Positions 1 through 30,081 of a stretch of DNA of 30,081 bases are shown one piece after another (within the stretch, counting starts at the first letter, position 1; each line of letters starts with the position of its first letter). The notes beneath the pieces were generated by a model. The model was given only the letters and a program-made list of their open reading frames with translations. It did not search any database and was not told the origin of the DNA. This DNA comes from a virus. Made by a program: the position numbers and the translations under genes. The stretch covers positions 1-30,081 of the IMG/VR virus record IMGVR_UViG_3300031753_000031; one strand, given 5' to 3'.

Positions 1-313
1 CTGATTGCTCAATTACATCCTTGAAACGTGAATTTCCAACAAGGCAACAACCATCTGTATCTTTTGGAAAGTTTCCTGGATGAATTTCCACAGCAGTGAA
101 TCCAGGCACACCCATTACATAAGGCATATACCTTTGCCATCGAGCAGAAGGAAGCATTTGCAATTGATACGTACCTTCTGGAATGCATCTTGGTTTATCA
201 ATACGATTAGGAGGCTCTAAAGTATAAGCAATGAAAATTCCATTTATATCTAATTCGCCTTCCACGGCTATCGCATCCGACCATGCATCGTTTCTTGTGA
301 CGGTGACGATCAT
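1..313 (-). CDS. DUF5675-like protein, C-terminus cut by window edge
   Basis: Reading leftward from ATG at 313, the frame stays open to base 1 (104 codons). The sequence has the DUF5675 pattern: an N-terminal strand with TLEPP, then IPEGTYQL, then VPGFTAVEIHPGNFP followed by DTDGCCLVG. The conserved H in EIHPGN and the C in DGCCLVG are present. This family is common at the lysis or tail end of phage operons; a peptidoglycan-related role is often assumed but is not proven. The start overlaps the stop of the upstream gene as ATGA, and two small membrane proteins lie directly upstream, which fits a lysis cassette. The last residues lie outside the window. Confidence 0.75.
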   Translation of the reverse strand, partial: MIVTVTRNDAWSDAIAVEGELDINGIFIAYTLEPPNRIDKPRCIPEGTYQLQMLPSARWQRYMPYVMGVPGFTAVEIHPGNFPKDTDGCCLVGNSRFKDVIEQS

Positions 314-585
314 TGTGCCTTACCAAAGGTCTTGGAAACCATCCAATCCTCAAGTAGCTGCAATCTGCGATCTTGCCCATTAGCCAATGATTCAATTTTA
401 ACGATAGCTTCGCGCAACATACTGATATTACGCTCCCGCTCTTCCGAAGTGTGTTGATGCGCTTCTTTCCAAGCTTCAATGATCCTGACACGCCAATTAA
501 GGTCACGCCAGGCAAGAATGGACAATATAAGGAATGTCGCTACGGTAAGCGCATTCCCTAGCGTTACCGTAGGATCGAACTTCAT
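310..585 (-). CDS. Small membrane protein with coiled coil (lysis-type)
   Basis: 91 aa. One hydrophobic segment near residues 9-25 (LGNALTVATFLILSILAW) is followed by a charged, heptad-like helix to about residue 80 with many E, R and K. This N-in, single-TM plus coiled-coil design is seen in phage holin accessory proteins and i-spanin-like proteins, but no family signature is recognised. Both ends are coupled: its ATG overlaps the TGA of the 63-aa membrane gene upstream, and its TGA overlaps the ATG of the DUF5675 gene downstream. The role in lysis is inferred from position and topology only. Confidence 0.7.
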   Translation of the reverse strand: MKFDPTVTLGNALTVATFLILSILAWRDLNWRVRIIEAWKEAHQHTSEERERNISMLREAIVKIESLANGQDRRLQLLEDWMVSKTFGKAQ

Positions 586-773
586 TCTTTGAGCGCTTCT
601 CGTAATCTGTCCATTATGTATGTAGATGGTTTTAACTCTGACTTCTCGATCAGGAACTGTATGCCAAGCCCCATGGCCTTGAGCCGCTCGCCTTGCTTGG
701 CGACAAGATGAAGCAGATAGACAAAGAAAGAGAGTATCGCACCGGCGATTAGTGCTATGTAGAAAGCGATCAT
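582..773 (-). CDS. Small single-TM protein, possible holin
   Basis: 63 aa. A strong N-terminal hydrophobic segment covers residues 2-24 (begins MIAFYIALIAGAILSFFVYL), followed by a short charged amphipathic tail. Size and topology fit a class III-like holin or a holin accessory protein, with no specific family match. Its ATG lies immediately after the TAA of the fibre-like gene upstream, and its TGA overlaps the next ATG, so it is embedded in the operon. No clear Shine-Dalgarno sequence is seen, so expression probably depends on coupling. Confidence 0.65.
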   Translation of the reverse strand: MIAFYIALIAGAILSFFVYLLHLVAKQGERLKAMGLGIQFLIEKSELKPSTYIMDRLREALKE

Positions 774-1739
774 TTAATTCGATGGACTTAATGTAAAGAC
801 CATTGTTGGGAGCAGCGTTGCCGAGCTATTGGTTATCGATGCCGAATCGGACGCATTGGCAGTCTTATATTGGAGCTTTACAGTGTGGGAAGCGCCATCT
901 CCAGTAATCGACCAGCTAATCCCGAATTGCAATTGAAAAGTGGCCGCGCTTGGCGTAACCATCCCTTCATTTATTACGGAGGAATCGAATAGTGCGTAAG
1001 ATACCCCTGCCACAGCCGTTAAGGATGTAATTTGCCCGGACGCCGATATGGCCAACTTCCATCCTGTTGGAATTGTTACTGTATAAGAAAGATTTGTTGC
1101 ATCTACGTCTACATAGGACGTGCTTGCAGTGGTGTAATTACCGCCGCCGCTTCCCTTCTTGAGTGTGATCGTTGATATGCCCGTGCCCGTTGGCGTGCCA
1201 TTGATGATTGGCGCAGTTAATGTTTTGCTGCTCAGTGTTTCCGTTCCGCTATCCGTGCCCGTAGTAGTAGGATTGGTGATTGTTGGACCCGTGATCGTCG
1301 GAGAAGTGATCGTAGGGCTTGTCAACGTGCATCCTGTGGACACGCACGGCTCTGTCACGTAGAAAGGCCCATAATTGTTGGTTCCTATGGTGATGGTGTA
1401 GTCGTAAGCCCCTGGACCTACCCAAACCCCCCAATTGTTCTGCGAATCTGGATTAGCCACACATGAGGTAGTGCCGTCGAGCACGATCTGCGTGGATGTT
1501 GAGCATGGCGTAGTCAATGCGGCAGTTGTGTAGGTGGTAACTTTATTCGTGCAAGGAACAGCATTGGCCGGGTGTGCACACCAATTGATAATAGGTACTG
1601 GCGGTATGATAACGAATACACTGGCAATGTTTGGTATTGATGCGGCTTGAGTGACTTGGCTGCTGAATCGGCTTCCTTGCCCGAAGGAAAGTGCTGGCCA
1701 TGCGTACAACAATACCGGAAGAATTAACAGTTTTTTCAT
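774..1739 (-). CDS. Secreted fibre-like protein with TSPTIT repeats
   Basis: 321 aa. It starts with a clear Sec signal peptide: KK, then a hydrophobic core (LLILPVLLYAWPALSF), then GQG. The centre (about residues 137-165) has a short low-complexity repeat of the type TSPTIT/TGPTIT/TNPTTT, common in phage fibre shafts. The C-terminal half is beta-rich (YTVTIPTGWKLAISASG, FQLQFGISWSITGDGASHTVKLQYKT) and resembles a small jelly-roll or head domain. Likely a tail fibre or adhesin; the leader suggests export, which is unusual for a virion part. The ATG overlaps the TGA of the upstream fibre gene. Confidence 0.65.
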   Translation of the reverse strand: MKKLLILPVLLYAWPALSFGQGSRFSSQVTQAASIPNIASVFVIIPPVPIINWCAHPANAVPCTNKVTTYTTAALTTPCSTSTQIVLDGTTSCVANPDSQNNWGVWVGPGAYDYTITIGTNNYGPFYVTEPCVSTGCTLTSPTITSPTITGPTITNPTTTGTDSGTETLSSKTLTAPIINGTPTGTGISTITLKKGSGGGNYTTASTSYVDVDATNLSYTVTIPTGWKLAISASGQITSLTAVAGVSYALFDSSVINEGMVTPSAATFQLQFGISWSITGDGASHTVKLQYKTANASDSASITNSSATLLPTMVFTLSPSN

Positions 1740-2839
1740 TGCATCCTATAAGTTACGCTTGCATTGATTAAGCCACCGTTGGTGCAACCACTTTCGAGCA
1801 CTGTCTTACGCATATCCAGAACGTGACCGCTGGGTGCATTTTGAGTCACATTAACAGCATAAGAGCCAGTGCCGCTCGTTAAAGCGATGCTGGCTCCTGT
1901 AATGGTCGCGCCTGCGGTTTCATCGTAAATGACGAAAGTAGGATAGGGCGAGCAACCGCTGGCGGATGGTATTTCAGAAATTCTAAAAACCTCAATTACG
2001 ATGGCTCCGCCACCAGTGTCCATAAGGCCAAGAGCAAAGTTGGTTCCTTGCGCATTCGTACATGCACCTGGGCCGCAAGCCACTGAATTCCACACCATAT
2101 TAGGAACATTAGTTATCGTAACTCCGCCTATGGTTGGCGTGGTAAGCGCGGCGCTCCCTATCGTGGGAGCGGTGCCAAATACCGGCGCACCCGTTCCCGT
2201 GGCCGGCGTTACAAAGGCAAAAGTCACTGCCGGTGTTGTTGTTGGATTGGTCACGGAAGTAGTGAACAGAGGACTAAGATTACCGATATTAAAATTGGTA
2301 ACCGTGCCCGATCCAGGCAGGCCGTTTACGGTACCCGTAAACGTTGTCGTACCATTGATGTTTACTGCCCCATTAAACGTTTCCGTGCCTGCGTGGGATT
2401 CGTTGCCCGTCCAGGCATTATTAGCTCCTAGAAATGGCGGCGGCAGAACAAAGTCCATAACACGTTGTTGTGTTCCGGTTGCACAGTTCACGCCGCCAGA
2501 GCTATACACCACAAAGCGATAAGCATTGGCCGTAAGCCAAATACCGGATGGCGGGAAACCGCCTCCGTCAAGGATTATCGGATCGCTATTTTGGAAGCTG
2601 CCCGTCGAATCCGTGTATGTGGCTAACGGAGTCGAAGTTCCCGCCATGTAAGTCCATACACACCCGTTTGCGATTGGTACTCCAGTTCCAGAATCAAATT
2701 GTTGGTAAAACCAAGGTGCAAGTGCTACAGGGGTTTGACTATAGACATGCAGTTGTGGTATAAGTAAAGACACTATGAGAATAGCGAATATGATAAATAA
2801 GAGTTTCAGTCGATTAACAGTTCTTTCATTTGCTGGCAT
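1736..2839 (-). CDS. Tail appendage/fibre protein, N-terminus rebuilt beside HNH insertion
   Basis: 367 aa as read from ATG 2839, with a GGGAG Shine-Dalgarno 7 nt upstream. From residue 36 it shows the phage tail-appendage pattern [31 protein letters not shown], then a conserved D-G-G segment. A Ser/Thr/Gly-rich shaft follows, then a beta-rich C-terminus ([20 protein letters not shown]). Residues 10-35 look like a signal peptide ([20 protein letters not shown], then LHVYSQ), but this part is encoded antisense to the 5' end of the HNH gene and its promoter. The original leader seems to be the fragment at 3285-3362, joining in frame at Gln35. The start is therefore likely secondary. Confidence 0.7.
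2735..2764 (+). promoter_or_regulatory. Sigma70-like promoter of first HNH gene
   Basis: TTGACT (2735-2740), an 18-nt spacer, and TATAAG (2759-2764) preceded by TG-G, an extended -10 pattern. The expected transcription start falls at about 2771-2774, right at the ATG at 2775. The same bases encode the signal-peptide end of the fibre gene on the other strand. Confidence 0.6.
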
Positions 2840-3287
2840 AGGAAGCTCCCGTCAAGCTCTTTGGAAATGTAAATGCCAGTGCGGAAACACAATCGTGGTA
2901 ATCGGTACAAGCCTCAGAACGGGCAACACAAAAAGCTGTGGATGTCTTTTGAAAGATGTACGTAAAGAAAGGCCAAGCAATCTCAGGCATGGCTGTGCTA
3001 GACCTGGAAAACAAACAGCCGAGTATAGAATTTGGAACACGATGCGCTTTCGTTGTGAAAATCCCAAAGCTGAAAAATGGCCAAATTATGGTGGAAGAGG
3101 TATTAAAGTTTGCAAACGGTGGAAAGTATTTGTCAATTTTCTCGCTGATATGGGAAAGCGACCGCCGAAACTCACACTTGAACGTATAGATAATGATGGA
3201 GATTACAAGCCATCTAATTGCAGGTGGGCTACAGCCAAAGAACAAGCTAACAATCGCAGGCCAAGAAAAAGTAAACGATAATATTTG
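2738..3287 (+). mobile_element. 550-bp HNH insertion splitting a fibre gene
   Basis: The segment is bounded by TTTG on both sides (2734-2737 and 3284-3287). It holds only the HNH gene and its promoter. If it is removed, the minus strand reads codons for ...YVSHAQ joined directly to [11 protein letters not shown] in one frame, restoring a secreted fibre protein that is ATGA-coupled to the upstream gene. With about 507 bp of the segment coding, there is no room for a group I intron ribozyme, so this is a free-standing insertion. Exact ends are ambiguous by a few bases. Confidence 0.6.
2775..3281 (+). CDS. HNH-type free-standing homing endonuclease 1
   Basis: 168 aa. The N-terminus carries a four-Cys ribbon (CKCQCG ... 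SCGCL) after the usual FSRLTVL strand. The middle has [14 protein letters not shown] and [15 protein letters not shown]. The C-terminus has the HNH-like core [19 protein letters not shown] followed by [10 protein letters not shown]. This is the small phage HNH/AP2-like nuclease family, expected to nick or cut DNA for its own spread. It is encoded against the late operon and lies within a split fibre gene. ATG 2775 is preferred over 2790 because the -10 box ends 10 nt before it and the N-terminal length then matches the two paralogues. No Shine-Dalgarno is seen. Confidence 0.85.
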
Positions 3288-3362
3288 TGCATGGCTCACA
3301 TAACCAAGAGTGGCGAGCAGTGCTGCTACGAGGGCGATAGAGAGGATGCGGAGGAGTTTCAT
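3285..3362 (-). pseudogene. Orphan signal-peptide fragment of split fibre gene
   Basis: The ATG at 3362 overlaps the TGA of the upstream ejection-type gene as ATGA, exactly as at other junctions in this operon, so it is likely still translated. The 26 codons encode a classic signal peptide: MKLLRILSIALVAALLATLG followed by YVSHAQ. The frame then runs into the antisense of the HNH gene and continues to 2826 with no sensible protein. The natural continuation is codon 36 of the fibre gene at 2734. Confidence 0.7.
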
Positions 3363-4174
3363 TTCACGATACCCAATTCTTGAAGCGTGCGATATGCAGC
3401 TGAGCCGCCAGCCCCAAGAAGAGCGCCGACGCCTGTTGTAATTGCCGCTTTCTTTCCAAGCTCTATGGCCTTATCTGTGAAATCGCTTATCGTTGAAGCC
3501 CCCTTCCATTCACTCATGGCATCACGATATTTACCAAGCACACCACCCTGATCTGCCACATCATTTAAAGCATTTCCGAGAGATTGGGTCCATTGCCCTA
3601 GGGCCGCTTGCATACGTGGAGTCATTTTCATTATTTCTTCAGGTGAAAGCTTGCTAACTGCCGTGCTGTAAAAATCACGTATCTCATTAAAAGTTGGAGC
3701 GCCTTCTGGATATTTCTCGGTATTAATAGTCCTATCGATGAAATCTCCAACTACTTTAGGCATTTGCAAGCCTGATTTGGCAAGTTGGGAAATCCTCTGC
3801 GTGGCATCGGAAAGTTCATCTGTCATGCCAACCGTGTGATCGCCAACAGCATCCTTGACTTGCTCGAATTTTTCAGAGGCGGCAGCAAAACTAGGAAGTA
3901 GGCTTGTAAGCCAAGGAGTTGCGGCCGCCGCACCACTTGCAGCAGCCACTACGGGAGCTGCCTTTAATCCAGTAACTACATCTTGATTGATAGGACTAGC
4001 TGCACGCATCTCAGGTGTGATTCCAGGTTGTGCCATCGCATTTCTACGAACTGCAGGGCCAGGTGGTTTAGGTGCAGAGATAGCTGCCCCACCATAAGCG
4101 GTGAATGGATCAGGAGGAGGAGCCCCTAGCGCCGCGCCGCCATAAGCGGCAAACGGATCATTGCCTGGTGGCAC
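3359..4174 (-). CDS. Putative internal/ejection virion protein
   Basis: 271 aa from a GTG start with AGGA 8 nt upstream; it overlaps the previous gene by 17 bp. The N-terminus has a duplicated motif, DPFAAYGGAALGAPPP then DPFTAYGGAAISAPKP, found in proline/alanine-rich heads of podovirus inner proteins. Helical stretches follow, and a glycine/alanine-rich hydrophobic segment near the C-terminus (AAITTGVGALLGAGGSAAYR) could insert in a membrane. It follows two other ejection-type genes, matching the place of P22 gp7/gp20/gp16-type proteins. No direct family match is claimed. Confidence 0.6.
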   Translation of the reverse strand: MPPGNDPFAAYGGAALGAPPPDPFTAYGGAAISAPKPPGPAVRRNAMAQPGITPEMRAASPINQDVVTGLKAAPVVAAASGAAAATPWLTSLLPSFAAASEKFEQVKDAVGDHTVGMTDELSDATQRISQLAKSGLQMPKVVGDFIDRTINTEKYPEGAPTFNEIRDFYSTAVSKLSPEEIMKMTPRMQAALGQWTQSLGNALNDVADQGGVLGKYRDAMSEWKGASTISDFTDKAIELGKKAAITTGVGALLGAGGSAAYRTLQELGIVK

Positions 4175-5639
4175 CTGGATTATCCTTTAGAAATTGGTCC
4201 CACTTATCAGCAGCTATATGACCTATTCTACCATTTGCTAGCTTAACCGTGATATTTCCTTGAGGAATAGAATTTACAGACTGCGCGGCTGCTGCCGCTT
4301 TAGATTTGGGAGCAATGTCCTGCATATCTACAGGCTTGAAACTCGCTCCATACGTCTGATTAATTGTATTGATCGTGTTTTCGTACTTGGCTCTATTGCC
4401 CCTTGCCATGATGTCTTGCATTTCGGACATATCATCGAGAACGGAATTGGGAATGGATTTTCCAGTTAGCGCCTTTCCCAGATGGCCTTGCATTCTCTGC
4501 CAGAGCGAGCCTCCGCCGTAATTTTGAATCTCGGCCATATTTATACGTTTGACGCCTTGCGAAGTCGTGATCTGTAATGCGCCTTCTTGCGGGAGCAATT
4601 GGTAGGCGACGACATTTCCAGATTTAGCATCGTCCATCATTTCCTTAAGACGCTGTGTCACGGATAAGGATTGAGCATAATCAGCACCAGCTTTTTGTGC
4701 ATCTTGAGATGCTGGAGCAACGAGATGTGGTGGAACCTTAGCCAAGGCAGCATTGGAACCACGGGCCATCGCAGCCTCAACGTTTGCACGGGCTTGCCCT
4801 TCTGCCGCAGCGACAGCTTCCTTGCCAGCCTGTATTCGCGGATCTGTATTGATAGCAACTTCCTTGTTAACTTGTTGCTGTGTATCAGGCGACATCCCAC
4901 CGTCTGCTGGAATAACTTTTTGCTGCGCTGCCGTTTGCTCAGCCTGTTTCGTCCCTTCCTCGATGACCATTTGCCGCAGCTGTGACGTATTGAACGCCTG
5001 CTGCAATGTCTGCACGCTATTTAACTTATCAATGTGCTGCGCTGCCTCTGGGGGATATAACTCAGGATGTTGCTGTATCTCACTACGAAGATTAGCTAGC
5101 CCTTGAGTTTGTTTTGCCGCATCCGTCTCCGAAAGCACCGGCTCGGCCAATTGATCGAAGTTCTCCAATTGCTTTGAATGGTTGGTTAGGTTCTGGCCCG
5201 CTACTTCGCCTTGTGTCTTTGTCAGATTAGCTATGGCTTGCGCGCTCTTGGTAAGTGTATCGCTGATTTCAAGAGCGCCCCCAGGCCCATACAAGGGAAG
5301 ATTCTTTTTCTCCGCGAGGTACTGAGCCAGCGGGTGTAGCGGGACAGGAGACTGCGTTCCCGTGGATGGGGCAGCTTGCGCTCCCGCCGCTGATCCTTTG
5401 GTACTCTGCCATTCCTTGTAATCGTCCATCGCATGTGGATCGCTCAGAAAGCTGTTTGTAACGGTGGCGTTCTTCAATGCTTGTTGCTTAAGTTGAAGAT
5501 CAATGCCGCCAGATTGCAATTGTTGTTGCTGTCCTTGGATCTGACCTTGTTGCAACTGCTGCTGTCCCATCAGCTGCCTGATACTTAGCATCTTGGCATA
5601 AGTATCGAGTGGCGATTGCTCGTTAGAGCGAACACTCAA
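4158..5639 (-). CDS. Gln-rich internal virion/DNA ejection-type protein
   Basis: 493 aa, very rich in Gln and Ala. It begins SPLDTYAKMLSIRQLMGQQQ and continues as a long helical Gln-rich segment (to about residue 60). A central coiled-coil-like region follows, and a C-terminal part with VKLANGRIGHIAADKWDQFL. This opening is typical of podovirus DNA-transfer or internal core proteins carried in the head and ejected with the DNA. The start at 5639 is TTG with no good Shine-Dalgarno; an AGGAG lies about 30 nt upstream near the previous stop, so the true start may be nearer 5670 at a rare codon, or inside at Met18. Confidence 0.65.
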   Translation of the reverse strand: MSVRSNEQSPLDTYAKMLSIRQLMGQQQLQQGQIQGQQQQLQSGGIDLQLKQQALKNATVTNSFLSDPHAMDDYKEWQSTKGSAAGAQAAPSTGTQSPVPLHPLAQYLAEKKNLPLYGPGGALEISDTLTKSAQAIANLTKTQGEVAGQNLTNHSKQLENFDQLAEPVLSETDAAKQTQGLANLRSEIQQHPELYPPEAAQHIDKLNSVQTLQQAFNTSQLRQMVIEEGTKQAEQTAAQQKVIPADGGMSPDTQQQVNKEVAINTDPRIQAGKEAVAAAEGQARANVEAAMARGSNAALAKVPPHLVAPASQDAQKAGADYAQSLSVTQRLKEMMDDAKSGNVVAYQLLPQEGALQITTSQGVKRINMAEIQNYGGGSLWQRMQGHLGKALTGKSIPNSVLDDMSEMQDIMARGNRAKYENTINTINQTYGASFKPVDMQDIAPKSKAAAAAQSVNSIPQGNITVKLANGRIGHIAADKWDQFLKDNPGATRQ

Positions 5640-5673
5640 AGCGGGCAGTGGAATCGAGGCGATGACTATGCTC

Positions 5674-6495
5674 CTATGTTATCTGTATCTGGCTTCCAGG
5701 CTGACCACTAGGGTTAGGTTGATTCTGCTGACCATTCAACAGCTGCTGCAACGTTAGATACTGCGTCAAGTTGCCAATTCCACCACTTGCTGCATTGCCA
5801 ACTCCCACATACCCACTGGCATTCGCCGCTCCAGCGTTCTGGAGCGCCTGCCCCTGCTGTGCTCCGGCCGTGAGACTGATATTGCCGACATTGGAAGCCG
5901 CCGCTTGCCCCGTGCTTCCTGCTTGCCCCGCTGCCACTTGACCTACTCCAGCTAAGCTGGCCAGCCGATTGTATTGGTTGGCCTGCAAATTCTGGAACTG
6001 GCCATAAGCTTGCTGATATTGTTGCAACGCACGATTGTATACATCGCCGTAAGTTGTGGACGCCAGCCCCTGCCCATATTGCTGCAACGCTTCGCCAGTG
6101 TTACCGCTAAGCAAGCCGCCACGAGCGGCGGCCGAGTTCTGTAGCGCCTGCGTGCCTTGCCCAAGCGTGAACTGATACCCAGGAGTTGCCGCCGCTTCCG
6201 CTGCCGTAGGCGCCTGAAACCCAGGGTATGCTTGCTCTGCTGCCGTAAGCTGCGGAACGAGGCTCGATAATGACCGAACAGCTCCTTGCCCCGCCTGAAG
6301 GAATGGAGCGATATTACTTTGCTGAGTGCCAAACTCCTGCTCCTGAAAGTTAAGGGCATTCTGCGCTTCCTGCGCCTGTAACTCTTGCGCTTGCTCGGCG
6401 GCACTGGCCTGCGTACCAGCAGCGCTGAGAGAAGCTCCAGCGCCGATGCCAGCAGAAGCAAGGCCCAATCCTCCCAATATCGCTAATGGCGGCAT
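5674..6495 (-). CDS. DNA transfer (ejection) protein, gp7/p32-like
   Basis: 273 aa. It opens with a hydrophobic Gly/Ala segment (LAILGGLGLASAGIGAGASL), then a Gln/Ala helix (QAQELQAQEAQNAL). Family signature parts follow: SNIAPFLQAGQGAVRSL, TPGYQFTLGQGTQALQNSAA, ARGGLLSGNTGEALQQYGQG, then YNRLASLAGVGQVAAGQA. This is the well-known podovirus family annotated as DNA transfer protein p32 or P22 gp7-like, which travels in the capsid and helps DNA cross the cell envelope. Its ATG directly follows the TAG of the acetyltransferase-like gene. Confidence 0.8.
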   Translation of the reverse strand: MPPLAILGGLGLASAGIGAGASLSAAGTQASAAEQAQELQAQEAQNALNFQEQEFGTQQSNIAPFLQAGQGAVRSLSSLVPQLTAAEQAYPGFQAPTAAEAAATPGYQFTLGQGTQALQNSAAARGGLLSGNTGEALQQYGQGLASTTYGDVYNRALQQYQQAYGQFQNLQANQYNRLASLAGVGQVAAGQAGSTGQAAASNVGNISLTAGAQQGQALQNAGAANASGYVGVGNAASGGIGNLTQYLTLQQLLNGQQNQPNPSGQPGSQIQIT

Positions 6496-6843
6496 CTAGA
6501 TCGCTTTAGTCCACACGGTATAGGGTTGTTTTGTGTAACCGAGACGCTGCAAGTAGTCCTCTGTCTCTGCAGTGCCATAGGCAAACATCTTCGTGACGCC
6601 TAACTGCTCAGCTTGCCACGTAATTGCGCGCATCAAGCGCCATCCTAAAGTAGTCGAGCGCCAAGCAGGTGAAATCCAAGGTCCTTCCACGTGGATAGGA
6701 GCTACAAGAAATATTCTTCCCACTACCTTTCCTTCATCCATTGCAAGCAATGCTACGGCATGCTTAGGATCAGGACAAAATCCATCGTGGATTTTCTTGA
6801 GAATGGGAAAGCGCTCAGGATCAAGGCGCACAATCTTAGGCAC
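6496..6843 (-). CDS. GNAT-like acetyltransferase in virion operon
   Basis: 115 aa from GTG 6843. This start is chosen because GAGGAG (6850-6855) lies 6 nt upstream and the previous gene stops at 6861; the longer ATG at 6891 would overlap that gene. A GNAT-like fold is suggested by ALLAMDEGKVVGRIFLVAPI (beta strands), VEGPWISPAWRSTTLGWRLM (place of the acetyl-CoA loop) and FAYGTAETEDYLQRLGYTKQ at the end. The CoA loop is not the usual Q/R-x-x-G-x-G/A, so enzyme activity is uncertain. Similar short proteins occur among podovirus tail genes with no known target. Confidence 0.65.
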   Translation of the reverse strand: MPKIVRLDPERFPILKKIHDGFCPDPKHAVALLAMDEGKVVGRIFLVAPIHVEGPWISPAWRSTTLGWRLMRAITWQAEQLGVTKMFAYGTAETEDYLQRLGYTKQPYTVWTKAI

Positions 6844-6860
6844 AGAGCGCTCCTCGCGCA

Positions 6861-7136
6861 CTAGAACGTTGCTATCGCGACTCGTTTCCATGTGTTCTTT
6901 GCCACCGCAATGTAGAGAAAGTTACCATCCGTAGCGATCTGCCCTGCAACCCCGGGCGATGCTGCCGTCGCTGGCGGTGTCAAACTCACCGGAGACAGTA
7001 ACTGCGCCGCTAATTGCACGAATTGCTTCACCCATTCACGGCCCACAAGATTAATCAGCTTGCCATCCTGGGAAGCGCGAAGAAATGCCGTGTTGTATAT
7101 GCCCGTACCGGCGAATGCTGTAGGTTGTTTAGCCAT
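6861..7136 (-). CDS. Small tail-associated protein
   Basis: 91 aa. It is polar and beta-rich, ending with DGNFLYIAVAKNTWKRVAIA, a C-terminal pattern often seen in small phage tail or fibre-associated proteins. No function is recognised. It begins right after the second HNH insertion. Without that insertion its ATG would follow the gp10-like gene by a few bases, so the two were probably once adjacent. Confidence 0.55.
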   Translation of the reverse strand: MAKQPTAFAGTGIYNTAFLRASQDGKLINLVGREWVKQFVQLAAQLLSPVSLTPPATAASPGVAGQIATDGNFLYIAVAKNTWKRVAIATF

Positions 7137-7146
7137 GCTAATTCAC

Positions 7147-7175
7147 TTGTTCCTGCGGGTTTATTGTGGTAGAAT
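7147..7175 (+). promoter_or_regulatory. Promoter-like boxes of second HNH gene
   Basis: TTGTTC (7147-7152, weak -35), a 17-nt spacer and TAGAAT (7170-7175) preceded by TG-G. The ATG starts 7 nt after the -10 box, which places the transcription start at the start codon. The GTGGTA before the box is shared with the first HNH gene. Confidence 0.45.
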
Positions 7176-7182
7176 CTAAAAG

Positions 7183-7704
7183 ATGAGTAAACTTATAGAT
7201 CTCTCTGGAAAGAAGTTCAATAGACTTCGCGTAATACAAAGAGGACCAGCAACGAAAAGCGGGGAAACTACATGGCAATGCATTTGTCAATGCAGTAAGC
7301 TGGTAACTGTCCAAGCCCAAAATCTTAAGTCTGGTCATACCAAAAGCTGTGGATGCCTTGAAAGGGAACTGACTATAAAAAGGAATTTTAGACATGGAGC
7401 AACTGTTCGCGGCAAGCATTGGCCAGAATACTTTGTTTGGAATACAATGCGAGCACGATGTGAAAATCCTAAGTCTATAAAGTATAAAGATTATGGACAA
7501 AGAGGAATAAAGATTTGTAAACGATGGTTGAAATTCACCAATTTTATCAAGGATATGGGAAGAAGGCCAACTTCTCAACATTCTATAGACAGAATAAATA
7601 ATAATGGTAATTACACACCATCTAATTGCCGATGGGCTACCCGCTCTGAGCAGCAGCTCAATAAAAGAGCATGTAGAATTAAGCGACTTCCGCATATTGT
7701 TTAG
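7183..7704 (+). CDS. HNH-type free-standing homing endonuclease 2
   Basis: 173 aa, a paralogue of the genes at 2775 and 18244. Order of parts: KKFNRLRVIQRG, Cys ribbon CICQCSK ... SCGCLERE, FVWNTMRARCENPKS, YKDYGQRGIKICKRW, then [28 protein letters not shown]. It has the same antisense orientation to the late operon. The conserved domain ends at about 7675 and the tail-hub gene stops at 7679, so the last 26 bp overlap that gene's 3' end. No Shine-Dalgarno is seen and a leaderless transcript is likely. The ribbon has CSK where the first paralogue has CGN. Confidence 0.85.
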   Translation: MSKLIDLSGKKFNRLRVIQRGPATKSGETTWQCICQCSKLVTVQAQNLKSGHTKSCGCLERELTIKRNFRHGATVRGKHWPEYFVWNTMRARCENPKSIKYKDYGQRGIKICKRWLKFTNFIKDMGRRPTSQHSIDRINNNGNYTPSNCRWATRSEQQLNKRACRIKRLPHIV

Positions 7705-9214
7705 AGAGCCTCTTTTTGCCAACAGTTAATCCAGGCTCCGCGTCCAAATAAGCATCTATGATGCGCACTGGAACAGGATCTGAGCACGTCAACTCGTACA
7801 CGCGGTCCCTGGAACGCCCTAACCTGCGCCAGATAGCGCGCGTGCGATACTTGCCTGCCTGCCCAAAGCCAACATCTCTACCGCTCGACCAATCGTGTCC
7901 GCCATCATCGGAATATCGCAAAGTAAGCATAGGGTCGCGCGGATTGCCAGCACCATCTAGCAAGGGCGGTTGCGGACCTAGGCCGGTTTCGATATCCACC
8001 CAAAGATAATTGTGATAAATCCATTGACCTTCAGTTGAGACGTGAGGAGCACGTCTCAACCTACGGATTATCGCGCCATTATCCGTGACAAAGTTCCACC
8101 CGCCCCCGGAAACGGTAGGCAGCGACATCTGATAAATGTTCCCACTTTGCCGGTCGCCAACCAAATGCTTGCCGAAATTAAAAGTATGATTCTGTGACAA
8201 TGCCGCTTGATAAATACCGGCCTGCGCGAACCAAAAACCACGCTCGGCCCACAGACCCGTAGCGGCATCATAGGCCCATGTTGCCTGTGCCGAAGGAAAG
8301 GTAATCACCCAAAACGTGTGCCCACCATCCTGGTAGGTAAACGCTCTTGCATCGGCCAGCGTTATATAGCTCTGCCATGCCGTCTCGACGGCATGGTTGC
8401 TGACACGCACAGGCTGATAACCATTGGCTCGCCAAGCTATGCCCCATCCTTGATCGTTGCGAGCGCCAATCCAGAATATCGAGTTGTCCATTTGTACTGT
8501 AGCAAACTGAGCGCCGGAGCCTTGCTCAACGAAACCGCCAGGAGATGTAGCCAGCGGCACTGGCGATGTTCCAGCGTCATAGTCTACTTCGGAAGCCCTT
8601 GCGCCAAGCAAGTACAGCTCTCGATGATCAACGATTGCCGAGACAACATTATCTGGAAAAGTGTTTATGGTCGTAGTGTTAAGCGCTGGCCAACTGGTAG
8701 CATCGAACAAGGTGGACGTAAAATATTGCTCTGCGGAAGCGATGATTGCGATAAAAAATCCATCCAAGTAAAGTACCTGGCTAACCGGCCCTGGAAACGT
8801 CACCGCTGGCACACTGACAAATGTTCCTGCGAGAACAGGGCCAATAGCCTTAAGGTAATACACATAGAGCATGCCAGCCGTAGCCATGGCCAATTGCTGA
8901 GGACTAGCGCACATCGATGCAGGTTGTCCATCATTGGCAACCGCTCCAAGCGCTGTATAAGTTCCGTTAGATTTAACTTCGTAAAGCTGCGCATCCACAA
9001 CCGCAAAAGACCTTCCGTTAATCGTCCATTCGCCGCGTACCTGCGCTCCAGGTATAGCAGCAAACATACTCAGACCTGGAGTCCCATAAAGCTGGCGGGC
9101 TGACTTGCCATCTCCTGATTCATTAACTTCAACATAGAGATTAATGCAGCGCTGTGCATCGGCATTGGGCGACTGTGACGAATATGTGGGGCCGACAAAC
9201 CCAAAGCGGCTCAT
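7679..9214 (-). CDS. Packaged-DNA stabilisation/tail hub protein, P22 gp10-like
   Basis: 511 aa (P22 gp10 is about 470). The N-terminus GFVGPTYSSQSPNADAQRCI then NLYVEVNESGDGK, followed by LYGTPGLSMFA, is the signature of the gp10-like family, which closes the portal channel and anchors tail parts. The body is a repeated beta pattern (AVVDAQLYEVKSNGTYTALG, YLLGARASEVDY). The C-terminus RRLGRSRDRVYELTCSDPVP is also typical. The ATG overlaps the upstream TGA as ATGA, with AGGGA 4 nt before it. The 3' end overlaps the second HNH gene but appears complete. Confidence 0.8.
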   Translation of the reverse strand: MSRFGFVGPTYSSQSPNADAQRCINLYVEVNESGDGKSARQLYGTPGLSMFAAIPGAQVRGEWTINGRSFAVVDAQLYEVKSNGTYTALGAVANDGQPASMCASPQQLAMATAGMLYVYYLKAIGPVLAGTFVSVPAVTFPGPVSQVLYLDGFFIAIIASAEQYFTSTLFDATSWPALNTTTINTFPDNVVSAIVDHRELYLLGARASEVDYDAGTSPVPLATSPGGFVEQGSGAQFATVQMDNSIFWIGARNDQGWGIAWRANGYQPVRVSNHAVETAWQSYITLADARAFTYQDGGHTFWVITFPSAQATWAYDAATGLWAERGFWFAQAGIYQAALSQNHTFNFGKHLVGDRQSGNIYQMSLPTVSGGGWNFVTDNGAIIRRLRRAPHVSTEGQWIYHNYLWVDIETGLGPQPPLLDGAGNPRDPMLTLRYSDDGGHDWSSGRDVGFGQAGKYRTRAIWRRLGRSRDRVYELTCSDPVPVRIIDAYLDAEPGLTVGKKRLSKQYAEVA

Positions 9215-11523
9215 AACATCCCTGCTCTTCCTGTGGCCACCGGAGCTCCTAAATTAGGGCACGTCCCCGATTGCGGAAGTAAGAAGCAGCCCACTCCTAG
9301 GCCGTTCGGCAAGGCACCACGCCAAGCAAGGAACAGGAAAGACGAACGATAACCTTGCGTGTAGGTCTTGCCAAAAAACTTGATGCCAATGTTTGTGGGT
9401 TCAAGGACGCAAGAGTTGAACATTGTATCGCCTTCGAGTTGATACTTCTGCTGACCTGTTACCGAGTACAGCCACGCATAGCCCATAGCAATAAGGTTAT
9501 TCAAATCTTCCAGGACGGTGCCTCCCTGCCCAAACTCCTGTATTGCTCCCCATCCGGCCTGACGCAAGCTAGTCCATGTACGAATTTCGTAAGGCGGCGC
9601 TCCGGCCGCTCCATTCCACGGCACCCAATAATTGTTCCACCAATGATCAAGAGCCGCTTGAACTGCGGAGGGCACGCGCGTATCGCCATTGCCAGTGTTG
9701 GGATCGAGGTAAAAGTCGATAGAGGACTGAACGAGCAAGCCAAGCATGAACGATTCTTCGAGAACAGTAGGATCATCGTTCGTGTACTGGTCTAGGATTC
9801 CGAGAACGTAAGCGGCCATCGCGTTGACTTGTGCCAGCGTGGTTGTGCCGCCGCCTAAATCGTAATCGAGCCGTTTCGCCTCAAGTTGCTCCGCTGCCTC
9901 TCGGGCAAGATCACCACTAGCAAAAGGAAGGATGTTCGTGACCATCGTTCCACCACAACAATGGGGCAGCGCGTGAACGCCAGAGCACGCTGTCGGAGTC
10001 CCGAAATTCTTACACTCGTAGAAAAGCCCCTTGGAGAAAATGTGGATTTGTCCGCCATTTCCACTCCAAACAGTGTCCGGTCCCGTTATGTGAAAGTTCG
10101 CATATCTCTGATCGCATTGGCTTGCCGCCTGAACCCAGGGGATCGACTGGTTGAGGTACATCCCTGTCTGGTAGAACACCCATTCGGCATCGTAGAAGCC
10201 AAGGCCAACGTTTCCGTAGGCGCAGATAATGGGGGTTCCGCCCGGAGTTCCTGGCGTCAGGTAATAGTTCAAGCCGACGCTGGTCAGATAGCCTTGCCAA
10301 GTTGAAAGCGACGGAATGGGCGGTTGGCTCGGCGGAGTTCCGGGCACGAATGTCGATGTGTTGACGTTCATCGCCCACGTGTAGGTGTGAGTTGTGGGCG
10401 TGGCACCGGCCTTGACCGTGAGTGTCAGCGTGTAGCTGCCGACCGGCGTCGTCCCGCCTTGGTTGGTGAGGATTTCAAACTGCTCGGCATTGGCGAATGG
10501 CGACGCACTGCCAGAGCCTAGATCACTACCGCCGTTTAAAGTGAGCGTGTCATCTGCAGTGGTCGTGGTGCTGACCGTCCCGATTCCGGCTCCGTTATCC
10601 TGCTGATCGGGCCAGTGAACCTTGGAGTTTGTAGGGATGCCGGTAATCTGAAAGCTGACGTTGTGGCCCTGAATGTCCGTGACGCCAACCAAATCCCACG
10701 TGTAAAACATCACGTACATCGGGAAGCCTTGCAGGATGTTGTGAGGACCGTTCATCTGCACGCTAAAATCCGCCGTCCCCGCCGAAGCTGCGCACGCGGT
10801 CGCAAACTCGAAACTTCCAGAGGCAGGGTCGTTCCATGAGAAGAGATAATCCGCAGGAGCGCCTGCAACGATTCCACGCCCCATGAAGTAAATAAAATAT
10901 CGAGTACAGGCCGCTAGACCGCTTAGCGGAACCGAGTGCGAGGTCGTCCCCGTCAAATCCGTTTCCGTTGTGCAGCCACTCTCGGCGGTCAGTGAAGCTC
11001 CTGGAGTCCCTTTCGGGAAAGCGTTTCCAAAGCCGTAGCACACTTGCGAACTGGTCGCCACGCTGCTCGTCCAGGTGCAGGTGACACTAGTAGTCGTCGG
11101 AGTCGGGCACGCTTGCGCCGAATACGTCGCGGGGCTGGCTGTAACGACGGGGAAAGCAATCGTCCCACTGATCGCCATGTTGTTATTCGCGTCGGTGACT
11201 TTCAGCGTGAAGGACACATCCCCTGCCGTAGTCGGCGAGCCGCTTATGACGCATCCGCCCACGGGCGTTGAGGTCGGGGTGACTGCCGACAAGCTCATTC
11301 CTGCCGGAATCGAGCCGCTGTTGACCGCGCACGTAAACGGCGGCGTGCCGGTCAGGATGTTGAGAACCATCCCGCCGATGCCGGTATAGCTTGACGCTCC
11401 CGGCGTCGGGTTGTAGTCGCTGCTCTGAGTGGGATACACAAACGTCGGAATGCTTAGCGTCACCTGAGAAAAGGCCGGCAGCGTACAAAAGAGAAATATG
11501 ATTACCAGTTTAATTGGACGCAT
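9211..11523 (-). CDS. Large secreted Ig-like protein with helical C-terminal domain
   Basis: 770 aa from ATG 11523 (ATG 11529 also possible). It has a signal peptide (MRPIKLVIIFLFCTLPAFSQ). About residues 45-130 form a putative-Ig (He_PIG-like) domain with FTCAVNSGSIPAGMSLSAVT and TLKVTDANNN; a Cys-containing fibronectin-like domain follows (CTWTSSVATSSQVCYGFG), then another beta domain ending in YTWAMNV. The last 300 residues are different: Trp/Tyr-rich and helical (AREAAEQLEAKRLDYDLGGG, WWNNYWVPWNGAAGAPPYEI), like an alpha/alpha-toroid fold seen in some glycan-processing enzymes. A tailspike or surface depolymerase is possible but not shown. It lies directly upstream of the hub gene. Confidence 0.6.
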   Translation of the reverse strand: MRPIKLVIIFLFCTLPAFSQVTLSIPTFVYPTQSSDYNPTPGASSYTGIGGMVLNILTGTPPFTCAVNSGSIPAGMSLSAVTPTSTPVGGCVISGSPTTAGDVSFTLKVTDANNNMAISGTIAFPVVTASPATYSAQACPTPTTTSVTCTWTSSVATSSQVCYGFGNAFPKGTPGASLTAESGCTTETDLTGTTSHSVPLSGLAACTRYFIYFMGRGIVAGAPADYLFSWNDPASGSFEFATACAASAGTADFSVQMNGPHNILQGFPMYVMFYTWDLVGVTDIQGHNVSFQITGIPTNSKVHWPDQQDNGAGIGTVSTTTTADDTLTLNGGSDLGSGSASPFANAEQFEILTNQGGTTPVGSYTLTLTVKAGATPTTHTYTWAMNVNTSTFVPGTPPSQPPIPSLSTWQGYLTSVGLNYYLTPGTPGGTPIICAYGNVGLGFYDAEWVFYQTGMYLNQSIPWVQAASQCDQRYANFHITGPDTVWSGNGGQIHIFSKGLFYECKNFGTPTACSGVHALPHCCGGTMVTNILPFASGDLAREAAEQLEAKRLDYDLGGGTTTLAQVNAMAAYVLGILDQYTNDDPTVLEESFMLGLLVQSSIDFYLDPNTGNGDTRVPSAVQAALDHWWNNYWVPWNGAAGAPPYEIRTWTSLRQAGWGAIQEFGQGGTVLEDLNNLIAMGYAWLYSVTGQQKYQLEGDTMFNSCVLEPTNIGIKFFGKTYTQGYRSSFLFLAWRGALPNGLGVGCFLLPQSGTCPNLGAPVATGRAGML

Positions 11524-12892
11524 AAACATAAGGAACCGCAGTGCGACTAGATTGATTTGCGATATTGGTGATGGTGATAGTCGCAGGCAAGACTCCCACA
11601 GTACAAGTATCGGTCGCGTCAACTCCCCAAGTATTAGCTGGTGTTCCTGCTCCAGCGTTGATCTGTTCCGCGCCAGAACCATAAGAAAGCAGTAAGACCG
11701 TGGTGTTGTCGGCACACCACGAAATATAGAAACTAGCTCCGGCTGCAAGCGTATAGGCGGCAGGCGTGAAACATTGCTCTCCTGTAGCCGCCGTACTGAA
11801 TGAACCCGTATGCCATCTTAACGTTCCGGTTCCGCCAGTAATCGAATACAAGCCTACGTCGGCATGACCGGCAGCGCTTAATGTAGTAATGAAAATACAA
11901 GCGTTTCCCAATTTGCGGGATAATGGATTGAAGAACCGCATGTACAGGCCTTGATTAGCGGTTATTAGATTGTCTCCAGGGTCCGCTCTGTTAGCAGGGT
12001 TATCTCCCAGGCCGAGAACATAGTTGCAACCAGACGTGCAGCCAGCAGCGGAAGAAACGTCTCCTGAAACGCTCAGGGTGTAGTTGAACCCGCTGTCCTC
12101 TACTAAAATATATTGCCCGCCCGCCGCGAGCGCGCAGGTATTTGCCAATGCCCCATTTGGCGTGCAACGAATCTGCGAAGCAGTCTGCCGTTGTAACGTT
12201 GAGGCTCCCCCTTGCACAATGATACCGATACTTACCGGGGGCACAAAGCAACCAGTGTTCCCATCGGGGATCGTAAGCGTCTCACCGCTCGCGTTCGTCA
12301 CACGTGAATAATTCCCGATATCTGTGCATCCGAAGGTATAGGAAGATTCTCCGCTTGCCCTATCAGTGATCGTCGCTCCTGGTAACGAATATACTAGAGG
12401 TCCAGCCACGCCTCCAGTGGGTGTTGAAGTTAAAACTTGAGCGCGGGTATTCGGGGTGGTGGGGCCATTGGGAAGTCCTCCAGCCGGTCCCGGAGGGCCT
12501 TGCGGCCCTGTATTTACCCCGGTGCTAATCGTCACACTAACTTGGCCACTGGTAAATGCCGAAACCCGCACACGAATATCAGTTAATCCGTTGGTCGCAT
12601 ATGTCGTCAATCCTACAGACGATAAAGTTGCGACAATTGTAAACGTAACACCATTATTGCCAGACTCTTCCACGAGCGCAGTAGCTGAGAATATTCCAGC
12701 CAAAGTTATAGCGGAAGTATTAGCATTAAAGGGAAGCTTCATCCATACACAACTGAACACCACGGAACAATCCGTGCTCGATGCAATGAGATTGCCGCCT
12801 TGTGGATTGGTGAAGGTGCCTTGCTGACCTTGAGAAAAGGCAGAAAGGACTAAGCCAAATAAACAAATAATAGTGAGCAGGATATGTTTCAT
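11510..12892 (-). CDS. Secreted fibre-like protein with collagen-like segment
   Basis: 460 aa. The ATG is preceded by GAGGA (5-nt spacing), which overlaps the previous stop. There is a signal peptide (MKHILLTIICLFGLVLSAFS then QG). A beta domain follows (VWMKLPFNANTSAITLAGIF), then a short collagen-like stretch GPQGPPGPAGG near residue 135, typical of phage fibres, then TLTIPDGNTGCFVPPVSIGI and a beta-rich C-terminal domain with several Cys. It is likely a fibre or adhesin. Export by Sec is suggested by the leader. The 3' end overlaps the next gene by 14 bp. Confidence 0.65.
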   Translation of the reverse strand: MKHILLTIICLFGLVLSAFSQGQQGTFTNPQGGNLIASSTDCSVVFSCVWMKLPFNANTSAITLAGIFSATALVEESGNNGVTFTIVATLSSVGLTTYATNGLTDIRVRVSAFTSGQVSVTISTGVNTGPQGPPGPAGGLPNGPTTPNTRAQVLTSTPTGGVAGPLVYSLPGATITDRASGESSYTFGCTDIGNYSRVTNASGETLTIPDGNTGCFVPPVSIGIIVQGGASTLQRQTASQIRCTPNGALANTCALAAGGQYILVEDSGFNYTLSVSGDVSSAAGCTSGCNYVLGLGDNPANRADPGDNLITANQGLYMRFFNPLSRKLGNACIFITTLSAAGHADVGLYSITGGTGTLRWHTGSFSTAATGEQCFTPAAYTLAAGASFYISWCADNTTVLLLSYGSGAEQINAGAGTPANTWGVDATDTCTVGVLPATITITNIANQSSRTAVPYVYASN

Positions 12893-12899
12893 GTAATCC

Positions 12900-13187
12900 T
12901 CAAAACACTATATTGCCACCGATGATCACTTCACCTGCCATCGGAGCGGACTCCCATGTAAAAGTTATATTGCCAAGCAATCCAATTGTTGCGGAAATAC
13001 CTGTCCCGTCTGAAGAACTCAAGGTATTTGTACCCGATGGAGAAAGGCCAGCTATACTGGCCGCAAGATTATAAGAGCTTGAATTGCCCCATAAAAACGG
13101 GCTGGTAATTGTGTTAACGGTAAGCGTAGTCGATGTACCATCTACATGCACATATAAATTGAAAGGTAATTGTGCTTTATTGGCCAT
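12900..13187 (-). CDS. Small beta-rich virion-type protein
   Basis: 95 aa with a strong AGGAG Shine-Dalgarno before ATG 13187. The sequence is beta-rich (LPFNLYVHVDGTSTTLTVNT, then ITFTWESAPMAGEVIIGGNI). No family is recognised. Placed between two large adhesin-like genes, it may be a small connector or a subunit associated with them; this is inferred from context only. Confidence 0.55.
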   Translation of the reverse strand: MANKAQLPFNLYVHVDGTSTTLTVNTITSPFLWGNSSSYNLAASIAGLSPSGTNTLSSSDGTGISATIGLLGNITFTWESAPMAGEVIIGGNIVF

Positions 13188-13200
13188 TGTTACTCCTTTG

Positions 13201-14904
13201 TCATGGAGCTATGTAACCGTTCAATTGAATATTGATCGTGTTGGTTGCGGTACCAATAACACAAATGGCGTTCGCTGTCGCTGGAACCAATGGCGTGCGA
13301 AAAGAAATGATTTCTGGAGCACCCAAAACAGGAGCAGTCCACCTGGAAGTGGTCGCATCACTTGGATAAAGTGCCGTAGTGCCTGTTACACAATTCGTTC
13401 CTGTACCATATTGAATTGCATAAGTACCTGCTGTCGCAGTCGTAGTATCCACAGTTATGTCGGTAACATAGTTTCTGAAACTTGCGGCAGGCGCAGCTTG
13501 ACATTGCGTAAGAGTGGCTACAAGCGCGTGCTGAGTACAGGTAAACCTATTAGGCCCTCCCTCGACTACAAATATATTGCCCGTCACATCAGCTGCTGGC
13601 CTTATAATGTCGGTGGAAGTCCCCACGGCTGGATTTGCTTGTGTAGCCTGAGCAAAAGCTCCAATAGCTACTTCGTTCGCAGGCATCGCTGTGTTATTTG
13701 CTGCATCAAAAATAGCTCCAGCATTACCGACAATCCCAACCTTCTGCACTCCGGCAGCTGCAACTACTGTCGCTGTACCAGCTATGCTTGTCGTATCACT
13801 ATTGACCGACATTACATTGCCAGCACCCTTAGTACCTATAGCAGTTGGCGTGTTTGTAATTGCCGTTCCAGCTTCTTGGGCTAGATTTATGGAGCAATTA
13901 GCTGCTGTACATGATACTGGTTGAGTTGTCTGAAAAAACGTACCCGTGACCGGAATAGTATTTGTGATAAATGCATTAACTGCAGGAACTGCAACAGCTG
14001 CTGGAGTTGATCCATAATTCACAATTGCGGTTGCGCCAAGAGCGGTGCCAGCAACTTGAGTTAAGTTCTGCGTCCATGGTCCGCCTACTTGAGAAGCATT
14101 TACAGGACACGTGGCAGCGGTTGCGCAGCTAACTGGTTGCGTCGCCTGGAAGAATGTTCCCGTAACCGCGAACGAACCACCATTGGCACTAACAACCCAA
14201 GGCGAAGTTCCCTGAAATGCTTGCACAAACAGCTTGCGATCAATAGTCAGCTGCGGAGCGCAAGAGCTTCCAGAAGTGCAATTGGTTGGCGATGTCGAGT
14301 ACCAGCCGCCAGTGATATTTACCGGAGTAGTTCCCGCCGTAAAGCCTGCATTATCCAGGAACGATGAAGCTGAGCAGCCAGTTATGCAATTTACTCTCAG
14401 ATTGCTGCTGGCATCGACCCTTAATCTGCATGCATTTAACAAAGTGCAAGCTGGGTCGACCGTAGAATACAATCCACCAATCACCGATATGGTGGAAGTT
14501 CCAACGGTGTATAGAGTGTTATCTACAAATGAAGCCGGCGCGGAACATCCCAACAGGCAATTGACGCTTAAGTTTCCGCTTCCATCGAACTTGAATAGCG
14601 ATACGGGAACTGTTTCCTGCGGCAAACCAAAATCATGACGTACTACACTAAGGAAATCCGGTTCCGGTTCAGCATGCGCCTTGAACACAACGCAAATTAA
14701 GGTCAATGCCAGTAATAATCCAACGATCCATAACCATAATGGTAATCGATGCGGAGGCTCACCTTTTCCATGTATGCCTACATGCGTCTTAGCCATGTGC
14801 TGCGCCAACCGTTCCCGATCTTCCGGCGCATAATGGCTGTAGATCATCTCCGCTTCGCTTCGGAAATGCTTCAACAGCCATTCTTTTCTCTGTTTACGAT
14901 TCAT
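13201..14904 (-). CDS. Membrane-anchored repeat adhesin-like protein
   Basis: 567 aa. Residues 1-54 are charged and cytoplasm-like (MNRKQRKEWLLKHFRSEAEM). Residues 55-74 form one TM segment (PLWLWIVGLLLALTLICVVF). The rest is a long beta-rich, Ser/Thr/Ala-rich region. It contains repeated units with paired cysteines (SVNCLLGCSAP, RVNCITGCSAS, NCTSGSSCAP) and a duplicated VTGTFFQATQPVSC / VTGTFFQTTQPVSC motif. The topology suggests the repeats face the periplasm or outside. Similar TFFQATQPVS repeats occur in phage and metagenomic fibre-like proteins. It overlaps the upstream gene by 11 bp and has no clear Shine-Dalgarno. Confidence 0.6.
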   Translation of the reverse strand: MNRKQRKEWLLKHFRSEAEMIYSHYAPEDRERLAQHMAKTHVGIHGKGEPPHRLPLWLWIVGLLLALTLICVVFKAHAEPEPDFLSVVRHDFGLPQETVPVSLFKFDGSGNLSVNCLLGCSAPASFVDNTLYTVGTSTISVIGGLYSTVDPACTLLNACRLRVDASSNLRVNCITGCSASSFLDNAGFTAGTTPVNITGGWYSTSPTNCTSGSSCAPQLTIDRKLFVQAFQGTSPWVVSANGGSFAVTGTFFQATQPVSCATAATCPVNASQVGGPWTQNLTQVAGTALGATAIVNYGSTPAAVAVPAVNAFITNTIPVTGTFFQTTQPVSCTAANCSINLAQEAGTAITNTPTAIGTKGAGNVMSVNSDTTSIAGTATVVAAAGVQKVGIVGNAGAIFDAANNTAMPANEVAIGAFAQATQANPAVGTSTDIIRPAADVTGNIFVVEGGPNRFTCTQHALVATLTQCQAAPAASFRNYVTDITVDTTTATAGTYAIQYGTGTNCVTGTTALYPSDATTSRWTAPVLGAPEIISFRTPLVPATANAICVIGTATNTINIQLNGYIAP

Positions 14905-15205
14905 CTTGATCGAATGTTGTCGTAACGCTATTCACCATCTGCAAATAACAGATTATTTGCCCAGGGTAAAACTTCCCACGGCACAAATACTCGCCACCAG
15001 ATTGCTTCCTGCACGATACCGGAGAGCCGGAGGGAGTGACGATGCTAAATTTATCTGGAGAAAGCGTTTTGGCAACGAGAAAATCACCATTGGGCCATCC
15101 ACTTACGCCACGATTTTCCTTGAGAGCTATTTCCGTGCATTGCGATTGTGCCGTTACTGCCGTCCATGCAATTTGCGTAACCGTAACCTGGAAAGTTGCT
15201 GCCAC
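14894..15205 (-). CDS. Hypothetical tail-region protein
   Basis: 103 aa from GTG 15205, which starts 2 nt after the upstream stop. A longer ATG start at 15268 would overlap the gp4-like gene by 62 bp and lacks a Shine-Dalgarno, so it is less likely. The sequence has beta strands (TFQVTVTQIAWTAVTAQSQC) and four Cys (residues about 22, 63, 73 and 84), possibly in disulfides. Function is not recognised. It sits between the tail adaptor and a membrane-anchored adhesin. Confidence 0.5.
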   Translation of the reverse strand: MAATFQVTVTQIAWTAVTAQSQCTEIALKENRGVSGWPNGDFLVAKTLSPDKFSIVTPSGSPVSCRKQSGGEYLCRGKFYPGQIICYLQMVNSVTTTFDQDES

Positions 15206-15206
15206 A

Positions 15207-16025
15207 TTATCTCGACAAGCCAGTTTTGTAATTAAAGTACGGCCGTATTCTTCGTGGCGTACCTGCATCCGCAGTCGCTATAAATGGCGCAGCAGTATTC
15301 AGCCCCTGCACGCGCCGGTTAGCATCACGAGCCAATGTAACAAGCGTAGGAGATGCCTCTTTGCCGAACATGGGGCAAATATTTACCGCCAGCGTATATA
15401 CAATATCGTCCATCCACCCTTGCGGCATGCAAAAGGATGAGTTCAACTGTAGCTGACCTAACCCGCTCCATGTTTCCAGCTCCACCGTTTCGGCATTGTT
15501 GGGCACAGTCCAAAAGAACAGCGAGCCATTAGGCCAATCCTCTTCGTAATAGACATCGGTGATCAGCACACCTTGTACCGCAAATGCGCGCTTCGCAGAC
15601 CACCATTCTGCACCCTGCTTACCATTATGTACGCGAATAGGGGAACGAACGGCAGTCGCACCGCCCGGTTGCAAGATGATGCTGGCATCAAGAATCTTTA
15701 CAGGTCGCTGATTAACTACGAAATTGCCAGTTGGCCCTATGGTGTGAGGTTGGAGATTGGCAATCGTGACGTAAGTATTGAAGTTAATCGCATAGATATA
15801 GCGCCCTTCGGTGTTACGGGCGTCAAGTATGCGATTGAGCTTGGTGAGAACATCATTTGCCTCTGGACCAGTAGGAGTTTCGGCAGGATCGAGAGCGCCG
15901 ATCTCCTTCATGGCCATCGAGCATATGTCCAATACTTTATAGGAACACGTACCTCCAGGTAGTTGTGAAGGTATTGTGCCAGCTCCGCCAGGAGGCAGTA
16001 TTGGACCGCCTGCGCCTGCTGGCAT
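15207..16025 (-). CDS. Head-tail adaptor, P22 gp4-like
   Basis: 272 aa, longer than P22 gp4 (166). After a Pro/Gly-rich head of about 28 residues comes the family pattern MAMKEIGALDPAETPTGPEA, then LTKLNRILDARNTEG. Next come HTIGPTGNFVVNQRPVKILD and VYYEEDWPNGSLFFWTVPNN with ETVELETWSGLG. Proteins of this type form the ring under the portal and hold the packaged DNA. Its ATG directly follows the previous TAA. Together with the gp10-like and portal genes it defines a P22-type neck. Confidence 0.75.
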   Translation of the reverse strand: MPAGAGGPILPPGGAGTIPSQLPGGTCSYKVLDICSMAMKEIGALDPAETPTGPEANDVLTKLNRILDARNTEGRYIYAINFNTYVTIANLQPHTIGPTGNFVVNQRPVKILDASIILQPGGATAVRSPIRVHNGKQGAEWWSAKRAFAVQGVLITDVYYEEDWPNGSLFFWTVPNNAETVELETWSGLGQLQLNSSFCMPQGWMDDIVYTLAVNICPMFGKEASPTLVTLARDANRRVQGLNTAAPFIATADAGTPRRIRPYFNYKTGLSR

Positions 16026-16493
16026 TTACTTGCGGCGTCCTCGTACGGGAACTGTTGCTTCCTCTTCCTCCGTCTCCGGCTGCACTTGACTTTGCACCGC
16101 CGCCAACTGTGTCTTTAGCTCCTTCTCCAGCTTGCGCAATCCAGGCTGGCTTGGCATTTGCAGCTTATCCATATGAATCTTCTGCGGTTCATCGAGCCAG
16201 CCTTCCTCGATGGCTACAGTATGCTCCTCGCGGTTCTTAACCGTTTTGAGCTTGCCATTCGGATGATAGATCATCTTCGGGTAAGGCAAATTCTTAGATG
16301 GGATAACCTTGAAGTGATCAGGCGGCGCGGCGATATTCATAACGCGCAGCTTAGCTTCATGCTTAGCCGACTGCACGTCATAACCTTCGCTGACCAATTG
16401 CGCTGCGATAGTGCGCATGATGTCGAGCTGCCGTTCATCGAATCTGCTATCGTCAACCGCCGCCATTTCCTGTAGTTCTAAGCCTGTTGCCAT
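16026..16493 (-). CDS. Conserved phage protein of unknown function
   Basis: 155 aa from ATG 16493, chosen because AGGAGA lies 5 nt upstream; longer in-frame starts would run into the previous gene region. The motif YPKMIYHPNGKLKTVKNREE then HTVAIEEGWLDEP is common in small phage proteins near the neck genes. The C-terminus is an acidic helix followed by a basic tail (PETEEEEATVPVRGRRK). Function is unknown; a structural or assembly role is inferred from its place just before the gp4-like adaptor. Confidence 0.65.
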   Translation of the reverse strand: MATGLELQEMAAVDDSRFDERQLDIMRTIAAQLVSEGYDVQSAKHEAKLRVMNIAAPPDHFKVIPSKNLPYPKMIYHPNGKLKTVKNREEHTVAIEEGWLDEPQKIHMDKLQMPSQPGLRKLEKELKTQLAAVQSQVQPETEEEEATVPVRGRRK

Positions 16494-16546
16494 GTGAATC
16501 TCCTTTGTTTTGACTACCTCGCCAGTGCGGAAATTGAAATCGGACA

Positions 16547-17008
16547 TCAAGACAAATTGCCAGCCGAAGTCATGGAAGGCGACATGCCCACCACATGCCA
16601 AACTCCATCCATGGCCCTTAAAGATACACCAGCCCCACGAAATGCCGTAAAGGTGATAACCGTTTTCAAGGCTACCCCGCCGGCAATAATAGCCGAAGGA
16701 GCTGTGACGGTATGAGCGAATGCGGAATCTGACCAGATATTGATCGACAGGCCATCGTCTACTTCCGCAGTAGGCGTGCCTATGGTTATGGCATTGGCTG
16801 AACCTGTGTCGATCACGTAATTGCCAGGAACGTGAGGATTTATAGCGTCCGTAGTTCCAGACAAGGTAGTTATCCCACCTTCAAATGAATCTCCGTCGAT
16901 AATATCCTGCTGGCCGTCTTGCGTGTAAGCGCCGCCAGCATTGCGAGCACCTATCCCGCGCGGGCCTTGCGTGATGCTTGGATTGTTTACGGTTGCAATT
17001 TGCGTCAT
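16547..17008 (-). CDS. Small beta-rich virion protein
   Basis: 153 aa with GGAGA 4-5 nt before ATG 17008. It is a beta-rich sequence with a pattern found in phage decoration or fibre head proteins: DTGSANAITIGTPTAEVDDG, then SINIWSDSAFAHTVTAPS and GVSLRAMDGVWHVVG. No enzyme motifs are seen. It is placed downstream of the capsid gene with other small virion proteins, so a decoration or appendage role is possible. Confidence 0.6.
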   Translation of the reverse strand: MTQIATVNNPSITQGPRGIGARNAGGAYTQDGQQDIIDGDSFEGGITTLSGTTDAINPHVPGNYVIDTGSANAITIGTPTAEVDDGLSINIWSDSAFAHTVTAPSAIIAGGVALKTVITFTAFRGAGVSLRAMDGVWHVVGMSPSMTSAGNLS

Positions 17009-17067
17009 ACAATCTCCTTGGAAATTTGGCCGCTGTTTAACCGCACAACGGCCAGAAGCGGTCAGAT

Positions 17068-17319
17068 TTATGTTGTGGTAATTGGTCGTAGCAACAAGAC
17101 ACCTATGGTAAGTCCGCTAAGGTCTTGGCTATTGATTTGTTGAATTTGACCAGCTACGGAAATAGTGGTTTCGTAATAATATTCCAAACCACCTTGTGAG
17201 GAGCTACCAAATCTGTACACTAGGGCAACAATATCACCAACCTTAGCACCAGTAAGTGTGATGCCACCATTACCAGTACCTCCAGTTAATGTAGCCCATA
17301 AGCTTGCACAAACCTGCAT
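17068..17319 (-). CDS. Small hypothetical virion-region protein
   Basis: 83 aa with AAGGAGA before ATG 17319. It is a short beta-rich protein (GITLTGAKVGDIVALVYRFG, then YYYETTISVAGQIQQINSQD). The pattern resembles small phage decoration proteins, but no family is recognised. It lies 12 bp after the upstream secreted protein gene. Confidence 0.55.
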   Translation of the reverse strand: MQVCASLWATLTGGTGNGGITLTGAKVGDIVALVYRFGSSSQGGLEYYYETTISVAGQIQQINSQDLSGLTIGVLLLRPITTT

Positions 17320-17331
17320 TTTATTATCTCC

Positions 17332-18195
17332 TTATTGACCGAGCCTGTACCATTTACCATCAGGCCCATTCCATATCCAACATTGCATGGAACCAACGAC
17401 AGCACCCGCTTCAGAGCTGCCGATATTGTTTCCAGCGGTGGTTAGAAACACGCCCGTAGGAATAATGCAAAATTCCCCACCGGCTTGAGTATTTGCAGTA
17501 GCGTTTCCATTAAGTCCGATAGCTCCGTTTCCAGCAAATGTGAACGAAGTTATTGTAGCTGTACCGGAAACTTTAAATACCGGACCTGGAACCGCCAATG
17601 CAGCTGCTGACGCCACCGTTGCGAAACTCGCCCCCATTGGCAGCAAAGGATTATTAAAACCGGGCTGCCAAGTTAGCGATGTTGGATTGCAAATCCACTG
17701 CGCTCCTGAACGAACGTTAACCCAAGGGCTAACGACTACGTTATTCAAGACGCAAGTGGTATTGCTGATGTATCCAGGAACGGCAGTCGTTCCGCCTGGA
17801 TCGAAGGCATAAAACCAGAACGGCTTGCCAGCCAGCACCATCGCTCCGGTAAGATGCGGAGAAGCTGGCGTACCATTTACGCCGCGCACTACCGTAAGCG
17901 TGGTGCCATTTACGGCAATCACATACATTTCTTCACGGTCAATGTACAGTGCCGTCTGATTCGGCTGCGAAGCCGTAACACCAAGATTGGGGTTGATGCC
18001 CACAATACCCGTTGCACTGGCAACTTGAATCAGAACTGGAGCGGGCGACAATGGAGTTGTGCCTTGCCCAATGACGTTGCCAGCCACGGAAGCGGTGAGC
18101 GTGGTTTGAGTAAGGTAGTTTTGCTGCGCGCTTGCGATAAACGGGGCGCACAACATCAGAACTGCCATAAGAAGGTACTTACAATGGTTTTTCAT
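17332..18195 (-). CDS. Secreted beta-rich protein downstream of capsid gene
   Basis: 287 aa from ATG 18195; the frame is open further upstream, but that part is only the antisense of the third HNH gene. A signal peptide is present ([19 protein letters not shown]). It continues [12 protein letters not shown] and [20 protein letters not shown] then [13 protein letters not shown], a pattern typical of phage head-associated beta proteins, and ends [15 protein letters not shown]. It may be a decoration or fibre-type protein, and the leader is unexpected for one. AAGGA lies about 13 nt upstream, a loose fit. Confidence 0.65.
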
Positions 18196-18230
18196 GGTAT
18201 TTTTCTGTTCCTTTTTGTCTCGATTCTTTA

Positions 18231-18236
18231 TATACT
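18231..18236 (+). promoter_or_regulatory. -10 box of third HNH gene
   Basis: TATACT ends 7 nt before the ATG at 18244, the same spacing as in the second HNH gene. No good -35 is seen. It suggests a leaderless transcript. Confidence 0.4.
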
Positions 18237-18243
18237 TGTCCCT

Positions 18244-18771
18244 ATGGGTAGACCACCACTGCTCCACTTGCAAGGACAACGATTTGGTCGATTGACTGCA
18301 TTGACCTACGTTGCAAGCAAACGATGGCTGTGCCAATGCGATTGCGGACAACAAGTAATTATCCGCACGTGCTCTCTTCAGAGTGGCTGTAGCAAATCTT
18401 GCGGTTGCCTTCAACGTGAATTGTTGAGCGCACGACGCAAAACGCATGGCGCTACAAAATCCCCTGAATATGCTGTTTGGCATCACATGAAACAGAGATG
18501 CACAGACCCTAATCACCCGGCCTACAAAAATTATGGGGGGCGAGGAATTACGATCTGCACTCGCTGGCTTCATGATTTCGCTGCCTTTCTTGCTGATATG
18601 GGAAAACGTCCGAAGGGATTGACCCTTGAACGAATAGACAATGATGGTGAGTATTCGCCCAATAATTGTAAATGGGCTAGTTACTCGGAACAGATTAAGA
18701 ATCGCAGACCTTCTAGGCACAGAGAACCCTCCCGCAGCACGCATCGGCATACAGTTGACCGAAACCGATAA
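18244..18771 (+). CDS. HNH-type free-standing homing endonuclease 3
   Basis: 175 aa. Parts in order: [20 protein letters not shown], Cys ribbon CQCDCG ... [41 protein letters not shown], then [20 protein letters not shown] and EQIKNRRPS. It is a paralogue of the genes at 2775 and 7183. ATG 18244 is preferred over the much longer upstream frame because the family starts here. The conserved domain ends at about 18710 and the capsid gene stops at 18713; the remaining codons are antisense to the capsid C-terminus. It lies against the late operon just after its most conserved gene. Confidence 0.85.
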
Positions 18772-19948
18772 CCGTATCCCATCTATTTACCATTTTGCTT
18801 TGCACTGGATCGAACATGCGCACAAAGCGAATGGGTATGCCAGTCTTTTTGTCGCGGTCCTGGGCTGTTAGCTCCGTAGCCTTTGGAGATTCAAGCTTCA
18901 CCCCGACCAGTGCGAATGCGTCGCGGTGAATCCAAAGACCCTGGGCACCTGAAACGCCATTGGGTGCCGCGGTTCCTGGGAACCTTGTGATCGCTGCGCC
19001 GCCTGCCGGTCCAGCATCAACGTTCTGATACTGAGAACCAGGCAAGAAGATGGCTGGCGAGAAGTTAATCACATCAGCGCCGCCACCGGCCGCCACCAGC
19101 GGAACAGTTATCACAAACGTCTTGGGAACTGTGGACAGCAAACGCCGCGTCATGGGATTGACTTGATTAACGTTGGCAATCGAAAACACATCGCCCACGT
19201 TAAGCGTGTCACCTGCCGTTAGATTTACAGTCAACTGCGTGCCAGACTGGCCGCCGCCGTTAACGGTAAATGCGCCAGCTACGGTGCCACAAGTATGACG
19301 CCACAATGACATAGCCTCATACCAGTCGAAGCCCCACAACTTACCCAATGAACCTTCCTTATATTGCTCGGAAATCTCATCGGTGGGGTTAAACAGCGCT
19401 TGCAGTGCAGGAACGAGGGCTGTGCTTACTTGCGGCGGGATAATCATGCCTTTCTCGCCACTCGGAGGGCACGCCAACTCGATCAAGCGCTGCCGCGCTT
19501 GCATGAACGTGGTTGCGGAGTTAGGATCGACACCCAAAACTCCAACGATGTTGTTAGCGTTTTGGTATGCAAACAGCGCCGCGCGAGTGTCTATTTCCTG
19601 CGCTATCTGGGCCATTGCTGGTTCCAGATATTGTCTGGAAATCTCACTCTTGCTGCGCTCCATCATCAGCGCCGCCTCGAATGAATCCCACTCGAAGTCA
19701 ACACCGAAGATCTGATTGCAGGTTACGGTTGTGTTGATCCGGTTAATGGGCTGCGGCGAGTAACCGAGTCCCTCGCGGATCAGGAAGCGTTGTGGCAGCT
19801 TGACGCGTACCACTTCGCCAATGGGAAACTCCCGGTCGAACTCCTTGTTGTAGTCGGTATTGAAAAACTGCGCGACTTCCAACTTGTTGAGGAGCAGACG
19901 GAGAGCTTCGGGCGCTACCCAATCTGGAAAGATATAAGAATTGGCCAC
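18713..19948 (-). CDS. Major capsid protein, P22 coat-like
   Basis: 411 aa (P22 coat 430). The start is GTG 19948, supported by GAGGAGA 4 nt upstream. It opens [20 protein letters not shown] then [20 protein letters not shown] and VKLPQRF, as in the P22 gp5-like family. A central beta insertion ([35 protein letters not shown]) matches the telokin/Ig-like insertion domain. The C-terminal pattern ends [20 protein letters not shown], close to the expected family end, so the gene is complete. The last 59 bp overlap the third HNH gene on the other strand. Confidence 0.85.
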
Positions 19949-20062
19949 CTAGTCTCCTCGAAATATTTGACATGAACTGCTCATGCCAGCTTCCGAGGCT
20001 AGCGCTTTTAACGAAGTGGTGTGCCGAGCACCGTACGGCTTTTAACATCATCACAAAAATCA
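19949..20062 (-). other. Gap between LAGLIDADG gene and capsid gene
   Basis: 114 bp without a convincing gene. It holds the capsid Shine-Dalgarno (GAGGAG), an imperfect inverted repeat CATGA-5 nt-TCATG, an 8-bp palindrome CCGTACGG and two copies of CTTTTAAC. No good promoter is seen. It may be the remnant of the original scaffold-capsid spacer. Confidence 0.3.
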
Positions 20063-20461
20063 TTATGCTGAATTCCTTGGAAACATTGCTATAGTTCGTG
20101 GGCATTTTACCCTACCCCAACGAACGCGAGCCTTTTCACTTGGAGTCAGTCGTAAACTTGCTTTAAACAGAACAATCTTAATTTGTTCTTGTCGCCTCTC
20201 TCCCAATAGTGGCATTAGCTGCTGTGCCAGACTTACAGCTTGATCGCCACCAACATAGGCCGTCCATGACGGTTTCCTATTTGGACGCTTCCTAAAATAT
20301 GGCCCATAAATCCTTCCATCCATAAGCGCGGCAGCGTGTTCAATTACATCCCGATCTGTCATTGATATCTTAAGACATGGAGAGTTGCTACGACTATCTT
20401 TACGACAGCAACCTTCGCCTTCAAAAAGGCCAGCAAGCCAAGCCAATTCTACGTCTGTCAT
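20063..20461 (-). CDS. Single-motif LAGLIDADG homing endonuclease
   Basis: 132 aa. Residues 7-18 are AWLAGLFEGEGC, a clear LAGLIDADG motif (LAGLFEGEG) with the catalytic acidic residue in the usual place. It is followed by the family strand LKISMTDRDVIEHAAALMDG and then YFRKRPNRKPSWTAYVGGDQ. There is one motif only, so it should act as a homodimer and recognise a near-palindromic site. Its ATG overlaps the TGA of the scaffold gene (ATGA). It is in the same direction as the late operon, unlike the three HNH genes, and lies between two genes that are adjacent in P22-like phages. Confidence 0.8.
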   Translation of the reverse strand: MTDVELAWLAGLFEGEGCCRKDSRSNSPCLKISMTDRDVIEHAAALMDGRIYGPYFRKRPNRKPSWTAYVGGDQAVSLAQQLMPLLGERRQEQIKIVLFKASLRLTPSEKARVRWGRVKCPRTIAMFPRNSA

Positions 20462-21432
20462 CTCACGCCGCGCTTTCTTTCTGCTAATGCGCGACGATTA
20501 GCCAAATCACGCAAGTGCGTGGAGTCTCCGGTCTTTTTGTACTCTTCCAATGCTGCATCTTCCTCATCGGTGGGAGTGCTGCCACGACCGCCGATCTCTG
20601 CCGGAGGTTTCTTGGCTTGCGTAATAACTTTAACTTCTGATTTTTTATCTTCCTTCTTCTCTAGCTCTTCTTTGCGTTCTTCGATTAACGATGACTCGAT
20701 TTCATCCAGCGCTTTTGTCTTTTCCTTCGCAGTAAGCTTATTAATGCGCTCCAGTTCCTTTGGCTGTTCCACAAAATGGTTTAGAATCTTCGCCACAATC
20801 TCATTGTCAGCATAATCCTGCAAGTAATTCCACACAAAGGGATGAAAATTAAGTGGCTGCGCCTTCTTCCAGAAATCCGCACCGAATAAGTCTTCGCTCT
20901 TAGCCTTGATCGATGTCCATTTTGCCAATTGCGACTTGGAGAACTCATCTTGCGCGGCTTTTGCTTTGTCGTTCTCGGCTTTTGCGGCATCAAATGCCGC
21001 TTTCCTGGCTGGATATTCCAGCAATGCTGTTTCATGCTTATCGAGCGCAGCTTCATACAACTCATCCGAAGCAAATTCTGACCGGCGCGGGCGCTTGGGC
21101 TTCTCAGGTTCCTTGATGTCGGCAGCTGGTTCTGTTTTTACTTCTGCGTGGCCCTTCTTAAGCTCCGCAATGTCGGCTTCAAGCTTATCGGCGCGCTCTT
21201 TTTCTTTCTTACGATCCGCCAATAACTCCTGAAATCGTTTCTCGGTGTCCTCTGGACCTTTTTGCTTGTGCTTAGGTTCGGGAGTAACAACCTTGGGCTT
21301 CTCTACAGCCGGAATCTCATCACTACCACCCTTAAGCCAGCGATCACGCGCAGTGTTACCTTTATCGTCGCGCTGAATATCGTCAAGCGTCTCTGCTGAT
21401 ACTGGTTCGGCAATCTGCGTTTCGTCGATCAT
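20458..21432 (-). CDS. Scaffolding protein
   Basis: 324 aa from ATG 21432, chosen because AAGGAG lies 8 nt upstream and the ATG overlaps the stop of the 58-aa gene before it (ATGA). It is highly charged and helical (KERADKLEADIAELKKGHAE, ALDEIESSLIEERKEELEKK), with the length and style of P22 gp8-like scaffolds (about 300 aa). The C-terminus is basic (LRDLANRRALAERKRGVR), as needed to bind coat protein. Position between portal and capsid agrees. It directs assembly of the prohead and then leaves. Confidence 0.75.
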   Translation of the reverse strand: MIDETQIAEPVSAETLDDIQRDDKGNTARDRWLKGGSDEIPAVEKPKVVTPEPKHKQKGPEDTEKRFQELLADRKKEKERADKLEADIAELKKGHAEVKTEPAADIKEPEKPKRPRRSEFASDELYEAALDKHETALLEYPARKAAFDAAKAENDKAKAAQDEFSKSQLAKWTSIKAKSEDLFGADFWKKAQPLNFHPFVWNYLQDYADNEIVAKILNHFVEQPKELERINKLTAKEKTKALDEIESSLIEERKEELEKKEDKKSEVKVITQAKKPPAEIGGRGSTPTDEEDAALEEYKKTGDSTHLRDLANRRALAERKRGVR

Positions 21433-21605
21433 GTACTGCGCTCCTTCATCTCTACTTGCACAGCCTTGAAAGTCTTGCCCGCTAGCGAGCACACCGCATT
21501 AGGCAGTTTCGGATGAATCATGTAATGTTCTTTATCATCGCGATTGTGAGTCAGCATCATGCCACATTCGGGACAGGCTACATGAATTATGGCCGGGAAC
21601 TTCAT
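21429..21605 (-). CDS. 58-aa zinc-ribbon-like protein between portal and scaffold
   Basis: A short gene read from ATG 21605, coupled on both sides: its ATG overlaps the portal TGA and its TGA overlaps the scaffold ATG. The sequence begins MKFPAIIHVACPECGMMLTH and carries a CPECG knuckle plus one later Cys and several His, enough to bind one zinc ion, perhaps as a dimer. The double ATGA coupling is the main proof that it is real. Function is unknown. Confidence 0.65.
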   Translation of the reverse strand: MKFPAIIHVACPECGMMLTHNRDDKEHYMIHPKLPNAVCSLAGKTFKAVQVEMKERST

Positions 21606-23779
21606 TGCCCTGCACCTGCGTCCGTAGGTGCAGCTTCTTGCTGCTCTGCCGCCGCCGCCGCTACTTGCGCCTGGCTTGCCTCATGCTCGTGCTGCTGCGC
21701 CTGCATAGCCGTTTCATGTGCCGCACCATGATTCTCGATCCAGAATTGTTTGTACATCTCCATCTCTTGCGCCGCATTCTGATTCTTAGCTTCGATCAAT
21801 GAGACCAGCACCTTAATATCATTAGACATCTGCGCCAGTTGCTTCTGATACTCGCCTTGGATTACCTTGCCAGCTTTCTCCATCTGGAGTTTTTGAAGTT
21901 CGGCTTGCATTTCCTGTAACTGTTGCTGTGCTGCTTGACCCTGCGCAATTTGTTGCTGCTCAGCCTGCTTATCGGGCGGCGGTGAAATAATATCGGACAT
22001 CTCATCGCCAAGCGGCCCAAGTGTAGATTTGAGCTTAATACCAAGAGCAATGAGCTTTGCCGCAGCACCAGGTGGAATCAACTGTGCAATCTGTGTAATG
22101 TTACTAACAAGCATGTCCACAAACTCAGAACCTTCTTCACGCTGCGAAGCAAAATCAGGCATTGTGGAAATGGTTATTGCATGCGTGCCGGAAGTAGCAT
22201 CATAAAACTTATTGACCATTTGCCCGTTTTCATTTTTCTCTTGAAAATTCTTGTCATTTAAGGTTACGAGAGCGGAATTACCATTAGAACGTTGAATGGC
22301 CTGCTCGCGTTTAGTGTCATACACAAATTTACGCCAAGCATCGATAATCCTGCCCGTATACTCAAGTGCAAAATTATAGTTGTCTATGAAATGAAACGTG
22401 CCACGATCTTCATCGTCCTCTATTTCCTTGAGCGCCACCCCCGACTTCTCGCTCCTGCGTTGCGCTGCCGTAGGCAAATTGCTGCCGCCCATTGCCGTCT
22501 GTATCGCTCGACGCGCAGCCTCGCATGCAACTTCATATGCCTGAAAATTAGGCTGAAATTCCTGACGCTTTGGTAAAGGCAGAAGTTGAGTGCCGGTTAC
22601 ATCCATCACAGGGTCTGCTTGCAAGTACGCTAATGGAATCTTATTGGCCATCTGCCAATCAGATTTGTTAGTTTCAAATTGGCCAGTATAACCAATGTAT
22701 GGAACCTTGGGCGTCAAACCTGCTTCCTCTGCCTCCTGGCTTCGCGCAAAGCAATAAAACATGAACGGATCACGTGCCATGCGCACAAGAGAGATCAACT
22801 TGCGATGAGAACCGCCGCCTTCATCAACATAAAGCTCTTTTCCAAACACTGCCACAATTGGAATCCACGGAATCTCAATCTCGGTTTCGTCCAGAATCTC
22901 AAGACCATTGGTAATATATTGCGTGACGATGCGCACCTGCTCTGTATTCTGGCGCTTGGAATTATTGGCAAGCCATTTCTTCTTCTCGTCTGGATTATCG
23001 AAATCCAATGGCAATTCATCCTCATACAACGCAACTGGCCCTTCTTTATTTTCAATCAAATGTAATGTCTTTTTTTGTAACTCGACGCGCCATGCTTCGG
23101 CTACACGCACAATTTTCTCGCTTACCCAACCTGGAGCTTCGGCCTCATGATCTCCAGTAAAATCAGTAATTGTTGCACTTGGAAACCTGCGCTTGAAATC
23201 TTTGCGGCGTACAGAATCCGTGACAAAATAGCCCATCGCATCGGAGGTATCTATCTCCTTGCAATCTGGATCTGGGTACACCGTATCAGGATTCGGTATA
23301 CGCCCGATATAAAGCTCTTGGTTAAACGCTGCCGGACCTTTGCCACCACTCACTACGCGCTTGCCCACGCGCCAATACCCATAGGAACGTTCCGCGGCCC
23401 CCTGGAATCCAGTGGTAAAAGCCATTTGCGCTTTGGAATTGTAACAGATTTGCCTGATCAGTCCTTGCGATGTTTCGGCAGTGCCATCATCTGCACCATA
23501 ACCTTCAGGCTCAGCTTTAATAGCACGCTTATTCTGTCGCGGGCTATTGACCAGCTGATTAATATATGGCGATAACTCATCCCAGGTCATGCAAGGACGA
23601 TCATGGTCTTCTCGAAATTGCCTGTCTTTCGGGTCCCATGGATCACCAGCCACATACCGCATGTCCGTCTTGGCTTCTTCACGTATTTCGCGCCATTCAT
23701 CACAATAATATGTGAAGTCATCACGTATTTCTTTAAGCAGAGACTTCTCTGCGCTAGCGCTTCTTTTTTCTTCCGCCAA
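21602..23779 (-). CDS. Portal protein, P22 gp1-like
   Basis: 725 aa, the same length as P22 portal. The start is TTG 23779 with AGGGA 5 nt upstream. Typical parts: DEWREIREEAKTDMRYVAGD then PWDP, CMTWDELSPYINQLVNSPRQ then NKRAIKAEP, GAAERSYGYWRVGKRVVSG, and QTAMGGSNLPTAAQRRSEKS. The last 120 residues are a long Gln/Ala/Glu helix (barrel-like), ending in a Gln/Ala/Pro-rich tail. It forms the dodecameric DNA channel and docks the terminase. It overlaps the previous gene by 26 bp. Confidence 0.85.
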   Translation of the reverse strand: MAEEKRSASAEKSLLKEIRDDFTYYCDEWREIREEAKTDMRYVAGDPWDPKDRQFREDHDRPCMTWDELSPYINQLVNSPRQNKRAIKAEPEGYGADDGTAETSQGLIRQICYNSKAQMAFTTGFQGAAERSYGYWRVGKRVVSGGKGPAAFNQELYIGRIPNPDTVYPDPDCKEIDTSDAMGYFVTDSVRRKDFKRRFPSATITDFTGDHEAEAPGWVSEKIVRVAEAWRVELQKKTLHLIENKEGPVALYEDELPLDFDNPDEKKKWLANNSKRQNTEQVRIVTQYITNGLEILDETEIEIPWIPIVAVFGKELYVDEGGGSHRKLISLVRMARDPFMFYCFARSQEAEEAGLTPKVPYIGYTGQFETNKSDWQMANKIPLAYLQADPVMDVTGTQLLPLPKRQEFQPNFQAYEVACEAARRAIQTAMGGSNLPTAAQRRSEKSGVALKEIEDDEDRGTFHFIDNYNFALEYTGRIIDAWRKFVYDTKREQAIQRSNGNSALVTLNDKNFQEKNENGQMVNKFYDATSGTHAITISTMPDFASQREEGSEFVDMLVSNITQIAQLIPPGAAAKLIALGIKLKSTLGPLGDEMSDIISPPPDKQAEQQQIAQGQAAQQQLQEMQAELQKLQMEKAGKVIQGEYQKQLAQMSNDIKVLVSLIEAKNQNAAQEMEMYKQFWIENHGAAHETAMQAQQHEHEASQAQVAAAAAEQQEAAPTDAGAGQ

Positions 23780-24002
23780 GATGGTCCCTGAAATTGTACA
23801 TATGGGATTCCGAAGTTCTGTGCTGATTGCCTACTTTGCGGTCATGCTTAGCCTGCATGCGCTCGCCTTTGGCTGTGGGCTGGTTACCCTTCATCGCGCC
23901 CATATTATTCATCGCGCCATAAACATACTTATCAGCACGCTTACCCTTGAAACCTTTCTTGGCAGCGCCGCGACGGAGTATGCTCTCTAGGAATTTTGGC
24001 AC
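23754..24002 (-). CDS. Small basic protein upstream of portal
   Basis: 82 aa from GTG 24002, with AGG 5 nt upstream. It is very basic (Lys/Arg-rich): RRGAAKKGFKGKRADKYVYG then AMNNMGAMKGNQPTAKGERM. The GKRADKYVYGAMN region looks conserved-type and may bind nucleic acid or the portal. No function is recognised. It overlaps genes on both sides. Confidence 0.6.
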   Translation of the reverse strand: MPKFLESILRRGAAKKGFKGKRADKYVYGAMNNMGAMKGNQPTAKGERMQAKHDRKVGNQHRTSESHMYNFRDHLGGRKKKR

Positions 24003-24175
24003 TTATACCTCGGCGATGTCACTGGAATTAGCTTCCCATCTTCTGTTATCAATGGGGCATATCGCTCCGCAATAGCTCCCATGTTGCCATGGATTGCATC
24101 AACCACAATTTCACTTCTGGAAACGAGCGAATTTTCCAATACTTTCAAAGCTTCATCGCTTAACCATTCTGACAT
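23987..24175 (-). CDS. Small hypothetical protein
   Basis: 62 aa with GGAGA 6 nt before ATG 24175. It is an acidic helix (MSEWLSDEALKVLENSLVSR) followed by a short beta end (PLITEDGKLIPVTSP). No family is recognised. It overlaps the downstream gene by 16 bp. Confidence 0.55.
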   Translation of the reverse strand: MSEWLSDEALKVLENSLVSRSEIVVDAIHGNMGAIAERYAPLITEDGKLIPVTSPRYKCQNS

Positions 24176-24176
24176 A

Positions 24177-24359
24177 CTAGCTCTCCTGCCCCTTGTTCCA
24201 CGTCACTACCACAGTGCCATTGCCACAGCACACAAGGTTAATGTGCACGCCGCGCGCAAGCAGCAGATAAATCATATTGTCAAATTGAGGCGAAGTCACC
24301 GGGAAATAATCAGGGAACGTAAACGCCAGCCAGTTTTGATTGGCGGGATTCATTCCCAT
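24177..24359 (-). CDS. Small hypothetical protein
   Basis: 60 aa from ATG 24359 (AGGA 5 nt upstream). ATG 24353 is an alternative that would form an ATGA overlap with the upstream stop. It is aromatic and beta-rich (NQNWLAFTFPDYFPVTSPQF, then HINLVCCGNGTVVVTWN). Unknown function. Confidence 0.5.
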   Translation of the reverse strand: MGMNPANQNWLAFTFPDYFPVTSPQFDNMIYLLLARGVHINLVCCGNGTVVVTWNKGQES

Positions 24360-24562
24360 CTCAATCCTAATTGCTCAATGGCCGGTTGTAAATATTGCTT
24401 TGAAAAGTCTTCAAAGTTGGCACATCGCTCAGGTTTAACGATCAATGTTACCTTGCCATCGTTAAATTCTATGGTGAGCAGCATTTCACCTTCTCGTAAT
24501 TCATATTCATGGTCTTTGGGTCCGCCATTCCAGCCTGTTGCTCTTAACGCTCCTGTACTCAT
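24350..24562 (-). CDS. Small hypothetical protein
   Basis: 70 aa from ATG 24562, which overlaps the upstream TGA as ATGA; the longer frame start at 24574 is less likely. It has a beta hairpin (YELREGEMLLTIEFNDGKVT, then LIVKPE) and a helical tail (ANFEDFSKQYLQPAIEQLGL). No family is recognised. Confidence 0.55.
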   Translation of the reverse strand: MSTGALRATGWNGGPKDHEYELREGEMLLTIEFNDGKVTLIVKPERCANFEDFSKQYLQPAIEQLGLRWE

Positions 24563-24756
24563 CGAGGCGGCCACAACTTTCCCGCTTCTGGCATGCCAAG
24601 CTTAGCGATCTCTTCACGCCGCACAACGTCCATGCTGCCATCGGCAAAGGTCAAATGCACATGGCCAAAGTGTGCTGGAGTTACTGATCGCACTTTCTTT
24701 GGCTCTTGCTGCGGATGACGCGATTCTTCTGTGCTGATTTGCTCAGGCTGACTCAT
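24559..24756 (-). CDS. Small hypothetical protein
   Basis: 65 aa with GGAGA 4 nt before ATG 24756. A disordered Gln/Glu-rich head is followed by HFGHVHLTFADGSMDVVRRE and EIAKLGMPEAGKLWPPR. Function unknown. It is coupled to the next gene by ATGA. Confidence 0.55.
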   Translation of the reverse strand: MSQPEQISTEESRHPQQEPKKVRSVTPAHFGHVHLTFADGSMDVVRREEIAKLGMPEAGKLWPPR

Positions 24757-24771
24757 TTTGTCTCCTTAACT

Positions 24772-25329
24772 TCAAAATGTAACCATCCCAGGAGTATCGT
24801 TTAATGCACAACAGCCATTGTTAAACACGCGAAATGCTCCCTGCCGGCAAAACAGGCTTCGGCCATGACTATCTGGCTGTTTCGCTTTGGTGTGATATTC
24901 GCAGCGCTTGCAGCCAAAACCGTCTTTAGGCGTGACGCCATAATCAGCCAGGTTCTTGCTGATCTTAGTTGCAAATCTAAGCTCCGGGTCGCCCGCATCA
25001 AGATTCTCCCAATGGCGGCAACTTCCATGATCTGGAGAAATTTCGCCCTTGACGACGAGGCAGGCATTTGGCTCGTATTTGTTGCAGTCGCCGCAAAGGT
25101 AATTGCCGCCCTTGTCAAACACGCGCGAGTCTCCGCTCCACGGATCGGCATATTGAAACATCTTGCTGAACGTGTCGCGAAGATGCGCTTCAACCACCTC
25201 GTCATATTTTCCAGTATCCTCGAATAATCCATCTTCTTCAACTGGCGGTGAAACAATTTTTCGCGCCTTAGGCTTAGGTTCCCTTGCTCCTTCTATCGCC
25301 GCGTCTCGCTCTTTGCCGTAGGAAGCCAT
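24772..25329 (-). CDS. Cys-rich protein with two four-Cys clusters
   Basis: 185 aa. After a charged head, cluster 1 is C79-x2-C82-x7-C90-x13-C104 (YLCGDCNKYEPNACLV ... GSCRHW). This resembles the HiPIP-like or Zn-ribbon spacing seen in phage proteins of the form CGNC...C...SPxGxC. Cluster 2 is C140-x2-C143-x17-C161-x11-C173, with an extra C174. Each cluster could bind an iron-sulfur cluster or a zinc ion. Its ATG directly follows the upstream TAG. The role is unknown; its place near the portal suggests an assembly or virion function. Confidence 0.65.
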   Translation of the reverse strand: MASYGKERDAAIEGAREPKPKARKIVSPPVEEDGLFEDTGKYDEVVEAHLRDTFSKMFQYADPWSGDSRVFDKGGNYLCGDCNKYEPNACLVVKGEISPDHGSCRHWENLDAGDPELRFATKISKNLADYGVTPKDGFGCKRCEYHTKAKQPDSHGRSLFCRQGAFRVFNNGCCALNDTPGMVTF

Positions 25330-25608
25330 CTACTCATCAATTTCCGGTCCATCATGTCCTTCGGCTGCCGCTACATCGTGCGAGAATGTGGCACCATCGC
25401 CAAGATGAATATGCATATGATGCCCGCCTTCACCGTCATAAGTATGCATAATCTGATGCGGTCCACCGGAAATGTGAATCGTGTGATGCACCTTTACGCC
25501 AGCACCCATTGTTCCAGCGCCGCCGAGCGTGCCTGTCTCGGCTTCGGTTGGCTCTTTTCCTTTGGCTTTGCTTTGCACACTTGATTTTGCATATCCATGA
25601 CTTGGCAT
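25330..25608 (-). CDS. His-rich small protein
   Basis: 92 aa with GGAGA 4-5 nt before ATG 25608; the ribosome site overlaps the end of the previous gene. The centre is very rich in His (VHHTIHISGGPHQIMHTYDG, then EGGHHMHIHLGDGATFSHD). This looks like a metal-binding or acid-sensing beta segment; similar HTYDG/HHMH patterns occur in small phage proteins near terminase or portal genes. Function unknown. Confidence 0.6.
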   Translation of the reverse strand: MPSHGYAKSSVQSKAKGKEPTEAETGTLGGAGTMGAGVKVHHTIHISGGPHQIMHTYDGEGGHHMHIHLGDGATFSHDVAAAEGHDGPEIDE

Positions 25609-25827
25609 TTAGTTCTCCTTAATTGCATGCCGCGTATCGAATTTACTGCTGCCGCGCATGTGATTATTGCGTTTTGGCCTTTCTCTCGTCACCCTGCCCC
25701 AACCGCAACCAGGAGCATTGTCAATTGTCACAAGCAATGTGCACCGTTCACTGCGATCCATGAGCAAAGGGCCACCGTTCCACACCACGTCAAACTCGAT
25801 GCCGTCTATCAATCGCAGCACAAACAT
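25609..25827 (-). CDS. Small hypothetical protein
   Basis: 72 aa from ATG 25827; starts at TTG 25854 or ATG 25845 are also open but overlap the upstream gene more. It is beta-rich (VLRLIDGIEFDVVWNGGPLL, CTLLVTIDNAPGCGWG) with a basic tail. The stop is directly followed by the next ATG. Function unknown and start uncertain. Confidence 0.4.
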   Translation of the reverse strand: MFVLRLIDGIEFDVVWNGGPLLMDRSERCTLLVTIDNAPGCGWGRVTRERPKRNNHMRGSSKFDTRHAIKEN

Positions 25828-25946
25828 TCTTCGCAAATGAAGCATGCTGGGCAAATATCATCAGCATCTACATTTTCTAATTCTTCTGTGCTCTGATTAC
25901 TTTCACACACGTTACCACACACCGAACATCGCAAAGTCAGCTGCAT
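25809..25946 (-). CDS. Short Cys-rich zinc-ribbon-like protein
   Basis: 45 aa from ATG 25946; earlier Met codons exist but overlap the previous gene more. It has CSVCGNVC followed by ICPACFICEECLCCD, two CxxC-type knuckles 24-30 residues apart, so a zinc ribbon is likely. Overlaps at both ends fit the operon style. Confidence 0.45.
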   Translation of the reverse strand: MQLTLRCSVCGNVCESNQSTEELENVDADDICPACFICEECLCCD

Positions 25947-26158
25947 GAACTCTCGCACCTGCATGCTTCGGGCCGGCAATAAGTCTTGCACTTGTCGCTG
26001 GCGGTCTGATGATCACAATCATAGTGAGCGCGCTCACAAGCGCAGGGATGAGAATTACCGACCAAGTTATCGCAATACTTGGGCTGCTTACTGTGATCCT
26101 GCGCCCAAAGAGGCAAAGACCAAAAAACTACAAACAGCGCTAAGCGCCTTAGTGCCAT
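25937..26158 (-). CDS. Secreted Cys-rich small protein
   Basis: 73 aa. A signal peptide (ALRRLALFVVFWSLPLWAQ) is followed by a mature part with nine cysteines (KYC, PCAC, YDC, DKCKTYC, ACRC, SSC). The Cys density and polar content suggest a disulfide-rich, exported protein. No family is recognised. It overlaps the genes on both sides by 10 nt. Possible roles include envelope modification or an inhibitor; these are guesses. Confidence 0.6.
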   Translation of the reverse strand: MALRRLALFVVFWSLPLWAQDHSKQPKYCDNLVGNSHPCACERAHYDCDHQTASDKCKTYCRPEACRCESSCS

Positions 26159-26322
26159 TTATCAGTTATCTTTTGTTCATAAGCTTTCTTGCCGTGCTTT
26201 AGGGTCGCGTGACTGTTCAATCCTATCTTCGCTCGAAACTCTGCGGAACGATGCAAGGATTCATCTTCACGATAGATATTGCTCCAGGAACATTGTGAAC
26301 ATTTGACTTCGACAGAAATCAT
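26149..26322 (-). CDS. C2H2-like small zinc-finger protein
   Basis: 57 aa from ATG 26322, whose first bases overlap the stop of the 22-codon membrane peptide (ATGA). A TTG at 26367 is a weaker option. It has VKCSQCSWSNIY, then after 27 residues SHATLKHGKK, giving a CxxC...HxxxxH pattern of a small C2H2-like zinc finger often seen in phage and bacteria. It may bind nucleic acid. It overlaps the secreted Cys-rich gene by 10 nt. Confidence 0.5.
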   Translation of the reverse strand: MISVEVKCSQCSWSNIYREDESLHRSAEFRAKIGLNSHATLKHGKKAYEQKITDKWH

Positions 26323-26387
26323 CTTTCTTGCCGAATGAACCAGAATCCCCAAATACCTAAGATCCAAAGTAGAGCTATAGAGATCAC
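26319..26387 (-). CDS. 22-aa putative membrane micro-protein
   Basis: GTG 26387 has GAGGT 6 nt upstream and overlaps the TGA of the fibronectin-like gene (GTGA). The frame is 22 codons long and ends in a TGA that overlaps the ATG of the zinc-finger gene (ATGA). The peptide (about VISIALLWILGIWGFWFIRQ) is a single hydrophobic helix with four Trp/Phe pairs and a charged end. Coupling at both ends and a fitting ribosome site argue for translation; it may also serve only to couple the two genes. Confidence 0.4.
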   Translation of the reverse strand: MISIALLWILGIWGFWFIRQER

Positions 26388-26782
26388 TGCACTACCTCAC
26401 TTAGCGCACCCGGAGGGTTTGGGACTGTCACAAGCTCTCTGTATACATTGTACCCAGTTGCGACAAAATGGTTAGCATCAGTTGGTGGAGCAGTCCAATT
26501 AAGAGTGACGCAATGAGGTATCCCGGTCCCGCATGAAGTAGAAACAACAGAAGGAATAATGGCCATTACTGACATAGTTGGAAGAGACTCACCAGCGGCG
26601 TTCGTGGCGGTGACGACATAATTGAATACCTGCCCGGCGCCCACGGAAGTATCTGTAAATGTATTGGCGCTAGTCGAAACCATCTTTGTGTATCCTGCCG
26701 GAGCTTGCGCAAATCCCAAAACACAATAGACCAGCAAAATCGTAAACAGGCTCCAGCCATTGAACCAGCTCCTTAACCCCAC
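26384..26782 (-). CDS. Secreted fibronectin type III-like protein
   Basis: 132 aa from GTG 26782 (AGGA 8 nt upstream), overlapping terL by 10 bp. A signal peptide (SLFTILLVYCVLGFAQ) is followed by one Fn3-like domain: FTDTSVGAGQVFNYVVTATN then AAGESLPT (the typical Y-x-V-x-A-x-N-x-x-G-E-S pattern). A second partial repeat follows (VTLNWTAPPTDANHFVATGY then NVYRE). It probably binds surface glycans or proteins. Presence next to terminase is unusual. Confidence 0.65.
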   Translation of the reverse strand: MGLRSWFNGWSLFTILLVYCVLGFAQAPAGYTKMVSTSANTFTDTSVGAGQVFNYVVTATNAAGESLPTMSVMAIIPSVVSTSCGTGIPHCVTLNWTAPPTDANHFVATGYNVYRELVTVPNPPGALSEVVQ

Positions 26783-28224
26783 GTGCCCATCCTCGGCGGC
26801 GGCGCTTGCTGCTTAGGCTTCGGTGCTACCTTGACTGCAAATGTCATTGCCAGCATATCACCACAATCAGGAGAAGCTAGACCTCGCTTCTTCATGTCCT
26901 CTTTGCGTTCAAGTTGAAGTTGCTGCTTACCGGAGAAACCGTATTCAGGTCCACAAAGATCGTCGGCTAATTCCGATTCATCTGGAATCTGCGCTCCTGC
27001 AACCAGCCAATCACGCATAAGTCCCCAACACTCGGCTCTCTTGTTGTAATATGCTGCAACATCGAGTGGAGTAGCTCCACCGTGAAATTCAAATGACTTA
27101 TACCCTCGATGCTGCAAAGCGTCCACCACACCGGCCCCCAAACCGTCACCATCAATAACAACCGCATCGGGAACCTCCTGACGAATAAATGCGACTGTTT
27201 GCTCTGCGGTCCATTGCGTATCTTTCCCGCGATACTTGCCCAAGATTCTCGCTCTGCGCCCCTGCCTTATCCCAATAACTGTTTGATCGTCTCCAAACCT
27301 GGCCACGTCAACCGAAAGTATCTTGGGCAGAGATTCGTACCCTTGAGCGCGATACTTGCGACAGGCGGCAACCACGTCGGAACCGATGAACTGCGTTGAA
27401 CCAGCCCTTGGAAATTCTCCACGTACGCGAACTCTGACGAAATCAGAATCTTCACCATAATCTTCGATCCACTTGTCTATTTCCGCTTTGTTGGTGCCTT
27501 CCACTTGACGAGAATCAATTTGGAATGTCTCCCAACGATGCTTGAATTTACCGAAGCACTCACGAAAGCGACCTGTATTTTGTGTAGGATTTCCAAAGGC
27601 AAGCCAAATAATCTCCGTGCCTTCGTCAGTCAATGCTCCTTCAACGGTTTCCCAGATTTTATCTGAAATACCAGAGGCTTCGTCAAACACCAATACGATT
27701 CTTTTCCCTTTATTATGGAGACCAGCAAATGCCTCAGTGTTGTTCTCCGACCACGGTATGTAGTCAACGCGCCAGAGTCTCTCATGCCCTTGCTCCTTAC
27801 TGGTAATCGATGTAGCTTTCATATCCCACAGGAATTTAGTCACCGATTGCTTGAACCATTCTTCAACGCGCGGAACAGTTTTGGTCGCAAGCTGGGTGCC
27901 CGTATTCGCTGTAACCACAGCCTTGCAATCGTCGCACGTGCTCATTGCCCAATTGAGAATCATTCCAATGAGAGAAGATTTACCAATTCCATGACCAGAA
28001 GCAATCGCGATTCTAATAGGCTGATGACGAGTTGCTGAAACGCTAAGCTTTTCCTGAATGAGAGAGAGGATTTTCGTTTGCCAAGCGCGCGGACCTTTCG
28101 CTTTCTCAAGTAAGCCTTCTCCCCAAGCAAAAGCAACATCTGCATATTTCGATGGCCGATACGTGAGCTTGGCTAAGTTCTCATGGAACTCGCGCCTAAG
28201 TTCAACGGTCGCTGTTGCCATCAC
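26773..28224 (-). CDS. terL: Terminase large subunit
   Basis: 483 aa. The ATPase part has Walker A GHGIGKSS (residues 77-84), Walker B RIVLVFDEASG (about 175-185) and the coupling motif AFGNPTQNTGRF (209-220). The nuclease part has SVDVARFGDDQT (D306 first acidic), VVIDGDGLGAGV (D358/D360 second) and PDCGDMLAM near the end (third). All key residues are present, so it should be active. It packages DNA into the prohead via the portal. It overlaps terS by 23 bp, and the start is either of two adjacent ATGs (28224 or 28221). Confidence 0.9.
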   Translation of the reverse strand: MMATATVELRREFHENLAKLTYRPSKYADVAFAWGEGLLEKAKGPRAWQTKILSLIQEKLSVSATRHQPIRIAIASGHGIGKSSLIGMILNWAMSTCDDCKAVVTANTGTQLATKTVPRVEEWFKQSVTKFLWDMKATSITSKEQGHERLWRVDYIPWSENNTEAFAGLHNKGKRIVLVFDEASGISDKIWETVEGALTDEGTEIIWLAFGNPTQNTGRFRECFGKFKHRWETFQIDSRQVEGTNKAEIDKWIEDYGEDSDFVRVRVRGEFPRAGSTQFIGSDVVAACRKYRAQGYESLPKILSVDVARFGDDQTVIGIRQGRRARILGKYRGKDTQWTAEQTVAFIRQEVPDAVVIDGDGLGAGVVDALQHRGYKSFEFHGGATPLDVAAYYNKRAECWGLMRDWLVAGAQIPDESELADDLCGPEYGFSGKQQLQLERKEDMKKRGLASPDCGDMLAMTFAVKVAPKPKQQAPPPRMGTWG

Positions 28225-28738
28225 TCATCCGACGCTTCAAGGCCAACATACCTGCAAGCTGATCATCGACACTGTGCTCAACCTTATCCACAAATAGTTT
28301 GTGATAGCGCCCGAGTAATTCCAATGCGCGCAAGGAATCAGCAAGCTTGAATCGTGTGCGCAAGTACATCTTACGCTCGCCATCGCCACTGCCGCCAGTG
28401 AAATCGACCGTGAACTCCTGAATCGCGGATGCTTGCTCCGGCGTCATCATCGAGAAATCAGGAACAAGCTCACCATCTTCGATGCGCGAGAAATCAGTCA
28501 CACTTGCAAATGCCTTTACAGCGATGGCTTGCAAAATACGCTCGACACTGATATCTAATTTCGCGATCTGCTTCCCAGTCGCTTTCGCAATAGCCTCTTT
28601 AATTTCAGGGTTGTCCATTAACTTTGAGGCTTGAACATTGGCATTTTTGGTTTCGTAACCAGCGCGCAAATAAGCCGCCGACGCATTCAGATCCTTGAGG
28701 TACTCGGCAACGAACTTTTTTTGAATATCAGAAAGCAA
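28202..28738 (-). CDS. terS: Terminase small subunit
   Basis: 178 aa from TTG 28738, with AAGG about 5 nt upstream. The N-terminal helix-turn-helix pattern SDIQKKFVAEYLKDLNASAA, AYLRAGYETKNANVQASKLM then DNPEIKEAI is that of the Terminase_2 family. It binds the packaging site and regulates the large subunit. A basic tail (ALKRRMSDGNSDR) may contact the large subunit. It begins 2 nt after the stop of the 62-aa gene. Confidence 0.85.
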   Translation of the reverse strand: MLSDIQKKFVAEYLKDLNASAAYLRAGYETKNANVQASKLMDNPEIKEAIAKATGKQIAKLDISVERILQAIAVKAFASVTDFSRIEDGELVPDFSMMTPEQASAIQEFTVDFTGGSGDGERKMYLRTRFKLADSLRALELLGRYHKLFVDKVEHSVDDQLAGMLALKRRMSDGNSDR

Positions 28739-28740
28739 TG

Positions 28741-28929
28741 TTACCTTTTACTACCACGCGTCACCGGCTGAAACTTCCCGCCTCGTATCCACTGCCACAC
28801 GGGTACGCCGGCAGAGAGTACAAGCTGCCAACCGCGATTGTCGCCTTGGGCACGAAGTAAGCTGGCCTTGCGTCTGAGTACCTGCCGTGCGAGTTGCTGT
28901 GGAGTGAGTTGTAGCGTCAAGGTCGTCAA
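28741..28929 (-). CDS. Small basic protein at head of late operon
   Basis: 62 aa from TTG 28929 (no good ribosome site; no in-frame ATG earlier). It has a helical, basic sequence: LTPQQLARQVLRRKASLLRA then GWQLVLSAGVPVWQWIRGGK. It is the first gene of the operon, just upstream of terS, where phages often carry a small packaging or DNA-binding protein. Function unknown. Confidence 0.5.
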   Translation of the reverse strand: MTTLTLQLTPQQLARQVLRRKASLLRAQGDNRGWQLVLSAGVPVWQWIRGGKFQPVTRGSKR

Positions 28930-29032
28930 CGCAGGACCGCTGCGCGTCGGGTGTTTTACGTAGAACTAGGCTAGTAAGCACACAAGTAAAACCAAAAAGC
29001 AAGAAAATTCTGTACGGACTCCCAGGTAGGTT

Positions 29033-29280
29033 TTGGCACCACCCTCGCGCGCGATCAGTGTGTGTTGGTGCCAAAATTTTGCTTTTAGACTTGGTGCCAC
29101 TTGGTGCCAAAACAAGCGTTTTTTCTCGTAAGTATTGTACTAATAAGAGCTTATTCTTTGGTATACACACGCTATAAGAGGTGCTTGGTGCCAGTGGTGC
29201 CAACGTGTTTTGGCACCACCTTTGGCACCACTTTTTTAGCCTTTGGCACCATCCAGCACCACTTATTTTGGTGCCAAAAT
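29033..29280. repeat. Array of ten TGGTGCCA sites in both orientations
   Basis: Exact copies of TGGTGCCA start at 29066, 29092, 29102, 29186, 29195 and 29269. Exact copies of its complement TGGCACCA start at 29034, 29211, 29223 and 29244, with one degenerate copy at 29254 (CAGCACCA). Most have extra T/A flanks, and the last lies in a perfect ATTTTGG-TG-CCAAAAT palindrome (29265-29280). Copies fall in two blocks (29033-29109 and 29186-29276) around a copy-free AT-rich centre. The pattern fits a multi-site operator or iterons. Confidence 0.8.
29142..29155. repeat. 14-bp inverted repeat in centre of array
   Basis: AATAAG-AG-CTTATT, arms of 6 bp around a 2-bp centre, in the AT-rich gap between the two blocks of TGGTGCCA sites. 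It could be an operator for a second protein or a melting element. Confidence 0.45.
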
Positions 29281-29369
29281 AAGAACCGGCGCGTAAAAAA
29301 TACTTGTAAAGTCTTTCCCTTAGGTGTAAAAGTGTAGTCGCTTCCAAGGCAAAATCGGTCTGCATTTAG

Positions 29370-29397
29370 GGGAGCCAGCGCCTACACGTTGGCTCCC
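29370..29397 (+). promoter_or_regulatory. Leader hairpin before replication gene
   Basis: GGGAGCCA (29370-29377) pairs with TGGCTCCC (29390-29397) around a 12-nt loop. No T-run follows, so it is not a typical terminator. It is followed by CTCC...GGGGGAG just before the GTG at 29421, and could modulate translation. Confidence 0.4.
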
Positions 29398-29420
29398 AAC
29401 TCCTTGTAGGGGGAGCGAAC

Positions 29421-30081
29421 GTGGACTTGGCTTTACCATCAAATATTGATGCTGAGCGCAGCGTTTTAGGCGCGATACTCCTCGACAGTAATTCCCTCAA
29501 GAAAACCCACCAAGCACATCTTCAACCTGAAGATTTTTTCCACGATGCACACCGCCGCGTGTTCCGAGCCTGCGTAAAGATGGATGAATTAAAACTGACC
29601 ATCGATACCCTCACAGTTTCCGATTATCTACAATCTACACATGAATTAGAAACTTGTGGTGGATCTGTTTTCATCTCCAATTTAATAGATGGGATTCCGA
29701 GACTTTCAAACATTGCTCACTATGCGGCGCTCGTAAAAGAAAAATCACATTTGCGCAAGCTCGCACACTTGGGCGAAGAGTTAAAGCAAAGAATCCTGCA
29801 TAGCGATGATCCGACGGATATAATTCAAGCCATTCAATCCGAGCAGGCCGTATCAAAAAATATCATTTCATCTGTAGCTTTAAAGATTGCCGATATGCCT
29901 GATGGAGTTCTAGAAGGTGTGTTAGGAGAAATTTGCCAGCGTGAAATGAAGCATTTCCCAATAGCCTATGCATGGCCGGCGCTCGTTGCCGTGGCTGGAG
30001 CTATCCTCCCCAAAAATGGCAGCCCATTAAGATCAAATCTTTATGTAGGATTGATTGGCCCAATACACAGTGGCAAGACAC
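29421..30081 (+). CDS. DnaB-N-domain replication protein, 3' part outside window
   Basis: The frame opens at GTG 29421, with GGGGGAG 5 nt upstream, and stays open to the end (220 codons). Residues 1-110 match the DnaB N-terminal domain (LPSNIDAERSVLGAILLDSN then LQPEDFFHDAHRRVFRA and ISNLIDGIPRLSNIAHYAAL). After a linker, residues 180-220 (AYAWPALVAVAGAILP, SNLYVGLIGPIHSGKT) give a Walker A at 213-220. This part looks more like DUF3987-type primase/helicase ATPases than the usual DnaB RecA domain. Likely the phage replicative helicase or helicase-primase. It is transcribed away from the late operon. Confidence 0.75.
   Translation, partial: MDLALPSNIDAERSVLGAILLDSNSLKKTHQAHLQPEDFFHDAHRRVFRACVKMDELKLTIDTLTVSDYLQSTHELETCGGSVFISNLIDGIPRLSNIAHYAALVKEKSHLRKLAHLGEELKQRILHSDDPTDIIQAIQSEQAVSKNIISSVALKIADMPDGVLEGVLGEICQREMKHFPIAYAWPALVAVAGAILPKNGSPLRSNLYVGLIGPIHSGKT

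Follow-up and report, generated by a model that had tools for sequence, protein, structure and literature searches.

An antisense HNH gene inserted at the leader boundary of a phage fibre gene, with a predicted replacement leader on its reverse strand

Results

The window, meaning here the whole 30,081-nucleotide stretch of viral DNA analysed (positions 1 to 30,081 of IMG/VR record IMGVR_UViG_3300031753_000031), contains a 168-residue HNH endonuclease gene, HNH1 (2775–3281, plus strand; PHROG family phrog_374, E 8e-62), which lies antisense to a structural operon. On one side of it is a fibre-like gene of the minus strand (1736–2839), with a new start at ATG 2839 and a mature part from 2737 downwards, which is 61% identical to the fibre of an uninserted relative (L001, see below) and whose protein also distantly matches annotated tail fibre and tail spike proteins. 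On the other side lie the orphaned original leader, MKLLRILSIALVAALLATLGYVSHAQ (3285–3362, minus strand), with 5 nucleotide differences from the L001 leader in 25 codons, and the gene upstream of the fibre (3359–4174, minus strand), to which the orphan leader is ATGA-coupled. The preliminary description of this DNA had placed a coupled start at 3362 and a continuation of the fibre from a CAA codon at 2735–2737. Both are present: ATG 3360–3362 overlaps the upstream TGA, encodes the orphan leader and then runs into antisense HNH sequence.

That description read the locus as a secreted fibre gene split by the HNH gene, and proposed a search for an uninserted allele in relatives. Scanning IMG/VR with the fibre protein, we found one in IMGVR_UViG_3300050821_001947 (L001; L089 for the whole contig), where leader and fibre occupy one frame. 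In blastn, L001 5919–6010 matches window 3376–3284 at 90% and L001 6007–6525 matches window 2737–2219 at 81.5%; the two flank matches overlap in CAAA only (4 bases), and the insert is therefore 550 bp long. Blastn and direct comparison place these extra bases (2738–3287, no strand assigned) between two copies of TTTG (CAAA), one on the fibre side (2734–2737) and one on the orphan-leader side (3284–3287), 550 bp apart as had been claimed, and the insert ends can slide within this 4-bp repeat. Deleting the 550 bp fuses ...GTGAGCCATGCACAAA with CCCCTGTAGCACTTGCA in a single frame, in agreement with the rejoining predicted earlier, and L001 has both flanks fused without the insert. The insertion point is the boundary between the secretion leader and the mature fibre. 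The insert consists of the HNH1 ORF and about 40 further nucleotides, 37 nt 5′ of the ATG and a few 3′ of the stop, which is 3 bp from the insert end.

The close fibre relatives (L001–L004, L093 and L094) each have one leader and one uninterrupted fibre gene, so that a second leader with a separate short gene in HNH-less relatives, which had been named as evidence against a split, was not encountered. At loci with a clear leader, this continues unbroken into the conserved fibre domain, and a profile search found an HNH gene at none of the ~86 other fibre loci fetched, the same profile recovering all three HNH genes of the window as a positive control. Because an empty allele exists and the leader and fibre of the relatives are uninterrupted and HNH-free, the split-gene reading is right with regard to the insertion; the word 'split', though, undersells the outcome, as the mature fibre is intact, with a replacement start and leader that derive from the insert. 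A DNA search of the phages collection for relatives returned HNH matches only, and a scan of genome contigs with the fibre pair found no relative of the pair.

On the right flank, 11 of the first 13 codons after the junction are not those of L001, every change being synonymous (window 2737–2660, minus strand), a codon divergence exceeding that of most of the remaining aligned part; on the left flank, 5 differences are spread over 25 codons. The divergent right flank is possibly a co-conversion tract or a cleavage-resistant flank. DNA similarity to L001 ends at window 3376, close to where the orphan leader begins, and the upstream gene (3359–4174) is strongly unlike its L001 counterpart, which suggests a recombination boundary at the fibre start.

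HNH1 is 48% identical to two further HNH genes of the window, HNH2 and HNH3, which match phrog_374 at E 4e-61 and 9e-65, respectively; Pfam gave zero matches at 0.01 in the HNH family check. It has the properties of a free-standing HNH gene, namely an HNH family sequence, a gene-free site in relatives and a position outside any intron or intein. HNH-less sites are present in L001/L089 for HNH1 and HNH2 and in L438–L440 for HNH3. From what is known of the family, HNH1 is a putative homing gene that probably cuts fibre alleles lacking it and spreads by repair. Its nearest relatives in genome contigs reach at most ~50% identity over most of their length, and thus no near, leader-less HNH1 donor was found among them.

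The downstream half of the fibre gene does not lack a head: it opens with an ATG of its own (2839) and a complete leader, MPANERT...VYSQ (2735–2839, minus strand), wholly inside the insert and antisense to HNH1 codons 1–21 and the 37-nt 5′ region; 5′ of this ATG, the sequence GACGGGAGCTTCCT (2840–2856, minus strand) includes a candidate ribosome-binding site, GGGAG. The fibre gene is complete instead of broken because the reverse strand of HNH1 supplies a new start and a predicted secretion signal. By eye and by hydropathy, the new leader has the features of a Sec signal, with a positive N-region, a hydrophobic core and small residues at −3 and −1 (V-Y-S/Q), and its end falls on the residue where the old leader ended (S-H-A/Q). 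We infer that it would export the fibre. It would be unusual for a tailed phage to export virion proteins. Sec-type leaders ending in Gln (SFGQ, AFSQ, ASAQ) are found on the structural-module proteins at 774–1739, 1736–2839, 9211–11523, 11510–12892 and 17332–18195, and the fibre proteins of many relatives likewise bear Gln-ending leaders of this type.

For comparison, the corresponding antisense frame was translated for 59 HNH homologues and the best 11-residue hydropathy scored. HNH1 ranks first of the 59 at 3.73 (runner-up 2.78), and is alone in combining a start, an open frame and a core >3.0 (1 of 177 homologue × frame trials). In the leader stretch the HNH family consensus usually has D5, G8, R/K10 and G12, while HNH1 has N, N, S and S at D5, G8, R10 and G12, changing S, P, R and P of the leader frame to F, F, L and L; an HNH glycine codon always reads as proline in the leader frame. 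These replacements hint, weakly, that the leader may have exerted selection on the HNH1 sequence, the loss of conserved sites having p 0.04 in a weak test and both glycines being lost in 4 other homologues as well. When HNH1 was recoded synonymously, 29% of the recodings yielded some in-frame start, and 4% of those with a shuffled 5′ region yielded a leader core ≥3.0. Because 4% of recodings reach such hydrophobicity, the leader could have arisen by luck and then been retained by selection.

The orphan leader does not end at the insertion point but is open through antisense HNH1 as a 178-residue ORF (bridge ORF 1; 2826–3362, minus strand), whose stop (TGA, 2826–2828) gives a 14-nt overlap with the new fibre ATG. 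HNH2 (7183–7704, plus strand) is an antisense insertion between a head-closure gene and the next gene, with an empty site in L089, where the flanking genes are adjacent and an RBS, AAGGAG, stands right before the ATG. Bridge ORF 2 (7138–7695, minus strand) starts at ATG 7695, overlapping the stop region of the upstream gene, and ends in TAG-C-ATG (7136). Across this insertion (window 7136–7728 compared with L089 11144–11195), the coupled junction of L089 is lost, and the AAGGAG of the next gene is replaced by the TAG-C-ATG junction with the antisense frame. HNH3 (18244–18771, plus strand) is inserted antisense between the major capsid gene and a secreted gene, with empty sites in L438–L440, and bridge frame 3 (18196–18750, minus strand) traverses HNH3 antisense without a stop and shares its frame with the secreted gene downstream (ATG 18195). 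At the HNH3 site (18195–18771), the capsid and secreted genes are a few to ~30 nt apart in L438, L439 and L440. A LAGLIDADG-type homing endonuclease-like gene (20063–20461; PF14528, E 8e-7) immediately precedes the capsid gene on the operon strand, as a fourth mobile-type nuclease within 30 kb.

In a codon-aligned reverse frame, stops arise solely from the codons TTA, CTA and TCA. The reverse frame is free of these throughout HNH2 and HNH3 and over codons 19–168 of HNH1. With the codon usage of the window, the chance of zero antisense stops is 0.030 for HNH1 codons 19–168, 0.0084 for HNH2 and 0.0019 for HNH3, giving a joint probability of ~5e-7 for three stop-free antisense frames in this phage.

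We examined antisense HNH genes in other phages in two non-redundant sets of 154 and 152 HNH loci, with neighbour orientation judged from ORFs, not curated genes, and with several choices made post hoc. In the first set, 19 genes run antisense to both neighbours, and 10 of them have no stop on the operon strand; of the 70 sense genes, 2 are stop-free. Neighbour codon usage predicts 1.9 and 5.0, respectively. Openness alone was not significant in the second set (2/12 antisense versus 1/60 sense; adjusted p 0.3, Fisher 0.07), and over all loci minus the window its adjusted p is 9e-5. With end codons ignored and the window included, stop-free genes number 16/31 antisense versus 2/127 sense. In a geometric test, from which the window was excluded, the two other frames at the same loci served as controls for the bridge frame. 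Among open bridge frames, 6 of 17 have an ATG no more than 5 nt from the upstream stop, versus 1 of 34 control frames (p 0.004), and 8 of 22 have a stop at the downstream ATG, versus 1 of 46 (p 0.0003), the latter mostly at second-set loci; among closed bridge frames, flush ends are not enriched. The general claim thus replicated in geometry, not in openness alone.

Compared pairwise, open loci are 45% identical in the HNH frame versus 25% in the reverse frame, and HNH is therefore the conserved reading. No known family was matched by the bridge products tested; of the flanking genes tested, several have matches among the structural, terminase or helicase families of phages. With only 2 supported pairs, a tree-based test of independent pairs was without power, and open-antisense HNH needs 13 changes on an unsupported tree; 398 bacterial genomes added only 14 HNH loci. 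At L374:558–1086, as at HNH2, an antisense HNH gene lies beside a head-closure gene (phrog_578); the bridge frame at L374 is flush with its neighbours on either side. The tightly flanked antisense HNH gene at L249:2994–3561 has nine stops in the operon-strand frame and is a counterexample to the bridge idea.

Discussion

The insertion, the new start with its leader, the open reverse frames and their flush ends can be read directly from the sequences, and they are quite probably best explained by antisense insertion of the HNH gene at the leader/mature boundary, a leader derived from the insert and a bridge frame crossing it. We propose that a free-standing HNH gene entered the secreted fibre gene antisense at this boundary, and that the reverse strand of the HNH 5′ end provided the severed fibre with an in-frame ATG and a complete predicted signal peptide. 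The frame of the orphaned leader continues through antisense HNH as a 178-codon bridge, and because the stop of this bridge overlaps the new start of the fibre, ribosomes arriving from upstream could traverse the insert and reinitiate at the fibre. Their passage may keep the operon mRNA covered against Rho, such that Rho-dependent polarity would be prevented and coupling kept. Bridge-type anatomy is shared by HNH1, HNH2, HNH3 and some antisense HNH genes elsewhere.

The new leader and open antisense frame could instead be by-products of composition with no role, the fibre working by chance or being poorly made. We regard this as rather unlikely. The T-rich antisense of the start region readily encodes hydrophobic residues, in-frame starts and strongly hydrophobic leaders do arise among recodings (29% and 4%), and openness alone was not replicated in the second set; composition would nevertheless have to produce three stop-free antisense frames (joint probability ~5e-7), bridge ends flush with their neighbours far above control frames, the second set included, and a new leader ending at the residue of the old one. 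It is also improbable that a donor phage already had HNH1 between two genes, upstream of a fibre with the MPANERT...VYSQ leader, and that the old leader is a remnant left when this donor recombined with an L001-like phage. Such a swap would account for the flanks, 11 of 13 codons differing synonymously on the right and 5 differences in 25 codons on the left, and the divergent tract fits donor DNA brought in with the element, as in co-conversion by T4 endonucleases (PMC2988022). However, no relative with the new leader was found, L001 being the sole match to the junction peptide of the rejoined fibre among viral contigs in a degenerate search. The leader is moreover antisense to the HNH coding start, where a donor would need the identical overlap, and the CAAA ends and 4-bp overlap fit simple insertion.

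HNH genes are often found in introns, and the flanks here rejoin exactly and in frame, as expected if a group I or II intron or an intein with HNH were spliced out to restore the fibre. We give this almost no credence: no Rfam intron match was obtained in the window and the ~40 nt beyond the ORF leave no room for a ribozyme, and in addition the HNH gene is antisense to the fibre, its frame contains no intein and the fibre has its own new start. An assembly chimera of HNH-bearing and fibre-bearing contigs would explain why the inserted allele is carried by one contig only, but is very improbable given that both flanks match a single relative, in which they are collinear and abut exactly, and that HNH2 and HNH3 are inserted in like style in the same contig; frame coupling at both ends would then be coincidence.

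Insertion with an insert-derived leader and a bridge frame would make the two alleles a before-and-after sequence pair, in which a selfish gene appears to break and simultaneously repair its own target. Whether antisense homing endonuclease genes in phage operons generally turn 'ambigrammatic' is to us an even call; synonymous choice would clear their reverse stops, their ends would come to fit the neighbours and ribosomes would pass, and at the fibre site the reverse coding would have become a secretion leader. A readable reverse strand is thereby suggested as a general way for operons to tolerate antisense insertions and, if this is true, overlapping coding would be selected for ribosome passage and not for its product. 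It offers a simple rule for spotting such genes, namely no TTA, CTA or TCA together with flush ends. In a literature search that was thin on subscription journals, we found no report of a split with a replacement leader, or of an open reverse frame for antisense endonuclease genes.

A split of nrdA by mobE, in the Aeromonas phage Aeh1, was reportedly described by Friedrich et al. in PNAS in 2007. Known cases include this split of nrdA and mobA in T4 gene 60 (PMC2988022). As at Aeh1 nrdA/mobE, a free-standing HNH gene lies in the window inside a structural or essential coding sequence that is unsplit in relatives, with function thought to be kept. In Aeh1 both halves of nrdA are translated and must reassemble, whereas here the insert is antisense at a leader boundary, a replacement leader is present and the mature fibre is one piece. 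Of the hallmarks of genes in pieces, the locus thus shows insertion into a gene that is whole in relatives, but not two reassembling polypeptides.

The free-standing seg and mob endonucleases of T4 contain embedded host promoters (PMC2988022), and in both systems the endonuclease gene carries signals needed by its neighbours, favouring its retention; in T4 these are promoters for downstream genes, while here they would be a start codon, a signal peptide and an open frame on the opposite strand. New coding from the reverse strand of an existing gene is also a feature of laoB, an antisense overprinting in E. coli, although laoB is reportedly a short new gene (PMC5810103), and here a leader is joined to an old protein. 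An intact reverse frame is required by the ambigrammatic narnaviruses, which avoid UUA, CUA and UCA (PMC8316113). In them, as here, a codon-aligned reverse frame is kept open, and it is translation itself, not the product, that is proposed to matter (PMC8316113). The narnavirus frame spans an RNA virus polymerase of >3 kb, whereas ours runs through the endonuclease of a DNA phage, is open mainly where the gene is antisense in an operon, and has ends fitted to the neighbouring genes.
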